From Treponema socranskii subsp. paredis ATCC 35535 (lineage in GTDB: Bacteria; Spirochaetota; Spirochaetia; Treponematales; Treponemataceae): DNA of 64,000 nt. A model generated the notes under the pieces. That model was not told the origin of the DNA, did not search any database, and saw only the letters and a program-made list of their open reading frames with translations. Numbering within the stretch: the first letter of the stretch is position 1; every line of letters starts with the position of its first letter. The position numbers and the translations under genes are program-made. Location of the stretch: positions 372,001 to 436,000 of the forward strand of contig KE332516.1 of NCBI GenBank assembly GCA_000413015.1. Direction: 5' to 3'. This document shows positions 1 to 64,000 of the stretch, piece by piece.

Positions 1-518
1 CGAAGGGGCGCGAAATCCCGGACTTTTTAATAACCGTCGGAAGCGGCACACCGAGCGTCGTCATCGCCCTTGCGCTCATCATGACGATGACCGGTAAATT
101 CCGCATCAACATCTACAATACGATCGGCATCATGGTTATCGCGTACATGATCAAATACATGATGATGGGTATGCGCACCGTCGTATCGGCTTTTACGCAG
201 ATAAGCCCGTCGCTCGAGCACGCCGCTCAAATCGCGGGTGCGGGCTGGGTACAGCGGTTGAAAGACGTCGTGCTGCCGCTCATAAGTCCTTCGGTCGTCG
301 CCGGCTGGTTTCTCATCTTTATGCCCTGCTTTTACGAGCTGACAATGTCGACGCTTTTGTATTCGAACAGTACGAAAACGCTCGGTGTGGAATTGTTTAC
401 ATATCAGACTTTCCACAGCCAGCAGACGGCGTCGGCGCTTGCAACGGCGATCCTCGCGATCGTCATCATCATGAATACGGTGCTGAATAAATTGACAAAG
501 GGCAAATTTTCGATTTAG
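1..518 (+). CDS. ABC transporter permease, iron/thiamine type (5' end outside window)
   Basis: This is the C-terminal 171 residues of an inner-membrane permease; the frame is open from base 3, so the start lies upstream. The piece keeps the binding-protein-dependent transport loop region (EHAAQIAGAGWVQRLKDVVL, about residues 75-94 of the visible part) that docks on the ATPase, with hydrophobic membrane segments on either side. The sequence is of the FbpB/ThiP type, and the gene is followed 61 bases downstream by a matching ATPase. The most likely role is ferric iron uptake across the inner membrane, but polyamine, thiamine or phosphonate transport cannot be excluded because the binding protein is not in the window. 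Confidence 0.85.
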   Translation, partial: KGREIPDFLITVGSGTPSVVIALALIMTMTGKFRINIYNTIGIMVIAYMIKYMMMGMRTVVSAFTQISPSLEHAAQIAGAGWVQRLKDVVLPLISPSVVAGWFLIFMPCFYELTMSTLLYSNSTKTLGVELFTYQTFHSQQTASALATAILAIVIIMNTVLNKLTKGKFSI

Positions 519-579
519 CTTCAAGCGTGCAAGATGCTGCCCTTCCTGTAAAAGTTTTATCCATTAGTTAGGAGAAATT

Positions 580-1650
580 ATGTCAACGGTAAGTATTAAA
601 AACGTAACGAAAGTATACGACGATGAAACGGTCATCGATACGTTCAATGCGGAAATAAAAGACGGAGAATTCATAACGCTGCTCGGACCTTCCGGCTGCG
701 GTAAAACAACGCTTTTGCGCATGATAGCGGGTTTCAGAAAACCTTCGACAGGTTCGATTTCGATCGCCGGAAAAATCGTGTCGGACGATACGACTTTCGT
801 GCCGCCGGAAAAACGCGGCATCGGTATGGTCTTTCAAACCTACGCGGTATGGCCGCACATGAACGTATTCGACAACGTCGCCTATCCGCTGAAAATTCAA
901 AAACTGAAAAAAGATGAAATCAAAAAGCGCGTCGGTGCGATCCTCGAAATCGTACATTTGAGTCAATACGAAAAACGTATGCCGTCCCAGCTTTCAGGCG
1001 GTCAGCAGCAACGCGTAGCGCTCGGAAGAGCCCTCGTCGCCGAACCGAAACTGCTCCTCCTCGACGAACCGCTTTCAAACCTCGACGCCAAGCTGCGAGA
1101 AAGCATGCGCTTCGAAATCAAAGATATTCAAAAAAAACTCGGCATCACCGTCGTCTACGTCACGCACGATCAAGTCGAAGCGATGACGATGAGCGACCGA
1201 GTGTTTTTAATAAACAACGGCGTCGTACAGCAAGTAGGCTCCCCTCTCGAAATCTACCGCAATCCCGTCAATCAATTCGTCGCGAACTTTGTCGGAAAAG
1301 CGAACTTCCTGAAAGGGACGGTTTCCGGCGGCCGCATTTCGATCGCGGGAACGAATCAAAGCGTGCCGTATTCGGGAAAGCTTTCGGGAAACGTCGTGCT
1401 GACGCTGCGCCCGGAAAACGTAAAGATCGTTCCGTCGGGAGGAGATCTCACCGGCACGATTCAAAACATGTACTATCTCGGCAACGAAAACGACTGCCGC
1501 GTCGACTTGGGCGGCGTCTCCGTGCGCATCATCGCAGATCCGCACAGCTTCGATTCGCTTTCAGCCGGTCAAAAGATCGATATGAAAATTCAGGATGAAT
1601 TGGTATACGCCGACGACGGTAAAGACGATCAATATAAAATTTTGACGTGA
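580..1650 (+). CDS. ABC transporter ATP-binding protein, Fe3+/polyamine type
   Basis: This 356-residue cytoplasmic ATPase powers the permease encoded just upstream. Walker A is GPSGCGKTT (about residues 36-44), the Q-loop region is FQTYAVWPHMNV, the signature is LSGGQQQR (about 134-141) and Walker B is LLLLDEP followed by the H-loop VTHDQ. The last 110 residues form a TOBE-type regulatory domain, as in FbpC, PotA and UgpC. The start is supported by TTAGGAG eight bases upstream of the ATG. A 61-base gap separates it from the permease, so they are probably co-transcribed. Substrate assignment to ferric iron is inference from the FbpC-like layout. Confidence 0.88.
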   Translation: MSTVSIKNVTKVYDDETVIDTFNAEIKDGEFITLLGPSGCGKTTLLRMIAGFRKPSTGSISIAGKIVSDDTTFVPPEKRGIGMVFQTYAVWPHMNVFDNVAYPLKIQKLKKDEIKKRVGAILEIVHLSQYEKRMPSQLSGGQQQRVALGRALVAEPKLLLLDEPLSNLDAKLRESMRFEIKDIQKKLGITVVYVTHDQVEAMTMSDRVFLINNGVVQQVGSPLEIYRNPVNQFVANFVGKANFLKGTVSGGRISIAGTNQSVPYSGKLSGNVVLTLRPENVKIVPSGGDLTGTIQNMYYLGNENDCRVDLGGVSVRIIADPHSFDSLSAGQKIDMKIQDELVYADDGKDDQYKILT

Positions 1651-1654
1651 TAAA

Positions 1655-1697
1655 AAAGCGGGAGCCGCATCGAAGCGCTTTGCGGCTTCCGTTTTCC
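1655..1697 (+). terminator. Rho-independent terminator after the ABC operon
   Basis: The arms GGGAGCCGCA (1660-1669) and TGCGGCTTCC (1681-1690) pair with a single G-U wobble, followed by GTTTTCC. It lies right after the ATPase stop codon. Confidence 0.6.
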
Positions 1698-1708
1698 GCG
1701 CGCAGCTT

Positions 1709-1782
1709 GTTTTATCAGTGCGTAGGCTTTAATACTCCGGTGCCGCTTGAAGCTCCGCTGAGAGGCTGCGTCGGACTTGTTG
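1709..1782 (+). repeat. Dispersed repeat FYSCGGFN family, copy 1
   Basis: This approximately 70-bp sequence matches, in the opposite orientation, the copies at 35390-35460 and 63450-63523, and a degraded copy at 34470-34523. Its conserved core is GCCGCTTGAAGCT-CGCTG-GAGGCTGCGTC. Read on this strand it could encode a peptide like FYQCVGFNTPVPLEA, but no credible gene is seen here. It lies in the 292-base gap between the ABC ATPase and the amylase gene. Confidence 0.75.
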
Positions 1783-1872
1783 ATTTATGCCGAGTGCCAA
1801 GCCCCGCTTCCGCTCAAAAATTCGCCGTGAACGTATAGCGAAATTGTCGATTAAAAAAATCCGCAAAAAAAA

Positions 1873-1902
1873 TTACCCTTTTTTTTCATATCGTGTTATA
1901 AT
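1873..1902 (+). promoter_or_regulatory. Sigma70-type promoter of the amylase gene
   Basis: TATAAT at 1897-1902 is preceded by a weak -35 TTACCC (1873-1878) at 18 bases. The predicted start of transcription is near 1909, upstream of the GTG start chosen at 1943. Confidence 0.5.
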
Positions 1903-1942
1903 TGTACGAACGTATATCGAAAAAGTGCAACACGGAGATGCG

Positions 1943-4900
1943 GTGAAAATTTCGTACAATGAATTTCATGTAAGTAAAAAAGTCAGAGATCTCTGCCGCT
2001 TTAACGAAACGCTGTTCGCATCCTCCGGCAATATAATTTTCTCCGACATATATCAAGTACGCTCTTTCGCCGAAAAACTGAACGCGCTTTTCGATAAACG
2101 AAACGAACATGAAAAGCGCATTTCTGCAGGCGCACTCAACGCGATGGGTCTCATCGACGAAATATTTCACTACGTGTGTATGCTGTATCGAAGAGATGCG
2201 GCGGCAAAATCGTTCAGCAATCTTCTTGCAAAACTCGATGCCGAATTCGGCGCGGCGCAGATGGATGACTTTCTTTTATCGTTTATCGACGAGTTTCCGC
2301 CGCACGCCGTTTACATCGGTAAGATAAGCGCTCGAAACTATCTTTCACAAAGCGCATTCGATGAAGGAACAAAACGAAAGCGGACAAACCGTGAACAGAC
2401 GCTCGAAGAACTTATACTTCTGCACCTCGCAAACGAAAATCCCGCATTTAAAAAATTCGGCATTTTATTTGATGACACAAAACTCGCCCGCAATGTGCTG
2501 TACGCAAAGTCGTGGGATATTATTAAAAGTCATTTCGCTTTGCTTCCGCCGTTCGGACCGTTTCGGCACGATCTTATTTCCATGCTGAAAGAACCCGTCG
2601 TCTACAACCCCGAAAGTCTTAAAGATCAGCTCGATTATATCCGCACGCACTGGGCGACGATGCTCGGAGATCTCATCAAGCGTCTCCTCGCCGGCATAGA
2701 TACGATACAGGAAGAGGAAAAAGCGGCATGGCAAGGCGGAGGCGAAATCGAAGCGCTGCCGTACAGCTATGAAAATCTCTCAAAAGAATACGAGCGCTTC
2801 AGCGCGGACAGCGCATGGATGCCGCGCGTCGTACTCATCGCAAAGATGGTGCTCGTATGGCTCGATCAGCTTTCAAAAAAATATGGGCGCGCAATTACCC
2901 GCCTCGACGAGATTCCGGACGAAGAACTCGATACGCTTCGAGACGAAGGCTTTACGGGGCTTTGGCTCATCGGCTTGTGGGAGAGGAGCTATGCGAGCAA
3001 ACGCATAAAGCAGATCAACGGGAATCCGGAAGCGGCGGCGAGCGCATACAGCCTCTACGATTATGAAATCGCACACGACATCGGCGGCTGGAACGCGCTT
3101 GAAAATCTCCGCACGCGCTTATGGCAGCGCGGCATTCGGCTCGCATCCGATATGGTACCCAATCACACCGGCATGGATTCGAAGTGGATCGTCGAAAAAC
3201 CCGACCTCTTCGTTCAGCGGAAAGACTGTCCTTTTCCACAGTACACGTTCAACGGCGAAAATCTTTCCCGCGACGGACGGGTCGGCATCTATCTCGAAGA
3301 TCATTATTATACGAAAACCGACTGTGCCGTCATATTCAAACGGATCGACAACTACACCGGAAACGTACGTTATATCTACCACGGAAACGACGGTACGGGG
3401 CTGCCGTGGAACGATACGGCTCAAATCGATTTTCTCAATCCCCTCGCACGTGAAGAAGTGATGCAGGAAATCATCAAAGTCGCAAAAAATTTTCCGATCA
3501 TCAGATTCGATGCCGCGATGGTGCTTGCAAAAAAACATATCAGACGATTGTGGTACCCCGAACCGGGCCACGGAGGGGACATCGCGACACGGAGCGAAAC
3601 GTCTCTTTCAACGGAAGAATTCAACCGTGCGATTCCGAACGAATTCTGGAGAGAAGTCGTCGACAGGATAGCAGCCGAAGTTCCCGACACGCTGCTGCTC
3701 GCCGAAGCGTTTTGGATGATGGAAGGCTACTTCGTCCGCACGCTCGGTATGCATCGCGTCTACAACAGCGCGTTTATGAACATGCTCAAAAAAGAAGAAA
3801 ATCAAAAATACCGCGACACGATAAAAAATACGCTTCGTTTCGATCCGCAAGTGCTCAAGCGTTTTGTAAACTTTGTCAACAATCCCGATGAAGAAACCGC
3901 CGTCGCGCAGTTCGGCAAGGGCGACAAATACTTCGGCGTGTGTACGCTCATGGTTACGATGCCCGGTCTTCCGATGTTCGGACACGGACAGATCGAAGGC
4001 TTCGAAGAAAAATACGGCATGGAATATACGCGCGCATACCGGAATGAAAGTCCCGATGAAGGTTTTATAGCGCGGCACCGGCGCGATATTTTCCCGCTCA
4101 TGAAAAAGCGGCGGATTTTTGCGGACGTCGAAAATTTTTTATTTTACGATCTGTGGAACGAAGGCGGAGTCGATGAAAACGTATTCGCCTATTCAAACAG
4201 CGCGGACGGCGAGTATTCGATCGTCATCTACAATAACGCATACGAACGTACTGCCGGCCGAATCAAAGAATCCGTACCGTATGCGCTGAAAACGGGAAAC
4301 GGCGAAAACGATAAAATGCTCGTAACACGCACAATAGCCGAAGGCCTGCAGCTCGGCGATGGCGGCGATACTTACTGCATTTTCCGCGAACAGCGTTCGG
4401 GACTCTATTACATCCGCAAAAACGACGACATACGCGAAAACGGTTTATTCGCTTCATTGAACGGTTTCGAATCGCAAGTCTATACGGACATCCGTCAAGT
4501 TGCGGATACCGACACGCACAAATACAGCATTCTGTGCGAAACGCTTGCGGGACGCGGCGCGGAAGATTTCGATACGTTTTGGGAAGAAATCGAATACCGG
4601 GAACTGTATAAAGCGCTTGAATCATTCGCCGCTTTATTAATACCGAAAGTAAAAATGCTCTTATGTCCGGACGATAAAGCTTCGTATGAAGCGCGAACTC
4701 TTACCGAAAAAGCGCGGCAAATCACGGAAGAAGTAAAAGAAAGCGCTCTCGCATTTTATACCGTCGCCAAGCGCTTTGCGGAAAATGACGGCATTACGCT
4801 CTCTTCGCCCGAAACTCAATTCAAGCAATTTAATAAAATATTTCTCGCCTCCGTATCGTCGTATGGAAAATTATTAAACGGAAAATCTCCTCTCGAGGAC

Positions 4901-6016
4901 AATAAAAAATTATTAAAAACGAAAAATACCGATGATATCCTAGCCTGTTTTATGTTATCCGAAAAAAATCTTCCGATATTATTAATTTGTCTTGCGACGA
5001 TTGCGGAACTTGCCGCCCGCGGATGCGCAAAAAAATTTAATTTTGCACGAAAACTTGCCGAATATATAAAACGAACGGGATGTCCGAACTGTCCCGATCG
5101 AAATGAACTGATGAGAGTGATTGCACTTGCACCTCTTGCCGAAAAAACTGTATTATTAAAGAGATTGAAGACGGCGGCATACGATGCTGCTTTGTATTTG
5201 ATGCAAAGCGAAAACGCTCCGATGCTTTCGGGAAGCAATCTTTTCGACGGCATACGATGGTTTAATAAAGAACTGTCGGACAGCAGCTTGACATATTATA
5301 TCGCCGCTGCAACTTTGTATGCGCCGGATGAAAAGAAGGATTTTGTTCGCGCGTTGTATTTTCTTCTCAATGATGCTAAAATAAAAGCGTCATTTAAGTG
5401 CGAATTATTTATTAATCAATTCGCACCGAATAAAGGTTCTAAAGCTTTACCTCCCGTCGGGAAGAGAGAAGCTGCAAAGATAACGACTGTCGGTTTATCC
5501 GGCAGTAAGCACAAGGAGTTGACTATGGAGACAACCACGGCAAAAAAACCGGCTGCGAAAAAAACAACGGCTAAAAAGCCCGTTGCAAAAAAGACTGTTG
5601 CTAAAAAAACAACAACGAAAAAGCCGGCGGCAAAAACGACGGCGAAAAAGCCGGCAGTAAAAAAAGCGGCTGCGAGCAAAACCGTTGCTAAAAAAACAAC
5701 AACGAAAAAGCCGGCGGCAAAAACGACGGCGAAAAAGCCGGCAGTAAAAAAAGCGGCTGCGAGCAAAACCGTTGCTAAAAAAACAACAACGAAAAAGCCG
5801 GCGGCAAAAACGACGGCGAAAAAGCCGGCAGTAAAAAAAGCGGCTGCGAGCAAAACCGTTGCTAAAAAAACAACAACGAAAAAGCCGGCAGCAAAAACGA
5901 CGGCAAAAAAGCCGGCAGTAAAAAAAGTCGCTGCAAAAAAACCCGCGGCGAAGACGACTGCAAAAAAACCGGCAGTAAAAAAAGCACCGGCAAAAAAGCC
6001 GGCGGCAAAAAAATAA
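1943..6016 (+). CDS. Alpha-amylase family (GH13) protein, frame continuous with histone-like tail
   Basis: The product would be 1357 residues. I chose GTG 1943 because GGAG lies five bases upstream and a TATAAT promoter ends at 1902; the open frame runs further up but there it translates a promoter. GH13 landmarks: DMVPNHTG (first D about residue 403), the nucleophile region IRFDAAM (D about 523), acid/base LLAEAFW (E about 588), and region IV NNPD (D about 649), where the usual NHD histidine is replaced. The catalytic domain follows a long N-terminal region (about 1-300). No signal peptide is visible, so it probably acts on intracellular glycans or trehalose/maltose-type substrates, but specificity cannot be read. 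Residues about 1195-1357 are a lysine/alanine histone-like repeat with no stop in between; that part also looks like its own gene. Either a true fusion or read-through from a lost stop is possible. Confidence 0.75.
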   Translation: MKISYNEFHVSKKVRDLCRFNETLFASSGNIIFSDIYQVRSFAEKLNALFDKRNEHEKRISAGALNAMGLIDEIFHYVCMLYRRDAAAKSFSNLLAKLDAEFGAAQMDDFLLSFIDEFPPHAVYIGKISARNYLSQSAFDEGTKRKRTNREQTLEELILLHLANENPAFKKFGILFDDTKLARNVLYAKSWDIIKSHFALLPPFGPFRHDLISMLKEPVVYNPESLKDQLDYIRTHWATMLGDLIKRLLAGIDTIQEEEKAAWQGGGEIEALPYSYENLSKEYERFSADSAWMPRVVLIAKMVLVWLDQLSKKYGRAITRLDEIPDEELDTLRDEGFTGLWLIGLWERSYASKRIKQINGNPEAAASAYSLYDYEIAHDIGGWNALENLRTRLWQRGIRLASDMVPNHTGMDSKWIVEKPDLFVQRKDCPFPQYTFNGENLSRDGRVGIYLEDHYYTKTDCAVIFKRIDNYTGNVRYIYHGNDGTGLPWNDTAQIDFLNPLAREEVMQEIIKVAKNFPIIRFDAAMVLAKKHIRRLWYPEPGHGGDIATRSETSLSTEEFNRAIPNEFWREVVDRIAAEVPDTLLLAEAFWMMEGYFVRTLGMHRVYNSAFMNMLKKEENQKYRDTIKNTLRFDPQVLKRFVNFVNNPDEETAVAQFGKGDKYFGVCTLMVTMPGLPMFGHGQIEGFEEKYGMEYTRAYRNESPDEGFIARHRRDIFPLMKKRRIFADVENFLFYDLWNEGGVDENVFAYSNSADGEYSIVIYNNAYERTAGRIKESVPYALKTGNGENDKMLVTRTIAEGLQLGDGGDTYCIFREQRSGLYYIRKNDDIRENGLFASLNGFESQVYTDIRQVADTDTHKYSILCETLAGRGAEDFDTFWEEIEYRELYKALESFAALLIPKVKMLLCPDDKASYEARTLTEKARQITEEVKESALAFYTVAKRFAENDGITLSSPETQFKQFNKIFLASVSSYGKLLNGKSPLEDNKKLLKTKNTDDILACFMLSEKNLPILLICLATIAELAARGCAKKFNFARKLAEYIKRTGCPNCPDRNELMRVIALAPLAEKTVLLKRLKTAAYDAALYLMQSENAPMLSGSNLFDGIRWFNKELSDSSLTYYIAAATLYAPDEKKDFVRALYFLLNDAKIKASFKCELFINQFAPNKGSKALPPVGKREAAKITTVGLSGSKHKELTMETTTAKKPAAKKTTAKKPVAKKTVAKKTTTKKPAAKTTAKKPAVKKAAASKTVAKKTTTKKPAAKTTAKKPAVKKAAASKTVAKKTTTKKPAAKTTAKKPAVKKAAASKTVAKKTTTKKPAAKTTAKKPAVKKVAAKKPAAKTTAKKPAVKKAPAKKPAAKK
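5354..5382 (+). promoter_or_regulatory. Candidate internal promoter for the histone-like gene
   Basis: TTGTAT (5354-5359), a 17-base spacer and TAAAAT (5377-5382) lie inside the amylase frame, about 140 bases before the internal ATG. Downstream, GTGCGAATT (5398-5406) and AATTCGCAC (5418-5426) form a perfect 9-bp hairpin in the predicted leader. Confidence 0.4.
5525..6016 (+). CDS. Histone H1-like lysine/alanine repeat protein (nested, in frame)
   Basis: This is a candidate separate product of 163 residues, METTTAKKPAAKKTTAKK and onwards, made almost only of Lys, Ala, Thr, Pro and Val. Such KKPAAKK tracts are typical of bacterial H1-like proteins that bind DNA non-specifically and compact the nucleoid. 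A perfect AAGGAG lies six bases before the ATG and an internal promoter candidate lies upstream, which argues for independent expression. The preceding stretch (about residues 1165-1194 of the amylase frame) reads like an untranslated leader rather than a domain linker. The protein contains four copies of a 29-residue unit. The same frame is shared with the upstream amylase gene, so both a free and a fused form may exist. Confidence 0.65.
   Translation: METTTAKKPAAKKTTAKKPVAKKTVAKKTTTKKPAAKTTAKKPAVKKAAASKTVAKKTTTKKPAAKTTAKKPAVKKAAASKTVAKKTTTKKPAAKTTAKKPAVKKAAASKTVAKKTTTKKPAAKTTAKKPAVKKVAAKKPAAKTTAKKPAVKKAPAKKPAAKK
5597..5940 (+). repeat. 87-bp tandem repeat in the histone-like gene, about four copies
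   Basis: Copies start at 5597, 5684, 5771 and 5858, exactly 87 bases (29 codons) apart. The first three are nearly identical and the fourth diverges at its end. The period is a multiple of three, so copy-number change would keep the frame. Confidence 0.9.
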
Positions 6017-6035
6017 TCAAACAGTTATCGGCAAT

Positions 6036-6070
6036 ATAAAAAAGGCGGTGCATTGTCACCGCTTTTTTTA
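6036..6070 (+). terminator. Terminator, probably bidirectional
   Basis: GCGGTG (6045-6050) and CACCGC (6057-6062) form a stem flanked by A-runs on the left and T-runs on the right. It can end transcription from the histone-like gene and from the converging dus gene. Confidence 0.75.
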
Positions 6071-6087
6071 TTAACATATACGGTATT

Positions 6088-7071
6088 TTACGGCAGGCAC
6101 AGCAGTATGTCGTCCGCCTGCTTTTGAAAATAATCTCTGATGCGATTTCGCGCATCGACGGTGTCCTTTGCATTTTGCATCCGGGTTTGAAAATAATGCG
6201 CAAACGAAAAGCCGAGGCAGTAATACGTAAAAAACCGCTGCATGCGGGTTTTCCAAAATTCTTCCGGCTGATACTTTTCAAGCATATCGATAAAATCGAG
6301 GGCGAGCCGTTCGCGGTCGATCACCGCAGCGAAACTTTCGTGCCGCAAGTCGGCGGCAAGTTCGGCAAAGAGCCACGGTTTTTCGATCGCTCCCCGCGCG
6401 ATCATAATGCCCGATGCGTGAGGAGCGGCACGCAGGGCATCGTGCATCGAGTGCGCATCGCGCACGCCGCCGTTTAAAACGACGGAAACGCCGTCATCCG
6501 CATACCGCAGGGCAAGGCGTTCGACGTATTCCCATCTGAGAGGCGAACGGTATTTTTCTTTACTTGTGCGCGGATGCAATGCAAAAAGCGTTACGCCTTC
6601 GGCAACGAGCATATCGCACAATGAAAAAAAACGCTCGTCGGTAAAATGTTCGTCGCCGAGACGGAGCTTAACCGAAAGCCTTTTTCCGGATCCCGAAAGC
6701 GCATCCCGCACGCTTCGCACCATGAATTGTGTCTCAGAGACATCTTTCGAAAGCCATGCCGCCCCCGCCCCGCTTTTGATTATGTCCGGAGCCGAGCATC
6801 CCATATTGATATCGATCCCGATACCCGGAAGGCCGGCGAGCATGGAAGCTGCTTCCGCAAGGTGTTCGGCTTTCCGTCCGGTGATCTGCCACACCGTTTT
6901 TTCCGGCGCAGGATCGGGAATGACATAGTATTTTTCAAAAGGGCCGCCGTTGACGAAAGTAGCCGCGTTTATCATTTCGGAATAATATTCGTCGCAGCCG
7001 CCGAAGCGGTCGACGACGGAGCGGAACGCCGCATGAGTAACCGTTGCGACGGGCGCACAGATCAATTTCAT
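6088..7071 (-). CDS. dus: tRNA-dihydrouridine synthase
   Basis: This 327-residue flavoenzyme reduces specific uridines in tRNA to dihydrouridine using FMN and NADPH, in the cytoplasm. It begins directly with the FMN-binding strand (MKLICAPVATVTHAAFR), then has DINMGCSAPDI with the family's catalytic cysteine; the usual proline after GC is serine here. The motif KSGAGAAWL and the HPRTSKEKY region follow, as does VVLNGGVRDAHS, which binds the FMN phosphate. The C-terminal helical domain carries the FWKTRMQRFFTYY segment. Length fits the family. It converges on the histone-like gene with a shared terminator. Subclass (A, B or C) is not clear. Confidence 0.9.
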   Translation of the reverse strand: MKLICAPVATVTHAAFRSVVDRFGGCDEYYSEMINAATFVNGGPFEKYYVIPDPAPEKTVWQITGRKAEHLAEAASMLAGLPGIGIDINMGCSAPDIIKSGAGAAWLSKDVSETQFMVRSVRDALSGSGKRLSVKLRLGDEHFTDERFFSLCDMLVAEGVTLFALHPRTSKEKYRSPLRWEYVERLALRYADDGVSVVLNGGVRDAHSMHDALRAAPHASGIMIARGAIEKPWLFAELAADLRHESFAAVIDRERLALDFIDMLEKYQPEEFWKTRMQRFFTYYCLGFSFAHYFQTRMQNAKDTVDARNRIRDYFQKQADDILLCLP

Positions 7072-7226
7072 AGCGCAACTATATCACGTATTAAAAATCG
7101 GTAAAATAGCCCCGAAAACTCGATTTGTTTTCGGACTTGTGCAGACATCGAAACCGATCGAGACTGCGAACGCCGGTATTTTCGCGCTCAGCGCCCGTTG
7201 GAAGAGACGCGGAGAACGCATGCGCT

Positions 7227-7254
7227 TTTGCAAAAGGGACTGCCGTGCTACAAT
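7227..7254 (+). promoter_or_regulatory. Promoter placing transcription start at the CYTH start codon
   Basis: TTTGCA (7227-7232), a 16-base spacer and TACAAT (7249-7254) are followed by the ATG only five bases later at 7260. No Shine-Dalgarno fits, suggesting a leaderless message. Confidence 0.45.
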
Positions 7255-7259
7255 GAACT

Positions 7260-7940
7260 ATGTACGAAATCGAACTGAAAGCGCATGTCGAAAACCGCAG
7301 GGAAGTCGCCCGCGCGCTCGATTCTTTTGCCGAATACTCAGGCGCACTCACCAAGCGCGACACTTATTACCGGCTGCCCCTCGTTTGCGTGCCGACCGGC
7401 ACGGAGACGTCATCCTCGAAGCGCGCTGACATAAAAGTATATGCGGAGGAACAATCGCATATCGGCTGCCGCATACGGAAAACGGTCTATGAAAAAACGG
7501 GCGAAACAAAAATCACGTTTACGTATAAGCGAAAGGGATTGCGCAAAGATGCGGACGGCATCGCAATCGAAGTGAACGACGAAAAAGAATGTACGCTTTC
7601 CGAAACGGATGCGATCGAATCGTTTATTAAAGATGCGGGCGGCGGTATTTCGCACGTAAAAGAAAAAATTATTAAAGAATGGTATGCCGAAACGGAAGCG
7701 GGAAAAGCGCATATCGAGCTGTGTACCGTGCCGCCGCTCGGAGACTTTCTCGAAATCGAAGTGCTCGCAAAAGACGATACGCATACGAAAAACGCAAAAC
7801 GCGCGATCATGTCGATTTTCAAAAACTGCGGTATAGATGAAAACGCGATCGAAAGCCGCTATTACAGCGATATGCTCGACGAAAAAGCGCGGGCAAATAC
7901 GGCAAGCGGTAAACAAAACGCGGACGATACGCTCTGTTGA
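7260..7940 (+). CDS. CYTH-domain protein (class IV adenylate cyclase/ThTPase-like)
   Basis: This 226-residue cytoplasmic protein has the CYTH signature EIELK at residues 3-7, basic residues such as RKTVYEKTGETKITFTYKR in the middle strands and acidic ExE pairs (FLEIEVLAKD) late in the domain, which hold metal and triphosphate. CYTH enzymes act on triphosphates: class IV adenylate cyclases, thiamine triphosphatases or inorganic triphosphatases. The length and order match CyaB-like proteins, but which reaction is catalysed cannot be read. The gene starts five bases after a -10 box. The last 20 residues are low-complexity. It is followed by a DUF975 protein with a 43-base gap. Confidence 0.8.
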   Translation: MYEIELKAHVENRREVARALDSFAEYSGALTKRDTYYRLPLVCVPTGTETSSSKRADIKVYAEEQSHIGCRIRKTVYEKTGETKITFTYKRKGLRKDADGIAIEVNDEKECTLSETDAIESFIKDAGGGISHVKEKIIKEWYAETEAGKAHIELCTVPPLGDFLEIEVLAKDDTHTKNAKRAIMSIFKNCGIDENAIESRYYSDMLDEKARANTASGKQNADDTLC

Positions 7941-7983
7941 AGAAAGGCGCATTATCGTTTATCATCGCTTGGAGGCCGGAATC

Positions 7984-8823
7984 ATGTTCGACAGAAAAAA
8001 ATATAAATCGTTTGCGCGTATTCAATTAAAAAACCGGAGGACGGTGCCCGCGCTCATGACGCTCATCACGGCGCTCGTCCTGCTGCTCTTATCGCTTCCG
8101 TCGATCAAAACGTCGATCGCGAGGTACAGCGAAATTTTGCAGGCATCCGCTTTATCGCTAAACAAAGACGCGCTCCTGCAAATCGTGCGTAAATATCAAA
8201 AAGCGACACCGCTCGATTCGTTTTTAAGCTGGCTCGTGTTTTTCGTAACGGCAATTTGTACGATCGCACAATACTGTGTGTATTTGAAAATGTCGCGGGA
8301 TCCCGAACCCGTATCGATCGGAGATTTTTTTGCGGGTTTTGCGCATTGGCTCCGCGCGATCGGAGCGGCGCTGTGGAAGCAGATTTGGATGTTTTTGTGG
8401 TCACTCCTTTTTATCATACCCTGCATGATTATCATCTTCGCGTTCATCCGCTCGCTCAATTGGCGCTTGCTCTTCTTTATCATCCCCGCTATCATCCCCT
8501 ACATCATCAAAGGCATAGCGTATTCACAGATAAATTATATTGTTGCGGAATTTCCTCACGTACCGGTAATACAGGCGCTCGACATCAGCAAGAAAATCAC
8601 TCGAGGGCATAAAGGGGAATTATTCGTTTTGTACTTGAGTTTTTTGGGATGGGATCTGCTTTGCGTTTTGACACTCGGTATCGCTTCTCTGTGGGTTGTA
8701 CCGTATCAAACGATGACATGCGTAAATGCATATCACGCGCTTATGAAGCAGGCGCTCGAATCGGGCGTCGTCACGATCGAAGATATCGGAGATGTTAACG
8801 GAGAACACTATGGCAAAAAATAA
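7984..8823 (+). CDS. DUF975 family integral membrane protein
   Basis: The protein has 279 residues with four to six hydrophobic segments (about residues 20-37, 80-100, 125-165 and 215-245) and the family-typical C-terminal pattern SQINYIVAEFP, ALDISKKITRGHKGELF and VPYQTMTCVNAYHAL. DUF975 proteins are bacterial inner-membrane proteins without established function. The ATG at 7984 was chosen because GGAGG lies eight bases upstream (7971-7975); an earlier ATG would overlap the CYTH gene. Its end overlaps the sppA start by 14 bases, implying translational coupling and perhaps a shared role in envelope stress or membrane quality control, though that is inference. Confidence 0.8.
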   Translation: MFDRKKYKSFARIQLKNRRTVPALMTLITALVLLLLSLPSIKTSIARYSEILQASALSLNKDALLQIVRKYQKATPLDSFLSWLVFFVTAICTIAQYCVYLKMSRDPEPVSIGDFFAGFAHWLRAIGAALWKQIWMFLWSLLFIIPCMIIIFAFIRSLNWRLLFFIIPAIIPYIIKGIAYSQINYIVAEFPHVPVIQALDISKKITRGHKGELFVLYLSFLGWDLLCVLTLGIASLWVVPYQTMTCVNAYHALMKQALESGVVTIEDIGDVNGEHYGKK

Positions 8824-9775
8824 AAAACGCGGCGGCATCGCCGTATTCGTCATCATTTTGCTCATTGCGGCGGGCATCGGCATCTACACGATAGCGACGG
8901 ACAATTCGCGCAGCGACGGCAGTACGGGATTTTTTAATAATTTTATCATTCGCAAAAACTACATCGCATCGCTGTACATCGAAGGCGTCATCGAAACGGA
9001 AAATAAAACGTACAATCACGAGTGGCTCATCGACACGATCCGCTCGCTCGAAGACGACGAAAAAAACAAAGCGATTTTGCTGACCGTCGATTCTCCCGGA
9101 GGCGGCGTCTACGAATCGGACGAAGTGTATCTCGCACTCCGCGATTACACCGAGCATACCGGCCGTCCGGTTTATGCGTACATGACGACGCTCGCAGCTT
9201 CCGGCGGTTATTATATTTCCTGCGCGGCCGAAACGATATATGCGAACCGCAACACGCTCACCGGGTCGATCGGCGTCATCGCAAGTCAATCGGTCGATAT
9301 GACCGAACTGCTCAAAAAGCTCGGCGTCAAAGTCGAAACGATCACTGCGGGAAAAAACAAAAATATGCTCAATATAAACTCGCCGCTCACCGACGAACAG
9401 AGAGCCATCATGCAGTCAATCGCGGACGAAGCGTATGAGCAGTTTACCGCCATTGTCGCAAAAAGCCGCGGTATGAAAATCGGCGAAGTGAAAAAACTTG
9501 CCGACGGACGCATCTATACCGCGGCTCAAGCGAAAAGAAACGGACTCGTCGATGAAATCGGAACGTGGGAAGATGCGCTCTCGTCTCTTCGAAAAGAACT
9601 CGGAGACAACGAAAGCGTCGTAACGACGTACCGTTACGAAAAAAAAGATTCGCTTTTGGAAATGCTTTCGGAAGCGGCAAGCAAAGCCGGAAAAGCCGAC
9701 GCGCTCATCCCCGATGTGATAAGGCGCGAACTCATGCTCGGCATTTCATATCCGGCGTATATTTACCGAAAGTAA
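8810..9775 (+). CDS. sppA: Signal peptide peptidase SppA, short type
   Basis: This 321-residue membrane-anchored serine protease degrades cleaved signal peptides left in the membrane. An N-terminal anchor (GIAVFVIILLIAAGIGIYTI, about residues 9-28) is followed by a ClpP-fold domain. The catalytic serine is in TLAASGGYYIS and the lysine general base is in the TAGKNKNM segment, the Ser/Lys dyad arrangement of the short Gram-positive-type SppA. LTVDSPGGG forms the oxyanion strand. The start at 8810 is supported by GGAG six bases upstream; it overlaps the DUF975 gene. The C-terminal 80 residues form the helical oligomerisation part. Confidence 0.9.
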   Translation: MAKNKKRGGIAVFVIILLIAAGIGIYTIATDNSRSDGSTGFFNNFIIRKNYIASLYIEGVIETENKTYNHEWLIDTIRSLEDDEKNKAILLTVDSPGGGVYESDEVYLALRDYTEHTGRPVYAYMTTLAASGGYYISCAAETIYANRNTLTGSIGVIASQSVDMTELLKKLGVKVETITAGKNKNMLNINSPLTDEQRAIMQSIADEAYEQFTAIVAKSRGMKIGEVKKLADGRIYTAAQAKRNGLVDEIGTWEDALSSLRKELGDNESVVTTYRYEKKDSLLEMLSEAASKAGKADALIPDVIRRELMLGISYPAYIYRK

Positions 9776-9785
9776 ATGCGGCAAG

Positions 9786-9858
9786 GATTGGAGGGGCGAA
9801 AGTTCCGAAGCGAGCGTAAAGCGAGCGCAGGAATGAAGCCGAAAGGCGGAACCCCGAA
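9786..9858 (+). repeat. GC-rich dispersed repeat, GAATGAAGC/GGCGGAACCCC type
   Basis: This intergenic sequence contains short GCGAGCG iterations followed by GAATGAAGC and GGCGGAACCCC. A similar arrangement (GGAGCGAAGCGGAGCAATG then GCGGAACCC) occurs at 30478-30525, inside the start region of a radical SAM gene. No gene is seen in it. Confidence 0.45.
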
Positions 9859-9865
9859 AAGCCTG

Positions 9866-9889
9866 TTTTTTGCGATGCAATCGCAAAAA
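9866..9889. terminator. Hairpin between converging sppA and regulator gene
   Basis: TTTTTGCGAT and ATCGCAAAAA form a 10-bp perfect stem around GCA, so it is symmetrical and could act in both directions. Confidence 0.4.
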
Positions 9890-9908
9890 GCCGCCCTTAT
9901 GAAATTTA

Positions 9909-10517
9909 TCAATCTTTGAATACGCGGTCGACTGCGTCGGCGAGCAATTCGAGTTTCAGAGGTTTTCGGAAAAATTTTTCGATGCCGAGATCGACGATGC
10001 GGTTTTCGTGTTCTTTGTCTTCGAGCGCGGTTACGACGATGACGGCGGGCTTTCCGTATGAATTGTCGGCGTTGATTTTGCGGCAGAGTTCGAAACCGTC
10101 AACGCCCGGAAGATCGAGATCCAAAACGACGCAGCGCGGTTTTTTCGAAAAAAGCTGTACGCCCGCTTCGAAACCGTCGAACGCTTGAATTATCTCAAGC
10201 TCCGGAAAACGTTCGCGGATAAAACGTGCGACGAGCGTGTTGAAAGTTTTATCGTCGTCGATGACAAGCAAAGTAGAAGAATTGTATGCCTCGCAATTCG
10301 AACATGCACTCAAAAGTTTCATGGGAATGTGCATATTGCGCTCTCGCATAAAATCCGCAAGATCGTCGGGGTATACGCGGTACTGACCGCCGGGCGTTTT
10401 GAACGCTTTGAGATAACCGCTGTTTATCCAATTGATCGCCGTTTGATTTACGACACCGCAGATATTTGCAACTTCAAGAGCGGAATATATCACCGGTTTT
10501 TCAATTTTTTTCGCCAT
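9909..10517 (-). CDS. Response regulator with N-terminal excisionase/MerR-like HTH and C-terminal receiver
   Basis: The product is 202 residues. Residues 1-65 are a winged-helix excisionase-type DNA-binding domain (YSALEVANICGVVNQTAINW, then TPGGQYRVYPDDLADFM). Residues about 80-202 are a CheY-like receiver: acidic pair DDDK, phospho-acceptor D in VVLDLDLPGVDG, T in VVTALED and K in FFRKPLK. Having the output domain in front of the receiver is the reverse of ordinary response regulators. A cysteine pair (SACSNCEA) sits in the linker. Start taken at MAKK because upstream residues fall in the divergent promoter region. No histidine kinase lies nearby. It is transcribed away from the MinD-like gene; target genes are unknown. 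Confidence 0.8.
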   Translation of the reverse strand: MAKKIEKPVIYSALEVANICGVVNQTAINWINSGYLKAFKTPGGQYRVYPDDLADFMRERNMHIPMKLLSACSNCEAYNSSTLLVIDDDKTFNTLVARFIRERFPELEIIQAFDGFEAGVQLFSKKPRCVVLDLDLPGVDGFELCRKINADNSYGKPAVIVVTALEDKEHENRIVDLGIEKFFRKPLKLELLADAVDRVFKD

Positions 10518-10684
10518 AGACTCTGATCCGTATTTCGATGCAGCTTGTAGTATAGCGCATCGCTTGGGAAAGAGCAATCGGTTGAAACCGCCACGAATAT
10601 GGGCCGAAGCGACATCGGTTGTATTTCACGCGATCGAAAGCGGCGGCAACGGATCGATATTGCCGAAACCGTATCGATACAGGG

Positions 10685-10713
10685 TATGCACAAAAGCGCG
10701 CGTGTGTTATAAT
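10685..10713 (+). promoter_or_regulatory. Promoter at the MinD-like start codon
   Basis: TATAAT (10708-10713) with TATGCA 17 bases upstream ends only six bases before the ATG at 10720. There is no Shine-Dalgarno, which suggests a leaderless message. Confidence 0.5.
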
Positions 10714-10719
10714 CGACGT

Positions 10720-11868
10720 ATGCAAATCATTCCCGTTGCGAGCGGAAAGGGCGGCGTCGGCAAAAGCCTTTTGTCGGCAAACCTTTCGATTGCGCTCGGT
10801 CAGGCCGGCAAAAAAACAGTGCTTGCGGATTTGGATTTAGGTGCGTCGAATCTGCATCTCGCGATCGGTCAGCACGTGGATCCGGCGGCGAGTCTCGGCG
10901 CGTGGCTCACCGATAAAGGCGAATTCGAAGACATCATCGTGCCGACCGATTATGAAAATGTGAGCTTTATCGCGGGCGACAGTCAAATTCCCGGTCTCAC
11001 CTCTCTCAAGCCTTTTCAAAAGACAAAGCTCGTGCGCAGTTTTCAAAGCATCGACGCCGATTACCTCATCCTCGACTTGGGAGCGGGAACGCACCAAATC
11101 ATCCTCGATATGTTTTTGCTTTCCGCACAGGGCATCATCGTAACCGCTCCTACGGTCACCGCGACGCTCAACGGTTATCTCTTTCTCAAAAACGCCGTCT
11201 TCCGCCTCATGTACACGACGTTTAAAAAGGGAACTGCCGGATACGACAAACTCGAAGCGCTGCGCAAAGATTCGACTTCGCTCCAGAGGCTTTATATCCC
11301 CAAATTGATTGAAACCCTCGACAAAGCCGACCCGGAAAACACCGCGCTCTTTTTGTCGCGCGTAAAATCGTTCCGTCCGCGCCTCATCATGAATCTCATC
11401 GACGATCCGAAAGACGCGGACAAAGCGCAGCGCATACGCCGTTCGTGCAACCAATATCTCGGACTCGATATCGAATATTTGGGAATCATGTACCGCGATT
11501 CGCTGCAGGAAAAAGCGCTCGAATCGCAGCTGCCGATCATCGTATATAAACCGCAGGCGGTACTTTCTCAGGCAATCTACCGCATTGCCGAAAAAGTGCT
11601 CGCATCGGAAGCGCATAGTTTCGACGACGCTTATACCGCCGATACGGACGGAGGTGCGACGTTCCAAATGGCGGAAGAAGAAGCGAACGAAGATTACGAC
11701 TACAAACTGTCGGTCATCGACGATTTGGTCGGAAGCGGCACGCTCACGATAGGAGAACTCGCCGAAACGATCAAAACGCAGCAGTTCGAACTCACGCAGT
11801 TGAAAAAGGAAAATATATTGTTAAAATCGAAATTGGTGCAGGCTGCGGCCCAAGGCTTTAAGGTATAA
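10720..11868 (+). CDS. MinD/ParA-family ATPase
   Basis: This 382-residue protein opens with a deviant Walker A (SGKGGVGKSLL, residues 8-18), followed by LADLDLGASNL and the Walker B-like LILDLGAGTHQIILD. This is the pattern of MinD/FlhG/FleN membrane- or pole-associated ATPases. After the P-loop domain (about 1-280) it has an acidic linker and a helical C-terminus (QFELTQLKKENILLKSKL, about 358-375) that may form a coiled coil or amphipathic anchor. In spirochaetes such proteins may regulate flagellar number or cell division, but no flagellar gene is adjacent. The ATG at 10720 is chosen because an upstream ATG at 10564 would put the promoter inside the gene. Lgt follows three bases downstream. 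Confidence 0.85.
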   Translation: MQIIPVASGKGGVGKSLLSANLSIALGQAGKKTVLADLDLGASNLHLAIGQHVDPAASLGAWLTDKGEFEDIIVPTDYENVSFIAGDSQIPGLTSLKPFQKTKLVRSFQSIDADYLILDLGAGTHQIILDMFLLSAQGIIVTAPTVTATLNGYLFLKNAVFRLMYTTFKKGTAGYDKLEALRKDSTSLQRLYIPKLIETLDKADPENTALFLSRVKSFRPRLIMNLIDDPKDADKAQRIRRSCNQYLGLDIEYLGIMYRDSLQEKALESQLPIIVYKPQAVLSQAIYRIAEKVLASEAHSFDDAYTADTDGGATFQMAEEEANEDYDYKLSVIDDLVGSGTLTIGELAETIKTQQFELTQLKKENILLKSKLVQAAAQGFKV

Positions 11869-11871
11869 GCG

Positions 11872-12861
11872 ATGTTTTTACCCTTGTATTGCAATTATCC
11901 GTCGTGGATCCGTCCCGAAATTTTTCCGGGCATCCCCGTACTCGGTCTTTTGCGCTGGTACGGTCTCATGTACATATTCGCGTTCGGTACGGCGTTTTTC
12001 GTGCTGAAAAAAGAAATGCTGGAAGGCGCGCTCGACGGCAAAAATTACAAAGCGACCGAAGACGACATATTCGGTTTTATCGCTACGGGAATCGTGTTTT
12101 TACTCATCGGCGCGCGTATCTTTTCAACCCTCGTCTACGATACGAGCGGCATGTACCGAGAACGGCCGTGGCTCATCTTTTGGCCGTTCGACACGGTAAC
12201 GCATAAATTTACGGGCCTTGCGGGCATGTCGTATCACGGAGGCCTTATCGGAGGCCTTATCGGTACGATCGTGTGGTGCAGGCGGCATAAAAAAAACACG
12301 CTCCAATGGATGGATGCGATAGCGGCCGCGATCCCCGCAGGCTACACGTTCGGCAGACTCGGCAATTTTTTAAACGGAGAGCTGTACGGAAGGATCACGA
12401 CAATGCCGTGGGGAATCGTCTTTCCTCAAGCGGAAAAATTTTCGGCAAGCTTGAAATGGGTACAGGAATTTGCGGCAAAGATCGGCATGGAAATTTCGAG
12501 CGCGACCGTAAACCTCCCGCGCCATCCGAGCCAATTATACGAAGCGTTTTTCGAAGGCATCGTATTGTTCGGCATACTGCAGCTTATCAGAAAACGCAAA
12601 ATATGGGACGGCATGATTTCGGCAGCATACGTTTTCGGGTACGGCGCTTTCCGCTTCATCATCGAATATTTTCGGGAGCCGGATGCCGATTTGGGTTTCC
12701 GCATCGGAAAGGATACGGCCTCTCCCGTCTATATGAACGCTTCGCTTCTCAATTTTTCAACGGGGCAAATCCTCTGCTTTTTGATGATGCTCTCAAGTAT
12801 CGTTTTTGCCGTCGTCTCTTATTGTTACGCAAAAAAAAGATCGAAAGAAAACACACTTTAA
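11872..12861 (+). CDS. lgt: Prolipoprotein diacylglyceryl transferase
   Basis: This 329-residue inner-membrane enzyme transfers diacylglycerol from phosphatidylglycerol to the lipobox cysteine of prolipoproteins. Several membrane segments are visible, with the family hallmarks YHGGLIGGLIG (about residues 121-131), GRLGNFLNGELYGR (about 160-173) including the essential arginine and asparagine, and the late PSQLYEAFFEG and FGYGAFRFIIEYFREPD motifs. There are several lipobox-bearing proteins in this window that would be its substrates. It follows the MinD-like ATPase with a three-base gap, so the two are probably co-translated. Confidence 0.95.
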   Translation: MFLPLYCNYPSWIRPEIFPGIPVLGLLRWYGLMYIFAFGTAFFVLKKEMLEGALDGKNYKATEDDIFGFIATGIVFLLIGARIFSTLVYDTSGMYRERPWLIFWPFDTVTHKFTGLAGMSYHGGLIGGLIGTIVWCRRHKKNTLQWMDAIAAAIPAGYTFGRLGNFLNGELYGRITTMPWGIVFPQAEKFSASLKWVQEFAAKIGMEISSATVNLPRHPSQLYEAFFEGIVLFGILQLIRKRKIWDGMISAAYVFGYGAFRFIIEYFREPDADLGFRIGKDTASPVYMNASLLNFSTGQILCFLMMLSSIVFAVVSYCYAKKRSKENTL

Positions 12862-12930
12862 GCGATAAGCTTCGCTTACGAAACTTGCACTGACAACAAG
12901 ACGGGATGTTTTATTATCAAGCGCTTTCCG

Positions 12931-12968
12931 CTAAAAAAAACCGTAGAGAAAAGCCCCTGCGGTTTAAT
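12931..12968 (-). terminator. Terminator for the flavoprotein gene
   Basis: On the minus strand AAACCGCAG pairs with CTACGGTTT (one G-U) and is followed by eight T residues. Next to it TTGATTAAT-T-ATTAATCAA (around 12973-12991) is a perfect AT-rich palindrome. Confidence 0.65.
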
Positions 12969-13025
12969 AATTTTGATTAATTATTAATCAAATCGAATTT
13001 TGCATTCATTGCCGCCGCGAAATTT

Positions 13026-14888
13026 TTACTTTGCGCTTTTAGCGTAAGAGGCGGCGCTTTCGCCTGCGATGCGGCCTGACGTCCATGCAAATCCGCACGC
13101 AAGTCCTTCATACGGAGGATAGCCTCTGCCCGCATAGTAGCCGCCGGCACTCGTTCCCGCGGCAAAGAGCCCCGGAATGGGTTTGTAATGCTCGACGTCG
13201 AGCACGCGCAAATGTTCATCGACTTTTACACCGCCGATCGTTCCGAGAAATACGGCGCGGCAGTCGAACGCATAAAAGGGTCCTTGCGATACGCCGAAGC
13301 GGAGCGACTTTGCGGACTTTCCGTAATCGGTATCGTTCCTCTGCGAAACCATCGTATTGTAGCGGTCGACGGAAAAAGCAAAACCTTTTTCATCGAAACC
13401 TGCTGCTGATGCAAGCTCTGAAAGCGTATTTCCCTTCCATGCCGTTTTGCCCTGTACTGCACGTTCCGCAAGTTCGGTCAAATTGCCGCCTTCTTTGCTC
13501 GGCCCGGGGCCGCTGTACGAAAGGCGAAGCGTATCTCCGTTCGTGTAACTGTCGAGGGTCGCCTGATCCGTGACGATAAAATAGCGTCCGCCCGCGGCAT
13601 AGGCGGCATTCGCCCAAAACGCCGTATCGTAGACGACGTCTTCGTTTGCGAAGCGGCTGCCCTGCCCGTCGACCCACAAAAGCGGCGACTGCAAAAGCCA
13701 CGTAAGCGCTGATGAAGAATAGCCTGCCAGTTGTTCGCTGCTCGACTCTTTCGCAACGGTGCTTTCGGCAAGCTGGCATGCGTGCAAAAGCGGCGTCGCA
13801 TCCCAATCCTTCGCTCCGGCTTTCAGCATCGCGTCCAAGCCTTCGCCCATGCTCGGCATACCGATAAAATTGAGGTAGGGCGTTTTGAGTTCCCGCCGCA
13901 CGCGTTCGACGTCTCCGCCGAAGCCGCCGGTCGCGATGACGACCGATTTTGCGCGGACGGTGAGCACCCCTCCGTCTTCTTTTTCGGCTTTTACGCCGGT
14001 AACGGTACCGTCGGTATTTTGTATGATTTCGGTAAGGCGCGTATTCGTGCGGAGTTCGGCTCCCATCTTTTTGAGATTCGCATAGAGATTGTCGAAGCCC
14101 TGAGCGCTGTTATCGTATTTATGATAGCAAAATGCCTCGTACGCATCTCCCTCGTGCGCAAACTGCGTCGTTTTCTCCTGCAAGTGAAAGGTCATGCCGT
14201 AGCCCGTAAGCCAATCGATCGTATCGGCAGCTTTATAGACGACGGCGCGGGTAAGCGGCCCGTTTGAAAGATATTGATTGAATTCGAGGAGACGGTGCAC
14301 GGCGACGTCTTCGGAAAGACGCATACCCTTTGCCCGCTGCAGTTTCGAATCGACCGCAAAAAATCCCGAAGCGAGCCGGCTGTTGCCGCCGTAATTCGAA
14401 AGTTTTTCGAGAATCAAAACGCGCAGTCCCGCTTCCGAAGCGGCAAGCGCCGCAGCCGTTCCCGATCCTCCCGCGCCCGCAACGACGACATCGACCGTAA
14501 GCTCTTCGTCGGCGCCGCTTTTTGCAACGGATTTTTTATACGCGGCAAGTTTTGCGCCCGACTTTTTAAGCGCGGCTTCGGCGGCCGAAAACACAGCCTT
14601 GCTCGTAAGCGTCGCACCCGAAACGCCGTCGAGCGCAATCGTCTGTGACGAAACGATGGAACGCGCGAGCTTTTCCGCCGCCGCTCCGCCGATATTCGGC
14701 GTTTCATTCGGCGCGTCGATGGCGGCATCGGTGATTTTGCCCGACGCATCGAGCGTCAGCGATACCGTAACCTCTCCTCCGAAACCTTTTTCGGAAGCGG
14801 AATAAGTTCCCGCTTTTACGCCCGAACAGCCCGCCGCAAAAAGTGCGAATGCGGCCGCAGCGACAAACGATACTACAAGTTTTTTCAT
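13026..14888 (-). CDS. Flavocytochrome-type fumarate/urocanate reductase-like lipoprotein with FMN-binding domain
   Basis: The product is 620 residues. The N-terminus is a lipoprotein signal (FALFAAGC lipobox), placing it outside the inner membrane. Residues about 30-105 are an FMN-bind domain with DGVSGATLTS, the motif whose threonine is covalently flavinylated by ApbE. The rest is an FAD_binding_2/fumarate reductase flavoprotein domain: VVVAGAGGSGTAAALAASEA (dinucleotide fold), GGNSRLASGFFA, VIATGGFGG and the closing APGLF-like segment IPGLFAAGTSAGG. Such enzymes reduce fumarate, urocanate or enoates as electron acceptors outside the inner membrane. Start at 14888 has GGGAG five bases upstream. 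The last codons are repeated as a scar at 15009-15064. Confidence 0.85.
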   Translation of the reverse strand: MKKLVVSFVAAAAFALFAAGCSGVKAGTYSASEKGFGGEVTVSLTLDASGKITDAAIDAPNETPNIGGAAAEKLARSIVSSQTIALDGVSGATLTSKAVFSAAEAALKKSGAKLAAYKKSVAKSGADEELTVDVVVAGAGGSGTAAALAASEAGLRVLILEKLSNYGGNSRLASGFFAVDSKLQRAKGMRLSEDVAVHRLLEFNQYLSNGPLTRAVVYKAADTIDWLTGYGMTFHLQEKTTQFAHEGDAYEAFCYHKYDNSAQGFDNLYANLKKMGAELRTNTRLTEIIQNTDGTVTGVKAEKEDGGVLTVRAKSVVIATGGFGGDVERVRRELKTPYLNFIGMPSMGEGLDAMLKAGAKDWDATPLLHACQLAESTVAKESSSEQLAGYSSSALTWLLQSPLLWVDGQGSRFANEDVVYDTAFWANAAYAAGGRYFIVTDQATLDSYTNGDTLRLSYSGPGPSKEGGNLTELAERAVQGKTAWKGNTLSELASAAGFDEKGFAFSVDRYNTMVSQRNDTDYGKSAKSLRFGVSQGPFYAFDCRAVFLGTIGGVKVDEHLRVLDVEHYKPIPGLFAAGTSAGGYYAGRGYPPYEGLACGFAWTSGRIAGESAASYAKSAK

Positions 14889-15008
14889 ACATACTCCCAT
14901 ACAAAACAAGTGCGATATTACAGGCTATGATTCGCATCACACCTGCACAAACAGATTTGATTTCGAAATTAATTTAATAAAGTCGAAATTCGTTTTATTG
15001 CGCCCCGC

Positions 15009-15064
15009 AATTTTTACTTTGCGCTTTCAAGCGTAAGCGGCGGCGCTTTCGTCTGCGATGCGGC
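15009..15064 (-). pseudogene. Scar: duplicated 3' end of the flavoprotein gene
   Basis: These 56 bases match 13021-13075, the final codons and stop of the flavoprotein gene, with only about four differences. Read on the minus strand it gives RIADESAAAYA then a stop where the intact gene gives RIAGESAASYAKSAK. It begins three bases after the transketolase stop codon. Confidence 0.7.
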
Positions 15065-15066
15065 GC

Positions 15067-17037
15067 TCAGCGCTTCAGTACCTTTGCGAGATCGGAAGCG
15101 GTAAAGTGCAAATGCTCCGCAACTTTTTCCGCCGGTCCCGATTCGCCGAAGCTTTCGATACTGAAGATATCGCTGCGATCTTTTACGAAGCGGAACCACT
15201 CCGTACCGATACCCGCTTCAGCGGCGACGACGCGCTTTGCACTTCCGATGATTTTGTTTCGCACCGCATCGTCCGCTTCTGAAAATCGCTTCAAATCGAT
15301 AACCGATACGATGCGGATCTTTTTTTCGGGAACGAGCTTCGCCGCTTCAAGCGCCGTATTCACTTCGGAGCCCGATGCGAGAACGGTAATATCCGGAGAG
15401 GCGCTTCCTTCCTGCACGACGTAGGCGCCCGTGCGGATCGTCTTTTTCCAGTCTTTGTCGGCTTTTTCGTATACGGCAAGTTTTTGCCGCGTCAGCGCAA
15501 GGCAAACCGGATGATCTTTGCTTTCGTAGGCCGTCTTCCACGCTTCAACCGTTTCTTCGGCATCGCCCGGACGGAGCACTTGTACGCCGGGGATCGCACG
15601 AAGAGAAGCGAGCGTTTCGACCGGCTGGTGAGTCGGTCCGTCTTCGCCGACGTAAATAGAATCGTGCGTAAAAACGTATATGACGGGCTGCTTCATAAGA
15701 GATGCAACGCGCAGCGAGGGACGGAGGTAATCGCTGAACACGAGGAAGGTCGCACAGAAGGGGCGAAGACCTCCGTGCAGACTGATACCCGCGCTGATCG
15801 CCGACATCGCAAACTCGCGGATGCCGAATTCGATCATGCGCCCTTTTCGGTTTTCGGCCGAATAGACGCCGTCAAAGTCGTCGATCTTGGTTTTATTCGG
15901 TCCGGTCAAATCCGCCGAACCGCCGACGAAGTTTCCGTAGCGCTTTGCGATCATGACGATCGCTTTGCCGCTCGCATCGCGAGTTGCAAGGGAGTCTCCG
16001 ACTTTGAACGAAACGTCGGGAACATCGTCCGTGGGAGAGTCCGTATGGAAAGCGTCCCACTCTTTTCGAAGTTCGGGATTTTCTTCAGACCACGCTCCGA
16101 ATTCTTTTTTCCATTCCGCTTCGCGCTCCGCATACGCCGCTTTTTTTGCGGCAAAATAATCGTAGGCTTCGGGGAGCACGTAAAAGTCTTTGTCGGAAGG
16201 CAAACCGATCGCTTCCTTCGCAGCCTTTACGCCTTCCGCACCGAGGGGAGAACCGTGTACGTCGGGCGTGCCTTGCTTCGGCGCGTATTTTCCGATGACA
16301 GACGTAAGCATAATGAGCGTCGGTTTGTCGGTGCATTGTTTCGCTTTTTCGGTCAATGCAATGATATTTTCGGGTTCGTACATCGAACCTTTCAAAACCT
16401 GCCAGCCGTACGCTTCGTAGCGCTTTGCAATATCGTCGGTAAAAGCGATATCGGTCGAACCGTCTATGCTGATTTTATTTTCGTCGTAAAATACGATGAG
16501 CTTTCCGAGCTTCAAGTGTCCCGCAAGGCTCGACGCTTCGGAGGCAACTCCTTCTTGGAGACAGCCTTCGCCGACGAGCGAATACGTATAGTGATCGACG
16601 ATTTTACGGGAAGCCGTATTGAATCGCGCGGCAAGCATCGTTTCAGCGATTGCCGAGCCCACCGCCATCGCCACACCCTGTCCGAGCGGGCCGCTCGTAT
16701 TTTCGACTCCGTCCGTCGCGCCGTATTCGGGATGTCCCGGACACTTCGAACCTACTTGGCGAAAACTCTTTATATCGTCGAGCGTTACTTTGTAGCCCGC
16801 GAGGTGCAAAATCGCATACAGCCACATAGAGCCGTGTCCCGCGGAAATCAAAAAACGGTCGCGGTCTGCCCATTTCGAATCTGCGGGATTGTGTTTTAAT
16901 ATGTCGCCGTAAAGAACGGCCGCCAATTCCGCCGCTCCGAGCGGGATCCCCGGATGCCCCGAATTCGCCTTTTGAATGGCATCCATCGAAAGGCTGCGCA
17001 CGCTCGCCGCAACGGCTTTCATCGCTTTTTCGTTCAT
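15067..17037 (-). CDS. tkt: Transketolase
   Basis: This 656-residue cytoplasmic enzyme of the pentose phosphate pathway transfers two-carbon units between sugar phosphates using thiamine diphosphate. The N-terminal ThDP-binding domain shows SGHPGIPLGAAELA, ISAGHGSMWLYA, GPLGQGVAMAVGSA and LVGEGCLQEG (GDG-type motif with GEG); the pyrimidine domain shows EFAMSAISAGISLHGG and THDSIYVGEDGPTHQP; the C-terminal domain is complete. Start at 17037 is supported by AGGAG five bases upstream; an in-frame ATG 15 bases earlier lacks a site. Its stop abuts the duplicated flavoprotein scar. Confidence 0.95.
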   Translation of the reverse strand: MNEKAMKAVAASVRSLSMDAIQKANSGHPGIPLGAAELAAVLYGDILKHNPADSKWADRDRFLISAGHGSMWLYAILHLAGYKVTLDDIKSFRQVGSKCPGHPEYGATDGVENTSGPLGQGVAMAVGSAIAETMLAARFNTASRKIVDHYTYSLVGEGCLQEGVASEASSLAGHLKLGKLIVFYDENKISIDGSTDIAFTDDIAKRYEAYGWQVLKGSMYEPENIIALTEKAKQCTDKPTLIMLTSVIGKYAPKQGTPDVHGSPLGAEGVKAAKEAIGLPSDKDFYVLPEAYDYFAAKKAAYAEREAEWKKEFGAWSEENPELRKEWDAFHTDSPTDDVPDVSFKVGDSLATRDASGKAIVMIAKRYGNFVGGSADLTGPNKTKIDDFDGVYSAENRKGRMIEFGIREFAMSAISAGISLHGGLRPFCATFLVFSDYLRPSLRVASLMKQPVIYVFTHDSIYVGEDGPTHQPVETLASLRAIPGVQVLRPGDAEETVEAWKTAYESKDHPVCLALTRQKLAVYEKADKDWKKTIRTGAYVVQEGSASPDITVLASGSEVNTALEAAKLVPEKKIRIVSVIDLKRFSEADDAVRNKIIGSAKRVVAAEAGIGTEWFRFVKDRSDIFSIESFGESGPAEKVAEHLHFTASDLAKVLKR

Positions 17038-17150
17038 AATCGCTCCTATCAAAAATAATCAATAATTATTATTTAATAAAATAATTTATGAAAATCGTAC
17101 GATGAAAAAACGGCAATCCTGAAATTAAAAACAGTACAATGTATTCGCCG

Positions 17151-18608
17151 TTATTTTACGACGATAAAGCCGTTTCTTTTTTCCGATTTGACGGCATCGG
17201 TAAGCTCGCCGCTGATATCTTCAAAATTGCATTCCATACCGTCGAGCGAAGCTTCGATCCGATCGACATCTTCGGTCGCAGCTGCAGGCTCGCGTTCGAT
17301 CATCTCCAGCATGTGCAGAACATGATTGAATATCTGCGACAGGATGACGAGCTCCTGCTGCGGATAGCGCTCGAGATTTGCGGCAAAGCGGTCGATTTCC
17401 AACACGAGCTGATTCGCCTTCCGATACAACGCAAGCGCGCGGCGGCGCAGCGGCCCGATATAAAAATCGGCAAACCAGTTGTAATCTTTTTTTATTATAG
17501 CGTGGCACGAATCGATATGCAACAAAAGAATTTTCCGCTCTTCGGGTTTTAAATGAACGCCGTCCGGCAAAATCCGATTGAGAATGAGGTCGGGATCGTA
17601 TTTTTTTTCGAAAAGCTGATCTTCTATATAGGCGTCGAAAACAAAATCGGGAGCGGCCAAATCTTCGAACATCCGGCCGCAGGCATCCGCGTCGGCGTTC
17701 AAAAAATTATTCCATTTTCCGACGGCGGGAACTTCTTCTCCCGCTTTCCATATACGCGTTTCAACACCGAACGGCTCATAGGCGACTTTGCGGCTTTGCT
17801 GAAGCAATTCTTCTACCGAACCGCAGTGTACCGTACACAAAGCTTTGCCGTCGTCGAGGAAAACGCATGCGAGCTGTTCTTCGATCGATGCGCAGGGACC
17901 TGCGTCATCAAAACTTTCAAGGAGATCCGATTCGAGTCTGTCATACCAATTTTGCCGTTCGAGGTCGTCGGCTTGCATGCGCATCGGATTTTCATCGCGC
18001 TTTACCGGCATGACTTCGATTTGTCCGAAATCCCAATCGACGACGCGGCACAAAATGCGGTCTCCGTATTTGAAGCCGCAGTATTTGACAAGGGGCTCAA
18101 GGGAATTGACCGTAAGACGCACTTCGGACGGCAGCTCAAAATCCTGAGATGCCAAATCGATTCCTTCGTTCGCAGGATCGGAAGCGATATATTGAGAAGC
18201 GAATTCGGAACCGTAGAGCGCAAAGAGATCGGCTGCATCGGGGCTTGCAAAAGTCACAATTTTATGCGGAAGCACTTCGCCTTTGTACGTAAAAGTAAGC
18301 GACGACGGAAGCATTTCGGGATCGACGAAAGGCATACACCTCGCTCCCGCCGCAAAACACTTTTGTTCGACTTCGCCTCGAGTCGGCTTAAAGCTGAACC
18401 AACGATTCGAAAAGGCGCCCGCTCTTGTGATATACAGCCCGTCGTCCAGCATAAAAACGCAATCGCTTGCAGCGAGGTAATCTTCGCATATCTTACGAGT
18501 CGTCCGCATACCCATTTTGCCGAGCATGCGTACAAAATCCTTATCGGAAAAAACTTCGCGGTATGTTCTGAGAAATCTGTCGATAAGGGTTTTTGCCTGT
18601 GCTTTCAT
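17151..18608 (-). CDS. Unknown conserved-looking cytoplasmic protein
   Basis: I do not recognise a family for this 485-residue protein. It has no signal peptide and no membrane segment, has evenly distributed acidic and basic residues and looks like a real soluble protein: codon use matches the neighbours, and the frame is full-length with a start following the CBS-ACT gene by 52 bases. The middle carries several cysteines (for example CGFKYGDRILCRVVDWDFG) and the C-terminal 130 residues are helical (LLLHIDSCHAIIKK, then LALYRKANQLVLEIDRF). It lies in the same orientation between the CBS-ACT protein and transketolase, about 110 bases from the latter, so it may be in one transcription unit with either. 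Confidence 0.75.
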   Translation of the reverse strand: MKAQAKTLIDRFLRTYREVFSDKDFVRMLGKMGMRTTRKICEDYLAASDCVFMLDDGLYITRAGAFSNRWFSFKPTRGEVEQKCFAAGARCMPFVDPEMLPSSLTFTYKGEVLPHKIVTFASPDAADLFALYGSEFASQYIASDPANEGIDLASQDFELPSEVRLTVNSLEPLVKYCGFKYGDRILCRVVDWDFGQIEVMPVKRDENPMRMQADDLERQNWYDRLESDLLESFDDAGPCASIEEQLACVFLDDGKALCTVHCGSVEELLQQSRKVAYEPFGVETRIWKAGEEVPAVGKWNNFLNADADACGRMFEDLAAPDFVFDAYIEDQLFEKKYDPDLILNRILPDGVHLKPEERKILLLHIDSCHAIIKKDYNWFADFYIGPLRRRALALYRKANQLVLEIDRFAANLERYPQQELVILSQIFNHVLHMLEMIEREPAAATEDVDRIEASLDGMECNFEDISGELTDAVKSEKRNGFIVVK

Positions 18609-18660
18609 CTTTTATAAAATACTGACAGTCCGCCGCAAAAGCAAATCTTTACGCGCTCGG

Positions 18661-19305
18661 TCACACGACGCGGATATCTTCCACCGAAACGCCGCAGTCC
18701 GAAAGTACCGATTGCATCTTTTCGAGCGTTATATCGGTCGCTTTTATCGTGAGACGGCGCACGCCGGGTTCTTTCAGTTCGTCGGTAACGACGGAAACGA
18801 TATTGCCGTTGAACGCCGCTATCTTTTCGGCGATCTTTGCAAGCCGGCCGGGCTTATCGGCGCTGCTTATCGTCACGCGCACGCCTTCGTGGCGGGCGCC
18901 GAACATATTGGTAAACAGGTGAAAGAGATCGCTTTCCGTCACGATACCGATGAGGATATCGTCTTTCATAACCGGAAGACATCCGATTTGATTGTCGACC
19001 ATGATGCGCGCCGCTTCTTCGACGATTTCGTTTTCGGAAACCGTTACGACTTTTTTCGTCATGACTTTTTCGACGGTGAGTTTGGAAAGCAGATAGCCGA
19101 TTTCATACATATCGAGAGTGGTCGCATCGGACGGACCGGCTTTTGCCAAATCGTTTTTTGTGATGATGCCGGCAAGTCTGTCGTTTTTATCGATGACGGG
19201 CAGCTTGTTGATAGCCTTTTTCGTCATAAGCGCTTTAGCTTCCGTAAGCGTCGTTTCCGGAGAAACGTACACAGGGTTTCGCGTCATCACATCTTTTACA
19301 ATCAT
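18661..19305 (-). CDS. CBS-domain pair plus ACT domain protein (AcuB-like)
   Basis: The product has 214 residues. Two CBS motifs span about 1-130: VKDVMTRNPVYVSPETTLTE, LPVIDKNDRLAGIITKNDL, then VEKVMTKKVVTVSENEIVEE and LPVMKDDILIGIVTESDL. The last 75 residues form an ACT fold (VRVTISSADKPGRLAKIAEK). CBS pairs bind adenine nucleotides and ACT domains often bind amino acids, so this is a likely small-molecule sensor; AcuB of Bacillus has the same layout. It follows livF with about 100 bases between, fitting a link to amino acid supply, but the partner is unknown. Confidence 0.85.
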   Translation of the reverse strand: MIVKDVMTRNPVYVSPETTLTEAKALMTKKAINKLPVIDKNDRLAGIITKNDLAKAGPSDATTLDMYEIGYLLSKLTVEKVMTKKVVTVSENEIVEEAARIMVDNQIGCLPVMKDDILIGIVTESDLFHLFTNMFGARHEGVRVTISSADKPGRLAKIAEKIAAFNGNIVSVVTDELKEPGVRRLTIKATDITLEKMQSVLSDCGVSVEDIRVV

Positions 19306-19405
19306 ACAAATCCTCCTGCACCTGCTTAGTATTATAACACATTCCGCGCGATTTTACCGCCATGCTGAGATTTTTTTTATGAGCCGCCGGTCGCGCGTGA
19401 TGATT

Positions 19406-20119
19406 TCAGCCGCCGAGGTAAGCCGCTTTTACCGCAGGATCGGCAGCGAGATCGGCCGCTTTACCGCTCGTCGATATTGTACCCGTTTCAAGGATGTACG
19501 CGCGGTCGGCAACGGAAAGCGCTTTATACGCGTTTTGTTCGACCAGCAAAATTGTCATCCCTTCCGCGCTGATTTTTTTAATGATCGAAAAGATTTCATC
19601 GACGAGGATCGGCGCAAGCCCCATGGAAGGTTCGTCGAGCAAAAGCAGTTTCGGAGAAGCCATGAGAGCGCGCCCCATCGCGAGCATCTGCTGCTCTCCT
19701 CCGGAAAGCGTTCCCGCATTTTGCTTTAAGCGTTCTTTTAAGCGCGGAAAAAGCTCGAACACTTTTTCCGTATCGCGCCGGATTTCCGCTTTGTCGCGCC
19801 GCAAATAGGCGCCGAGTTCGAGGTTTTCGCGCACCGAAAGGTTTTGAAAAATACGCCGGCCTTCCGGCACCTGAATCAAACGGCGCTCGACGATTTTGTC
19901 GGGCGCGCAATCGGTTATGTCTTCTCCGTCGAAAAAAACGCTTCCCGCATCCTTTTTCAAAATGTTCGAAACTGCGTGCAGCGTCGTCGTTTTTCCCGCG
20001 CCGTTCGATCCTATCAGCGTGATGACTTCTTTGTTTTCGACCGAAAAGGAAATATCGTGCAGCGCTTTGATCGCGCCGTATGAGACGGTGAGATTTTTAA
20101 CTTCGAGCAGCGTACTCAT
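19406..20119 (-). CDS. livF: Branched-chain amino acid ABC transporter ATPase LivF
   Basis: This 237-residue ATPase is the second nucleotide-binding subunit of the Liv (HAAT) importer. Walker A is GSNGAGKTTTL (about residues 38-48), the signature is LSGGEQQMLAMGRAL, Walker B is LLLLDEPSMGLAP and the H-loop is LLVEQNAYKAL. The QNAYKALSVADRAYILETG stretch is characteristic of LivF and distinguishes it from LivG. It is the last gene of the operon, 39 bases after livG. Specificity is probably for leucine, isoleucine or valine, though HAAT-family importers may carry other amino acids, amides or urea. Confidence 0.92.
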   Translation of the reverse strand: MSTLLEVKNLTVSYGAIKALHDISFSVENKEVITLIGSNGAGKTTTLHAVSNILKKDAGSVFFDGEDITDCAPDKIVERRLIQVPEGRRIFQNLSVRENLELGAYLRRDKAEIRRDTEKVFELFPRLKERLKQNAGTLSGGEQQMLAMGRALMASPKLLLLDEPSMGLAPILVDEIFSIIKKISAEGMTILLVEQNAYKALSVADRAYILETGTISTSGKAADLAADPAVKAAYLGG

Positions 20120-20158
20120 CGTACCCCCTTACAAAAATTAATAAAAATCGATTCTCTT

Positions 20159-20956
20159 TTACGACGCGTCCCGGCCGAGATAGGCTTTGATGACCTGCGG
20201 ATTCGTCCGAATCTCTTCCGGCTTTCCTTCCGCAATGACGCGGCCGTAATCGAGCACCATGATATGTTCGCAGATTCCCATGACGAGTTTCATATCGTGT
20301 TCGATGAGTAAAATCGTCAAATCGAATTCCTTTCTGATAAAATCGATCATACGCATGAGTTCCGCCGTTTCCTGCGGATTCATTCCGGCCGCCGGTTCGT
20401 CAAGCAAAAGCAGCTTCGGCTTCGACGCAAGGGCGCGCGCGATTTCCAGTTTGCGCTGTTCGCCGTACGGCAGATTACGCGCGAGCGAGTCTTTTTTGCC
20501 GTCGATTTTAAACAGCTGCAAAAGGTGCATCGCCCGTTCGCTCATCATTTTTTCGTCACGCCTGTACTTCGGAGTACGAAGCAGTACGTCGAACGGAGAA
20601 ACCGTACGCGACGAGTGCAGCGCGATGCGCACGTTGTCGATCACCGAAAGATTTCCGAAAAGCCTGATGTTTTGAAAGGTGCGCGCAATACCTATCGCAT
20701 TGAGCTCGGCGGGCTTCATTTTATTTATGATGCGGACTTTGCCGTTTTTATCCCAAAACGAAAGCTGTCCCGAAGTCGGCGTATAGATACCGCTGATCAT
20801 ATTGAACAGCGTCGTCTTACCTGCGCCGTTCGGGCCGATCAAACCGTAGAGCCCTCCTTCACGCAATTCGCACGAAAATTCGCTCACCGCGCACAAACCG
20901 CCGAAAATGATCGAAACGTCGGTTGCTTCGAGCACGAGTTTTTTTTCATCAGCCAT
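20159..20956 (-). CDS. livG: Branched-chain amino acid ABC transporter ATPase LivG
   Basis: This 265-residue ATPase pairs with LivF. Walker A is GPNGAGKTTLFNMISG (about residues 40-55), the LivG-type sequence ARTFQNIRLFGNLSVIDNV follows, the signature region is NLPYGEQRKLEIARAL, and Walker B is LLLLDEPAAGMNP, with LLIEHDMKLVMGICEHIMVLDYG at the H-loop. I start it at MADEKK (20956), which overlaps the livM end by eight bases, typical for coupled translation; longer upstream extension would be inside livM. Confidence 0.92.
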   Translation of the reverse strand: MADEKKLVLEATDVSIIFGGLCAVSEFSCELREGGLYGLIGPNGAGKTTLFNMISGIYTPTSGQLSFWDKNGKVRIINKMKPAELNAIGIARTFQNIRLFGNLSVIDNVRIALHSSRTVSPFDVLLRTPKYRRDEKMMSERAMHLLQLFKIDGKKDSLARNLPYGEQRKLEIARALASKPKLLLLDEPAAGMNPQETAELMRMIDFIRKEFDLTILLIEHDMKLVMGICEHIMVLDYGRVIAEGKPEEIRTNPQVIKAYLGRDAS

Positions 20957-21944
20957 TGTGAGCCTCCGTTTTTTTGCCGCGCGCGAGGATCGAAGCGATT
21001 TTATCGAAGGTGCGGACAAATGAAAATTCTTTCATCCCCATGAGTCCCTGCGGACGGAATATCATCACGATAATGAGGATGACAGGGTAAATGAGCAGGC
21101 GGTAGTTTTGCAAAAAGCGTAAAAACTCCTGTACATAGGTGAGCACAAAGGCCGCAAGCACGCTTCCGGTCGTCGAACCCATGCCGCCGAGTACGACGAA
21201 GATGAGATAGTCGATGCTTTTCGTAAACGACGCCTGGTCGGGTTTTACGAATCCGATAAAAGGCGCATAGAGCGCTCCGCCGATACCCGCGATAAAAGAA
21301 GCGACGACGAAACCGAGCATCTTGTATTTAAACACGTCGATGCCCGCAGCATTCGCGGCGATTTCGTCTTCACGCACGGCAAGGATCGCGCGTCCGTAAG
21401 TCGAACGTATAAAGTTCTGCACCGAAACGATGAGGGCAACAAGCGTTCCGACGATGACCGTATAGGCGAGCGCGGGATTGAGGGCGAGCACAGTCGGAAA
21501 CTGTTTACCGTTCGGGCCGCCCGTCCATTGTTTTAAATTGACGAGTACGACGCGGATTATTTCACCGAAGCCGAGCGTTACGATCGCAAGGTAATCGCCT
21601 TCGAGTTTGAGCGTCGGAAAGCCGATGAGAAATCCGAAAAACGACGTAAGGATACCGGCGAAAACGATCGAAAGGGGCAGCGGTACCTGTGCGTTCGTCG
21701 AAAGCAAAATCGTCGCGTATGCACCGATCGCCATAAAGCCCGCCTGCCCGAGCGACAGCTGCCCCGTGATGCCGCAAATCATATTGACGCTGAGCGCCAT
21801 GATCGCGTTGACCGCCGACAGCGTGAGTATTTGCGCGGTATAGGCGTCGATGATTTCCAAGCGTATGAGGAGGGCGGGAAGCGCGACGGCAAGCAGCGCG
21901 CACACACCCGGAACGAGCATATTTTTCAGCAGTTTATCTTTCAT
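20949..21944 (-). CDS. livM: Branched-chain amino acid ABC transporter permease LivM
   Basis: The product has 331 residues with about eight membrane segments. The family signature ICGITGQLSLGQAGFMAIGAY lies near residues 55-75 and the ATPase-contacting loop AVREDEIAANAAGIDVFKYK near 205-225, with FVLGGMGSTTGSVLAAF late. It forms the pore with LivH. The ATG at 21944 has GGAG 11 bases upstream; a GTG 21 bases earlier is the alternative. The C-terminal tail has a basic stretch and overlaps livG. Confidence 0.9.
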   Translation of the reverse strand: MKDKLLKNMLVPGVCALLAVALPALLIRLEIIDAYTAQILTLSAVNAIMALSVNMICGITGQLSLGQAGFMAIGAYATILLSTNAQVPLPLSIVFAGILTSFFGFLIGFPTLKLEGDYLAIVTLGFGEIIRVVLVNLKQWTGGPNGKQFPTVLALNPALAYTVIVGTLVALIVSVQNFIRSTYGRAILAVREDEIAANAAGIDVFKYKMLGFVVASFIAGIGGALYAPFIGFVKPDQASFTKSIDYLIFVVLGGMGSTTGSVLAAFVLTYVQEFLRFLQNYRLLIYPVILIIVMIFRPQGLMGMKEFSFVRTFDKIASILARGKKTEAHNG

Positions 21945-21974
21945 AATTATTAAATCTCCGTACACGCAAGCGCA

Positions 21975-22898
21975 TCACACTTTTACCGTGCGGCTCTTTC
22001 CGAATATACCCGACGGCTTTACCAAAAGGACGATTATTAAAATGGAAAAGGAAATCGCGTCCGCATACTGCGACGAGAGAAAGCCCTTTGTGAGCGTTTC
22101 CGCGATGCCGAGCAGGATGCCTCCGAACATCGCGCCGGGAATCGAACCGATACCGCCGAGAACAGCCGCGATAAATGCTTTGAGACCGGGCATATACCCC
22201 ATCATCGGATCGACTTGCGGATAGGCGGTCGCATACAAAACGCCGCCCGCACCTGCGAGGATCGAGCCGATAACGAAAGTGACCGCGATAATGCGGTTGA
22301 CGCTGATCCCCATCAAAGAAGCGGCCTGCATATCGAATGAAACGGCCTGCATCGCTTTGCCGGTCTTCGTCCTGTTTACGATATAATTTAAAACGATCAT
22401 CAAAAACGCGCTCGATGCGATGACGATACACTGGATATTCGATACGGCAAGAGAGCCGAATAAAAAGTTTTTTACCGCAATCGTCGGAAACTGGCGAGGA
22501 TCGGGACCGACGAAGGGCAGCACACGCATCGTATTCTGCAAGATGAGTTCGACCGCGATCGCCGTGATAAGCGAATTGAGGCGCGGAGCCGAGCGGAGCG
22601 GACGGTAGGCAAAGCGCTCGATGACGAGCGAAAGCAGGGCGCAAACTACCATAGCCGCGGCGAACGCAAGCACGAGGCTTACGGGAGTGACGCTTGCTGC
22701 GACCGAAGGCGCGGATCCGAGCGCGACAAGCACGAAGTAGCCCGCGTACGCTCCCATCATGACGACGTCGCCGTGAGCAAAATTGATAAGTTTTACAATG
22801 CCGTAAACCATCGTATAGCCGAGCGCGATGAGAGCGTAGATGCTGCCGAGCGAAAGCCCGTTGATGAGCTGCTGTAAAAACAGTAAACCGTTATTCAT
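21975..22898 (-). CDS. livH: Branched-chain amino acid ABC transporter permease LivH
   Basis: This 307-residue membrane protein has about eight hydrophobic segments. Hallmarks are NGLSLGSIYALIALGYTMVY (about residues 13-32), KLINFAHGDVVMMGAY (about 37-52), FDMQAASLMGISVNRI (ATPase contact) and AVLGGIGSIPGAMFGG. It is preceded by AGGAA seven bases before the ATG. A 371-base gap with a terminator separates it from the binding protein gene upstream, so livHMGF may be expressed at a lower level than livJ. Confidence 0.92.
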   Translation of the reverse strand: MNNGLLFLQQLINGLSLGSIYALIALGYTMVYGIVKLINFAHGDVVMMGAYAGYFVLVALGSAPSVAASVTPVSLVLAFAAAMVVCALLSLVIERFAYRPLRSAPRLNSLITAIAVELILQNTMRVLPFVGPDPRQFPTIAVKNFLFGSLAVSNIQCIVIASSAFLMIVLNYIVNRTKTGKAMQAVSFDMQAASLMGISVNRIIAVTFVIGSILAGAGGVLYATAYPQVDPMMGYMPGLKAFIAAVLGGIGSIPGAMFGGILLGIAETLTKGFLSSQYADAISFSILIIVLLVKPSGIFGKSRTVKV

Positions 22899-23269
22899 AG
22901 CCGATTCCTAAACCTTTTCCAACCTTTTTATTTTCTGTATTAAACGGTAAGTTTTACAGTACCATATCCGCGCCGATTATTCAATAAAACGCTCATTAAT
23001 AATTATATCCTGAATATCGAGTTTTGAAAGTATTATCTAAATAAAAGATATGCTTTCAGCGAGAACCCGTCAGCTTAGCCGCGGTCGAGCTTTTAGGGTA
23101 GATTTCCGTAAGCATAACGCTCGAAACGGCACGCTGCCGGAACCTCGCCTCCGCACAATTTTATTTGCTTTCAAAACTCGCCATTTAGTTGCTATCCGAA
23201 ACAAAAGGAAAATAAAAAAGGCGCCGGCTTCGCAAAGGAAGGGGCGCCTCTTGCCGTACAAAAAAAGCC
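22899..23269. other. 371-base livJ-livH spacer
   Basis: The spacer contains the livJ terminator at 23211-23250 and an AT-rich stretch with TTATTCAATAAAACGC and TTAATAATTATATCC near 22980-23010, which may hold a promoter for livHMGF. I see no gene in it. Confidence 0.5.
23211..23250 (-). terminator. Terminator/attenuator after livJ
   Basis: On the minus strand GGCGCC (23248-23243) pairs with GGCGCC (23225-23220) across a 17-base loop and is followed by a T-run. It sits 20 bases after the livJ stop and probably sets excess binding protein over permease. Confidence 0.75.
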
Positions 23270-24415
23270 TTAGGGATTGACCGTCGTCTTATACACGCTC
23301 GCCAATTTTCCGTCCGCTCCGCGCACGAGTTCGAGCATGACCGCGGATTTGACGGGATTGTGCCGGACATCGAAAGTCAAGTGCCCCGTAACGTAATCGC
23401 CGTCCGTCTGCTCAAGAGCCGAGCGGACGGAAGCGACGTCGAGGGTTCCGGCTTTTACGATCGCATCGCGCAGCATGTACACGCTGTCGTAGCCGAGAGC
23501 CGCAAACGCGTTGGGCGCGGAATTGTATTTTGTCTTGAAAGATGAAACGAATTTCCGAACCGCAGGAACTTCCGAATCGACGGCATAGTGATTCGAATAA
23601 AATCCGTTGAGCACTTCGTCGCCTGCGTTTCCGGACAGTCCGTCCCATCCGTCCCCGCCGACGATGGGCGTCGTTATGCCCTGCATGCGAAGCTGGCGCG
23701 CGATGAGCGCGACCGTACCGTAGTAATCGGGAATATAGACGACATCGGGTGCCGCGTTTTTGATTTTCGTAAGCTGCGCATTGAAATCCTTATCGCCGGT
23801 CGAATACGATTCGCGCGCGACGACCGTTCCGCCGCCGGCTTCAAATGCTTTGACGAAATTTTCTTCAAGCCCGACGGAATAATCGTTTTGAATATCGTAC
23901 AAAACGGCGGCGCGCTTTGCACCGAGCGTTTCGGTTGCGAATTTGCCGCCGACCGTTCCCTGAAAGGGATCGATAAAACACGCGCGGAAAATATAATCGC
24001 CCGCATCGGTGATCGCCGGAGCCGTCGCCGCCGGTGCGATTTGAATGACGTGCCCTGCCTGTGCAAGCGTCGTCACCGCCTGTACGCAGCCTGACGTCAG
24101 CGAACCGATAATGAATTTGACTTTATCTTTCGTCGTCAATTTTTTGAACGCGTTGACGCTCTTGTCGGGCTTGCCTTCATCGTCTTCTCCGATAAGAACG
24201 ATTTTTTTGCCGTTTACGCCGCCCGCTTCGTTTATTTCATCGATAGCAAGGTCGATGCCTTTTTTACATTCGACGCCGTATACGGCGACGTCTCCCGACA
24301 GCGGAAAGATGCCGCCTATATTAATCGTATCGCTTTCGCTTTTGGAACAGCCCGACGCAAAAAGCGCCAAAGCCGCAGCAAGCACAAAACCTGCACATTT
24401 ACCGAGCATTTTCAT
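23270..24415 (-). CDS. livJ: Branched-chain amino acid ABC transporter substrate-binding lipoprotein
   Basis: This 381-residue lipoprotein has the signal FVLAAALALFASGCSKS with lipobox ASGC, so it is anchored in the periplasm. It has the type I periplasmic-binding fold of Leu/Ile/Val-binding proteins: IGGIFPLSGDVAVYGVE, GVNGKKIVLIGEDDEGKPD, FIIGSLTSGCVQAVTTLAQ and AAVLYDIQNDYSVGLEENFV. It presents the ligand to LivHM. Start chosen at 24415 with GGAGG eight bases upstream. First gene of the operon. Confidence 0.92.
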   Translation of the reverse strand: MKMLGKCAGFVLAAALALFASGCSKSESDTINIGGIFPLSGDVAVYGVECKKGIDLAIDEINEAGGVNGKKIVLIGEDDEGKPDKSVNAFKKLTTKDKVKFIIGSLTSGCVQAVTTLAQAGHVIQIAPAATAPAITDAGDYIFRACFIDPFQGTVGGKFATETLGAKRAAVLYDIQNDYSVGLEENFVKAFEAGGGTVVARESYSTGDKDFNAQLTKIKNAAPDVVYIPDYYGTVALIARQLRMQGITTPIVGGDGWDGLSGNAGDEVLNGFYSNHYAVDSEVPAVRKFVSSFKTKYNSAPNAFAALGYDSVYMLRDAIVKAGTLDVASVRSALEQTDGDYVTGHLTFDVRHNPVKSAVMLELVRGADGKLASVYKTTVNP

Positions 24416-24514
24416 ATCGAATACCTCCAAGGTAGAACCTTAAGCACGAATAAATATATTCAAAAATACTAAAGTTTGTCAAGCGCGCTGTAAGTGCGTT
24501 TCGCCGCGCACAGA

Positions 24515-24585
24515 CAGAGCAAGCGCATTAAAAACCATATTCACTAAAAACAATGGTACCACAAAAAATCGACTGCACACGACCG
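24515..24585 (+). repeat. Minor dispersed repeat GCAT...CTAAAAA...CGACTGC, copy 1
   Basis: Common points with 60897-60952 and 55915-55975 are GCAT, then ATTC-CTAAAAA, then AAAAA-TCGACTGC. The three copies lie in intergenic DNA and their similarity is imperfect. The rest of the 250-base gap between ftsH and livJ shows no gene. Confidence 0.35.
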
Positions 24586-24667
24586 CAGCAATCCGGCAGA
24601 GCTTGTACACGCGCTGCGATAAGCTGCCGCAAACTGAGGAAGAAAACTTCACACCCCGCCGCCGAGC

Positions 24668-26698
24668 CTACACGCGTTTTGCCGATTTTTTTGCGGAGGA
24701 CTTTGAAGCGTCTTGGAGCGCTTTTGCGTGCGCTTCCGCTTTGACGATATCTTCGAATTCTTTGCCGTCCATCGTTTCTTTTTCGAGCAAATATTTCGCA
24801 ATGTATTCGAGCAGCTCGCGGTGCTTTTTCAAAAGCGCGACGACGGATTTATAGCGCTCGGCCATGACGCGCGCGATCTCTTCGTCGATGTATTTTTGCG
24901 TTTCTTCGGAATATTCGCGCACAAGCTGCGGTTCGGTAGCCCCGTATCCCTGCCCCGATTTTCCGAGCGTAACGTTTTTGAATCGTTCGCTCATACCGTA
25001 ATCGGTGATCATTTTGCGGATCGTATCGGTTGCGCGCTGAATATCGTTTGCGGCTCCGGTCGAAATCTCGTCGAAAATAACCTGTTCGGCAGCCCGTCCT
25101 CCGAGGAGCACGTCGACTTCGTTGATCAAATCGCGTTTCGTCTGCAGCGTTTTTTCTTCTTCTTCGCGGTACTGCGTAAAACCGCCGATACCGTGAGAGC
25201 GGGGAACGACGGTAATCTTGTTGACCGGCGGATAATCGGGCGTAAAAGCGCCGACGAGCGCGTGCCCCGTTTCGTGGAACGCGACGATCTGCCGCTCTTT
25301 TTCGTTTTCCTTGCGCGTCTTTTTTTTGAGACCGATGCTCACTTTGTCGATCGCGTCGTTAAAATCGGCCATAGTCACTTTTGCGTGCCCGTTGCGTACG
25401 GCAAGGAGTGCCGCTTCGTTTACGACGTTCGCGAGATCCGCGCCCGCAAAACCTATCGTACCGTGAGCGAGGGATTCGAAATCGACATCGGAATCGAGTT
25501 TGACGTTTTTCGCATGGATGCGCAAAATCTCTTCCCTGCCCTTGACGTCGGGACGTTCGACGGGCACTTGGCGGTCAAAGCGGCCGGGACGCAAAAGCGC
25601 GGGATCGAGTATGTCGGGGCGGTTCGTCGCCGCTAAAATGATCAATCCTTTTTCGTTATCGAAACCGTCCATTTCGACGAGGAGCTGGTTGAGCGTCTGT
25701 TCGCGTTCGTCGTTGCCGCCGAGATTGTTCATGCGGCTTTTGCCGATCGCATCGAGTTCGTCGATAAAAATAATACACGGCGCTTTTTCCCGCGCTTGGC
25801 GGAAGAGGTCGCGCACACGGCTCGCACCGACGCCGACAAACATTTCTACGAAATCCGAACCGGAAATGCGGAAAAAGGGTACGCCCGCTTCTCCCGCTAC
25901 GGCGCGCGCAAGAAGCGTTTTTCCCGTACCCGGAGGCCCGACGAGCAGCACGCCCTTCGGAATCTTACCGCCGATGTCGGTGTATTTTTTCGGCTGCTTT
26001 AAAAAATCGACGACTTCGATGAGCTCCTCTTTCGCTTCGTCGACGCCCGCAACGTCGGAAAAACGCGTTTTCACTTTTCCCTCTTCGACGGCTTTTGCGC
26101 GCGACTGCCCCGCACCGAAAATGCTTCCCATACCGCCGCCCATGCCGCTTCCCATCTTTCGAAGCACTAAAAAATACATGATGAAAATAAAAACGATGGG
26201 GATGAGATTGGCGAGGATCGGAAGCAGATAACCGTTTTGCCGAAGCACGAATTTATAATCGACGCCCTTTTCGTTCATCAGATCGATAAGCCCTTCGCTC
26301 AGTCCCAGTACGCCGAGCGTTTTGTATTCCTGACGGCTGCGCGTTTGAACGGGAAAAAGCATATAGCCTTTCGAGCCCTGATCCGAAGACACTGAGCGTT
26401 CCGGCCCGTAGCCGGTAAAATACGTTTCACCGAGTTCGACCGAAACGATCTTTCCGTCTTCGATGAGACTGCGGAATTCCGAAAAATCGATAAGATTATC
26501 CGGCTTGGCCATAACGAACATATTGACCAGTGCAAGAACCGCAAGCACGAGAAGTATAAGAGCCCACAACGGAAAATGCGAGCGGTTATTGTTGTCGTCT
26601 TTTTTCTTTTTATCGTTGTCTTCCGGTCCGGCAAATTTGAAAAAATTGTACGGATCGTCTTTGTTGTCGTCTTTTTTATCGTCGATTTTATCGCTCAT
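24668..26698 (-). CDS. ftsH: ATP-dependent zinc metalloprotease FtsH
   Basis: This 676-residue membrane AAA+ protease degrades misfolded membrane proteins and short-lived regulators. An acidic/lysine N-terminal tail (about 1-45) precedes the first membrane segment ([20 protein letters not shown]); a periplasmic domain follows, then a second segment ([15 protein letters not shown]). The AAA module has [22 protein letters not shown] and the [23 protein letters not shown]; the protease zinc site is HETGH. Start MSDK at 26698 has GAGG upstream. The charged [10 protein letters not shown]-type tail is unusual but harmless-looking. It is divergent from fliS. Confidence 0.95.
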
Positions 26699-26884
26699 CA
26701 AAAACCTCGCTGGGATACATTTCGGTACTTTAAATATACGAAATATCCTCCGGTTTGTCGACAGAAAAAATACTTCCTCCGAATAAATTTTTATATAAAG
26801 TTTCATTTTCAAATACCGATACTGATATACGGATGACTGTTATTTTCGGGAAATATTTGCTGCATGGGTACACGGAGGTTGAAC

Positions 26885-27325
26885 ATGGGCTATAATCAAG
26901 CGTATAATGCATATAAAAATACCAATATCCGCACGGCCAGTCAGGGGCACCTCGTCGTTTTGCTCTATGAAGGAGCGGTACGGCAGCTCTCGGCCGCTGC
27001 CGATATGTTCGATTCCGCGAATACCGTAAAAGCGCGCGATATCGAAAAGTTCAACAACTGTCTGCAAAAAGCGCAGGCGATCATTACGGAACTGCAAGTG
27101 TCGCTCGATATGGACAGGGGCGGAGAAATCGCAAAAAATCTCATGTCGCTGTACATATTTTTCAATAACGAACTCATGTCGGCAAACATCAACCGCGATA
27201 AAAAAAAGATCGATTTTGTACTGTCGATGATGACCGAACTTTCCGGCGCGTGGCGGCAGGCGGCAAACAGCACGGCAAATGCGCCGGCGGCGACGGTCGC
27301 AAATGCATTGAATATAGAAGGCTGA
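26885..27325 (+). CDS. fliS: Flagellar export chaperone FliS
   Basis: This 146-residue cytoplasmic helical chaperone binds the C-terminus of flagellin and prevents early polymerisation before export; in spirochaetes the flagella are periplasmic. The N-terminal NQAYNAYKNTNIRTASQGHL and VLLYEGAVRQL segments are the family signature, followed by KFNNCLQKAQAIITELQ and the GGEIAKNLMSLYIFFNN helix. ACGGAGG lies seven bases before the ATG. It is followed 14 bases later by a FlgN-like gene, as in many flagellar loci. Confidence 0.92.
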   Translation: MGYNQAYNAYKNTNIRTASQGHLVVLLYEGAVRQLSAAADMFDSANTVKARDIEKFNNCLQKAQAIITELQVSLDMDRGGEIAKNLMSLYIFFNNELMSANINRDKKKIDFVLSMMTELSGAWRQAANSTANAPAATVANALNIEG

Positions 27326-27339
27326 ACCGAGAGGTGATC

Positions 27340-27819
27340 ATGCAGGAACTTTCACAAAACGAAATAGACGAACGGGTTGCCGTACTCAAACGATTTAAAA
27401 CGCTGCTCGAACGGCAGCGCGACAAATTCCGCGAATATCTTTCAGTGCTCGAAAAACAGCAAACGTCGATTACGGAAGAAAACACCGACGCGCTCATCGC
27501 GCACACGGAGCTCGAACAGCAAGTCGTTTCGAATATCGCCGGCCTGCAAAAAGTGATCGTGCCGATGGCGGAAATGTATTCGTCGATCAGGAGTTCCGCA
27601 CCTGTAAACGAAACCCGTGCGCTCGAATCGATTCAAAAAGACCTCGATCGCTTGCAGTCGCAAGTCCTCGCCCAAAACGAAAAAAACCGCAGCCTGCTCC
27701 GCGTTCACATTGCGGATATTCAAAAGCAAATGGAGCGTATCAAAAATCCCTACCGCGGCAACAGAAGCGTCTATGCGCAAAAGCAAAGCGTCGGAAGCTT
27801 TGTCGAAGTACAGGCATAA
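27340..27819 (+). CDS. FlgN-like flagellar chaperone
   Basis: The product is 159 residues and predicted almost wholly helical/coiled coil (RFKTLLERQRDKFREYLSVL, then SIQKDLDRLQSQVLAQNEKN). It ends in a flexible tail containing NPYRGNRSVYAQ. Size, composition and position directly after fliS fit the FlgN family, export chaperones for hook-filament junction proteins. GAGGTGATC is placed directly before the ATG at 27340, a strong ribosome binding site. Sequence recognition of FlgN is intrinsically weak, so confidence is moderate. Confidence 0.65.
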   Translation: MQELSQNEIDERVAVLKRFKTLLERQRDKFREYLSVLEKQQTSITEENTDALIAHTELEQQVVSNIAGLQKVIVPMAEMYSSIRSSAPVNETRALESIQKDLDRLQSQVLAQNEKNRSLLRVHIADIQKQMERIKNPYRGNRSVYAQKQSVGSFVEVQA

Positions 27820-27825
27820 ACGCGC

Positions 27826-28374
27826 ATGATCGCAATCATCGCGGCGTATGCAAAAAACCGCGCGATAGGAAAAGACGGAAAGCTCCCGTGGAAATTAATA
27901 AACGAACTGCATCATTTCCACGATATAACCGCAGGCAATATCGTAATCATGGGACGAAAGACATTTGAGTCCGTAGGCAAACCGCTTAAAGGCAGAACGA
28001 CGATCGTCCTTTCCAAAAACAAAATATTTTCCGAAAAACGGCAGCCCGAAGCAAAGCTCTACGAAGCGCGAAGCATACCCGAATCTCTTTCGCTTGCAAA
28101 AACGCTTTCGGCAAAAAGCGATCCCCCGGCCGATATTTTTTTTGCGGGAGGCGAAGCGGTTTACGCACAAGCCCTGCCGCTTTGCAGCGCGCTTTATATA
28201 ACGGAAATCGACGCATACGTCGACGGAGACGCTTTTTTTCCCGAGTTCGACGAAACACTTTTCGAAAAAAAAATTATTAAAAAAATGACCGACGACGTTT
28301 TTCCCTGCACATACATCCTGTATACGAAAAAAAAGCGCGATGATTATCCGCACGCCCCTTCCTTTTACACATAG
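27826..28374 (+). CDS. folA: Dihydrofolate reductase
   Basis: This 182-residue enzyme reduces dihydrofolate to tetrahydrofolate with NADPH. MIAIIAAYAKNRAIGKDGKLPWKL at the N-terminus carries the substrate loop, GNIVIMGRKTFESVGKPLKGR the NADPH site, and DIFFAGGEAVYAQAL the GG-E motif; the late YITEIDAYVDGDAFFPEFD matches the family. The active-site acid expected in the middle of helix B is N-E-L-H-H region. It starts six bases after the FlgN-like gene and is probably read with it. Confidence 0.93.
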   Translation: MIAIIAAYAKNRAIGKDGKLPWKLINELHHFHDITAGNIVIMGRKTFESVGKPLKGRTTIVLSKNKIFSEKRQPEAKLYEARSIPESLSLAKTLSAKSDPPADIFFAGGEAVYAQALPLCSALYITEIDAYVDGDAFFPEFDETLFEKKIIKKMTDDVFPCTYILYTKKKRDDYPHAPSFYT

Positions 28375-28449
28375 CGCATATATCGCTTGCAAAAAAACGA
28401 GTTCTGCGGTATCGGCATAACGCTTTCGCCGTGCTTACGGGCGCTTCCG

Positions 28450-29397
28450 TCAGCGGAGTACCGCTTCGGCCAAACGCACGAAAAGCGGAACGGTGAGGAA
28501 GCTCAGCGCGGAGGTAAGCGAAACGACAAGACTCGCATACGACGTATCTTTTTCGAAGACGGCGGCGAACATCGACGTGCTTATACCCGACGGACAGAGG
28601 CTTGCGATATAGAGCACGAATATGATTTTTTTTGCATCGGGAAAAGATGTCAAAAAACGGAGTACGACAAACATAAACGCGAGCATAACGAACGAAGATA
28701 CCGCGAGGCGGAGCAGTACGACTTTTACGGCGTGAACGACGTACAATGCACTTTTCGACGGAACGCGGAAGTCAGCAAACAATATGCCGAGGATCACCAT
28801 CGAAAGGGGGGTATTCATGCTTCCAACGAGCGCTGCAGGATGAGCGATGAATTGCGGCAGTCTGAACGGCAGACAAAAAAGCGTAAAACCCGCAGCGACG
28901 GCGATTATGCTCGGATTGAGCAGTACTTTTTTGAGTTCGATTTTGCCGGCCATTTCGAAGCTTCCGTACGTCCATATCGCAATATTGAATACGGCGATAA
29001 ATCCCGTGAGATAAAAAACACCCTCGTCGCCGAACACTCCGTGCACGAGCGGAATGCCGATATAGCCGCAATTCGTAAACACGACGGCGACGCGGTCGAT
29101 ACCGTCGAGCGCTTTCCCTTCCGCCGTTTTTGATCGGGTAAAAATGCGCGCGACAAAAGCCAAGAGTACGATCATCGCCGCACTCAGGACTGCGATAATG
29201 ATAAACTGCTTTATTTTTTCGCTGTCATAGGGAGCGTCGAGTATGTGCAGCAAAAGGCACGGGGCGACCAGATAGAGGAGAATTTTGCTTAAAAATTGCT
29301 GTTCGGTTTTTCCGGGCCGTATTTTCCGCGCAAAGAAAAACGATACCGAAACGATACACAGCATAATTACGAGCTGTTTCAATACGAGCAGTGCCAT
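28450..29397 (-). CDS. AEC (auxin efflux carrier) family transporter
   Basis: This 315-residue inner-membrane protein has about ten hydrophobic segments. The family pattern is visible as LLYLVAPCLLLHILD near residues 40-54, a central TNCGYIGIPLVHGVFGDEGV (about 112-131) and NTPLSMVILGILFAD. AEC proteins export or import carboxylates such as malate or unknown organic acids by secondary transport; substrate cannot be read. AAGGAATCCT precedes the ATG. It converges with folA. Confidence 0.88.
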   Translation of the reverse strand: MALLVLKQLVIMLCIVSVSFFFARKIRPGKTEQQFLSKILLYLVAPCLLLHILDAPYDSEKIKQFIIIAVLSAAMIVLLAFVARIFTRSKTAEGKALDGIDRVAVVFTNCGYIGIPLVHGVFGDEGVFYLTGFIAVFNIAIWTYGSFEMAGKIELKKVLLNPSIIAVAAGFTLFCLPFRLPQFIAHPAALVGSMNTPLSMVILGILFADFRVPSKSALYVVHAVKVVLLRLAVSSFVMLAFMFVVLRFLTSFPDAKKIIFVLYIASLCPSGISTSMFAAVFEKDTSYASLVVSLTSALSFLTVPLFVRLAEAVLR

Positions 29398-29466
29398 AGG
29401 ATTCCTTACATATTCATCATAACGATGTGATGTCCGCTCGGCAACCGACAGCCGTCCGCGATTTTT

Positions 29467-30570
29467 TTACACTTCAAAACCCGTTTTCCAATGCCACACG
29501 GGTTTTGCGAGCGCGTTTGAAAAGGGCTGCGTACGGTTAAAATCGGGAAGCCAGCTCGTATCGTCGGAAAGTTCCTGATAAAAAAGATATTCGAAATCGT
29601 GAGCGTCGATAAGGTCGCGGAGATCGATATCTTCGGCTTCGCTTACGAGACGGTTTTCGATCGCCGAAAGCGCAGCTCCCCGTTTTACACGCTCACTTTC
29701 TTCAAAGGGTACGGGAGTGTACTGCGACATGAGCGAAACGAGCGCTTTGCCGTCGGCATAACGTTTGAGCCATGCGAGCGTATCGGCCGTTTCGGAAAAG
29801 CGTCCGGGCAAAAAGAGATGACGTACGATGACGCCGCGCTCGATCTTTTCTTTTTCGGTTCCGTCTTTTGTCTTTTGCACGAGAGTAAGCGGAAAACGGT
29901 CGATCATCCATCGGACGGCGAGAGCGGCGGCTTCGGGATAATCTTCCGCACCGAAAAGATGCTTTGCAAGTTCGGGCGAAAGCGTTTTCAAATCGGGCAG
30001 CCATACGGACACGAGGTCTTCGAGCAGTTCGAGCGTTTCGACCGATTCGTATGCCGAAGAATTCCAGCAAAACGGAATCGACACGCCTTCTTCGCGCGCA
30101 CTTTTCAAATACGAAGCGATGAGCGAGATCGCGTGACTTCCGGTGACGAGATTTATGTTTTCAGCGCCCGCATCTTCGAGCGTCCGGCAGATTTTAACAA
30201 ATTCGGTTCTGTCGACGGCGCGTCCCATGCCGTTTTGCGAAATCTGATAATTTTGGCAAAAAGCGCAGCGGAGCGTACAGCCCGTAAAAAAAATCGTACC
30301 GCTTCCGCCGAACACGGTAACAGGCGGCTCTTCGCCGAAGTGCAGACACGCGGACGCGATGCGGAGGGCATCTCCTTCTCCGCACAGTCCCCGCGCGGTT
30401 TTTCTGTCGACGGCGCATTTTCTGGGACACTGTATGCACGGAGCATAAACGCCTACGCCCGATTGTAAGGGCGGCGGAACGCCGTTGCGGAGCGAAGCGG
30501 AGCAATGAAGCGGAGCGGAACCCTGCAAAGCGGGATCTTCGATCCGCTCCGTCCGAAAGGATTGCGGCAT
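29467..30570 (-). CDS. Radical SAM protein, PflA-like
   Basis: This 367-residue protein has an N-terminal cysteine pair region (PCIQCPRKCAVDRKTARGLC, about residues 45-64) and the radical SAM cluster motif CTLRCAFC (C-X3-C-X2-C) around residue 100, followed by NLVTGSHAISLI. It resembles the uncharacterised pyruvate formate-lyase-activating-enzyme-like family found in many anaerobes. Start taken at ATG 30570, four bases after the upstream stop; no clear ribosome binding site. Residues about 12-40 (QGSAPLHCSASLRNGVPPPL) derive from a GC-rich repeat and do not look like family sequence. The partner glycyl-radical enzyme, if any, is not here. Confidence 0.8.
   Translation of the reverse strand: MPQSFRTERIEDPALQGSAPLHCSASLRNGVPPPLQSGVGVYAPCIQCPRKCAVDRKTARGLCGEGDALRIASACLHFGEEPPVTVFGGSGTIFFTGCTLRCAFCQNYQISQNGMGRAVDRTEFVKICRTLEDAGAENINLVTGSHAISLIASYLKSAREEGVSIPFCWNSSAYESVETLELLEDLVSVWLPDLKTLSPELAKHLFGAEDYPEAAALAVRWMIDRFPLTLVQKTKDGTEKEKIERGVIVRHLFLPGRFSETADTLAWLKRYADGKALVSLMSQYTPVPFEESERVKRGAALSAIENRLVSEAEDIDLRDLIDAHDFEYLFYQELSDDTSWLPDFNRTQPFSNALAKPVWHWKTGFEV
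30478..30545 (+). repeat. GC-rich dispersed repeat inside the radical SAM gene start
   Basis: The plus-strand order GGAACGCCG, GGAGCGAAGCGGAGCAATG, AAGCGGAGCGGAACCC resembles 9786-9858. Here it is translated in the antisense direction as the N-terminal extension of the radical SAM protein. Confidence 0.45.
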
Positions 30571-30574
30571 AGGG

Positions 30575-30976
30575 CTACACCGCTTTTTGTTCGACGAGAG
30601 AAGCCATGAGCGACGAAAGCGATTCGATCGGAAGCGTTTCGGCTTCATCCTGCACGAGAGAGGCAAGATTTTTCCAGTCGCCGGGAGAGAGGCTCGACGT
30701 GTCGCCTTCGCCGCGCAAAAACGAAAGCATCGCGGCAAGTTTTTCGGCATGCTCCCTCGTCGGCTCGTTTTCGATATCGGACGACGAATCGATATACTCG
30801 GCCAGCCAATAGTCACCGGCCGTGCGGGGAAGATCGCCGAGACCGCGGATCGCGTTTTCGAGGGAGCGCGCAATTTTTTCGCATGTTTTTTTAGCGTCGT
30901 AACGGCCGGCGTTTTCCGCCCGTTCGCGCTTTGCCGCGCGCATGATATCGCTCAGGAATTTTTCCGTATAGGTCAT
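30575..30976 (-). CDS. Unknown small cytoplasmic protein
   Basis: The product is 133 residues, MTYTEKFLSDIMRAAKRER onwards, mostly helical and charged, without membrane segment or signal. It starts at ATG 30976; TATACC lies eight bases upstream, and no strong ribosome binding site exists, so it may be another short-leader gene. It ends four bases before the radical SAM gene, so the two are probably translated together. I do not recognise a family. The longer frame upstream runs into the intergenic region and is unlikely to be coding. Confidence 0.6.
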   Translation of the reverse strand: MTYTEKFLSDIMRAAKRERAENAGRYDAKKTCEKIARSLENAIRGLGDLPRTAGDYWLAEYIDSSSDIENEPTREHAEKLAAMLSFLRGEGDTSSLSPGDWKNLASLVQDEAETLPIESLSSLMASLVEQKAV

Positions 30977-31193
30977 AGACTCACGGTATACCGCGAATGC
31001 CGATTTTTGTAAATTACCCCTCGGAGGAACGGCGAGTTTTCGGCAAACTCGAAATTGCCCTGACCCGCAGGAGAACGCATGTAAAAAGCGGCAAAATAAT
31101 GTAAAGACGACAATTGTCCGTCCGTTATTAAATCGATAAAATGATAAGAGCGGATGCCCGAAGGGGCACGATCCAAGTGTTCGGAGAAAAGCG

Positions 31194-32129
31194 ATGAATG
31201 TATTTTCAAAAATAACGGCCGCTATTGCCGTTCGGAGCCGCATTGCTTTAGCGGCAGCTGTGTTTGTTTTATGCAGCGGAACTTTCGCCGCGGCGGAGAC
31301 AAACGCGGCGCCCGCTTTTAAAGCCGAAGAACGAAATTTTCAAAGAAAGGGCATGAAAATATCCGGAGAGCTTTTTATACCCGACCGCGCATCTCCCATG
31401 CCGCTGGTCATCCTTTCGCACGGATTCGGCGGAAACCGCGGAGGCGTTAAAGGCTATGCCGAATCTTTTGCGGAACATGGTATTGCCGCATACATCTTCG
31501 AGTTTATCGGCGGCGGCGAGCATATCAAAAGCGACGGAAAAATGACGGAAATGTCGGTGCTTACCGAAGCCGAAGATTTGATTGTCATTGTCGATAACTT
31601 AAAAGCCGACGCGCGTTTTAAGGCGGAGCAAATTTTTTTATTCGGAGAAAGCCAAGGAGGCTTTGTTTCGACCTATGTCGCAGCAAAACGCCCCGCCGAC
31701 GTCGCGGGCTTGGTTTTATTATATCCCGCTTTTGTGATTCATGATTACGTTCGGCGGCGCACACCCGATCCGGAACGAATTCCCGATACAATGAAGCTGC
31801 TCGGAAAAACCGTCGGGCGCATTTATAATAAGGATGCACTCTCCTTTAATATTTATACGTTGATGCCGCAGTATTTCGGAAAAACACTCATCATTCACGG
31901 AAGCGCCGACTCGCTTGTGCCGCTGTCGTATTCGGAACGGGCGGTCAAAACCTTTCCCGATGCGAAGCTCATAACGCTTGACGATGAAAAGCACGTCTTT
32001 TACGGAAACGCAATGCGGAAAGCTGCGGAAGATGCGGTACAATTTGTGCAAAGCATAATCGGCGAAATCGCTGCTGCGCAAACGGGCACGCCGATAGCCT
32101 TTAAGGTGAAAGAATTAGGGACAAGATGA
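31194..32129 (+). CDS. Secreted alpha/beta hydrolase
   Basis: This 311-residue protein has an N-terminal signal-like segment (AVRSRIALAAAVFVLCSGTFAAAE, about residues 11-34). Then comes an alpha/beta hydrolase fold: VILSHGFGGNRGG (oxyanion loop), FGESQGGF with nucleophile serine, IIHGSADSLVPLSYSERA with the acid aspartate, and DEKHVFYG with the histidine. Such proteins act as esterases or peptidases in the periplasm or envelope. GGAG lies seven bases before the ATG at 31194. It diverges from the 133-residue unknown protein. Confidence 0.85.
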   Translation: MNVFSKITAAIAVRSRIALAAAVFVLCSGTFAAAETNAAPAFKAEERNFQRKGMKISGELFIPDRASPMPLVILSHGFGGNRGGVKGYAESFAEHGIAAYIFEFIGGGEHIKSDGKMTEMSVLTEAEDLIVIVDNLKADARFKAEQIFLFGESQGGFVSTYVAAKRPADVAGLVLLYPAFVIHDYVRRRTPDPERIPDTMKLLGKTVGRIYNKDALSFNIYTLMPQYFGKTLIIHGSADSLVPLSYSERAVKTFPDAKLITLDDEKHVFYGNAMRKAAEDAVQFVQSIIGEIAAAQTGTPIAFKVKELGTR

Positions 32130-32152
32130 CCATTGTCCGACGATGACATATA

Positions 32153-32473
32153 TTATTCATCCTTTAATAAGCCGCTCTTAATATATTTTTTCATCAATTC
32201 ATAAATATCGTTTTTTCGGTCTCCGCCGCGTCTTATTCCGACGGCAACAACAATGACTTCTATTTCCGTCTCTCGCACTCGATAAATAATTCTATACCGC
32301 TGTCCGACCGAACGGATTGAACGATATCCTTGTAAATTACCTTTCAGAGGTTTTCCGACTTTTAGCGGTTCGGATTTTAAAATTTCAATTTTTTCCAAAA
32401 TGAGCGCTTGTGATTTTTGATCCAATGACGCAATATAATCGGCTGCAATCTGCGTCAGTTTTATCGAGTACAT
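32153..32473 (-). CDS. RelE/ParE family toxin
   Basis: This 106-residue protein has the RelE/ParE superfamily pattern: MYSIKLTQIAADYIASLDQ, KIEILKSEPLKVGKPLKGNL, then the core YRSIRSVGQRYRIIYRVRE and a basic C-terminus. RelE-type toxins cleave ribosome-bound mRNA, while ParE-type poison gyrase; which applies cannot be decided. Its start overlaps the end of the antitoxin gene by 13 bases, so the pair is translationally coupled. Confidence 0.85.
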   Translation of the reverse strand: MYSIKLTQIAADYIASLDQKSQALILEKIEILKSEPLKVGKPLKGNLQGYRSIRSVGQRYRIIYRVRETEIEVIVVAVGIRRGGDRKNDIYELMKKYIKSGLLKDE

Positions 32474-32733
32474 AAAAGCTTTTGTTTAAATGAATCGAAA
32501 TCGACTAATTTATTTTGATTGATTTGCCGAATACCGACAGCAAGCTGTTCGGAAAGCTCTTCGTCGGATAAAATTTCGAGCGTTTCGCGAATACTTTCAT
32601 AGGTATCCCATTTTATTAAAGCAAACACTTCTCTACCATGATTGGTAATGGAAATTGTATCGTCATAATCCATAGTATGTTCAAGGGAAGTGATTTTTTT
32701 TCTGGCTTCCGTAATTGTCATCGGCGTAATCAT
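32461..32733 (-). CDS. Phd/YefM-type antitoxin
   Basis: This 90-residue protein has the Phd/YefM N-terminal DNA-binding part (MTITEARKKITSLEHTMDY, ISITNHGREVFALIKWDTYE) and an acidic C-terminal toxin-wrapping tail (EILSDEELSEQLAVGIRQI). It would neutralise the RelE-like toxin and repress the operon. Start at 32733 has GGAGG eight bases upstream; an internal ATG 12 bases later lacks a site. A 31-bp imperfect palindrome lies 21 bases upstream. Confidence 0.85.
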   Translation of the reverse strand: MITPMTITEARKKITSLEHTMDYDDTISITNHGREVFALIKWDTYESIRETLEILSDEELSEQLAVGIRQINQNKLVDFDSFKQKLLCTR

Positions 32734-32754
32734 TATCGATTCCTCCGCAGATAG

Positions 32755-32785
32755 TGTACATATTTTTGCACAAAATACAAGTACA
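32755..32785 (-). promoter_or_regulatory. Candidate operator of the toxin-antitoxin operon
   Basis: TGTAC and GTACA at the ends, with inner TATTTT and AAAATA, form a 31-bp imperfect palindrome just upstream of the antitoxin ribosome binding site, where Phd-type repressors bind. Confidence 0.4.
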
Positions 32786-32832
32786 AACAGCCGGTAATAA
32801 TGCGGCTGCCGCGGCAAATTCATTCTTCCCTC

Positions 32833-32934
32833 TTGACTCAAACCGAGCCTTAACTTGTATACTATTTTACGGAGGAAACCTATGAATGAATTTAACGGCG
32901 TAGCCGATACCATGCTTATTCCTATGGCGGCGCG
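32833..32934 (+). repeat. Direct repeat A: promoter and 5' end of methyltransferase gene
   Basis: These 102 bases are identical to 35484-35585 except for one base. It contains TTGACT (32833-32838), TATACT (32858-32863), GGAGG and the first 17-18 codons of the methyltransferase gene. Confidence 0.95.
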
Positions 32935-32968
32935 AAATACGGAATACGGACTGGTCTTTACCGTATAA
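32882..32968 (+). pseudogene. Truncated methyltransferase 5' end, 28-codon frame
   Basis: The frame starts like the gene at 35533 (MNEFNGVADTMLIPMAAR) and then turns into unrelated NTEYGLVFTV before a stop. Its promoter and ribosome binding site are intact, so a short peptide may be made, and the transcript would run on into the gene at 32987. Confidence 0.8.
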
Positions 32969-32986
32969 ATGTGATAATACATATCC

Positions 32987-34447
32987 ATGCGCTGTATAAA
33001 AAAAACTGCCGTCATTATCGCGTTCCTTGTATATTCGACGGGCTTTCTTTATGCGCAGGAGTCCGAATGCGATCTTGAAAATGAAAGCAGATACCAAATA
33101 ACAACCGAATTACGGCAAACCACCGGAGAGTTGCATCTCCGGATTAATGAAACGGATGCCGCCCTGTATTTAGACGGTATCAAACAGGGAAATCTTTTCG
33201 TCTGTTTTTCCTTGGGAACAGCGGCTAAAAAAAACTACGACGGTTCATACACGTACTTTGAACAAAACGGCATACGCGGCTGCGAATGGATACTGAAGGT
33301 TCCCGAAGGGGAACACATAATCGAAGTAAAAAAATTCGGCAAAAAGACGGCCCTAACAAAGGTATACGTATTCGGAAAAACACAGGTTGAACTTGATGTA
33401 AGCTTACAAGACGCGGATTTTGAATTGATTTCTTTTTCCGCCGAAAAAAAGCGTTTTAATCCGTATAATCCGGGTACATTGGGAATGTGCCGTTTCAACT
33501 TTTCCGTTACCGCTCCCGGAGAGGGTATGCTGGAAATATACGGCGCGGACTCCCGGCTTGTATATCGGAGAGGTTTAAAACCGTTCGCCGCCGAAAACGC
33601 ACACAGCACGTGGGACGGTCGAGACGAGAACGGAGCAATCGTTAAAAAAGGTATCTATACGGCTTATCTTCAAGTACGGGGAGCAGCCGGTACCGAGTTT
33701 ATACAATCCGAACCGCTTTCCGTCGCAGTAGATACGGCTCCATCCGTTCCTCTCAGCCTCTTTTCGACAAGCGGATTGTCGGCAGGTCTTGTTCCTGCAG
33801 CGCACCTTATGCCCAAAGGAAGCCTGTACGGCGCAGGTACGTGCGGCACCGATTTTTCCCTGAGCAAAGGTTTTAAAACCGCTCCGCTCTTCTTAGGCTT
33901 TGCCTACGCACCCTTGGAATTTTTGGAACTTTCATGTACGACGGGAACCGAAATAAAACTCTCACGAGCAAATCCCCTTATCATACAAGGCTGCTTAAAA
34001 GCCGTCTGCAAAAGCGGTATGTTCCGATACGGGGCACTTCTAGGAGGCGCGTATTCGTCCGGCAAAGCCGCAAGCGTTTTTAATGAAGGAATTTTACATA
34101 CGGGAAGCCTTTTTGCGATCGATCACGGTCCGCTGTGCATCGGAGTGTCGGAACAGGTATTTTTCGGTATCACAGGAGGAGAGCTGTACCCGCTTAACGG
34201 AAATTTAAAAACGGGAGTATCGGGCAGTTTTCAAAAAGGATTTTATGCGGTACATCTGTCTGCGGTTTTATATTCGCCTTTTTCATCAAGCGGCATGCAG
34301 GGTTTCGGCCGTATACAGGCAGGAAGCGATGTGTGTGTATTGATACCGAAAACCCTGTGTATGCCCGGCGCGGGAATATATTATACGCGGGATAAAAACG
34401 GTGAAAACGGCTTTACCTTCCGCATCGGAGCTGCCATATATCATTAA
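32987..34447 (+). CDS. Secreted envelope protein with PEGA-like and FlgD/Ig-like parts
   Basis: This 486-residue protein has a signal peptide (TAVIIAFLVYSTGFLYAQ). Residues about 45-135 resemble a PEGA-type repeat (LRINETDAALYLDGIKQGNL, VPEGEHIIEVKKFGKK). Residues about 175-250 carry a FlgD Ig-like motif (STWDGRDENGAIVKKGIYTA). The C-terminal half is glycine-rich alternating strands that may be a beta-barrel. Spirochaetes have many proteins built like this, with envelope location. It starts eight bases after an extended -10 box (TGTGATAAT, 32970-32978), lacks a Shine-Dalgarno and sits behind promoter copy A. GC is lower than in the neighbours. Confidence 0.7.
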   Translation: MRCIKKTAVIIAFLVYSTGFLYAQESECDLENESRYQITTELRQTTGELHLRINETDAALYLDGIKQGNLFVCFSLGTAAKKNYDGSYTYFEQNGIRGCEWILKVPEGEHIIEVKKFGKKTALTKVYVFGKTQVELDVSLQDADFELISFSAEKKRFNPYNPGTLGMCRFNFSVTAPGEGMLEIYGADSRLVYRRGLKPFAAENAHSTWDGRDENGAIVKKGIYTAYLQVRGAAGTEFIQSEPLSVAVDTAPSVPLSLFSTSGLSAGLVPAAHLMPKGSLYGAGTCGTDFSLSKGFKTAPLFLGFAYAPLEFLELSCTTGTEIKLSRANPLIIQGCLKAVCKSGMFRYGALLGGAYSSGKAASVFNEGILHTGSLFAIDHGPLCIGVSEQVFFGITGGELYPLNGNLKTGVSGSFQKGFYAVHLSAVLYSPFSSSGMQGFGRIQAGSDVCVLIPKTLCMPGAGIYYTRDKNGENGFTFRIGAAIYH

Positions 34448-34469
34448 ATCGTGCGTTTATAAAACTTAA

Positions 34470-34523
34470 TCAACAACCCCGACGCAGAGCACAGGAATAT
34501 TAAACCCTCCACACGAATAAAAA
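34470..34523 (-). repeat. Dispersed repeat FYSCGGFN family, degraded copy 2
   Basis: It keeps both ends of the repeat (AACCCCGACGCAG and TATTAAACCCTCCACACGAATAAA on the plus strand) but lacks the centre. With copy 3 at 35390 it flanks the BrnT/BrnA genes in direct orientation. Confidence 0.7.
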
Positions 34524-34624
34524 ATACCGGTATTTTGGAAACTATATGAACTATGGCATTTTGAAAGGATTGATAAGAATACATAAAAGAAATACAATTT
34601 AGATATACAAAAGAGGTGTTTTTA

Positions 34625-34897
34625 ATGACAGTCGTTCAAGGGCGTTTTGAATGGGATAGCGAAAAGAATGAAATAAACATTAAAAAGCACGGATTCTCTT
34701 TTGAAGAAATTCTTAGCGTGTTCGATGATCCTCATTTTATCGAAAGAGCGGATTTAGAGCATTCAACTATCGAAGAAGAAAGATTTATTGGATTCGGCAG
34801 TATAAACGGATTAGTAATCGTTGCAACAATTTTCATAGAGCGGGATCGAATAAGAATTATCTCTTCACGTCTTGCAACAAAAAAAGAGGAGGCTTAA
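34625..34897 (+). CDS. brnT: BrnT-family toxin, C-terminus cut by insertion
   Basis: This 90-residue RNase toxin has the BrnT pattern FEWDSEKNEINIKKHGFSFEE, then VFDDPHFIE and a late RIRIISSRLATKKEEA. BrnT is a RelE-fold ribonuclease inhibiting translation. AGAGG lies eight bases before the ATG at 34625. The usual family end (KKERR-YYE-like) is missing: the stop codon is created at the left edge of a 135-bp insert. Joining the sequence across the insert would extend the protein by about 11 residues beginning FYYEQQ and overlap the antitoxin start. Confidence 0.85.
   Translation: MTVVQGRFEWDSEKNEINIKKHGFSFEEILSVFDDPHFIERADLEHSTIEEERFIGFGSINGLVIVATIFIERDRIRIISSRLATKKEEA
34884..34895 (+). repeat. 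12-bp direct repeat, left copy
   Basis: AAGAGGAGGCTT here and at 35031-35042 flank the hairpin element and look like a target site duplication. Confidence 0.8.
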
Positions 34898-35030
34898 ATT
34901 GAACGTCTGAATAGCGTCGTTCAATTTAACTTCGAGTTTTCTTTCAGAAAACTCGTTCATCGAACTGTGCGCAAGATGCGCACGAATTGCACAGCTCCTA
35001 AATCTGAAGATTTACTCGCTGTGCAATTTT
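34896..35030. mobile_element. MITE-like 135-bp element inserted between brnT and brnA
   Basis: It is bounded by 12-bp direct repeats and has imperfect terminal inverted repeats (AAATTGAAC at the left; AAAATTGCAC on the opposite strand at the right). Inside are strong hairpins: CGAGTTTTCT/AGAAAACTCG, GTGCGC/GCGCAC, and AATTGCACAGC/GCTGTGCAATT enclosing AAATC/GATTT. It encodes nothing. No transposase of a matching family is in the window. Confidence 0.75.
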
Positions 35031-35048
35031 AAGAGGAGGCTTTTTATT

Positions 35049-35306
35049 ATGAACAACAAAAAAACTTTGACAGCTGAAAGAGTTGCAGAAATCAGAGCAA
35101 AGGGAATTGATTTTTCAGATATTCCCGAAATTACGGATTTTACCGGCTTTCAACCCAGATACCCGCAATATTTTAAACCTAAAAGAGAGCAAGTTTCAAT
35201 TAGATTAAGTAAATATCTCGTTGATCACTTCAAGGCAATGGGTAAGGGGTGGCAGACAAAAGTAAATGATTTTCTAATGGAAGCGGTAAATAAAGGTCAA
35301 ATATGA
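35049..35306 (+). CDS. brnA: BrnA-family antitoxin
   Basis: This 85-residue protein has the BrnA pattern: LTAERVAEIRAKGIDFSDIPE, then FKPKREQVSIRLSKYLVDHF (ribbon-helix-helix) and GWQTKVNDFLMEAV. BrnA binds BrnT and autoregulates the operon. AGAGGAGG lies nine to ten bases upstream of ATG 35049 and is the right-hand copy of the direct repeat, so insertion of the hairpin element preserved this ribosome binding site. It is now separated from brnT by 151 bases instead of overlapping. Confidence 0.85.
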   Translation: MNNKKTLTAERVAEIRAKGIDFSDIPEITDFTGFQPRYPQYFKPKREQVSIRLSKYLVDHFKAMGKGWQTKVNDFLMEAVNKGQI

Positions 35307-35389
35307 AAACTTACTTAAAGTGTATGTTTTTGTATATTTTCACTTTATCTTTTTTTCCTTTTTGATTTGTTACCGGTTTTTAAAGTTTA

Positions 35390-35460
35390 ACAACCTCGAC
35401 GCAGCCTCGCAGCGAAGCTTCAAGCGGCGTCGGGGTATTAAACCCTCCGCACGAATAAAT
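35390..35460 (-). repeat. Dispersed repeat FYSCGGFN family, copy 3
   Basis: This full-length copy contains GACGCAGCCTCGCAGCGAAG followed by CTTCAAGCGGCGTC on the plus strand. It lies between brnA and direct repeat B; no gene is seen in the 226-base gap. Confidence 0.85.
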
Positions 35461-35483
35461 TTCCCCTGTCAACAAATTCCCCC

Positions 35484-35585
35484 TTGACTCAAACCGAACC
35501 TTAACTTGTATACTATTTTACGGAGGAAACCTATGAATGAATTTAACGGCGTAGCCGATACCATGCTTATTCCTATGGCGGCGCG
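35484..35585 (+). repeat. Direct repeat B: promoter and 5' end of the intact methyltransferase gene
   Basis: It matches 32833-32934 with one mismatch. It includes the -35 TTGACT (35484-35489), -10 TATACT (35509-35514), a 19-base spacer and GGAGG seven bases before ATG 35533. Confidence 0.95.
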
Positions 35586-36342
35586 GATTTATGTGTCAAA
35601 ACGCTTTCCCGAATATTTTTATGACAAAACGGCTTTGGAACTGGAAGGAAAAATCCCTGCGGATGCGCTTGAGCGGATTCAAAAATCATCTTCCGAATAC
35701 ACGATGCTGGCTTCCGTTGCGCGCTATTATAATTTTGACGAAATGATTAAAAATTTTCTTAATCGACACGAAAGGTGCAATATCGTCAATCTCGGCGCGG
35801 GACTGGAAACGGCCGCTTTTCGGCTGCATGCGGACGGCACGATTTTTTACGAAATCGATTTACCCGAAGTGATCGACCGGCGAAAAAATATTTTGGGTGC
35901 AAAAGAAAACGAAAAGCTTATCGCAGCCGATATTTTTGCTTTGGAATGGACTGCGCACATCGACACTTCGCTCCCATCTTTGCTGATTGTCTCGGGCGTA
36001 TTTCAATATTTCCGCGAAGAAAAAATCGTGCGGTTTTTGTCGGACGTAAAAAAGCACTTTCCGAAAGGAGAATTGATTTTCGATGCGACGAATGAAATCG
36101 GCATAAAATATGCGAATAAGTATGTGCAAAAAACGGGCAACACGTCGGCGCAAATGTATTTTTACGTAAACGACGGTCGGGCTTTTGCGAAAAAATGCGG
36201 TACGGAGCTCGTTGAACAGCGTACTTTTTATACCGCAGCGCGGAAAATGCTGAAACGCAAACTCAAGCTGTACACCCGTATCGCGATGAAAGTGTGCGAC
36301 GACGGCGGAAGAACGATCATCCTGCATTTAAAGCTGAACTGA
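35533..36342 (+). CDS. Class I SAM-dependent methyltransferase, PPM1/TcmP type
   Basis: This 269-residue enzyme has the leucine-carboxyl/TcmP-like O-methyltransferase layout: N-terminal helices (YVSKRFPEYFYDKTALELEG), the SAM loop NIVNLGAGLETAAFRL (about residues 79-94), the acidic ribose-binding FYEIDLPEVIDRRKN, and LLIVSGVFQYFREEKIVRFL. Substrate is unknown. The start is fixed by a promoter and GGAGG. Its first 18 codons with the whole promoter are duplicated 2651 bases upstream, enclosing the accessory genes. Confidence 0.85.
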   Translation: MNEFNGVADTMLIPMAARIYVSKRFPEYFYDKTALELEGKIPADALERIQKSSSEYTMLASVARYYNFDEMIKNFLNRHERCNIVNLGAGLETAAFRLHADGTIFYEIDLPEVIDRRKNILGAKENEKLIAADIFALEWTAHIDTSLPSLLIVSGVFQYFREEKIVRFLSDVKKHFPKGELIFDATNEIGIKYANKYVQKTGNTSAQMYFYVNDGRAFAKKCGTELVEQRTFYTAARKMLKRKLKLYTRIAMKVCDDGGRTIILHLKLN

Positions 36343-36382
36343 ACAGAGCGGACGAGCAAGGGCTTTGATGCGATCGAAACGC

Positions 36383-38260
36383 TTATCGGCTTTGTTCTGC
36401 GAGACGGTCTCTTAACAATTTTGCGCGTGCGTGATTCGGAACAAGGGCAAGCGCATAACCTGCCGAACGGAGCGCTTCCCTCGTTTTACCCTGTGCGCTA
36501 TAGATGAGCGCCATGCGGTATTGGATTTCCGCCCGCTGCATCGCGTCCGCCGCACGGACGGAAGAGGCCGCATAGAGATCGAGCGCCTGTATGTTTGAGC
36601 CGAGGCTTTCGTATATCATCGCAAGGTTCATGCACGACGGCGTAGAGACGAGGGAGGAAATCGTTTTGCCGTCCGTGCCGCCGCCGCTTTCGTACACGCA
36701 GTATTCGTAGAGTCGTATCGCCGTATCGGCAAGCCGGCTGTAAGCTGCAAACCACGCCGCATATTCGGCTTCGCGGATCGTCATATCGCGGACATTCGAA
36801 GCGCACGCTTCCCAAAAATCGCGCGACGGGTCAAAACCGTATTTTGCGGCCATGCTCTTTCGAAAAAGGCGGAAAGCGTCGTCGTAACGCCGGTAAGCTA
36901 AAAGGCGGTTCAGCGCAAATTCGAAAATAACGTCGGGATAAACGTTTGCGCCGACGCTGCCGCGTTCGAGTTCGTTCCATACGTCGGATATTTTTTCATC
37001 CGGTGTCAGAGAAAAATCGGTTTCGTATTTTAAATTCAAGCGCGCGATATACAGCACGGGATTATTGATTCTCTCGAGGCTTCGATCGATGCGGTATTCG
37101 GCGTCGCTCACCGGAATCTTTGCACGCCTGTCGTAAGCTTCCATTTTGAGCGTCGCAAGGCCGTTGTCCCTGAGCGTAAGTTCCTGCATATCTTCCGCCG
37201 GAGGCATACTCGTCCGCCGTGCAAAATCGGCATAGGCGATGAGAGCGGGCGCATAATCGGGCCACGCGTTTACCGTATCGGTCAAAAGTCGGCTCGCTTC
37301 GTCGTCGTTGCCGTTTGCTTCGGCATACAGCGCGCTGTTGACGAAGAGAGAAGGCAAAAGAGAGTTCACGTTTTCGTCAGCGATGTTCATACCGCCGGTA
37401 TTCCGCTCCATTTGGGCAATGACGCTGCGCCTCGCCCGCTCGGCTTCTTCCGTCTCCGAAAGCGCGATATGAGAGTCGGAAAGAACGGCGGCTATTTCAA
37501 CGGGCGACACTCTGTGACGGGAACGAATCGAAGATGTCGGATAGAGCGAGTGGGCTTTTTCGGCATAGGCGGCCGCTTCTCCGAAACGGCGCGAATCGAA
37601 CATGACGAGACTCCAAAAAAACGCGTCTTCGACCTCAAAGCAGTCGGCGGGTTTTACCGAATACGCCGTATCGTAGTTGCCGTCTTTTAAGCAGATAAGC
37701 GCCGCGTTGCGTAGCCAGTACCCGTCTTTCGAGCCGGCGTATGCGTCGCAAAAAATCGAAAAAAATCGATTGTCGAAATATTCGGAAGCGCTTGCTCTTT
37801 TTTCGGATGCAAGTTCACGTAAGTACGCTTCGGAATACACCGAGCCGAAGCGCGTACCGCGAAGGCATTCGGCGATCTTTACCGCTTCCGCCCCCCTTCC
37901 GGAGCGCATCAAAAACTGCGCGTACACCGCGGACATTTCGGGATTTTTCGGATTGCGCTTCAATCCGCGCACGAGCGTCTTTTCCGCAAGAGCCGTCTCT
38001 CCCATTTCAAAATAGCGGCGGTATATGCCGATGCGCGACCACGAATCGTATACGTATTTTTCGGCTTTTTTCAATTCCGAAAGGGCATCCCTATCCTGCC
38101 CCTGTTCGCTGAGCGCGTCGATTTCATCGAGCATGCCGGTAAACGACGAACGGGATGCGCTCATCTTGCACGATGCGGCACATATAATGAGATAAGAATT
38201 AATAATTAATAAAAACAGAGGTAAAAAGCGCGGCGCAAAATGTTCAGGCAGTTTTTTCAT
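36383..38260 (-). CDS. TPR-repeat lipoprotein
   Basis: The product is 625 residues with a signal ending in a possible lipobox (IICAASC, about residue 31), so it is likely anchored in an envelope membrane. The rest is a helical TPR solenoid: SELKKAEKYVYDSWSRIGIY, ETALAEKTLVRGLKRNPKNP and a C-terminal pair QALDLYAASSVRAADAMQRAE and ALRSAGYALALVPNHARAK. TPR lipoproteins act as scaffolds in envelope assembly or transport; no partner can be read. GAGGGG precedes ATG 38260. It follows nusB by 20 bases. Confidence 0.75.
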   Translation of the reverse strand: MKKLPEHFAPRFLPLFLLIINSYLIICAASCKMSASRSSFTGMLDEIDALSEQGQDRDALSELKKAEKYVYDSWSRIGIYRRYFEMGETALAEKTLVRGLKRNPKNPEMSAVYAQFLMRSGRGAEAVKIAECLRGTRFGSVYSEAYLRELASEKRASASEYFDNRFFSIFCDAYAGSKDGYWLRNAALICLKDGNYDTAYSVKPADCFEVEDAFFWSLVMFDSRRFGEAAAYAEKAHSLYPTSSIRSRHRVSPVEIAAVLSDSHIALSETEEAERARRSVIAQMERNTGGMNIADENVNSLLPSLFVNSALYAEANGNDDEASRLLTDTVNAWPDYAPALIAYADFARRTSMPPAEDMQELTLRDNGLATLKMEAYDRRAKIPVSDAEYRIDRSLERINNPVLYIARLNLKYETDFSLTPDEKISDVWNELERGSVGANVYPDVIFEFALNRLLAYRRYDDAFRLFRKSMAAKYGFDPSRDFWEACASNVRDMTIREAEYAAWFAAYSRLADTAIRLYEYCVYESGGGTDGKTISSLVSTPSCMNLAMIYESLGSNIQALDLYAASSVRAADAMQRAEIQYRMALIYSAQGKTREALRSAGYALALVPNHARAKLLRDRLAEQSR

Positions 38261-38280
38261 AACGCCCCTCGTTCCGCCCG

Positions 38281-38760
38281 CTATTCGGCGGACGTATCTG
38301 CGGAAAGCGGAGCGGCCGTTTCCGCAGAAGACGGCAAAACGGAAAAAGCTTTACCGACTTTATCGAGTACTGCGTTGATAAAACGAAACGAATCGTAGGC
38401 TCCGAATTCCTTTGCGATCTGGATGGCTTCGTCTATGACGACGGAAGCGCCGACGTCTTTTTGATATAAGAGCGAATACACGCTCATGCGCAAAATGGAT
38501 AAGGATACTTTATTTACGCGGGTGAAATCCCAATTCGCAGCGAGATGCTTTTTTATATTTTCGTCTATTTCGGAAAGATGCTCGACCGTACCGGCGGCCA
38601 AAAGCCGTGCGAACGCGTATTCTTCTTTGTTCGCGTTTTCGGCGGGAACTCCGTTTTCCGACACCCACGAAAAAGTGAGCAGGTCTTCAAGCGGAATTCC
38701 GCCCACTTCGTAAGAATACAGCGTTTGAAATGCAAGCACCCTCCCCTTTCTGCGCGACAC
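38281..38760 (-). CDS. nusB: Transcription antitermination factor NusB
   Basis: This 159-residue RNA-binding protein joins NusE/S10 at boxA for rRNA antitermination. The N-terminus MSRRKGRVLAFQTLYSYEVGG and the C-terminal LSILRMSVYSLLYQKDVGAS, VVIDEAIQIAKEFG and FINAVLDKVGK are family signatures. A 15-residue Ala/Ser/Thr tail beyond the usual end is extra. It lies nine bases downstream of the foldase gene. Confidence 0.93.
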   Translation of the reverse strand: MSRRKGRVLAFQTLYSYEVGGIPLEDLLTFSWVSENGVPAENANKEEYAFARLLAAGTVEHLSEIDENIKKHLAANWDFTRVNKVSLSILRMSVYSLLYQKDVGASVVIDEAIQIAKEFGAYDSFRFINAVLDKVGKAFSVLPSSAETAAPLSADTSAE

Positions 38761-38769
38761 GGGATTTCC

Positions 38770-39870
38770 TTACCAGCTTAAAAGTTTATCCAATTCGGCG
38801 CCGGTTTTTTTGCGGTCGACGTTTTCGCTTACGTCGAGCGATTTGGAAATCTCGTTTGCGGCCTTTTGCAAATACGCCATCTGCTGCTGCTGACCGAGAT
38901 ACTGCTTGATGTAATTGTAAACGGTGATGGTCGTTCCCGGACGGACGATATCGCTCAAACCGAGCAGTTTCGCGTCGTATTTTTCTACGATGGAATAAAA
39001 TTGATAATTCGTGTCGTTATCCTGCACGTCGGAAATGTATCCGGGAGTGCGGGAAAAGAGTTCGAGCAGCACGCGATAAGATATGCCGAGCTGTACGGCG
39101 CTCGTTTCGGTTTTGTTGATAAGCATTTCGCCCGCTTGAAAACCGGATTTTTCAGCTTGAGAACGGACTCCGATCTGCGTACGTGCGGAGGACGGATCCT
39201 TTGCGTTTTTGAGCGTATTCCACATTTCCGTCGCTTTCGCTTTCGCATCGTCCGGAGAAGATCCTTTCGGCACAATGACGAGGAAGAGGCGGAGCATATC
39301 GCTCCACACGAAATTCGCTTTATTCATTTCGTAAAACGAACGGATATCTTCGTCCGTCGGAGCGACGTTGCGCAGTTCGGCTTCGCGCTGCTGCTGGATA
39401 TACTGCTGCGCCGTGATCTGCGCTTTGAGGTAGTCTTTATACTCGGCGATGGACATGCCGGCCTGCTGCTTCATAAACTCGTCGAGCGACATCTTCGTCT
39501 GCTGACGCACAATCGTATTGAGTTCCTGTTCGGTAATCGTATCGTTTCTGCCGATCATCTGCGACATCGATTGGAGAAAGTTTTGATTTACCGTACTGTC
39601 GGTAATGGAAATGCCCGCTTTTTGCGCCGCCTGATTGATGAGCTTTTCGGAAATGAGCGCGTCGAGCGTTTGCTTACGCTCGTCGACGGTCAGCACCCTG
39701 CCCGCCTGCTTTTCGTACACGCCGACGCGCGTTTTGAGCTGCTTGACGGTAATCGATTCGCTTTTGTTGAGCTTTATAACCGCGAGCACTTGCAAATCCG
39801 ACTGCGCGAAAACGGACGCGGCCGAAATCATCAACATGCAACAGATGAGGGTAAAACGGTTCACTTTCAT
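38770..39870 (-). CDS. SurA/PrsA-like periplasmic foldase
   Basis: This 366-residue protein has a signal peptide (LICCMLMISAASVFAQ). A SurA-type N-terminal domain follows (VLTVDERKQTLDALISEKLI, AAQKAGISITDSTVNQNFLQ) and then a rotamase-like region (DMLRLFLVIVPKGSSPDDAK). The parvulin core is weak, so it may be a chaperone without isomerase activity. It would help outer-membrane protein folding. Start at 39870 has AAGGA ten bases upstream. It lies between alaS and nusB in one apparent operon. Confidence 0.75.
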   Translation of the reverse strand: MKVNRFTLICCMLMISAASVFAQSDLQVLAVIKLNKSESITVKQLKTRVGVYEKQAGRVLTVDERKQTLDALISEKLINQAAQKAGISITDSTVNQNFLQSMSQMIGRNDTITEQELNTIVRQQTKMSLDEFMKQQAGMSIAEYKDYLKAQITAQQYIQQQREAELRNVAPTDEDIRSFYEMNKANFVWSDMLRLFLVIVPKGSSPDDAKAKATEMWNTLKNAKDPSSARTQIGVRSQAEKSGFQAGEMLINKTETSAVQLGISYRVLLELFSRTPGYISDVQDNDTNYQFYSIVEKYDAKLLGLSDIVRPGTTITVYNYIKQYLGQQQQMAYLQKAANEISKSLDVSENVDRKKTGAELDKLLSW

Positions 39871-39953
39871 TGTATCTAAGTCCTTTTCAATAATAACAAA
39901 TTGCACTGCGATGTGTTACACGAACGCAGACCGTAACGAAGATCTGCCGGGCG

Positions 39954-41762
39954 CTAAGCTCCGAGCGGAAGCCCTCCCGAGATGACCGCACGGATGCGGC
40001 GCACGCCCGCGGAAGACGACTGCTCTTTCGTTATCTTAAACTGCCCGATTTGCGCCGTATGCTCGACGTGCGGACCCGCGCACACTTCTTTACTGAAGTC
40101 TCCGATGGAATACACGGTAACGCGTTCACCGTATTTGTCGCCGAAAAGCGCACGCGCACCGGTATCTTTAGCCTCGTCGAGGCTCATCTCTTCCACCGAA
40201 ACGGGAAGGTCGCGCGCAATCTGTTCGTTTACCAAATCTTCGACTTTTTGCACTTCTTCTTTCGTCAATGCACGTGAAAAAGAAAAATCGAAGCGGAGGC
40301 GTTCGGGCGTAATATTCGAACCCTTTTGCGCGACTTCCGGCCCGAGCACCCGCTTGAGCGCTTCGTGCAGCAAGTGCGTCGCCGTATGATATTTCGTCGA
40401 AATCTCCGAATGATCGCCGAGACCGCTTTTAAAAGCGCCGGCGCTCAGCGTACGCGATTCTTCCTGATGCTTTTTTTCTTCTTCTTTGAACGAATCGATA
40501 TCGACCGTCATACCGTGTTCGCGTCCGAGCTCTTCGGTCAGTTCGATCGGAAAACCGAAGGTATCGTAGAGCCTGAAAGCGACGCGGCCGGGAATCGTTT
40601 TTTGCGGATTTTTTAATAAATTCGGCAAAAGCTTTTCAAACTCCGCTTCGCCCTTTTTCAGCGTTGCAAGAAATTTATCCTCTTCCGCGCCAAGCTGTTC
40701 GAAAATAAAATCTTTTTTACCTTCGAATTCAGGATAAGCTTTAATGTATTCGCCGATGACGACGTCCGCAGGCTTGGCGAGAAAGGCGCCTTCAATGCCG
40801 ATCTTCCGCCCGTGGCGCACCGCACGGCGGATCACTCTGCGCAGAATATAGCCCGCGCCGACATTGCTCGGCGTTACCGCTTTTTGGTCGCCTAAAATAA
40901 AAGTCGCCGTACGCACGTGATCGGAAATGATACGGATCGATATGTCGACGTCTTCGTTTTCGCCGTACTTTTTTCCGGAAAGCGATTCGATGCAGCGGAT
41001 GATCGGAACGAAGACATCGATTTCGTAAACGGATTTCATACCGCCGAGCATCGCGACCGTGCGCTCGGCTCCCATGCCGGTGTCGACGCATTTTCGCGAA
41101 AGGGGTTCGAACGTACCGTCTGCGGTTTTATTGTACTGCATAAATACGTTGTTCCAGATTTCGACGTATTTTCCGCACGGACAGCCCGGCCGGCAATGAG
41201 AAGCGCACGCTTCTTTTCCCGTATCGTAAAAGATTTCAGTGTCGGGACCGCAGGGACCGGTCAAACCCGCAGGCCCCCACCAGTTGTCGCTCCGCGGCAG
41301 ATAAAAAATCCGCTCGCGCGGAACGCCGCAGCTTTCCCAAATGGCGGCCGCTTCATCGTCGCGAGGAACCCCGTCTTCGCCCGCAAACACCGTCACGGAA
41401 ATTTTTTCCGGCGGAATCGCAAGCCATTCTTTACCCGTCAAAAATTCCCAGCTGAAAGCGATCGATTCTTTTTTAAAATAATCGCCGAGCGACCAGTTGC
41501 CGAGCATTTCAAAAAACGTCAAATGCGACGGATCTCCGACCGAATCGATGTCGCCGGTGCGTACGCACTTTTGATAGTCGGTGAGCCGCGTTCCTTCGGG
41601 ATGATTTTGACCCGAAAGATAGGGAACGAGCGGCTGCATGCCGGCGGTCGTAAACAAAACGGTGGGATCGTTGTCGGGAATGAGCGACTGACCGCTTATT
41701 TCCGCATGTCCTTTGCTTTTAAAAAACGCGATATATTTGGATCGAAGTTCATCTACAGTCAT
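39954..41762 (-). CDS. alaS: Alanyl-tRNA synthetase, short form without C-Ala domain
   Basis: The enzyme has 602 residues and charges tRNA-Ala. The class II catalytic core is intact (MTVDELRSKYIAFFKSKGHA, PNDPTVLFTTAGM-like DNDPTVLFTTAGMQPLVPYL, FFEMLGNWSLGDYFKKE, GMGAERTVAMLGG). The editing domain metal site HTATHLLHEA and CAGPHVEHT is present near the C-terminus. Sequence ends right after editing domain, so the C-Ala/oligomerisation domain (about 270 residues in E. coli AlaRS) is absent. A cysteine-rich insert (CASHCRPGCPCGKY, about 187-200) may bind zinc. Confidence 0.93.
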   Translation of the reverse strand: MTVDELRSKYIAFFKSKGHAEISGQSLIPDNDPTVLFTTAGMQPLVPYLSGQNHPEGTRLTDYQKCVRTGDIDSVGDPSHLTFFEMLGNWSLGDYFKKESIAFSWEFLTGKEWLAIPPEKISVTVFAGEDGVPRDDEAAAIWESCGVPRERIFYLPRSDNWWGPAGLTGPCGPDTEIFYDTGKEACASHCRPGCPCGKYVEIWNNVFMQYNKTADGTFEPLSRKCVDTGMGAERTVAMLGGMKSVYEIDVFVPIIRCIESLSGKKYGENEDVDISIRIISDHVRTATFILGDQKAVTPSNVGAGYILRRVIRRAVRHGRKIGIEGAFLAKPADVVIGEYIKAYPEFEGKKDFIFEQLGAEEDKFLATLKKGEAEFEKLLPNLLKNPQKTIPGRVAFRLYDTFGFPIELTEELGREHGMTVDIDSFKEEEKKHQEESRTLSAGAFKSGLGDHSEISTKYHTATHLLHEALKRVLGPEVAQKGSNITPERLRFDFSFSRALTKEEVQKVEDLVNEQIARDLPVSVEEMSLDEAKDTGARALFGDKYGERVTVYSIGDFSKEVCAGPHVEHTAQIGQFKITKEQSSSAGVRRIRAVISGGLPLGA

Positions 41763-41887
41763 AAATTCGATAATATAAATTCACCGCTTTAATGTCAAGG
41801 CGGAAGCGGCTCTTATATCGAGGACATGTGATATTTTCGTTTATGAGCGGTGAAAGAGCACGACTCCTTTGTTCGGATAAAGCACGC

Positions 41888-43174
41888 TCAATCGTCGTCG
41901 AGACCCCACCAATTTCCGATCATACGTTTCCACCGGGCGGTAAAAGAGTTCGAGTGCGCTGTGACCGTTACCGCGGAACCGAAACAAGCCGGTACATCCG
42001 CACTTCCCGTATCGTCACGCACAAGGGGGTGGTCTTCTAAGTAGTCTTTCATCTCGTCCACGCTGGTCGGATCTCGGAACGATACGCTTACTTCTCCGAC
42101 TTTACCGGAAAGGGGACTCGTTATGATGATGCTTCCGATCTCGGTTGACCGCATGGTTTCCAAGATTATCTTCTTTCCCGTATCCAAACTTACCGCTCCG
42201 CCGAGCCGTAACTCGCCTTTCTCGTCTATCGAAACGGAATTCAAATCAGCGGCAGCAATGAGGATATTTCTAAAAGAAAGATATTTGTCGTAGGAAACGG
42301 AAAAATTGTTTGCCTTGATTTTGCATTGCTTTCCCGAAATAGACGCGAAATCGACGGAATGGTCTACGCCGTTGCCGCTCGTAGAAATCGACGGCAGAGC
42401 GCTTATGCCGGAAACGTCGATATCGTCCATTAAAATGATGACGCCCGCTTCGTCCGGTCCCAAACCCTTTACAGCGCCCAAAGCACCCGTCATATTGCCA
42501 GAGCTGCTCCAGTAAAAATGCGTCGGCTTATACGGCGTGCTCTGTTGCGGAGAATATGTGCTTTGGCCGTATGATTTTATGCCGTCCGCTCCGTTTTGCG
42601 TCGCAAAATAGACGGGCGCATTTTCATTTTTTTTCAGCGTAAGGGAAATATCGTTTTCTCCCGTATCGGGCGTATAAAAATTATCGGTAAAATAGTAGTT
42701 TGTTCCGGCCCAATTCACAAGGGAATCGGGCGAAACCCCGGAAAAGACGGTATGCTCCGTTCGGGCGGAAGTCGTATACGTGACGAGGACGCATACGAAG
42801 CACTTCGTCTTCGCTTGTACGCGCTGAAAAAAGAGCGGCTGCGGCCGCGATAGATCGGCTCCCTTCCGCGACACGGCTTGGATGAGTCCTTTATAACGCT
42901 GCGCTTCGCCCGGGCTCGGCGGAGAGAACTGCCCATTACCAATATTTTTGATTTCGGCAGGATCGGCATCTTCACCGAACAAAAAGCCGTAAATCGACCA
43001 CTGTCCTTCCGAAACGCCGGATGCAGCCCTCGCATGGGACGAAACGCTTTGCGGCACTAAGGGGGGAACCGTAAATGCAATACCGTCCGTCTCTCTGCCG
43101 CCGAACACATCGCTGCAGGACAAAACGGTAAAACCGGCAAAAACCGCCGCGGCGGCAAAAATCGCTTTTTTCAT
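41888..43174 (-). CDS. Unknown lipoprotein
   Basis: The product has 428 residues with a clear lipoprotein signal (MKKAIFAAAAVFAGFTVLSC, cysteine at residue 20). The rest is low in charge and rich in Ser, Gly, Thr and Val, with parallel beta-helix or adhesin-like character in the middle (AGVIILMDDIDVSGISALPS, then INNAKK-type rungs ISGKQCKIKANNFSVSYDKY). Comparable spirochaete lipoproteins are predicted surface or periplasmic proteins, but I recognise no specific family. GAGGAG lies eight bases before ATG 43174. Confidence 0.7.
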   Translation of the reverse strand: MKKAIFAAAAVFAGFTVLSCSDVFGGRETDGIAFTVPPLVPQSVSSHARAASGVSEGQWSIYGFLFGEDADPAEIKNIGNGQFSPPSPGEAQRYKGLIQAVSRKGADLSRPQPLFFQRVQAKTKCFVCVLVTYTTSARTEHTVFSGVSPDSLVNWAGTNYYFTDNFYTPDTGENDISLTLKKNENAPVYFATQNGADGIKSYGQSTYSPQQSTPYKPTHFYWSSSGNMTGALGAVKGLGPDEAGVIILMDDIDVSGISALPSISTSGNGVDHSVDFASISGKQCKIKANNFSVSYDKYLSFRNILIAAADLNSVSIDEKGELRLGGAVSLDTGKKIILETMRSTEIGSIIITSPLSGKVGEVSVSFRDPTSVDEMKDYLEDHPLVRDDTGSADVPACFGSAVTVTAHSNSFTARWKRMIGNWWGLDDD

Positions 43175-43359
43175 AACGCTCACTCCTCTATAATATACCG
43201 TGTTCACAGTCCGCCTGCGGCGCACATCCGAAAACGGTATGTCATACGGTTCGATTCCTCCTTTATATAAAAGGCGGAATCCGCCCTATGATATTGTAGC
43301 ATAAACAACAAATAAAAACAACTTTTTCTTTGACACGTTTTTTACCGGCTCCCGCTCCG

Positions 43360-43394
43360 TAAAAAAACGGCCGCCCTTTCGGACGGCCGTTTTC
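43360..43394 (-). terminator. Terminator of the PFOR gene
   Basis: ACGGCCG (43390-43384 on the minus strand) pairs with CGGCCGT (43373-43367), followed by seven T residues. It lies about 60 bases past the stop codon. Confidence 0.85.
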
Positions 43395-43452
43395 GTTACA
43401 TTACATTTGTACGATTTTTATGCGCTTTACGCGCACTTTGCACATACGCCGA

Positions 43453-46400
43453 TCAGAACGGGCGTTTCGCAAGATAGTCGTACTCCTGCCACGTCCGCTT
43501 TGCGGCTGCAGTCGCTTTTTCGAGCAGCATATTCGCACGCTCGGGATTCGCGGCTTTCAGCGCTTTAAAGCGGCCTTCGGCGTACATATAGTCGGCAAGC
43601 TGATAGTTCGGTTCGCGCGAATCGAGCTGGAAGGGATTGAGTCCCTGCTCTTTCCGGCGCGGATCGTAACGGTACAGCGGCCACAGTCCGCATTCGACCG
43701 CCTGCTTTTGCAGCTTCAAACCGTCGCTCATGTTGATCGTGTGGTTGATACAATGCGAATAGGCAATGATGAGAGACGGACCGTCGTAGCTTTCGGCTTC
43801 GCGGATCGCTTTGATCGTCTGAGCGGCATTTGCACCCATCGCAATCTTTGCGACGTAAATGTAGCCGTAGCTCATCGCGATCATACCCAAGTCCTTTTTC
43901 GCAATGTCTTTTCCCGCCGCCGCGAATTTTGCAACCGCGCCGAAAGGAGTGGACTTCGACATCTGACCGCCGGTATTCGAATATACTTCCGTGTCGAGAC
44001 AGAGGATATTGATATTGCGTCCCTGAGCGAGTACGTGGTCAACGCCGCCGAAACCGATATCATAGCCCCAGCCGTCACCGCCGATAATCCAGTTGCTCTT
44101 TTTAATAAAGTGATCGGCAAGCGACAAAAGCTCTTTCGAAAGCTCGTCTTTATTGTCTTTCAGTGCCGCTTTGAGCGCAGCGACGTTTTTACGCTGCGCT
44201 CCGATAGCCGCATCGTCGGTCTGCGTATTCGAAAGAAGTGCATCGATCTCTTTTGCGGCAATGCCCTTTTCCTTCACTTTCGCTGCAACTTCGCGAGCGT
44301 ATTCGGCAAGTTTTTCCGCCGTAAGGCGCATACCGAAACCGAATTCCGCCGCATCTTCAAAGAGCGAGTTGCTCCACACCGGTCCTCGCCCGTTTTCATC
44401 CGTCGCATACGGCGTCGTCGGCAGGTTTCCTCCGTAAATAGAAGAACAGCCGGTCGCGTTTGCGATCATCGCGCGGTCGCCGAAAAGCTGACTTACCATT
44501 TTGATGTATGCCGTTTCACCGCAGCCCGAGCACGCACCGCTGAATTCGAAGAGCGGGCGCTTCATCGAAAGGCCTTTGGCCGATGCGAGGTTGAGCGTCG
44601 AAGCGTCGACTTCGGGCAATGTAAGGAAGTAATCCCATTTTTTACTTTCGGCTTTTCTGTATTCGGGCGTAAAGAGTTCCATGTGAAGCGATTTTTTCGG
44701 CTGCGTCGGGCACGCGTATACGCACAATCCGCATCCGGTGCAGTCGTCGGCTGAAATCGCAAGCACGAATTTCTGTCCGGGTTTGGCAGGCTTGAGCTCG
44801 ATGCTCTTGAATCCTTCGGGAGCTTTGGCCGCCGCATCGTCGGTGATCGTTTTCATGCGGATACACGAGTGCGGACATACGAGAGCGCAGTTACCGCATT
44901 CGATACACGTCGCTTCGTCCCAACACGCTACGCGTTCGGCGATACCGCGCTTTTCGTACTGCGTCGTCGCAACAGGGAAAGTTCCGTCGGCAGGCAGTTT
45001 GCTGACCGGCAGTTTGTCGCCTTCCTGAGCGGCCATTGCGCCGAGTACATTTTTGATAAAGGAATCGTTCGTGTTTTTCATCGCCGATTCCATCTTGAAG
45101 TTGCCGCCGACCTTTTTGCCTTTAAGATCGACTTTTTCGACTGCAGCGAGCGCCAATTCGATCGTCGAAATATTTTTATTGACGACGTCCTGGCCTTTTT
45201 TGCCGTATGTCTTCGTAATGAATTTCTTCATGTATTCGACGGCGACATCTTCTTTCAAAACGCCCGAAATCTTAAAGAACGCGGCAAGCATGACGATATT
45301 GATGCGGTTGCCCATACCGGCTTTTTCCGCGATCTTAAACGCGTCGATGACGTAAAACTGCGCCTTTTTTTCGAGAATGCGTTTTTGCTGTTCAACGGGG
45401 ATTTCTTCCCACACGTGATCTTTATCGAAGCGGCTGTTGAGCAAAAAGATTCCGCCCTCTTTCAGATACTGGAGCATGTCGTACACGTCCATGTATGCGA
45501 ATTTGTGACAGGCGAGGAAGTCGGCGGCCGTAATCAAATACGGGCGGCGGATCGTCCGCTTGCCGAAGCGCAGGTGCGACACCGTAATGCCGCCGGATTT
45601 TTTCGAGTCGTACGAAAAATACGCTTGAGCGTTGAGATCGGGGCGCGCATCGCCGATGATTTTGATTGCGATTTTATTCGCGCCGACCGTACCGTCGGAA
45701 CCGAGTCCGTAGAACATCGCTTCGGTCATACCCTGTTCGGCGATGAAAAAGTCGGGATCGTATTTCAGAGAGGTTTTCGATACGTCGTCGTTGATACCGA
45801 TCGTAAAGTGATTTTTCACTTTATCTTTCGCGTCGAGATTTTCAAAGCACGAAATGACCATCGCAGGCGTAAACTCTTTCGAGCCGATACCGTAGCGGCC
45901 GCCGACGATCTGCGCTTTGCGTCCTGCTTCTTCGAAAGCCGTGCATACGTCTTCGTACAGCGGTTCTCCCAAAGCGCCGGGTTCTTTCGTGCGGTCGAGT
46001 ACGACGATCTTTTTCGCCGTTTCCGGGATCGCCGCGAGGAATTTATCCGCCGCAAAAGGACGGTACAGGTGTACTTTTACGACACCGACTTTTTTGCCTT
46101 TCTGCTTGCACAGATATTCGACCGTTTCGTGAGCCGTATCCGCACCCGATCCCATGATGATCATAACCGATTTCGCGTCTTTTGCGCCGACGTAATCGTA
46201 GAGTTTGTATTTGCGTCCGGTAAGCTTTGCGAACTTCGCCATTTCGCTCTGCACGATCGCCGGGACAGCTTTATAATAATTGTTTACCGCTTCGCGGCTT
46301 TGGAAATATACGTCGGGGTTTTGAGAGGTACCGCGGATTTCAGGACGTTCGGGATTCAAACCGCGGGCGCGGTGAGCGCGCACGAGATCGTCATCGACCA

Positions 46401-46986
46401 TACCGCGCATCGTTTCAAAAGAAACTTCATCGTATTTTTGGATTTCGTGCGATGTGCGGAATCCGTCGAAAAAGTGCAAAAACGGAATGCGCGAACGGAG
46501 CGTCGCCGAATGCGCGATGACCGCCATATCCTGCGCTTCCTGCACGGAGTTCGACGCGAGCATAGCCCAGCCGGTTTGACGGCACGCCATAACGTCCGAA
46601 TGATCGCCGAAAATCGACAGGGCGCTCGTTGCGATGGCACGTGCCGCAATATGAAATACCGTGCTCGTCAGTTCGCCTGCGATTTTGTACATATTCGGAA
46701 TCATCAGGAGCAAGCCCTGAGAAGCCGTAAACGTCGAGCTCAACGCGCCCGCCGTCAGCGCACCGTGTACGGCACCCGCCGCTCCCGCTTCCGATTGCAT
46801 TTCGACAACCGTCGGCACCGTGCCCCAAATATTTTTTTCGTTCTTTGCCGACAGATCGTCGGCAACCTCACCCATCGGGCTGGACGGAGTAATCGGGTAA
46901 ATCGAAATTACTTCGCTCAGCGCATGCGCAACGCGTCCGACCGCAGTGTTGGCGTCGAGCGTTACTTTCTGTTCTTCTGTTGCCAT
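43453..46986 (-). CDS. nifJ: Pyruvate:ferredoxin (flavodoxin) oxidoreductase
   Basis: This 1177-residue single-chain enzyme oxidises pyruvate with CoA to acetyl-CoA and CO2 and passes electrons to ferredoxin or flavodoxin, the central energy step of anaerobes. Domains in order: pyrimidine/pyruvate-binding domain (VISIYPITPSSPMGE), GADTAHETVEYL domain II, gamma domain, two [4Fe-4S] motifs (CIECGNCALVC and CTGCGLCVYAC, about residues 680-750), a cysteine near CSGCGETAYIK, and the ThDP motif GDGWGYDIGFGG. Start at 46986 has AAGGA seven bases upstream. A terminator follows. Confidence 0.96.
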   Translation of the reverse strand: MATEEQKVTLDANTAVGRVAHALSEVISIYPITPSSPMGEVADDLSAKNEKNIWGTVPTVVEMQSEAGAAGAVHGALTAGALSSTFTASQGLLLMIPNMYKIAGELTSTVFHIAARAIATSALSIFGDHSDVMACRQTGWAMLASNSVQEAQDMAVIAHSATLRSRIPFLHFFDGFRTSHEIQKYDEVSFETMRGMVDDDLVRAHRARGLNPERPEIRGTSQNPDVYFQSREAVNNYYKAVPAIVQSEMAKFAKLTGRKYKLYDYVGAKDAKSVMIIMGSGADTAHETVEYLCKQKGKKVGVVKVHLYRPFAADKFLAAIPETAKKIVVLDRTKEPGALGEPLYEDVCTAFEEAGRKAQIVGGRYGIGSKEFTPAMVISCFENLDAKDKVKNHFTIGINDDVSKTSLKYDPDFFIAEQGMTEAMFYGLGSDGTVGANKIAIKIIGDARPDLNAQAYFSYDSKKSGGITVSHLRFGKRTIRRPYLITAADFLACHKFAYMDVYDMLQYLKEGGIFLLNSRFDKDHVWEEIPVEQQKRILEKKAQFYVIDAFKIAEKAGMGNRINIVMLAAFFKISGVLKEDVAVEYMKKFITKTYGKKGQDVVNKNISTIELALAAVEKVDLKGKKVGGNFKMESAMKNTNDSFIKNVLGAMAAQEGDKLPVSKLPADGTFPVATTQYEKRGIAERVACWDEATCIECGNCALVCPHSCIRMKTITDDAAAKAPEGFKSIELKPAKPGQKFVLAISADDCTGCGLCVYACPTQPKKSLHMELFTPEYRKAESKKWDYFLTLPEVDASTLNLASAKGLSMKRPLFEFSGACSGCGETAYIKMVSQLFGDRAMIANATGCSSIYGGNLPTTPYATDENGRGPVWSNSLFEDAAEFGFGMRLTAEKLAEYAREVAAKVKEKGIAAKEIDALLSNTQTDDAAIGAQRKNVAALKAALKDNKDELSKELLSLADHFIKKSNWIIGGDGWGYDIGFGGVDHVLAQGRNINILCLDTEVYSNTGGQMSKSTPFGAVAKFAAAGKDIAKKDLGMIAMSYGYIYVAKIAMGANAAQTIKAIREAESYDGPSLIIAYSHCINHTINMSDGLKLQKQAVECGLWPLYRYDPRRKEQGLNPFQLDSREPNYQLADYMYAEGRFKALKAANPERANMLLEKATAAAKRTWQEYDYLAKRPF

Positions 46987-47222
46987 GGCAGCTTCCTTTT
47001 CTTGAAATGTATTGATTTGAAACAAGTATCAATTCGCATCTTGTATTTTACACCCGATGGCAGGGATTTGCAAGAGCGTACGGGGCCGGTTGGAGGGGTT
47101 CGGCATGGTGGTTTTCGTATGTTCCGCCTTTGCATTTTTACGATTTATCATTCCGGAAAATAATGCAATACGTTGACGGTTCAAACGATATGACATATAC
47201 TGATTTTTCAAGGAGCGTTTCC

Positions 47223-48734
47223 ATGGCATATTTTTTTGACGAACCCTCTCACACATTCGACGAATACCTTTTGATTCCCGGTTACACGTCCGAAACGTGC
47301 ATTCCCGCAAACGTGTCGCTGCGCACGCCCGTCGTCAAATACAACAAAAAAGCCGGAGACGCCTGTCCGCTCATGATGAACATACCGATGGTATCGGCCG
47401 TCATGCAGTCCGTTTCAAACGACACTCTTGCGATCGCGCTCGCACAGGAAGGCGGTATCAGTTTTATCTACGGTTCGCAGACGCCCGAAGATCAGGCGGC
47501 GATGATAGCCCGCGTCAAATCATATAAGGCGGGGTTCGTACCGTCGGATTCCAATGTCCGTCCGGATCAAACGCTCGAAGAGCTCACCGCAATCATTGCA
47601 AAAACGGGACATTCGACGGTCGCCGTCACCGAAGACGGAAGCCCGAACGGAAAGCTCGCCGGCATCATCACCGAGAGAGACTTCCGCATCAACCGCTGTA
47701 AAAACGGTGCGAAAGTGCGCGACTACATGACGCCTCTTGAAAAATTAATAAAGGCGGAAGCGGGCATTTCACTTGACGATGCAAACGATTTGATTTGGGA
47801 TCATAAAATCAATCAGCTTCCGATCGTCGATAAAAACGGCAACTTGCAGGCGCTCGTGTTCCGAAAAGATATTGAAAACCGCGAAGAGCACCAGCTCGAA
47901 ATTCACGACGCGCAAAAACGCTACACGGTCGGCGCCGGCATCAATACGCGGGATTATATGGAACGAGTGCCCCTTCTTTTGAACGCGGGAGCCGACGTGC
48001 TCTGCCTCGATTCGTCCGAAGGATTTACCGAATGGCAGCGCCGTGCGCTCAAAGACATCCACGAAAAATGGGGAGAAGACGTTAAAGTCGGTGCCGGCAA
48101 CGTCGTCGACAAAGACGGTTTCAACTTTCTCGCCGAATCGGGCGCCGATTTCGTTAAAGTCGGAATCGGAGGCGGTTCCATCTGCATTACGCGGGAACAA
48201 AAAGGAATCGGGCGAGGACAAGCGACCGCGACGATCGAAGTGGCGAAAGCGCGCGACGAGTGGTATGAAAAAACCGGCATCTATATTCCGATATGCTCGG
48301 ACGGCGGCATCGTACACGATTATCACATAACGCTCGCGCTCGCGATGGGCGCGGACTTCGTCATGCTCGGCCGATACTTCGCAAGATTCGACGAAAGCCC
48401 GACGCACAAACTCATCGTCAACGGCAATTACGTTAAAGAATATTGGGGTGAAGGATCGAACAGAGCGCGCAACTGGCAGCGCTACGATTTGGGCGGGGCA
48501 AAAAAGATGGCCTTCGAAGAAGGCGTTGACAGCTATGTTCCGTACGCCGGAAGCCTCCACGACAACGTGCAGATAACGACGAGCAAAGTGATCCACACGA
48601 TGTGCAACTGCGGCGCCCTCACGATTCCCGAACTGCAGCAAAAAGCGAAGATCACGCTCGTAAGCCAAGCGTCGATCCGTGAAGGCTCTGCGCACGACGT
48701 TATCGTCAAAAACACGAGCATCCGCGCCGATTAA
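47223..48734 (+). CDS. guaB: IMP dehydrogenase, Tritrichomonas-like type
   Basis: This 503-residue enzyme oxidises IMP to XMP with NAD+, the first committed step to GMP. The barrel begins [17 protein letters not shown]; a CBS pair sits at about residues 100-215; the catalytic cysteine is Cys321 in [13 protein letters not shown], and the flap holds the Arg-Tyr dyad in [10 protein letters not shown]. The [20 protein letters not shown] sequence differs from the common bacterial GPGSICTTR and resembles the enzyme of the protist Tritrichomonas foetus as I recall it. AAGGAG lies seven bases before the ATG. Confidence 0.95.
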
Positions 48735-48780
48735 GCGGCAAACGTGACAAACGACAAGACGCCGGTTTCAAAGTCCGAAT

Positions 48781-49488
48781 TCAGTCGAAGAGTTTTGCCG
48801 TTTCCGCCATATAGCGGATGAGTACACCCGTTTTATCTTCCATTGTTTTCGCGACGATAAAGACGATACCGTCGCCCCGTTTATTGCACAGTATTTTTTC
48901 GATCTTATACGAGGTTACACCCTTTCGGACGACGTCGGGCGAGCCGATTTTTTGCCGGCTCAGGACGCTGCCGTTTTCATCGATCCTTTCCATCAAAATG
49001 TAAAACGACGACTTCGCATTTTCACCCGCGCCGCTTACCGTCGGAATGAGCCGTATGCGGTATGTCGATTTGCTTCCGAGCTTTCCGGCAAAATCTTTAA
49101 AGACGATTTCATCGCTTCCGTTTTTGCTTTCATCTCCGCAGATGTAGAGTATCTGATCGGGAGATACGGGTGCGCAATTATATTTTTTCGTATCGAAATA
49201 ACTTTTTGCCGCAAGCGAATCGTAAACTTCACGTCCGGATTTTCCCGCCGTAACGGAAGACGGCTGTATTTTATACGTGCCGCCTTTTACGAAATCGTTT
49301 TTTGCGACATCGACCGTATAGATTTCCGCCCAGCCCCTAAACGATTTGTCGGTTTTGCCGTACTGACCGAAAAGATATATCGACCCGTCGGATGAAAATC
49401 CCGCATCGACAAAAACCGCGGCATCGCCGGCAAGCGCACAATACAAGCAGAGCGCAAAAATCAATCCGCCTGCAATAATTTTTTTCAT
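48781..49488 (-). CDS. Secreted protein, possibly DUF2259
   Basis: This 235-residue protein has a signal peptide (IIAGGLIFALCLYCALAGDA) and a repeated-strand body (FVDAGFSSDGSIYLFGQYGK, WAEIYTVDVAKNDFVKGGTY). The layout recalls DUF2259, a predicted secreted family known mainly from Treponema, but I cannot confirm this. No enzyme motif is seen. Its start lies on one side of a 225-base region with three strong hairpins; the divergent gene is on the other. Confidence 0.65.
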   Translation of the reverse strand: MKKIIAGGLIFALCLYCALAGDAAVFVDAGFSSDGSIYLFGQYGKTDKSFRGWAEIYTVDVAKNDFVKGGTYKIQPSSVTAGKSGREVYDSLAAKSYFDTKKYNCAPVSPDQILYICGDESKNGSDEIVFKDFAGKLGSKSTYRIRLIPTVSGAGENAKSSFYILMERIDENGSVLSRQKIGSPDVVRKGVTSYKIEKILCNKRGDGIVFIVAKTMEDKTGVLIRYMAETAKLFD

Positions 49489-49512
49489 ACGGCATCCTCC
49501 CGTCTTTTAGGG

Positions 49513-49647
49513 AGCTTCTAAAAACCTCAGTTTTTAGAAGCTTTCCTTAAATGTATGTGCGATGTTTTTAATAAGTCCTTATAATGCGAAGACTTATTAA
49601 AAACTCGGCGGCACCTCTAAAAATCTAACCAAGTTTTTAGAGGTGCC
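49513..49647. other. Three consecutive long perfect hairpins between divergent genes
   Basis: Stem 1: AGCTTCTAAAAAC (49513-49525) with GTTTTTAGAAGCT (49530-49542). Stem 2: TTTTTAATAAGTC (49565-49577) with GACTTATTAAAAA (49591-49603). Stem 3: GGCACCTCTAAAAA (49610-49623) with TTTTTAGAGGTGCC (49634-49647). All are perfect, 13-14 bp each. Both flanking genes read away from here, so these are not ordinary terminators of either. Confidence 0.8.
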
Positions 49648-49677
49648 CTTTACATTGTCGGAATTTCAGGGCAAGTC

Positions 49678-49706
49678 TTTACTATTATTTCCGTTGCGGG
49701 TATCAT
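49678..49706 (+). promoter_or_regulatory. Promoter of the 7-TM protein, seven bases from the start codon
   Basis: TTTACT (49678-49683), 17-base spacer and TATCAT (49701-49706), with ATG at 49714 and no Shine-Dalgarno. Confidence 0.5.
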
Positions 49707-49713
49707 CGTTTCT

Positions 49714-50529
49714 ATGACTATCAAAACGCGGAATTATTTTTTTCTCGCTCTGGTTATCGTCTTTTCGGTATTTCTTTTAGCCGCTTCCGCAATGCTCGGA
49801 TATTCGGTCTACTCGGGTACGCTCACCCGCCCCGACATTTTTCCGGCCGGGCGCATCGCGGGTTTTTATGCAAATGGGTATTCGTTTATCGCGACGCTCT
49901 CATCGATCTTTATCTTCGCGCTGTATGCCCTTCTTGCCGTCATCTATCTCTATGTTCAATTCGAAAAAACGCAATCGACGGAAGTGATTTTTTTTGCGCT
50001 GTTTCTCATCGGCTGTTTTGCGGAAACGGTACGGCTGTGCGTGCCGTTTTTCAATCTGTGGCATGAGCTTTCGGTTTTTCTGCTTTTTATAGGGAGGGCC
50101 GTTCTCTTCGCTCGGACGCTCGCTCCGACGGCGCTCTTGTTCGATGCGGTTTTCAGCGGAACGGAAGCGCGGCAGCACGTCGAGCGGAACCTCGTCATAC
50201 TAATCGTGCTTTCCGTCATGATTTCGATGCTGATGCCTCTCAACACCGCAATCGTCCTTCCGAACTTTTGTATAAAATGGGGAAGCGGAGAAGCGTTTAT
50301 CGCAATCCGCGCGCTCATCCTGGCCGCGGCGATACTTTCGCTTTTCATCAATGCCCGCTCGCTCGGAACGAAAGACGCATCCCCGTTCGGCTTTGCGGCT
50401 TTGGCTTTCGGATACGAAATCTCGTGCTATGCAACTTCATACGCGGCGGCGGCCGCGGGAGGGATATTGCTTTTCGGGGGAACGGCGGTATACCTCAAAA
50501 GTCTGCACCGAAAATACCTGTGGCAATAA
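49714..50529 (+). CDS. Unknown seven-transmembrane protein
   Basis: The product has 271 residues and about seven hydrophobic segments, from NYFFLALVIVFSVFLLAASA (residues 7-26) to AAAAAGGILLFGGTAVYL near the C-terminus, with few charged loops. The architecture resembles the membrane half of 7TM signalling or histidine-kinase sensor modules, but no enzymatic domain follows. It is probably an inner-membrane protein of unknown role. The start codon lies seven bases after a -10 box. It converges with the gene at 50532, whose stop is two bases away. Confidence 0.65.
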   Translation: MTIKTRNYFFLALVIVFSVFLLAASAMLGYSVYSGTLTRPDIFPAGRIAGFYANGYSFIATLSSIFIFALYALLAVIYLYVQFEKTQSTEVIFFALFLIGCFAETVRLCVPFFNLWHELSVFLLFIGRAVLFARTLAPTALLFDAVFSGTEARQHVERNLVILIVLSVMISMLMPLNTAIVLPNFCIKWGSGEAFIAIRALILAAAILSLFINARSLGTKDASPFGFAALAFGYEISCYATSYAAAAAGGILLFGGTAVYLKSLHRKYLWQ

Positions 50530-50531
50530 AA

Positions 50532-51152
50532 TCAGCGCATTAATAATTCCGCAAGTCCGGCGATCGCAACGGGAATGACAAGGTTATCGAAGTCGCCGAG
50601 AGGAATGAGCTCTATCGCCATCGCGGAAAGCGCCAAAACAAGCGATACGAATCCGTTTTTGCATACGGCAAACGACGAACACAATACCGCAAAAAAACAC
50701 GTGAGACTTCCCGCAACCGTTTTTCCGTGCGTAAACGGAATGACCGTGCGGCCGAAGAGTTTTCCGCCGAGACTCGCAAGTCCGTCGCCGAAAGCGAGCG
50801 CATAGATGCCGATACGGGCGGCTTCGGGTTTCCACACGAGCACGGTAACGATGATGCCGAGTACGAGCGTTACGGGACCGAGCACGAATTTATTTTCATC
50901 GCGTTTTCGCGAAGCGACTTCGGTTATGTGCGATACGACGGGAACGGAAATGCCGCACTTTCTGAGCGTTTCGGATGCGATATAGAACACGAGAACGGCT
51001 GCAAGACAGACGATAACCGGACGGTACGCAAAGGTCAAAAGAGTCGGGATAAGCGCGCTGCAGATGTGGATCGTTTTCCGGACCAGCTCTTTTTTTATAC
51101 TGTTTTTATATTGCGCCTGCAGTATGCCGGCTCTGTTTTCGTCGGCGCTCAT
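50532..51152 (-). CDS. CTP transferase/dolichol kinase family membrane protein
   Basis: This 206-residue membrane protein has the DGK1/SEC59/VTE5-like pattern: LVRKTIHICSALIPTLL (about residues 23-39), then GIYALAFGDGLASLGGKLFGRT (about 138-159) and the late ALSAMAIELIPLGDFDNLVIP. Relatives use CTP to phosphorylate polyprenols, phytol or diacylglycerol, or are annotated as phosphatidate cytidylyltransferases. It would act in lipid or isoprenoid recycling. Its start overlaps the stop of the upstream giant TPR gene by four bases, suggesting coupling. Confidence 0.8.
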   Translation of the reverse strand: MSADENRAGILQAQYKNSIKKELVRKTIHICSALIPTLLTFAYRPVIVCLAAVLVFYIASETLRKCGISVPVVSHITEVASRKRDENKFVLGPVTLVLGIIVTVLVWKPEAARIGIYALAFGDGLASLGGKLFGRTVIPFTHGKTVAGSLTCFFAVLCSSFAVCKNGFVSLVLALSAMAIELIPLGDFDNLVIPVAIAGLAELLMR

Positions 51153-54100
51153 TGCGTCAATTCCTTTTCACCGGTGAGAATCTTCGGAATATCCGTATAG
51201 ATCGCGGGTTCGTAATCCGGCATCGGATGACTCATATAGCGCATATTCTGTTCGGCAAGGTTGCTGCCCGGAAGGCGTACCATCGTCGCTTCGTTCCGCG
51301 TAAGCGCATCCCACGCGCGCATCGACACGGAAAGCTGTACCATCGCGTCGGCATTCATTCTGCTGTTGCCTGTGCGGCGGGCAAGGCGGAAAAGCGTAAC
51401 GCCGAAATTATTCGCCGCTTTCATATAAAGTTCCGTAAGCGCGTCTTCGGCGGCTTTTGCCTGCGTAAACGCAACTCCTTTTTTTGCAAATTCGGCATCG
51501 AGATTGTTTACGAGCTGTTTGTAATAACCCTCGGCCGCATAGTTCGCATCGCGAAGCGAAAGCGTATTGCCCATCGCAAGCAGCAAGTGATTGTCTTCCG
51601 GCTTTTCGGCTCCCGCTTTGATAAACGAACCGACCGCGCCGTCCAAATCGTTTTTGGAATATTGTATAAAGCCGATACGGTAATGCAGGGACGCCGTATC
51701 GTAGTGCGTGCGTATCGCAGAAAGGTAATCGTTATATGCACCCTCGTAATCGCCGCGGATAAAATAATCGATATCGCCCGAATCGGCATAGAGTTTCCCT
51801 ATATTTTCGTTTCCGGCAAAGCCGCTGTTCGCCTTTTCGCGCTCGTACAGTGAAATCCCGTCGGTATATTTTTCTTCCGCCGTCAAATATTCTTTGCCCG
51901 AAACGTACTGTTCTCCGAGCAGACGGTACGAATCGATCTGCTTATAGATATCGCGGCGGCGGAGATATTGCGAGCGTTTTTCAAACAACTTGACCGTGTG
52001 TTCGAGCATCCGCACGGCGCGTTCCGAATCGTGCATCTGCACAAAATAACGCGAAAGATTATAGGATGCGACCGGATTCGACGGATCCGCAGTTACCGCG
52101 CGGTCGAGCATATCGCGCACGTCTTCGATCCGCGTGCGAAGGTATTCGTCTTTGGGCGGAAGCGGTCCGTACAATTTGTCGAGAAGGTATCCGCTCATCT
52201 CGGTCCAATCTTCGGCATCGAGCGATTTCGCTTTCGGATAAAATCGGTCTTTGAGCTGCAACACTTCGCGGAGATTGTCGGTACGCACAAAATAGCGCAT
52301 CATACGCGCGAGGTATCGATCGGTCGGTCCGTAGAGCTGCACGAGGGAAGCGTATTGTTTACGCGCTTCTTCGAATTTCGCAGGATCCTTTTCGGTCGCC
52401 CACTCAAGGTAAATGTCGCCGAGCAAAAGGATACCGTCGGAATCGTTTATGTGATAGTCGAGAACGCTCCGCCTGGCAATCTCTTCGGCCTTTTCATAAT
52501 TTGCCAAATCGTCGCATTCCATGCGCGCATATTCGATGCCCGCTTCCTTATCGTAATTAAAATAATAAAGGATATTGCGGTACATCCGTTCCGCACGCAA
52601 GTATTGCTTTCGTTCGCGGTATGCGCGCGCATATTTGAAAAACCATTTTTTCTGCAGCTGCTTGCCGGCCGCTTCATTGAACAGCATCTCCGATTGAGGA
52701 TATTCGTCCGCTTGAATGAGCGCGTAGCCCTGTTTATACAGACCGTTCGCGTTCAGCGGGCGCCAGATAAAATTGCGTGTAAAAATTATCAAACCGAGTA
52801 CTGCGGCGGCAGAGAGCAAACCGAGTACGATGCCCGGAACGATCCTGTTTTGCAGCTGATATTCCAAAGACGCTTTGTACGCATCGTATTCGGCTGCGGT
52901 GCGGCGTTCAAAATCGCGCGGAACGGGAATCGAGATGTCGAGCATCTTTTCAAGGTTCGCGGCAACTTGACGAGCGGGCGCTTTATTGAGAATTTTTTCA
53001 ACGATTTCAAACTGTGCGTCGTCGGTAAATTCGTTTGCGACGAGCAGATTTTCGACGGCGAGGCGTACGTTGAGCGGATAGTGCGCGAGGTTTGCAAGAA
53101 ATTTTTCATACTGCGCATCGGTAAGCGTATTTTTCGGCGGTTTTCCGCCTTCGGCGGCACCGCGGAAATCGGGCGCTGGCAATTTGATGCGGCCGCTTTT
53201 ATCGGTTTTTACTTCCGCCGTATCCGAAAAACCGGGAATTTCAAAATCGTCGAGATCGCCGTGCATACCGCGTTCGAAGTCGGTTTTATCATCTTCGGAT
53301 TTTGAAGGCGCCGTAACGGTAAAATCGAGTCCCTCCATTTCGGACGTATCGAATTGTTCTATCGGAATAATTTCTTCGCCGTTCTCTTCCGAGCCCGCAT
53401 CGCCGAAACGTCCATCGCCCGATGCCGTTTCACCTGCCGCCCCCTCTTCTCCGTCTCCCATATCAAAATCGAAATCGAAAGTATCGGGATCAAAGCTTTC
53501 CGGCGACGGATGAGGAGCAAACATATCCGAAGACGGTTCTTCGCTTTCTTCGGCAGCATCCCCGCCGAGAGAGATTTCATCTGAAGAGGAAAAGGATTTC
53601 GGACTTTGCACCGTTTTTTCGGTTTGCGTTTTTTCATTGCCGAAAGAAAAATCATCCGCTGCGGCAACCGGCGGATTTTCATTCATTTCGTATTCTTCGC
53701 CGCCGAGAGAGATTTCAGGAGAAGCCGTATCGGCCGAGGGTTCGGAAAAGTCGGGAGATGTTTTTTCCCGCCCGGGACTGCCGGCCCCGGACGAAAGTCC
53801 GTCATCATCGAACATCGATGAGAAATCGAAATCGGGAAGTTCAAAACCGTTCGAAGCCGTATCGGCGGAAGAAAGCCGACTGCTGTTCGCATCCGCGTCA
53901 ATCGCACCGCCCGGCTTTCGGCCGGCAGCCGCAGAAAAAGACGCGTCGTCGGAACCGAACGCTTCTGCCGTTTTTTGTCCGGCAGGCATTTCGCCGAAAG
54001 CCGATGTCCGATCAATATCTTTTTCCGAAAGCGCAGGTGTACCCTTGTCCTGTACGGCGAGATCGCTTTCGACTTCGGGCATATCTTCCGGCAATTCGAT

Positions 54101-55003
54101 ATTCATATCGATTGTCGGACCGCCGGTATCGAAATCATGAGCCCAATCGGAAACGGAAGATTCGGCCGGTGCGGAAAGATCCGCGCCCTTCTTTTGCTCG
54201 ACAAGCGTTTTTTGAGGAGAAGGCGTAAACGCATCAAGCGGAGGAAGCGCAAACTCGTCGTTGCCCGGAATAAGAGCCGATGACGCGCCCGCATCCGGTT
54301 CGGGAACGGGAAAATCATCGAGAGACGGGAGATCGGGTACGGTATGAGCGTGAATTTCGGGAGGAAGCGGGATATCCGGCACGGAAGATGAAAAGCCTTC
54401 GTGCGGAGGCAGCGCAAACGCATCCTGAGCCGCATTGTTCGTTTGATAGGCGGTGCCGCTTCGATTCGATGAATACGTACCGCCCGACACATCGGATGCG
54501 CTTTCTTCCGGCAGCACATCGCTCGCATCTTCCGCTTTACCGCCCATATCGCCGAGCAGATCGTCGAGATTCATATCGGCGATCGACACTTCCTCAGGTT
54601 CCGCTTTTTCGATTTTTTGTTCCGCTTCATCGGCAAATTGGGAAAGGTCGGGCATTCCCGTCTCTCCTGCCGACGCGGAAGGGATAACGGGATTGAGCAA
54701 ACCGGAAAGATCGGGAACGCCCGCCGAAGACGATTCGGCACTCTCTTTCGGCGCCGCACCCTTTTTTCCCGTTCCGATGATATCGGAAAAATCTTCAGCT
54801 TCGGACGAAGTTTGCACCGGTACCGCCGATTCGGGGCTCTCCGGCATGCCGAGAACAAAATCTTCGGAATCATCGACATCCCGTACCGTTTTCGGAATCG
54901 GAATTATAATCGGCTTTTCACCCCGGGACGCGCGCGCATGAACCTCATTGCCGAGTGCGAGAATATCTGAATTGAATTTCTTTAGTTGGCTTAACCCCGG
55001 CAT
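51149..55003 (-). CDS. Giant TPR membrane protein, possible periplasmic flagellar collar component
   Basis: The product is 1284 residues. It starts MPGLSQLKKFNSDILALGNE; residues about 30-610 are acidic, Ser/Pro/Asp/Glu-rich low-complexity sequence, presumably cytoplasmic and flexible. A folded piece (LTDAQYEKFLANLAHYPLNV, about 630-700) leads to one membrane segment (IVLGLLSAAAVLGLIIFTRN, about 740), and then a C-terminal periplasmic TPR solenoid of about 500 residues (ADEYPQSEMLFNEAAGKQLQ, AVTADPSNPVASYNLSRYFV). This layout resembles spirochaete collar proteins such as Borrelia FlcA, which build the periplasmic flagellar motor collar; the match is by architecture only. GGTGG precedes ATG 55003. 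Confidence 0.6.
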   Translation of the reverse strand: MPGLSQLKKFNSDILALGNEVHARASRGEKPIIIPIPKTVRDVDDSEDFVLGMPESPESAVPVQTSSEAEDFSDIIGTGKKGAAPKESAESSSAGVPDLSGLLNPVIPSASAGETGMPDLSQFADEAEQKIEKAEPEEVSIADMNLDDLLGDMGGKAEDASDVLPEESASDVSGGTYSSNRSGTAYQTNNAAQDAFALPPHEGFSSSVPDIPLPPEIHAHTVPDLPSLDDFPVPEPDAGASSALIPGNDEFALPPLDAFTPSPQKTLVEQKKGADLSAPAESSVSDWAHDFDTGGPTIDMNIELPEDMPEVESDLAVQDKGTPALSEKDIDRTSAFGEMPAGQKTAEAFGSDDASFSAAAGRKPGGAIDADANSSRLSSADTASNGFELPDFDFSSMFDDDGLSSGAGSPGREKTSPDFSEPSADTASPEISLGGEEYEMNENPPVAAADDFSFGNEKTQTEKTVQSPKSFSSSDEISLGGDAAEESEEPSSDMFAPHPSPESFDPDTFDFDFDMGDGEEGAAGETASGDGRFGDAGSEENGEEIIPIEQFDTSEMEGLDFTVTAPSKSEDDKTDFERGMHGDLDDFEIPGFSDTAEVKTDKSGRIKLPAPDFRGAAEGGKPPKNTLTDAQYEKFLANLAHYPLNVRLAVENLLVANEFTDDAQFEIVEKILNKAPARQVAANLEKMLDISIPVPRDFERRTAAEYDAYKASLEYQLQNRIVPGIVLGLLSAAAVLGLIIFTRNFIWRPLNANGLYKQGYALIQADEYPQSEMLFNEAAGKQLQKKWFFKYARAYRERKQYLRAERMYRNILYYFNYDKEAGIEYARMECDDLANYEKAEEIARRSVLDYHINDSDGILLLGDIYLEWATEKDPAKFEEARKQYASLVQLYGPTDRYLARMMRYFVRTDNLREVLQLKDRFYPKAKSLDAEDWTEMSGYLLDKLYGPLPPKDEYLRTRIEDVRDMLDRAVTADPSNPVASYNLSRYFVQMHDSERAVRMLEHTVKLFEKRSQYLRRRDIYKQIDSYRLLGEQYVSGKEYLTAEEKYTDGISLYEREKANSGFAGNENIGKLYADSGDIDYFIRGDYEGAYNDYLSAIRTHYDTASLHYRIGFIQYSKNDLDGAVGSFIKAGAEKPEDNHLLLAMGNTLSLRDANYAAEGYYKQLVNNLDAEFAKKGVAFTQAKAAEDALTELYMKAANNFGVTLFRLARRTGNSRMNADAMVQLSVSMRAWDALTRNEATMVRLPGSNLAEQNMRYMSHPMPDYEPAIYTDIPKILTGEKELTQ

Positions 55004-55179
55004 AATCCACCCGATTTATTGTATCGCTAAAACGCCCGTCTTTACAAGTATTTGCCCTGCGTAGTCTTTATTATAATAACGGAAGATTTTTGCGCATACA
55101 TTAGAAAAGTCTCGAACAGCACTCGCTATCTTTTGCCGATTCGGTAAATCTTCGACATTATTTTGCCGATAATCGGAGT

Positions 55180-55890
55180 ATGAAACGCTTTCTTTTTTTA
55201 CTCTGTGCGCTTCAAGCCCTGCTTTCCGCCGTATCTGCAGCGGATTATAACGATGAAACCGTTCTCGAAATCCGCGGCGTCGGCGTACCGTACGAAAAAG
55301 ACGATACGGTAGTTTTTACCGCCGATGCGAAATCGCGCTTTACCGGCATCGCGTTCGATTTTGAAGGATACAAAACGATTCATCCTTTCCGCATACATAC
55401 GATGCGCGACATGGACGGAAAGGCAAAAGGTTCGGTACTGTTTTATATTTTACATCGTCCCGAATCGACACGAAGCCTTTCATATCGCCTCGTCATCGAC
55501 GGATTGTGGACGACCGATCCCACAAACCCCGACAGCTACTACGACGAAAAAGAAGGCATCTCTCTTTCGCGCTTTACTTTCGCTTCCGATCTGCCGCAAA
55601 AGACCGCGTCCGCAACAACAAACGCGTCGTCTGAAAAAATCGTACGGTTTATCTGCCACGCAAATGCGCATCAAAAGATATATCTTGCAGGCTCGTTTAC
55701 GAACTGGGATCCGTGGATTTACGAAATGAAAGAAACGTCGCGCGGTTTGTACGAAATCGCACTGCCCCTGCCGTCCGGCACGCATTATTATAATTATTAT
55801 TCCGGAATGAATGCGCTCACCGACTCGACGAATCCGAATAAAGCGTACACAAAAGACGGTCGCGTCGCATCGGTCATCACGGTGCCGTAG
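55180..55890 (+). CDS. Secreted protein with two E-set/CBM48-like domains
   Basis: This 236-residue protein has a signal peptide (FLFLLCALQALLSAVSAA). Residues about 30-125 end in YRLVIDGLWTTDPTNPDSYY and residues about 150-236 carry IYLAGSFTNWDPW, LPSGTHYYNYYSG and DSTNPNKAYTKDGR. Both are the AMPK/isoamylase-type early set glycogen-binding fold (the WTxDPTNP element is typical). It probably binds glucans or a carbohydrate-like surface in the periplasm. GGAG lies three to four bases before ATG 55180. It diverges from the giant TPR gene. Confidence 0.75.
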   Translation: MKRFLFLLCALQALLSAVSAADYNDETVLEIRGVGVPYEKDDTVVFTADAKSRFTGIAFDFEGYKTIHPFRIHTMRDMDGKAKGSVLFYILHRPESTRSLSYRLVIDGLWTTDPTNPDSYYDEKEGISLSRFTFASDLPQKTASATTNASSEKIVRFICHANAHQKIYLAGSFTNWDPWIYEMKETSRGLYEIALPLPSGTHYYNYYSGMNALTDSTNPNKAYTKDGRVASVITVP

Positions 55891-56190
55891 TCGATACGGA
55901 AAACAGAGCAAGCGCATCGGAAACTGTATTCTCTAAAAAACAGCTCTTGCAACGTAAAAAACGGCTGCGCTTCCGGCAGCAGCCCTTCCGTTCGCCGCGG
56001 CTGACCGTAATCGGAATCGGACTGCGCAATCTCTTTTTACAAAGAGATTGCTTGCCATCGGTCAGAGCGGCTCGGCGGCAGTGCCGCTGCCTCGCGCTCC
56101 GCCTTTTTTATTATACACTTCTTTTTCCGTACATACATTTCCGACGTGGTTATCCTGATCCGGAAAATATAAAAACAAACACGCATCGTC
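55891..56190 (+). other. 300-base spacer with nested hairpins and terminator
   Basis: It begins with a sequence of the minor dispersed repeat (55915-55975). GGCTGC/GCAGCC, CTGACCG (56001-56007)/CGGTCAG (56059-56065) and inside it GCAATCTCTTT (56026-56036)/AAAGAGATTGC (56041-56051) form a nested structure. It is followed by a GC-rich hairpin (about 56064-56103) and a T-run (56104-56109), probably the terminator of the upstream gene. No gene is seen. Confidence 0.6.
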
Positions 56191-56191
56191 A

Positions 56192-56257
56192 ATCCAACAT
56201 TCGCTTAACCTGCATTTGCGGCTTGTTCGCAATGTCAGGTTGAAGCGGGTGTTATGT
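56192..56257 (-). other. attC site of cassette 3
   Basis: On the minus strand it runs ACATAAC...GTTGGAT (66 bases). The arms GCTTCAACCTG and CAGGTTAAGC pair with a single bulged C, as integron integrase substrates do. The cassette-3 stop codon lies within ACATAAC. Confidence 0.75.
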
Positions 56258-57031
56258 GTTAATTTTCAATTCCTGAAAACTTTTTTTATAAAATGAATTA
56301 AAATCTTTTACTTCATAAGAACCATATATTTTTATATAGTAATTAAAACTATTTATATATTCATCTCTTTTAAAATCTTTTATCTTATTTACACCCAGCA
56401 AATTTGATATGAATATTTCAAAACTCATAATAAATTCTTCAATGTCATTAATTTTTATATTTTTTAAAAATTCTTCATTTCTATACAATTCTAATACTTT
56501 TTCACTAAGATCTTTATCGCAAAGCAAAATAATTGTAATAAAATTAATTATATCAATATTTTCAAAAAGTAATTTCTCATATTCATTTGCTTTATTACTT
56601 CCCAAGTAGAATAATTCCTTAAGGCATCTAGAAGTTAATATAGGATTTTTTTTATAATATTCATTAATAAATGCTTCTTCTAAGTATTTACGGTTACTTT
56701 TCTTTCTCATTTTTGCAAATACAAAAACAGCCCCTTCTTTCTTTATTAAAAAATCAGAATACAGATACTCTGAAAACTTTTGAGAAAAACCAATTTCATC
56801 CAATTTTGAATCTATATATTTAAAATCTTTATCATTAATATTTAAACTCACATATAAATCAGAAAAGAATGCAACAAAATTTTGAAATGTAAATTGATTT
56901 TCATATTTTTGTTCTATATCGATTAAATTATATAAATCAAACGGGATATTTTTTATATCTTCCTCAGAGAAATATTCATAAAATTTCTCTGCATTATACA
57001 ATTCACTGGAAAAAATTTCACTTATGCCCAT
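56252..57031 (-). CDS. Cassette 3: unknown AT-rich protein
   Basis: The product has 259 residues, MGISEIFSSELYNAEKFYEY onwards, very rich in Ile, Lys, Asn, Phe and Glu and predicted largely helical. No signal peptide, membrane segment or known motif is recognised. GC content is far below that of the core genes, so it was acquired. The cassette spans roughly 57080-56198 and the stop lies in its attC. Its role, as with most cassettes, is unknown; no promoter is obvious, so expression may depend on transcription from upstream cassettes or ffh. Confidence 0.7.
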   Translation of the reverse strand: MGISEIFSSELYNAEKFYEYFSEEDIKNIPFDLYNLIDIEQKYENQFTFQNFVAFFSDLYVSLNINDKDFKYIDSKLDEIGFSQKFSEYLYSDFLIKKEGAVFVFAKMRKKSNRKYLEEAFINEYYKKNPILTSRCLKELFYLGSNKANEYEKLLFENIDIINFITIILLCDKDLSEKVLELYRNEEFLKNIKINDIEEFIMSFEIFISNLLGVNKIKDFKRDEYINSFNYYIKIYGSYEVKDFNSFYKKSFQELKINT

Positions 57032-57073
57032 ATATTTTCCTATAATTCAACATCGTGCATCAATGGTGCATCC

Positions 57074-57139
57074 GCATAACATTGTTTTAAACCGCAATGC
57101 AGCTCGACCGCGTTGTCGGCTTTGAAAAGCGTGTTAGAC
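57074..57139 (-). other. attC site of cassette 2
   Basis: On the minus strand it runs GTCTAAC...GTTATGC (66 bases). The left arm TAACACGCTTTTCAAAGCCG and the complement of the right arm TAACATTGTTTTAAACCGC match with an extra C, the expected bulge. The cassette-2 stop lies within GTCTAAC. Confidence 0.75.
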
Positions 57140-57901
57140 TTTATTTTGCCATAGAATAATTCTTTTTTCCGACAACTCTTGTTGAATAGTTTTTATTAAA
57201 GTCACTTTTTCAAAATTCCCATCATATTCATAAAAAGTAACTTTTCCATCTTCGTATTCAGCAAACAGGAATGTATTCTTATCTATACAATCCAAATAAT
57301 AAACTGAAGATGATATTTCTTTTAAATTTTTTCCATCATAATTGGATACATACAAAGCAATTTTATCTTTACTGTCGAGTTGCTTATCTCCGTTCGTATC
57401 TTCTTTTATTACTGCATAAATATTAAAATTATGTAAATTTTTATGTATTGCAGAAGTATTGATATCATTCGGTGAATTATCATTTGATAGTTGATATTTA
57501 TAAATAAATACTTTTGAAGGAAAAAGAAGTGTTTCCTGTTCATCCTTTACAAAAATAAAGTTTATGATTTTAGATGCAGAAGAACTTTTTTGAATTATAT
57601 TTGAAAGTTGTTTCGCTTCTAAATTTGATTTAGATAAATCATCAGACTTTATTGCAGATGTAGTTACGGAGAAAACATATACATCTTTTATTTTTTCCAG
57701 AAAATCAATTGATTCTGTTATTTTTGAGACAGCTTCTTCATCTTTAGAATCTATTATTTCAATATGAGCCGGTTGAGAACCACGAATTGGAAAGATTTCA
57801 GAGATTAGATTTACAAGCAAAGCAATAAGTCCAATAACAGCAGCAATAAATACTAATAAATAATCAACTTTCTTTATAATTTCAAAATTTATCTTTTTCA
57901 T
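57134..57901 (-). CDS. Cassette 2: membrane-anchored protein of unknown function
   Basis: This 255-residue protein has one N-terminal membrane segment (YLLVFIAAVIGLIALLVNLI, about residues 14-33), so it is anchored with a large outer domain. That domain contains a calcium-type or EF-hand-like DTNGDKQLDSKDKIALYV (about 165-182), often seen in bacterial dockerin/EF-hand loops, within a beta-rich context. AAGGAAAA precedes ATG 57901. Strongly AT-rich; codon use differs from ffh and the flagellar genes. Function unknown. Confidence 0.7.
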   Translation of the reverse strand: MKKINFEIIKKVDYLLVFIAAVIGLIALLVNLISEIFPIRGSQPAHIEIIDSKDEEAVSKITESIDFLEKIKDVYVFSVTTSAIKSDDLSKSNLEAKQLSNIIQKSSSASKIINFIFVKDEQETLLFPSKVFIYKYQLSNDNSPNDINTSAIHKNLHNFNIYAVIKEDTNGDKQLDSKDKIALYVSNYDGKNLKEISSSVYYLDCIDKNTFLFAEYEDGKVTFYEYDGNFEKVTLIKTIQQELSEKRIILWQNKV

Positions 57902-57932
57902 TTTTCCTTCAAGCCTCCAGTGCGTCATGTCC

Positions 57933-57990
57933 GTTCAACTACGCTGTTAAACCGAAAACCGGCTTAACCGGTTTGTCGGTTTTGTGCTGC
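57933..57990 (-). other. attC site of cassette 1
   Basis: On the minus strand it runs from GCAGCAC to GTTGAAC (58 bases). The arms AAACCGACAAACCGG and CCGGTTTTCGGTTT pair with one bulged C. The left core is degenerate, the right core fits GTTRRRY. The cassette-1 stop lies within the stem. Confidence 0.65.
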
Positions 57991-58188
57991 ATTATTATAG
58001 TCGCATTCACATTCTTTTGGATTTCCTCTTACATGGTAAGTTCGACAGATAAGCGGTCGATATTTATAAATTGAACAAATATTATCTTTATTAGGATTTT
58101 GTAATAAAATTAGATTATTATTAATTTGAGATACAAATTCTTGTGTGAAATTTGGTAAATCCGCTTTATATATCTCGCACCCCACCAC
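57964..58188 (-). CDS. Cassette 1: YkgJ-like cysteine-cluster fragment
   Basis: This is a 74-residue frame starting at GTG 58188, 14 bases after the cassette edge. ICSIYKYRPLICRTYHVRG followed by ECECDYN is the C-terminal half of YkgJ-family putative zinc/iron-chelating proteins; the usual N-terminal CxxCC part is absent, and a stop codon lies directly upstream in frame. So the cassette may have captured a fragment, or a short functional variant. AT-rich composition fits the other two cassettes. Confidence 0.5.
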   Translation of the reverse strand: MVGCEIYKADLPNFTQEFVSQINNNLILLQNPNKDNICSIYKYRPLICRTYHVRGNPKECECDYNNAAQNRQTG

Positions 58189-58195
58189 CCAGCCT

Positions 58196-58202
58196 GCCTA
58201 AC
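58196..58202 (-). other. Cassette junction core GTTAGGC
   Basis: The minus-strand GTTAGGC fits GTTRRRY and marks the upstream edge of the array, 18 bases after the ffh stop. The remaining parts of an attC or attI are not evident. Confidence 0.55.
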
Positions 58203-58220
58203 AACTTTTTGCAAATACCG

Positions 58221-59591
58221 CTATCTTCCGAACCTCTTTGCGAGCGCTTCCATATCAGCGGCGTTTCCGCCGAGCTGATTCATAAACTGCGCCTGCATAC
58301 CGCGGTTTTTACTGAGCTTTTTCATCGCGAGCTTCGTCTTTTCAAACTGCTTTATCAATTTGTTGACGTCGGCGACCGAAGTCCCCGATCCTTTTGCGAT
58401 GCGCTTACGGCGTGCGGGTCCGATAATAAAATGGTTCGCCCGCTCTTTTTTAGTCATCGACAGGATAATCGCTTCCTGCTTTTTCATGCCGTCCGTATCG
58501 AAATCGCGCCCCTGCATCTGCTGTGCGATGCCCGGCATCATCTCCATAAGCTGCTGCATACTGCCCATTTTGCGCACTTGCCGAAACTGCGTGAGCATAT
58601 CGTCGAGCGTAAACTCGTTGCGCGCCATTTTCTTCTGCAGCTTTTCCGCTTCTTCGCGGTCGACCGTTTCCTGCGCCTTTTCGACGAGCGAAACGATATC
58701 GCCCATGCCGAGGATGCGGCTTGCGATGCGGTCGGGGTGAAAGACATCGAGGTCTTCGGTTTTTTCGCCCGTACCGATAAACAGAATGGGTTTGCCGGTC
58801 ATCGTTTTAAGCGAAAGCGCCGCACCGCCTCTGGCATCGGAATCGAATTTTGTTAAAATAACGCCTGAAAGCGAAAGCCGCTCATCGAACGTTTTTGCGA
58901 TGTCGACCGCGTTTTGACCGGTCATCGCGTCGGCGACGAGGATCGTTTCGTCGGGAGAAAGCGCTTTTTTAATATCGACGAGTTCGGCCATCATCGCTTC
59001 GTCTATCTGCAAGCGCCCCGCGGTATCGACGATAAGCGTATCGAGCGAATTTTTCCGCGCATAGTCGAGCGCATCTTTTGCAACGCGCACGGCGGATACG
59101 CCTTCTTCTTTAAATACCGGCACGCCGATTTTTTCGCCGAGCTGCGAAAGCTGTTCGACGGCGGCAGGGCGGACCAAATCGCACGCGGCCAGCAGCGGCT
59201 TCCGTCCTTCTTTTGCCAAGCGGTATGCGAGTTTATGCGCTGCGGTCGTTTTACCCGACCCCTGCAAACCGAGCAGCAAAATAACCGACTGCGTGTCCGG
59301 CCCTTTTAAATGCAGATCGGTTTTCGCGTCTCCGAGCATCGAAGCGAGTTTGTCGTAAATGATTTTTACGAATTGTTCGCCGGGATCGACGGCGCGAAGA
59401 ACTTTTTCGCCCTTCGCTTCTTCGATCGTCGAATTGACAAAGCGGCGAACGACGCGGAGATTGACGTCCGCTTCGAGGAGCGCCGTCTTAATGCGCTCGA
59501 CCGTATCTTCAATATTTTTTTCGGTGATCGTCGATTTTCCGCTCACCGTTTGGATAATCGATGAAAAGGTATTTGTTAATTTTTCAAGCAT
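58221..59591 (-). CDS. ffh: Signal recognition particle GTPase Ffh
   Basis: This 456-residue GTPase binds 4.5S RNA and signal sequences and delivers ribosomes to FtsY. N domain (about 1-85), G domain with GLQGSGKTTAAHKLA (G1), DTAGRLQIDEAMM (G3) and TKFDSDARGGAAL (G4/G5), and the methionine-rich M domain (MGSMQQLMEMMPGIAQQMQG, then GPARRKRIAKGSG, the RNA-binding helix) are all present. The chosen start 59591 sits six bases after TATAAT, so the message is probably leaderless; the extended frame upstream would include that promoter. Confidence 0.96.
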   Translation of the reverse strand: MLEKLTNTFSSIIQTVSGKSTITEKNIEDTVERIKTALLEADVNLRVVRRFVNSTIEEAKGEKVLRAVDPGEQFVKIIYDKLASMLGDAKTDLHLKGPDTQSVILLLGLQGSGKTTAAHKLAYRLAKEGRKPLLAACDLVRPAAVEQLSQLGEKIGVPVFKEEGVSAVRVAKDALDYARKNSLDTLIVDTAGRLQIDEAMMAELVDIKKALSPDETILVADAMTGQNAVDIAKTFDERLSLSGVILTKFDSDARGGAALSLKTMTGKPILFIGTGEKTEDLDVFHPDRIASRILGMGDIVSLVEKAQETVDREEAEKLQKKMARNEFTLDDMLTQFRQVRKMGSMQQLMEMMPGIAQQMQGRDFDTDGMKKQEAIILSMTKKERANHFIIGPARRKRIAKGSGTSVADVNKLIKQFEKTKLAMKKLSKNRGMQAQFMNQLGGNAADMEALAKRFGR

Positions 59592-59597
59592 AGGCAG

Positions 59598-59626
59598 ATT
59601 ATACCCGCCCCGCTTCTTTTTTGCAA
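59598..59626 (-). promoter_or_regulatory. Strong promoter directly at the ffh start
   Basis: On the minus strand TTGCAA (59626-59621), a 17-base spacer and TATAAT (59603-59598) are followed by six bases and ATG 59591. Confidence 0.65.
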
Positions 59627-59710
59627 TGCGGCGCGCGAACAAAGCACCTCACGGAACGAGCGCGATGGCACTGTGCTGCGGACGGAATGTCCGCACGTTC
59701 GCCCTCGCGC

Positions 59711-60766
59711 TTATTTTTCCTGCGTCAAAAGCTGTGCGATAAAATCGCGCGGAGAAATCTCCTTATTCAATATGCGGTACAATCCGTCGCAGATCGTCAG
59801 CTTGAGATTTTTTCTTTGCGCGATTTCGTGCACGTATTTACACGCGATCGCTCCTTCGGAAAGATAGCCGAGCTTTGTCATATTTTCGATCAGATCGTCG
59901 AGATTCGAAAATTGCGACATGATATCTTTTTTAATCAAATCCTGTCCGAAGCGGCGGTTCCGTCCGTATTTGCTTTTGCACGTTACCTCCAAATCGCCCA
60001 CGCCCGCGATCGACGTAAAAGTTTCCGCGTGCGTCGCGCCCATCGCAAATCCGAGCGTTTGAATTTCGTTTAAGCCCGCGGCCATCAAAAGGGATTCCGC
60101 ATTGTCGCCGAATTCTTCCGACGTTTCGGCAAGCGCATCCATCGCACCGTATACGACGGCAATGATATTTTTCGCGGCGGCGCAGATTTGCACGCCGACG
60201 ACATCGAACGACGAATAGGGCAAAATCCCCGGCACGCGCAAAAGCTCCCGTACTCTGATCGAATTGCGCGGGTTTTCACACGCGGCGACGAGTCCCGTGA
60301 TTTTCCCGATCGCAACTTCTTCCGCGTGGCTCGGACCCGACACGTAAACCGTGCATCCCTTGTAGATGCCGGGCAAAAGATTTTCGATCGTCGAAAGCAC
60401 GAGCTTCGGCCCGTCGGCGGCCGGAACAAAGCCCTTTGTAAGAACGGCGATACAGGTACTGCCGTCGGCGATACCGGGAAGCGCGGTAATCTTTTTTACC
60501 GTGTCGGCGATATATAACGAAGGAGAAGCGATTATTAAAAATTCTTTGTCGGAAGCGACTTCGGCGATATCGTTTGAAACGGTGATGTTTTCCGACAGCC
60601 TGTAGCCCGGCAGATAGCGTTTATTTTCGTGATCATTGTTGACCGAGTCGGCGACGTCCGCTTCGCGCGCCCACATCCGTATCCGGTGATTACCGCGGGC
60701 GAGCGCTTGAGCCAAACCCGTACCCCATGCGCCGCTTCCGAGGATGCCGACATATTTCGATTCCAT
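59711..60766 (-). CDS. gpsA: Glycerol-3-phosphate dehydrogenase [NAD(P)+]
   Basis: This 351-residue cytoplasmic enzyme interconverts glycerol-3-phosphate and dihydroxyacetone phosphate to supply phospholipid backbones. The dinucleotide-binding motif is GILGSGAWGTGLAQALA (residues 8-24); SGPSHAEEVAIGKITGLVAA, the catalytic lysine in AAAKNIIAVVYGAMD and GDLEVTCKSKYGRNRRFGQ follow in family order. AAGGA lies six bases upstream of the ATG. Confidence 0.95.
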   Translation of the reverse strand: MESKYVGILGSGAWGTGLAQALARGNHRIRMWAREADVADSVNNDHENKRYLPGYRLSENITVSNDIAEVASDKEFLIIASPSLYIADTVKKITALPGIADGSTCIAVLTKGFVPAADGPKLVLSTIENLLPGIYKGCTVYVSGPSHAEEVAIGKITGLVAACENPRNSIRVRELLRVPGILPYSSFDVVGVQICAAAKNIIAVVYGAMDALAETSEEFGDNAESLLMAAGLNEIQTLGFAMGATHAETFTSIAGVGDLEVTCKSKYGRNRRFGQDLIKKDIMSQFSNLDDLIENMTKLGYLSEGAIACKYVHEIAQRKNLKLTICDGLYRILNKEISPRDFIAQLLTQEK

Positions 60767-60896
60767 AGCGATTCCTTATTTTAATAATTTATTTTGCGTG
60801 TACCGTACCGAATACCGTGCGGAATTTTCGGCAAACGGCTTCGACAGTATACACGTGCATACGCTCTTTTGCAATCGATAGACAGCGGTGCTCGGC

Positions 60897-60952
60897 TTAC
60901 GCATGATGAATCATTGCTAAAAAATAATCGTTGTCATAAAAAGTCGACTGCA
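60897..60952 (+). repeat. Minor dispersed repeat, copy 3
   Basis: GCATGATGAATCATTGCTAAAAA and CATAAAAAGTCGACTGCA recall 24530-24582 (GCATTAAAAACC, CACTAAAAA, AAAAAATCGACTGCA). Similarity is partial. Confidence 0.35.
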
Positions 60953-61019
60953 AATACCTTCCTGTTTTCCTTGTACAATGCTTAGTGAGAAACCTTTTGA
61001 AAAAGTCAATACGACATTT

Positions 61020-61132
61020 CTGCGGGGTTTCCAAAGGGGTTTCCCCTTTGGCAGTGCGAGGAAGAAGGATGGGGTCATAGGGGCAGGGAGAAACCCCTGC
61101 CCTGAACGGGGGTGTCGCCCTGCCCCTATAAG
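61020..61132 (+). repeat. G-rich structured element with alternative hairpins
   Basis: CCAAAGGGG (61031-61039) pairs with CCCCTTTGG (61043-61051). GGGGCAGGG (about 61080-61088) can pair either with CCCCTGCCC (about 61094-61102) or, as ATAGGGGCAGGG (61077-61088), with CCCTGCCCCTAT (61118-61129). The two are mutually exclusive. The surrounding 414-base gpsA-nudC gap shows no gene. Confidence 0.6.
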
Positions 61133-61141
61133 TAAGCGGCG

Positions 61142-61170
61142 TTTACAAAAGACTGCCCGCTCGATATAGT
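61142..61170 (+). promoter_or_regulatory. Promoter of the NUDIX gene
   Basis: TTTACA (61142-61147), 17-base spacer and TATAGT (61165-61170); the ATG at 61181 follows ten bases later with no Shine-Dalgarno. Confidence 0.6.
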
Positions 61171-61180
61171 AAGTCTGTCT

Positions 61181-61927
61181 ATGGACTACTATATTTTCCG
61201 CAACAACGACTTGCTCGTACGTAAAGATTCGCACGCGCTTCCCGACGAAAAAGCGTGGCGCGCTTTGCGCGAATCGAAGTCCGTTTGCGATATTTTTTCG
61301 GAAACGCCGTACGCATACACAGCCGCCCTCCTTCAAGACGGCGCAGTCGACGAAAATTACGAACTCATTCCGATCCGAAGCTATTTTGCCGAACACGACG
61401 AAACTGAAAGTGCCCGCGCCGCACGCGCAAAGGGAATGCTCGCGTGGCGCTTTTCGTACAATTTTTGCCCTTCCTGCGCCTCTCCCCTCGCCGACGATGA
61501 AAAGCTTTCCGCTCGAAACTGTACGAATTGCGGTGCGCAGTTTTTTCCGCGTATCGAACCGTGCGTCATCGTGCTGGTAACAAAGGGCGATAAGCTTCTC
61601 CTCGCAAAACACCGAGACCGCAATCAAAATATCCATACGTGCATTGCGGGTTTTATCGAAATCGGTGAAAGCGCGGAACAGGCTGCCGTACGCGAAGTGC
61701 GCGAAGAAGTCGGCATCGAAATAAAAGACCTGCGCTATGTCGGAAGTCAGGGCTGGCCCTTTCCCGACCAGCTTATGCTCGGCTTTCGCGCCGAATATAA
61801 AAGCGGCGACATTCGAGTGCAGGAATCGGAACTCGTCGAAGCGAAGTGGTTTACGAAAGACGCGCTTCCGACTTTCCCGAAACGGGGAAGCATGGGCTGG
61901 CGCCTCATCACGGGCGTATACGGCTAA
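61181..61927 (+). CDS. nudC: NUDIX hydrolase, NudC type (NADH pyrophosphatase / RNA deNADding)
   Basis: This 248-residue protein has an N-terminal domain (about 1-90), a four-cysteine zinc ribbon (FCPSCASPLADD and CTNCGAQFFPR), a NUDIX box GFIEIGESAEQAAVREVREE (GX5EX7REVXEE core) and the NudC-type motif SQGWPFPDQLMLGF. NudC proteins cleave NADH and remove NAD caps from RNA. In most family members the motif is SQPWPFP; here G replaces P. The predicted message start is only about four bases before the ATG. Confidence 0.9.
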   Translation: MDYYIFRNNDLLVRKDSHALPDEKAWRALRESKSVCDIFSETPYAYTAALLQDGAVDENYELIPIRSYFAEHDETESARAARAKGMLAWRFSYNFCPSCASPLADDEKLSARNCTNCGAQFFPRIEPCVIVLVTKGDKLLLAKHRDRNQNIHTCIAGFIEIGESAEQAAVREVREEVGIEIKDLRYVGSQGWPFPDQLMLGFRAEYKSGDIRVQESELVEAKWFTKDALPTFPKRGSMGWRLITGVYG

Positions 61928-61932
61928 AATTA

Positions 61933-63534
61933 TTAAAATTTAACAGTATCGATATCTTCCGGGCCGACGACGCAAAACCACCTGCCGCCGCCTGCAGCCC
62001 AATATTTTCGAAATGCGCGCAGTACATCGTCGGCGCTCACCGAAAAAAGTTCGGCGATTTTTTCGTCGTATGCATACGGGTCTCCGAACATGAGGAGGCT
62101 GTATGCGAGGCGCGAAGCGACGCCGGCGTTCGTTACGGACGAAGCGTAAAACGAATTGACGTATTGATTTTTATAGCCTCGAAGCCTGTCGGCGACGGAT
62201 GAAAAAATATACGTGCCGTCGTCGTTTTTTCCGTCGATCACTTTGCCCGATGCGAAAATCGCTTGTGCTTCTTTTTCAAAGCGCACGACGTTCTCCAAAT
62301 CGCTCGCCTTAAATATAAACACGTTCGCAAGTCCCGCCCGCATCGGAATGACGGATGCGCTCGGCGAATAGCATGCGCCGTATTTTTCGCGCACAACGTT
62401 GAAAAGCACTTGCGAATACATGGAGGCGGCGAGTGAAGCTGCAAGCATATCGTCGTCAAAGAGCGAGGGGCCGCTCATCGCTTTTTCAAGATAGCCCGTG
62501 CCGGAAGCGGCTTTGCTTCCGATGACGATCGGTTCTCCCGATACGGTAAGCGGCGGTACATCGGGGGAGCTAAGATCGTACGCCCGAGAGGGAATCGAAC
62601 CGAAAGCGGCGTCGAGCTTTTTTAATAATTTTCTTTCATCGTAATTTCCGACCGCGACGATCATAATGCGACGAGCGTCCGTATCGCGCTCGTGCAGGAA
62701 GCGCATCGCTTCAACCGTAATATTGCCGATCGATTCGGGTTTTACCGATGCGCTTGCCGCATAGGGATGATCTTTAAAAATCGTCCGCGTCATCCGATAG
62801 GCGAGCATGCTTTCCGGATCGCTTTCCAAGCGCTGCATTTCCTGCGCGTAATCGGTCATAAGATTTTTATATTGCTGCGGATTATACAAAGGATGCAAAA
62901 ACGCATCCGTAAAAACCGGCAGCACTTTATCGAAATAATAATCGATACAGCTCATCGAAAGGACGGCGCCTTCACGCGAAACCTGCGGCAGAATCGAAAA
63001 GCCCGTTTCGTACGCGAGAGCGCGGAGCTCGTCGTATGTGTACTTTTCCGAACCACGAGTCATCATATCGAAGAGCGCCTTTTCCAAACCGGAGGTTTCG
63101 GGAGAAAGATAGGAAGTCCCGCCTTTGACGATGACGGAAAGAGAGAGTTTTCCGTTCGCAGTATTTTTTCGGACGTAGAGCGGGATGCCGTTCGAAAGGC
63201 GGAACTCCCGCACATCCTTCCGAACGGAAACGCACCCCTCGGCGGCTTTTACGTTATCGGTTTTTACCGACGCGCACGAAAGGATAAAAGCGGAAAACAA
63301 AAGCGCGCAGAGCGGAACCGATATCCGCCGAAAGAAAGCAAACCGCGCGGAGCGGATCGACACGGGAACACGGCGCGGGAACCACGTGTGCCGAAAGAAA
63401 GCGTATCTCTCGCCGCCGCGCCCCGCGGACGCACGCGAATCGAAACAAGCAACAAGCCGGACACAGCCTCGCAGCGAAGCTTCAAGCGGCGTCGAAGGAT
63501 TAAACTCTCCGCACGAATAAAAAAACGAACGCAT
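61933..63534 (-). CDS. M16 peptidase-like lipoprotein with repeat-encoded N-terminus, probably inactive
   Basis: The frame gives 533 residues from ATG 63534, which has AAGGA six to seven bases upstream. An alternative ATG 63549 overlaps the previous stop codon. Residues about 4-29 (FYSCGEFNPSTPLEASLRGC) are encoded by the dispersed repeat; the lipoprotein signal (PLCALLFSAFILSC, cysteine about residue 87) comes only later, so the native start was probably near it. The body is a pitrilysin/M16 fold (VIVKGGTSYLSPETSGLEKA) where the catalytic HxxEH is replaced by SGLEK, making it a non-catalytic partner. It follows another M16-type gene. Confidence 0.75.
   Translation of the reverse strand: MRSFFYSCGEFNPSTPLEASLRGCVRLVACFDSRASAGRGGERYAFFRHTWFPRRVPVSIRSARFAFFRRISVPLCALLFSAFILSCASVKTDNVKAAEGCVSVRKDVREFRLSNGIPLYVRKNTANGKLSLSVIVKGGTSYLSPETSGLEKALFDMMTRGSEKYTYDELRALAYETGFSILPQVSREGAVLSMSCIDYYFDKVLPVFTDAFLHPLYNPQQYKNLMTDYAQEMQRLESDPESMLAYRMTRTIFKDHPYAASASVKPESIGNITVEAMRFLHERDTDARRIMIVAVGNYDERKLLKKLDAAFGSIPSRAYDLSSPDVPPLTVSGEPIVIGSKAASGTGYLEKAMSGPSLFDDDMLAASLAASMYSQVLFNVVREKYGACYSPSASVIPMRAGLANVFIFKASDLENVVRFEKEAQAIFASGKVIDGKNDDGTYIFSSVADRLRGYKNQYVNSFYASSVTNAGVASRLAYSLLMFGDPYAYDEKIAELFSVSADDVLRAFRKYWAAGGGRWFCVVGPEDIDTVKF
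63450..63523 (-). repeat. Dispersed repeat FYSCGGFN family, copy 4, inside a coding frame
   Basis: It closely matches the copy at 35390-35460 and runs in the same strand sense. In this copy the repeat is in frame with, and ahead of, the lipoprotein signal of the M16-like protein. Confidence 0.9.
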
Positions 63535-63545
63535 ATAAAATCCTT

Positions 63546-64000
63546 TCATCTTATCGTCTCCGCGTCTTTATACCAAAATGCGGTATCGGCGGTGATCTCG
63601 AAAAAGCCCGCCGCGGCGAACGCTTCTTTTTGCTTTTCATACACGGCGGGATTGACGAGCACCGTGACGAGCGCGTTACGCTCCGAAACGTATTCCGTCA
63701 AAAACCGATCGATATCGTCTTTATCGATTTTCATCATATTGTCGAGATAACGATAATAATAATCCGCATCCGCAGCGATCCACCAAAAACGGAGACTCGT
63801 CTTTACACGCTCGGCCGTTTCTGCGTCGTCTATAAACCTATCCTTTATCTTTTGATATACGCGCGAAAACTGCCGCTTCGAAAAAATCGACGCGTCGCCT
63901 CTAATGCGCCCTACGATGTTTTCCGTAAGCGTCGTATAAAAAAGAGCCGCGCGCTGCGCCAAATCCTTTTCAGGCGAAAGAAGCAAAGCGCCGAACGACA
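63546..64000 (-). CDS. M16 peptidase-like protein, C-terminal part (5' end outside window)
   Basis: The visible 150 residues form the C-terminal half of an M16/pitrilysin subunit (SFGALLLSPEKDLAQRAALF, RFIDDAETAERVKTSLRFWW, YYYRYLDNMMKIDKDDIDRF, VTVLVNPAVYEKQKEA). The frame is open to the window edge. Catalytic residues would lie upstream and cannot be seen. Its TGA overlaps an ATG of the next gene (ATGA), so the two genes are coupled and probably form a heterodimer in which this is the active subunit; that last point is inference. Confidence 0.75.
   Translation of the reverse strand, partial: SFGALLLSPEKDLAQRAALFYTTLTENIVGRIRGDASIFSKRQFSRVYQKIKDRFIDDAETAERVKTSLRFWWIAADADYYYRYLDNMMKIDKDDIDRFLTEYVSERNALVTVLVNPAVYEKQKEAFAAAGFFEITADTAFWYKDAETIR

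Follow-up and report, generated by a model that had tools for sequence, protein, structure and literature searches.

In a window of 64,000 nucleotides from Treponema socranskii subsp. paredis ATCC 35535 (contig KE332516.1, positions 372,001 to 436,000), the promoter and 5' end of a methyltransferase gene occur twice, as direct repeats on either side of an envelope-type protein gene and a brnTA toxin-antitoxin pair. The left copy is probably a recombination scar resulting from an exchange between two similar promoters of MerR-type architecture, P and P', and not a target duplication. The methyltransferase gene at the right copy is the original.

The repeat and its surroundings

The direct repeat (32826-32934 and 35477-35585) is 109 nt long with a spacing of 2651. 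The copies are identical at 107/109 positions (98%), and the alignment places the two mismatches (left/right) at 32831 (T/C) and 32847 (G/A). An earlier note on this DNA had described 102 bp with one mismatch, 2651 bases upstream; this is exact when counted from 32833. Each copy includes the promoter, an SD (GGAGG) and 53 nt (17 2/3 codons) of the methyltransferase ORF (35533-36342). Apart from this pair, direct repeats of 40 nt or more are limited in the 64 kb to a tandem array (5538-6013, period ~87 nt), one dispersed repeat of 71 nt and a weak family of 41 nt, so the 109-bp repeat is far beyond chance. A search of the whole 2.74-Mb genome carrying the window identified no third place besides the left and right copies. 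The features of the region are the following:

31194-32129, + strand: alpha/beta hydrolase gene (Pfam Hydrolase_4), left border of the variable region
32153-32733, - strand: toxin-antitoxin pair of the ParE/RelE and Phd/YefM type (relBE; Pfam), directly left of the left copy
32826-32934, + strand: left copy of the 109-bp repeat, holding the promoter, the SD and 53 nt from the start of the methyltransferase frame (repeat search, alignment)
32833-32863, + strand: left promoter, TTGACT-19-TATACT, of MerR-type architecture (spacer length as in PMC9909328)
32882-32968, + strand: stub ORF of 28 codons, MNEFNGVADTMLIPMAARNTEYGLVFTV, which shares the frame of the envelope ORF and stops 18 nt short of that ORF
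32987-34447, + strand: envelope-type protein gene, 486 aa, with a signal-peptide-like start by inspection
34466-34521, + strand: dispersed Treponema repeat in its short form, to the left of brnTA (repeat search)
34625-34897, + strand: brnT toxin gene (Pfam BrnT_toxin)
34896-35030, + strand: 135-bp dispersed element between brnT and brnA (empty site in Treponema sp. Marseille-Q4130, locus L110)
35049-35306, + strand: brnA antitoxin gene (Pfam BrnA_antitoxin)
35389-35459, + strand: the same dispersed repeat in a longer form, to the right of brnTA (repeat search)
35454-35476, + strand: upstream flank of the right copy, common to the single copy of T. socranskii ATCC 35536 (comparison with that strain)
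35477-35585, + strand: right, original copy, as judged by comparison with relatives (repeat search, alignment)
35484-35514, + strand: right promoter, TTGACT-19-TATACT (sequence comparison)
35533-36342, + strand: intact SAM-dependent methyltransferase gene of the leucine carboxyl methyltransferase family (Pfam LCM, relatives)
36383-38260, - strand: TPR protein gene (Pfam TPR), right border of the variable region

This inventory bears out the contents previously listed between the copies: an envelope-type ORF, brnTA and two copies of a dispersed repeat (34498 and 35436). It also agrees with the earlier reading of the left copy as a broken stub whose promoter points toward the envelope ORF, the right methyltransferase gene being intact. 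The envelope ORF exhibits weak matches to FlgD-Ig and PEGA, under the Pfam cut-offs. BrnT and BrnA both score over the cut-offs of their Pfam families and their genes are adjacent on the same strand, as in BrnT/BrnA toxin-antitoxin pairs. The sequence between the window copies contains no 3' fragment from a second methyltransferase. Relatives of the methyltransferase were not found in viral contigs, and the T. socranskii literature yielded nothing specific to this case.

The brnTA segment (34472-35404, compared with L110) is 95-97% identical to Marseille-Q4130 and ~90% to a second genome (G066). Because this identity exceeds that of the flanking genes and the methyltransferase (~90% and ~81%), a recent transfer of brnTA among oral treponemes is probable. 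On either side of the 135-bp element lies a copy of the 12-bp direct repeat AAGAGGAGGCTT (34884-34895 and 35031-35042), which duplicates the brnA SD. Its insertion alters the BrnT C-terminus, which is 11 residues shorter than in L110 (KKEEA* against KKEEAFYYEQQKNFDS*). Relatives of this element occur at G000:C1:1884798, in T. socranskii and in other treponemes. L110 has an additional piece of the sequence that follows brnA, placed before brnT. The dispersed repeat on both sides of brnTA is represented there by fragments of a sequence of ~120 bp with a conserved tail, TATTAAACCCTCCRCACGAATAAA. It is present in more than 10 copies in the same genome and also in other Treponema genomes; further fragments in the window lie at 63451-63521 and, on the minus strand, at about 1734. 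Rfam identified no known RNA family in 32400-36500, and no match to the ~120-bp repeat in the region searched.

Variable region and order of the two copies

The TPR gene and the adjoining end of the methyltransferase are kept in three close relatives, T. socranskii ATCC 35536, G063 and Marseille-Q4130, with 90-92% identity for the TPR gene. T. socranskii ATCC 35536, the closest relative with a species name among those found, is 90% identical to the window over 3.2 kb at the right side. On the left side, the hydrolase gene is kept in G063 and Marseille-Q4130 and is present as a remnant in T. socranskii. G063 also shares 32140-32825, a sequence with relBE and its upstream region, at 99% identity, which extends as far as the first base of the repeat.

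The stretch left of the methyltransferase is different in the window and in each of the three relatives. The window carries relBE, the stub, the envelope gene and brnTA. The order in G063 is relBE, promoter, a large lipoprotein of the InlB-repeat type, a GIY-YIG protein, a histidine kinase, a response regulator and an ECF-transporter-like protein; this cargo of 6.1 kb is unlike that of the window, and after it come a promoter and a methyltransferase with an internal deletion. Only the decayed hydrolase is present in T. socranskii ATCC 35536. In Marseille-Q4130, two separate remnants of the methyltransferase, with 5' and 3' ends, lie at different places. One place carries restriction-modification-like genes, the other a hydrolase, a leucine-rich protein, the same kinase and regulator as G063, and brnTA. 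On contig C17 the remnant comes after brnTA, where the right copy stands in the window. The region between the hydrolase and TPR genes is an accessory-gene (plasticity) hot spot.

The methyltransferase itself is also variable among relatives. Internal deletions in G063 (L107, 15205-15342) and in the C17 remnant (L110, 10761-10892) share the junction 35622|36289, while the remnant on contig C10 of Marseille-Q4130 (L086, 9997-10160) has another, at about 35660|36305. Short matches are found at the ends of each of these large deletions. In the T. parvum gene (L078, 10303-10422), 120 nt rich in CAAGCAGACA-like repeats are inserted in frame.

T. socranskii ATCC 35536 (L075) includes one complete methyltransferase copy and no cargo. 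The single copy that the earlier note expected of a strain lacking the accessory genes is thus found; however, it does not carry the left flank, since 21/23 bp before the repeat match those before the right copy of the window. Because this upstream flank is that of the right copy, the right copy is the original, in its old setting, and the left copy is derived. In T. putidum, homology starts at the promoter and stops at the methyltransferase stop codon.

In G063, a promoter occupies the same position as the left promoter of the window, after the same relBE flank, and matches the methyltransferase promoter at 37/39 positions. Downstream of it, the sequence is different from the methyltransferase 5' end. 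This sequence is found again in Marseille-Q4130 (95 bp at 88%), behind a like promoter and just right of the hydrolase gene. Because the left promoter of G063 and Marseille-Q4130 continues into a different, common sequence, the left site already bore a similar promoter (P'), independent of the methyltransferase 5' end. The left promoter position is older than the left copy, which seems to have been written onto it. BLAST identified no relatives of the sequence following the scar. Its first 17 bp weakly resemble the post-P' sequence of Marseille-Q4130, with an anchored score, for a match sought after the fact, that is reached by ~0.4% of random windows. This is suggestive of a trace of the post-P' sequence.

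The two window copies differ at 2/109 positions, while the right copy differs from T. socranskii ATCC 35536 by 6/109 mismatches and a 9-bp gap and from G063 by 10/109 mismatches and a 10-bp gap. Two substitutions are common to both window copies and absent from both G063 copies, whose left and right promoters agree with each other at the same positions. A 9-bp deletion before the start codon is present in both window copies and neither in T. socranskii nor in the right copy of G063, the left G063 copy ending short of this site. The copies are therefore more alike within than between genomes, although the promoter homology is short (39 bp) with few informative sites. This is the pattern that conversion or recent exchange within each genome would leave, as judged from the two substitutions and the deletion. 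The suggestion of the earlier note that recombination was involved is supported.

Alternative origins of the left copy

We propose that the hot spot held two very similar MerR-type promoters, P on the right before the methyltransferase and P' on the left beside relBE. P and P' would have recombined in the lineage of the window. The exact pathway would be template switching, unequal exchange or the conversion of a short tract. The genomes compared include no same-species strain in an intermediate state. The left site would thereby have received the window's own P with 53 nt of the methyltransferase, ending at an illegitimate join.

Several other origins were considered. One, the main idea of the earlier note, is that a mobile module of 2.65 kb inserted and thereby duplicated 102-109 bp of target at the gene start. 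Direct repeats do flank the cargo, and the cargo-free relative has one copy. After such an insertion, however, the left copy should keep the old upstream flank, but the single copy of T. socranskii bears that of the right copy. Because the old flank sits at the right copy, target duplication is disfavoured, and target-site duplication on insertion was discarded on this evidence; no empty site with the left flank was found. A survey of the cargo ORFs with Pfam identified no recombinase or transposase gene between the copies. Moreover, the cargo differs from relative to relative, and brnTA is found elsewhere with its own flanking repeats and its own distribution, so the whole 2.65 kb was rejected as a single mobile module. 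To our knowledge, target duplications of ~109 bp are not typical of known transposons. We consider this origin very improbable.

An old tandem duplication of the whole methyltransferase gene, the left one having eroded while conversion kept the repeat identical, is improbable as well. The two Marseille-Q4130 remnants with their 5' and 3' ends would fit it, but they lie at different places and the C17 remnant occupies the position of the right copy. The lack of a methyltransferase 3' fragment between the window copies also argues against it.

Homology-facilitated illegitimate recombination, a process known from transformable bacteria, is rather unlikely. A recipient with relBE and, directly after it, a complete P-methyltransferase would have been joined by incoming DNA carrying the envelope gene, brnTA and P-methyltransferase, by homology on the right side and by an illegitimate join inside codon 18 on the left. 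The left copy would then be the recipient's stump and the right copy the donor's gene. This single step would account for a left end that breaks off raggedly within a codon, for the 98% identity and for the right gene being intact. It is in line with the methyltransferase of T. socranskii, which is close to the hydrolase without cargo, and with the two separate remnants in Marseille-Q4130. However, none of the relatives examined has a methyltransferase directly after relBE, and the P' of G063, which occupies the same left position and runs into another sequence, requires an extra step. A local rewrite is also favoured by the 17-bp remnant that follows the scar. The likeness to the known process is that one homologous and one illegitimate end would yield a stump and an intact gene; the difference is that the donor and recipient states are not seen among the genomes compared here.

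Consequences for expression and comparison with known systems

If the left copy is a scar of an exchange between P and P', it may provide the envelope gene with a promoter, a ribosome site and a leader peptide, through termination and re-initiation. The envelope gene would be expressed from the left promoter, and its translation by re-initiation behind the stub is plausible. The SD test identified an SD for the stub ORF and none before the envelope start. This is weak evidence for coupling, because 13/47 longer ORFs of the window are also without an SD (present in 34/47, against 11% of random positions). The recombination mechanism is ordinary; the points of interest are the regulated promoter as recombination partner and the possible promoter capture. 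Recombination between promoters may have supplied a surface-protein gene of an oral treponeme with a ready promoter and start signal, in a case that yields a dated order of events, right copy original and left copy derived. A broader and doubtful idea is that near-identical MerR-type promoters are repeated landing or exchange points in oral treponemes, swapping accessory genes and placing newcomers behind a regulated promoter, ribosome site and leader peptide. If the promoters of one regulon often anchor recombination, accessory genes could join an existing regulon on arrival.

MerR-family promoters have a spacer of 19-20 bp between -35 and -10, with a dyad centred in the spacer (PMC9909328). 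Both window copies have a 19-bp spacer; a simple sigma-70 scan allows spacers of 16-18 only and so did not list the methyltransferase promoter. G063, T. socranskii and T. putidum retain an unaltered spacer-centred dyad, TTAAA-6-TTTAA. Promoters of this type are also found ahead of a MerR-family gene in Marseille-Q4130, of a flavodoxin-like ORF and of a cupin gene in T. parvum. MerR control of these promoters may be supposed from this architecture. Unlike the MerR-regulated promoters described, those of the window have both arms of the dyad changed, and no cognate MerR-family regulator was found in the genome. The sole PF13411 match there is a 117-aa frame which is not adjacent and, by inspection, not of the expected kind; the window promoters may therefore be unregulated in their own genome.

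The scar also resembles the products of conversion or unequal exchange between short dispersed homologies in plasticity hot spots. Similarity within the genome is higher than between genomes, the cargo changes at a conserved place and one join is ragged. It differs from these in that the homology here is a MerR-type promoter and in that the scar puts a promoter, an SD and a start codon before another gene.

Follow-up and report, generated by a model that had tools for sequence, protein, structure and literature searches.

We read the three AT-rich open reading frames (ORFs) immediately downstream of ffh in Treponema socranskii subsp. paredis ATCC 35535 as integron cassettes that would have been inserted in trans by the resident integron integrase (IntI) at an attG-like site just after the ffh stop codon, and we assign this reading a probability of about 0.75. 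The cassettes lie in a 64,000-nucleotide stretch of contig KE332516.1, here called the window, and positions refer to the window unless a contig is named. The genome that contains the window is denoted G000, with C2 for the contig of the window and C1 for the contig that carries the complete integron.

The array occupies positions 56192-58202 (G000:C2:428192-430202), between ffh on the minus strand and a convergent CBM48-like gene on the plus strand. Its GC content is 27.1%, compared to 49.8% for the window as a whole. All three ORFs are located on the minus strand in the order C, B and A from ffh, with lengths of 74, 264 and 259 amino acids, and all three stop codons are placed within attC sites, as the earlier note had proposed for three AT-rich ORFs on the same strand. 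The right cores that it listed, GTTGGAT, GTTATGC and GTTGAAC, and the GTTAGGC at the ffh edge can all be read in the sequence. The features are as follows.

55180..55890, plus strand: CBM48/AMPK-glycogen-binding-like gene, the other flank of the array (PF16561, 35.1 bits)
55910..56155, no strand: dispersed palindromic repeat of ~240 bp, between the array and the CBM48 gene, in the flank outside the cassettes
56192..56257, minus strand: attC1, the last site, with R'' ACATAAC and R' GTTGGAT (76.8 bits, E 4.5e-22)
56252..57031, minus strand: ORF of cassette A, 259 aa, no counterpart in the sister genome G045 (ORF list)
57074..57139, minus strand: attC2, with R'' GTCTAAC and R' GTTATGC (63.9 bits, E 1.5e-17)
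57134..57928, minus strand: ORF of cassette B, up to 264 aa, or 254 aa from the likelier start (ORF list)
57933..57992, minus strand: attC3, damaged left arm, with R' GTTGAAC and the inner hairpin kept and R'' missing (28.4 bits, E 3.4e-5)
57964..58188, minus strand: ORF of cassette C, 74 aa, GTG start, weak match to PF03692
58196..58202, minus strand: 5' edge of the array, GTTAGGC with the G|TT junction, 18 bases past the ffh stop (read from the sequence)
58221..59642, minus strand: ffh, with the Pfam SRP54 domains, the co-directional housekeeping gene upstream of the array

The dispersed palindromic repeat is represented by 28 blastn pieces in G000 and is found in about 40 places in G045. 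It contains a terminator-like hairpin after cassette A (55980-55964, minus strand), while no terminator-like hairpin was found in the interval from ffh to cassette C.

Since no Rfam family matched in the window at gathering thresholds, an attC covariance model (R1) was built for this analysis. It was constructed only from ten short attC sites of the array next to the integrase gene on C1, hereafter the home array, and the evidence in the window is thus not circular. A simple scan for paired arms with AAC/GTT cores found the home sites but gave many false positives and missed attC3, and was used only to collect the home sites. The covariation in R1 comprises 12 pairs changed on both sides and gives a score of 0.381, compared to 0.149 for shuffles, while slid structures do not exceed 0.073. 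The model matched all three sites proposed in the earlier note, with E-values (given above, and referring to a search of 828 kb) down to 4.5e-22. In relatives without an intI above the cut-off, such as G017, G020 and G021, no match to R1 was obtained at E <= 0.01.

In attC1 and attC2, R''-L''-L'-R' forms a hairpin in which the AAC/GTT cores are complementary and one arm has an extra base, and the TAA stop codons at 56252-56254 and 57134-57136 form part of their R'' boxes. The bottom strand of attC1 folds far better than its shuffled versions (z -5.3), with one unpaired G and one unpaired T, while attC2 folds no better than shuffles (z -0.4) despite its high R1 score. The earlier description of paired arms with one extra base thus applies to these two sites, but not to attC3, in which only the inner stem folds, with one unpaired base and no complementary R'', and the third stop codon (TAA, 57964-57966) is placed within the loop. 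Stretches of G045 that match around attC3 are separated by approximately 218 and 174 additional bases, and the copy in the window has therefore probably been damaged by deletions. The R'' box is complementary to the 5' core of its own cassette at six of seven positions in cassette A and at five of seven in cassette B, and cassette C fails in this respect; most home cassettes match at all seven.

The cassette proteins gave weak or no matches in PHROGs, PADLOC, Pfam and NCBIfam. The protein of cassette B contains one N-terminal membrane anchor and a DTNGDKQLD loop, and homologs were identified in 15 of 200 Treponema genomes, with 98% identity to the homolog in G045. In PADLOC, it matches 2TM effectors weakly (16.6 bits, E 0.001). 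The match of cassette C to PF03692 is below the Pfam cut-off and covers only profile positions 43-72. Together with the ~218 extra bases in the G045 copy, this suggests that the 74-residue ORF, which the earlier note had counted among its three cassette ORFs, is probably the truncated C-terminal part of a CxxCxxCC-type (YkgJ-like) domain. Single-sequence AlphaFold models of the A and B proteins had mean pLDDT values of 42 and 46, which was too poor for a fold search. No second copy of any of the three proteins was found in G000, and on these grounds we rejected a derivation of the array by copying of the present home cassettes to this place.

The complete integron is located at C1:191.7-214.9 kb and consists of an intact intI and an array of 14 attC sites. 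The intI gene (C1:213675-214913) has no internal stops and matches TIGR02249 with 481.9 bits (cut-off 265). Aligned to the Vibrio integron integrase 2a3v, the R, K, H, R, H and Y residues are all in place, and the protein carries an N-terminal extension of ~105 amino acids. Four tyrosine recombinases in G000 exceed the Pfam cut-off, and no intI fragments were found besides the home gene and the Xer-type recombinases, neither elsewhere in the genome nor at the ffh locus. The home array spans 22 kb downstream of intI, with 30% GC. In nearly every home cassette, all seven positions of the R'' box are complementary to the R' core before it, as expected for cassettes inserted by IntI; two long sites also follow this rule after correction of a one-base shift in their listed register. 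Four of the home sites are ~151-157 nt long (C1:198484-198640, 200013-200163, 202217-202371 and 205113-205264) and have the same insertion of ~86 nt in the terminal loop, a pattern reminiscent of a small element spreading from one attC hairpin to another. The first home cassette (C1:212538-213410) starts with an ORF resembling Dam-type adenine methylases, with two more ORFs before the first attC as judged by eye, and is possibly a multi-gene restriction-modification cassette.

A CALIN comprises cassettes with a minimum of two attC sites, lacks an intI in its vicinity and contains fewer cassettes than a complete integron (IntegronFinder 2.0, PMC9024848). The window array has three sites close together, two of them strong, and the sole intI is on the other contig. 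The earlier classification as a CALIN without integrase is thus correct for the locus, but the intact intI and the home array elsewhere in the genome, revealed by the intI search that the earlier note had suggested, make the window array a satellite of this resident integron and not an orphan. It is one of about twelve such satellites in the genome.

The relationship to the home array is closest for the outer part of the window array. The identity to the best home site is 92% for attC1 and 85% for attC2, which is within the range of the home sites among themselves, while the intact attC sites of every other satellite show 65-79% identity to home sites. Cassette A begins with the 16-mer GTTATGCGGATGCACC, and the sole other copy in G000 is at the start of the first home cassette (C1:213487). 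The home-like identities and the shared start point to a recent recruitment of the outer cassettes from the pool of the home array.

The nearest named records by Ffh are T. socranskii ATCC 35536 (L195) and Treponema sp. Marseille-Q4130 (L196, hereafter Q4130), both of which are 99% identical, and the window therefore belongs to the T. socranskii group; T. denticola, which the earlier note mentioned for its chromosomal integron, is not among the nearest relatives. As that note had predicted, the content between ffh and the CBM48 gene varies among strains, and the three ORFs are not always fixed together. Four alleles were identified in G000, G045, Q4130 and ATCC 35536. The allele in G000 contains C, B and A followed by the dispersed repeat. 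In G045, cassette C is present with the ~218 and 174 additional bases mentioned above and cassette B at 97% nucleotide identity, and the ffh-side junction GTTAGGC is retained inside a contiguous match. Past cassette B there is a segment of ~1.1 kb up to the CBM48 gene, known by its coordinates alone, which does not contain cassette A. The similarity between G000 and G045 ends nine bases beyond the attC2 core, within a leader that is common to an unrelated home cassette. Q4130 has no cassettes, and the matches to ffh and the CBM48 gene are only 5 bp apart. Since the ~300 bp repeat-bearing stretch adjoining the cassettes is also absent from Q4130, the exact target site cannot be read from this genome. 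In the type strain ATCC 35536 (L195, 6420-11038), a 4.6-kb insert without attC occupies the gap, which thus looks like an insertion hotspot. The products of the insert are a DpdF-like helicase of 1069 amino acids and a sigma-like protein with an MzaA match, and the insert is possibly a defence module. Cassettes accordingly vary as units between close relatives, in that A is missing from G045 where C and B are kept, and the Q4130 locus is empty. In rumen Treponema metagenome-assembled genomes of two other species, attC-like sites were found ~4.4 kb downstream of ffh (L222:10711-10770, 48.1 bits; L238:10731-10791, 35.5 bits).

A census of attC sites in the whole 2.74-Mb genome, at E-values of about 0.01 or better, identified 24 sites outside the home array at 12 loci including the window, with another three borderline sites. 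The eleven further satellites contain one to four attC each, many with mutated GTT cores, as if decaying, and are located as follows.

C1: 5.5, 150, 304-306, 468-470, 562, 1030-1033, 1231 and 1531-1533 kb
C2: 476-478, 615 and 700-702 kb

The satellites occupy islands of roughly 27-37% GC and show no clear bias in orientation relative to replication, as judged by eye from the GC skew. Dispersed attC sites are also present in G045, Q4130 and ATCC 35536. In the satellite at C1:467.6-470.2 kb, the middle cassettes are kept in Q4130 at 95% identity, and the match starts precisely at the first attC, on its R' core (C1:470117; Q4130 C11:65891), with other attC-bearing DNA upstream, which indicates that cassette replacement at the crossover point occurs in satellites. 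Second intI fragments were found near other attC clusters in G045 (C1:2224365), G049 (C1:2500216) and G050, and ATCC 35536 has fragments only. The gene is apparently split between frames in Q4130 and G050; further coordinates of the split or fragmentary copies are G040:C13:161153-162101 and G050:C1:27707-28647 and 214504.

In the mechanism that we propose, the bottom strand of the attC of a cassette would fold into a hairpin, which IntI would recombine at G|TT with a chromosomal target 18 bases past the ffh stop, which would give the inserted cassette the same orientation as ffh. Subsequent cassettes would be added or swapped at an attC already there, with cassette A as the latest. The TTGGAT of the attC1 R' box would then derive from the original target site, and the candidate empty site is predicted to read ...AAAAAGTTGTTGGATTGACG... 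The absence of a terminator-like site between ffh and cassette C suggests that transcription from ffh probably reads through into the array. Insertion in trans is consistent with the identification of the attC sites by an independent model, the intact intI and home array, and the home-like attC1, attC2 and 16-mer of the window. The sister alleles point in the same direction, with an empty locus in Q4130, a different third segment joined at attC2 in G045 and an unrelated insert in ATCC 35536, as do the lack of an intI fragment at the locus and the cassette replacement at an attC core in another satellite. Against it, no exact empty target is seen at the Q4130 locus, and the R''/R' rule is followed incompletely by cassettes A and B and does not hold for cassette C.

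The array could instead be the relic of a second chromosomal integron at the ffh locus that has lost its own intI, in accordance with the view of CALINs as degraded integrons. Three genomes (G045, G049 and G050) have intI fragments next to second arrays, and ATCC 35536 has fragments only, which demonstrates that such decay happens in the T. socranskii group. However, G000 contains no intI fragment besides the home gene and the Xer-type recombinases, cassettes are missing at this locus in Q4130, and the distance from the ffh stop to the array is 18 bases, which leaves no room for an intI/attI platform, so that we consider this origin improbable. Slightly less probable still is the import of a ready-made block of cassettes, either carried by a mobile element or derived from the home array of a different strain, in which homologous or illegitimate recombination would have acted at ffh in place of IntI. 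Cassettes B and C are 97-100% alike in G000 and G045, while the flanking CBM48 gene is 91% identical, which would fit recent exchange, and ATCC 35536 illustrates that the locus accepts unrelated inserts. However, the array is bounded by G|TT cores, and G000 and G045 begin to differ at an attC core, within the common nine-base leader, as site-specific exchange predicts. That the ORFs are unrelated to integrons, with AT-rich genes of the ordinary kind and fortuitous hairpins or terminators, as the silence of Rfam, the weak attC3 and the poor fold of attC2 might suggest, is refuted by the E-values from the independent model and its strong covariation, the stop codons in R'' boxes, the same type of attC in an intact home integron and the polymorphism at the level of cassettes.

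CALINs may originate by loss of the integrase or by insertion in trans at secondary sites. Here, a single genome combines a home integron whose integrase is intact with about twelve satellites that differ in their degree of divergence, and its sisters display empty, filled and rearranged states, which makes the insertion model directly testable within one group. The traffic of integron cassettes in oral treponemes thus extends beyond the integron locus. More tentatively, and with the odds in our view clearly against it, the T. socranskii group might possess a distributed integron, in which one integrase would serve a home array and about a dozen dispersed satellites, each of which would acquire, lose and swap cassettes in place, so that cassettes would obtain durable sites of expression behind housekeeping genes like ffh and would not depend on one attI promoter.

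The window array resembles the CALINs of PMC9024848 in the clustering of attC sites without a local intI. It differs in that G000 also holds an intact intI and a home array with near-identical attC sites, and it is therefore not simply a degraded integron. Chromosomal integrons with one array per genome have been described in T. denticola, T. vincentii, T. succinifaciens and T. brennaborense (PMC3607928). The home integron of G000 is similar to these, with an intI of the Treponema type that is transcribed toward the array, AT-rich cassettes and attC sites of ~63-68 nt, but this member of the T. socranskii group has about twelve satellites in addition. Cassette ORFs related to T. socranskii proteins have been amplified from saliva (PMC4909258), and we found no description of the T. 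socranskii integron locus itself in the open-access literature. In integrons generally, the attC bottom strand is recombined in its folded form by IntI at G|TT; the partner is mostly attI, and secondary sites can also serve (PMC11023631, PMC10127599). Off-target activity has been reported for IntI1 (PMC10127599). Insertion of cassettes at secondary attG sites is attributed to Loot et al. 2024 in the papers that cite it (PMC11023631, PMC12444791, PMC12901181). As portrayed there, such insertions resemble the window cassettes, which are located outside the integron and bounded by G|TT cores, whereas that work was experimental and used other integrases, while the event proposed here is deduced from natural genomes with a target that is only reconstructed. 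In Xanthomonas, roughly half of the genomes contain satellite CALINs that are separate from the home integron, at chromosomal positions that recur (PMC12444791). That system comprises seven loci across many species, whereas about a dozen are present here in one 2.74-Mb genome with an intact integrase. CALINs, Treponema integrons and Xanthomonas satellites are thus already known, and the more interesting part is the density of satellites in a single small genome together with the exchange of cassettes in place.
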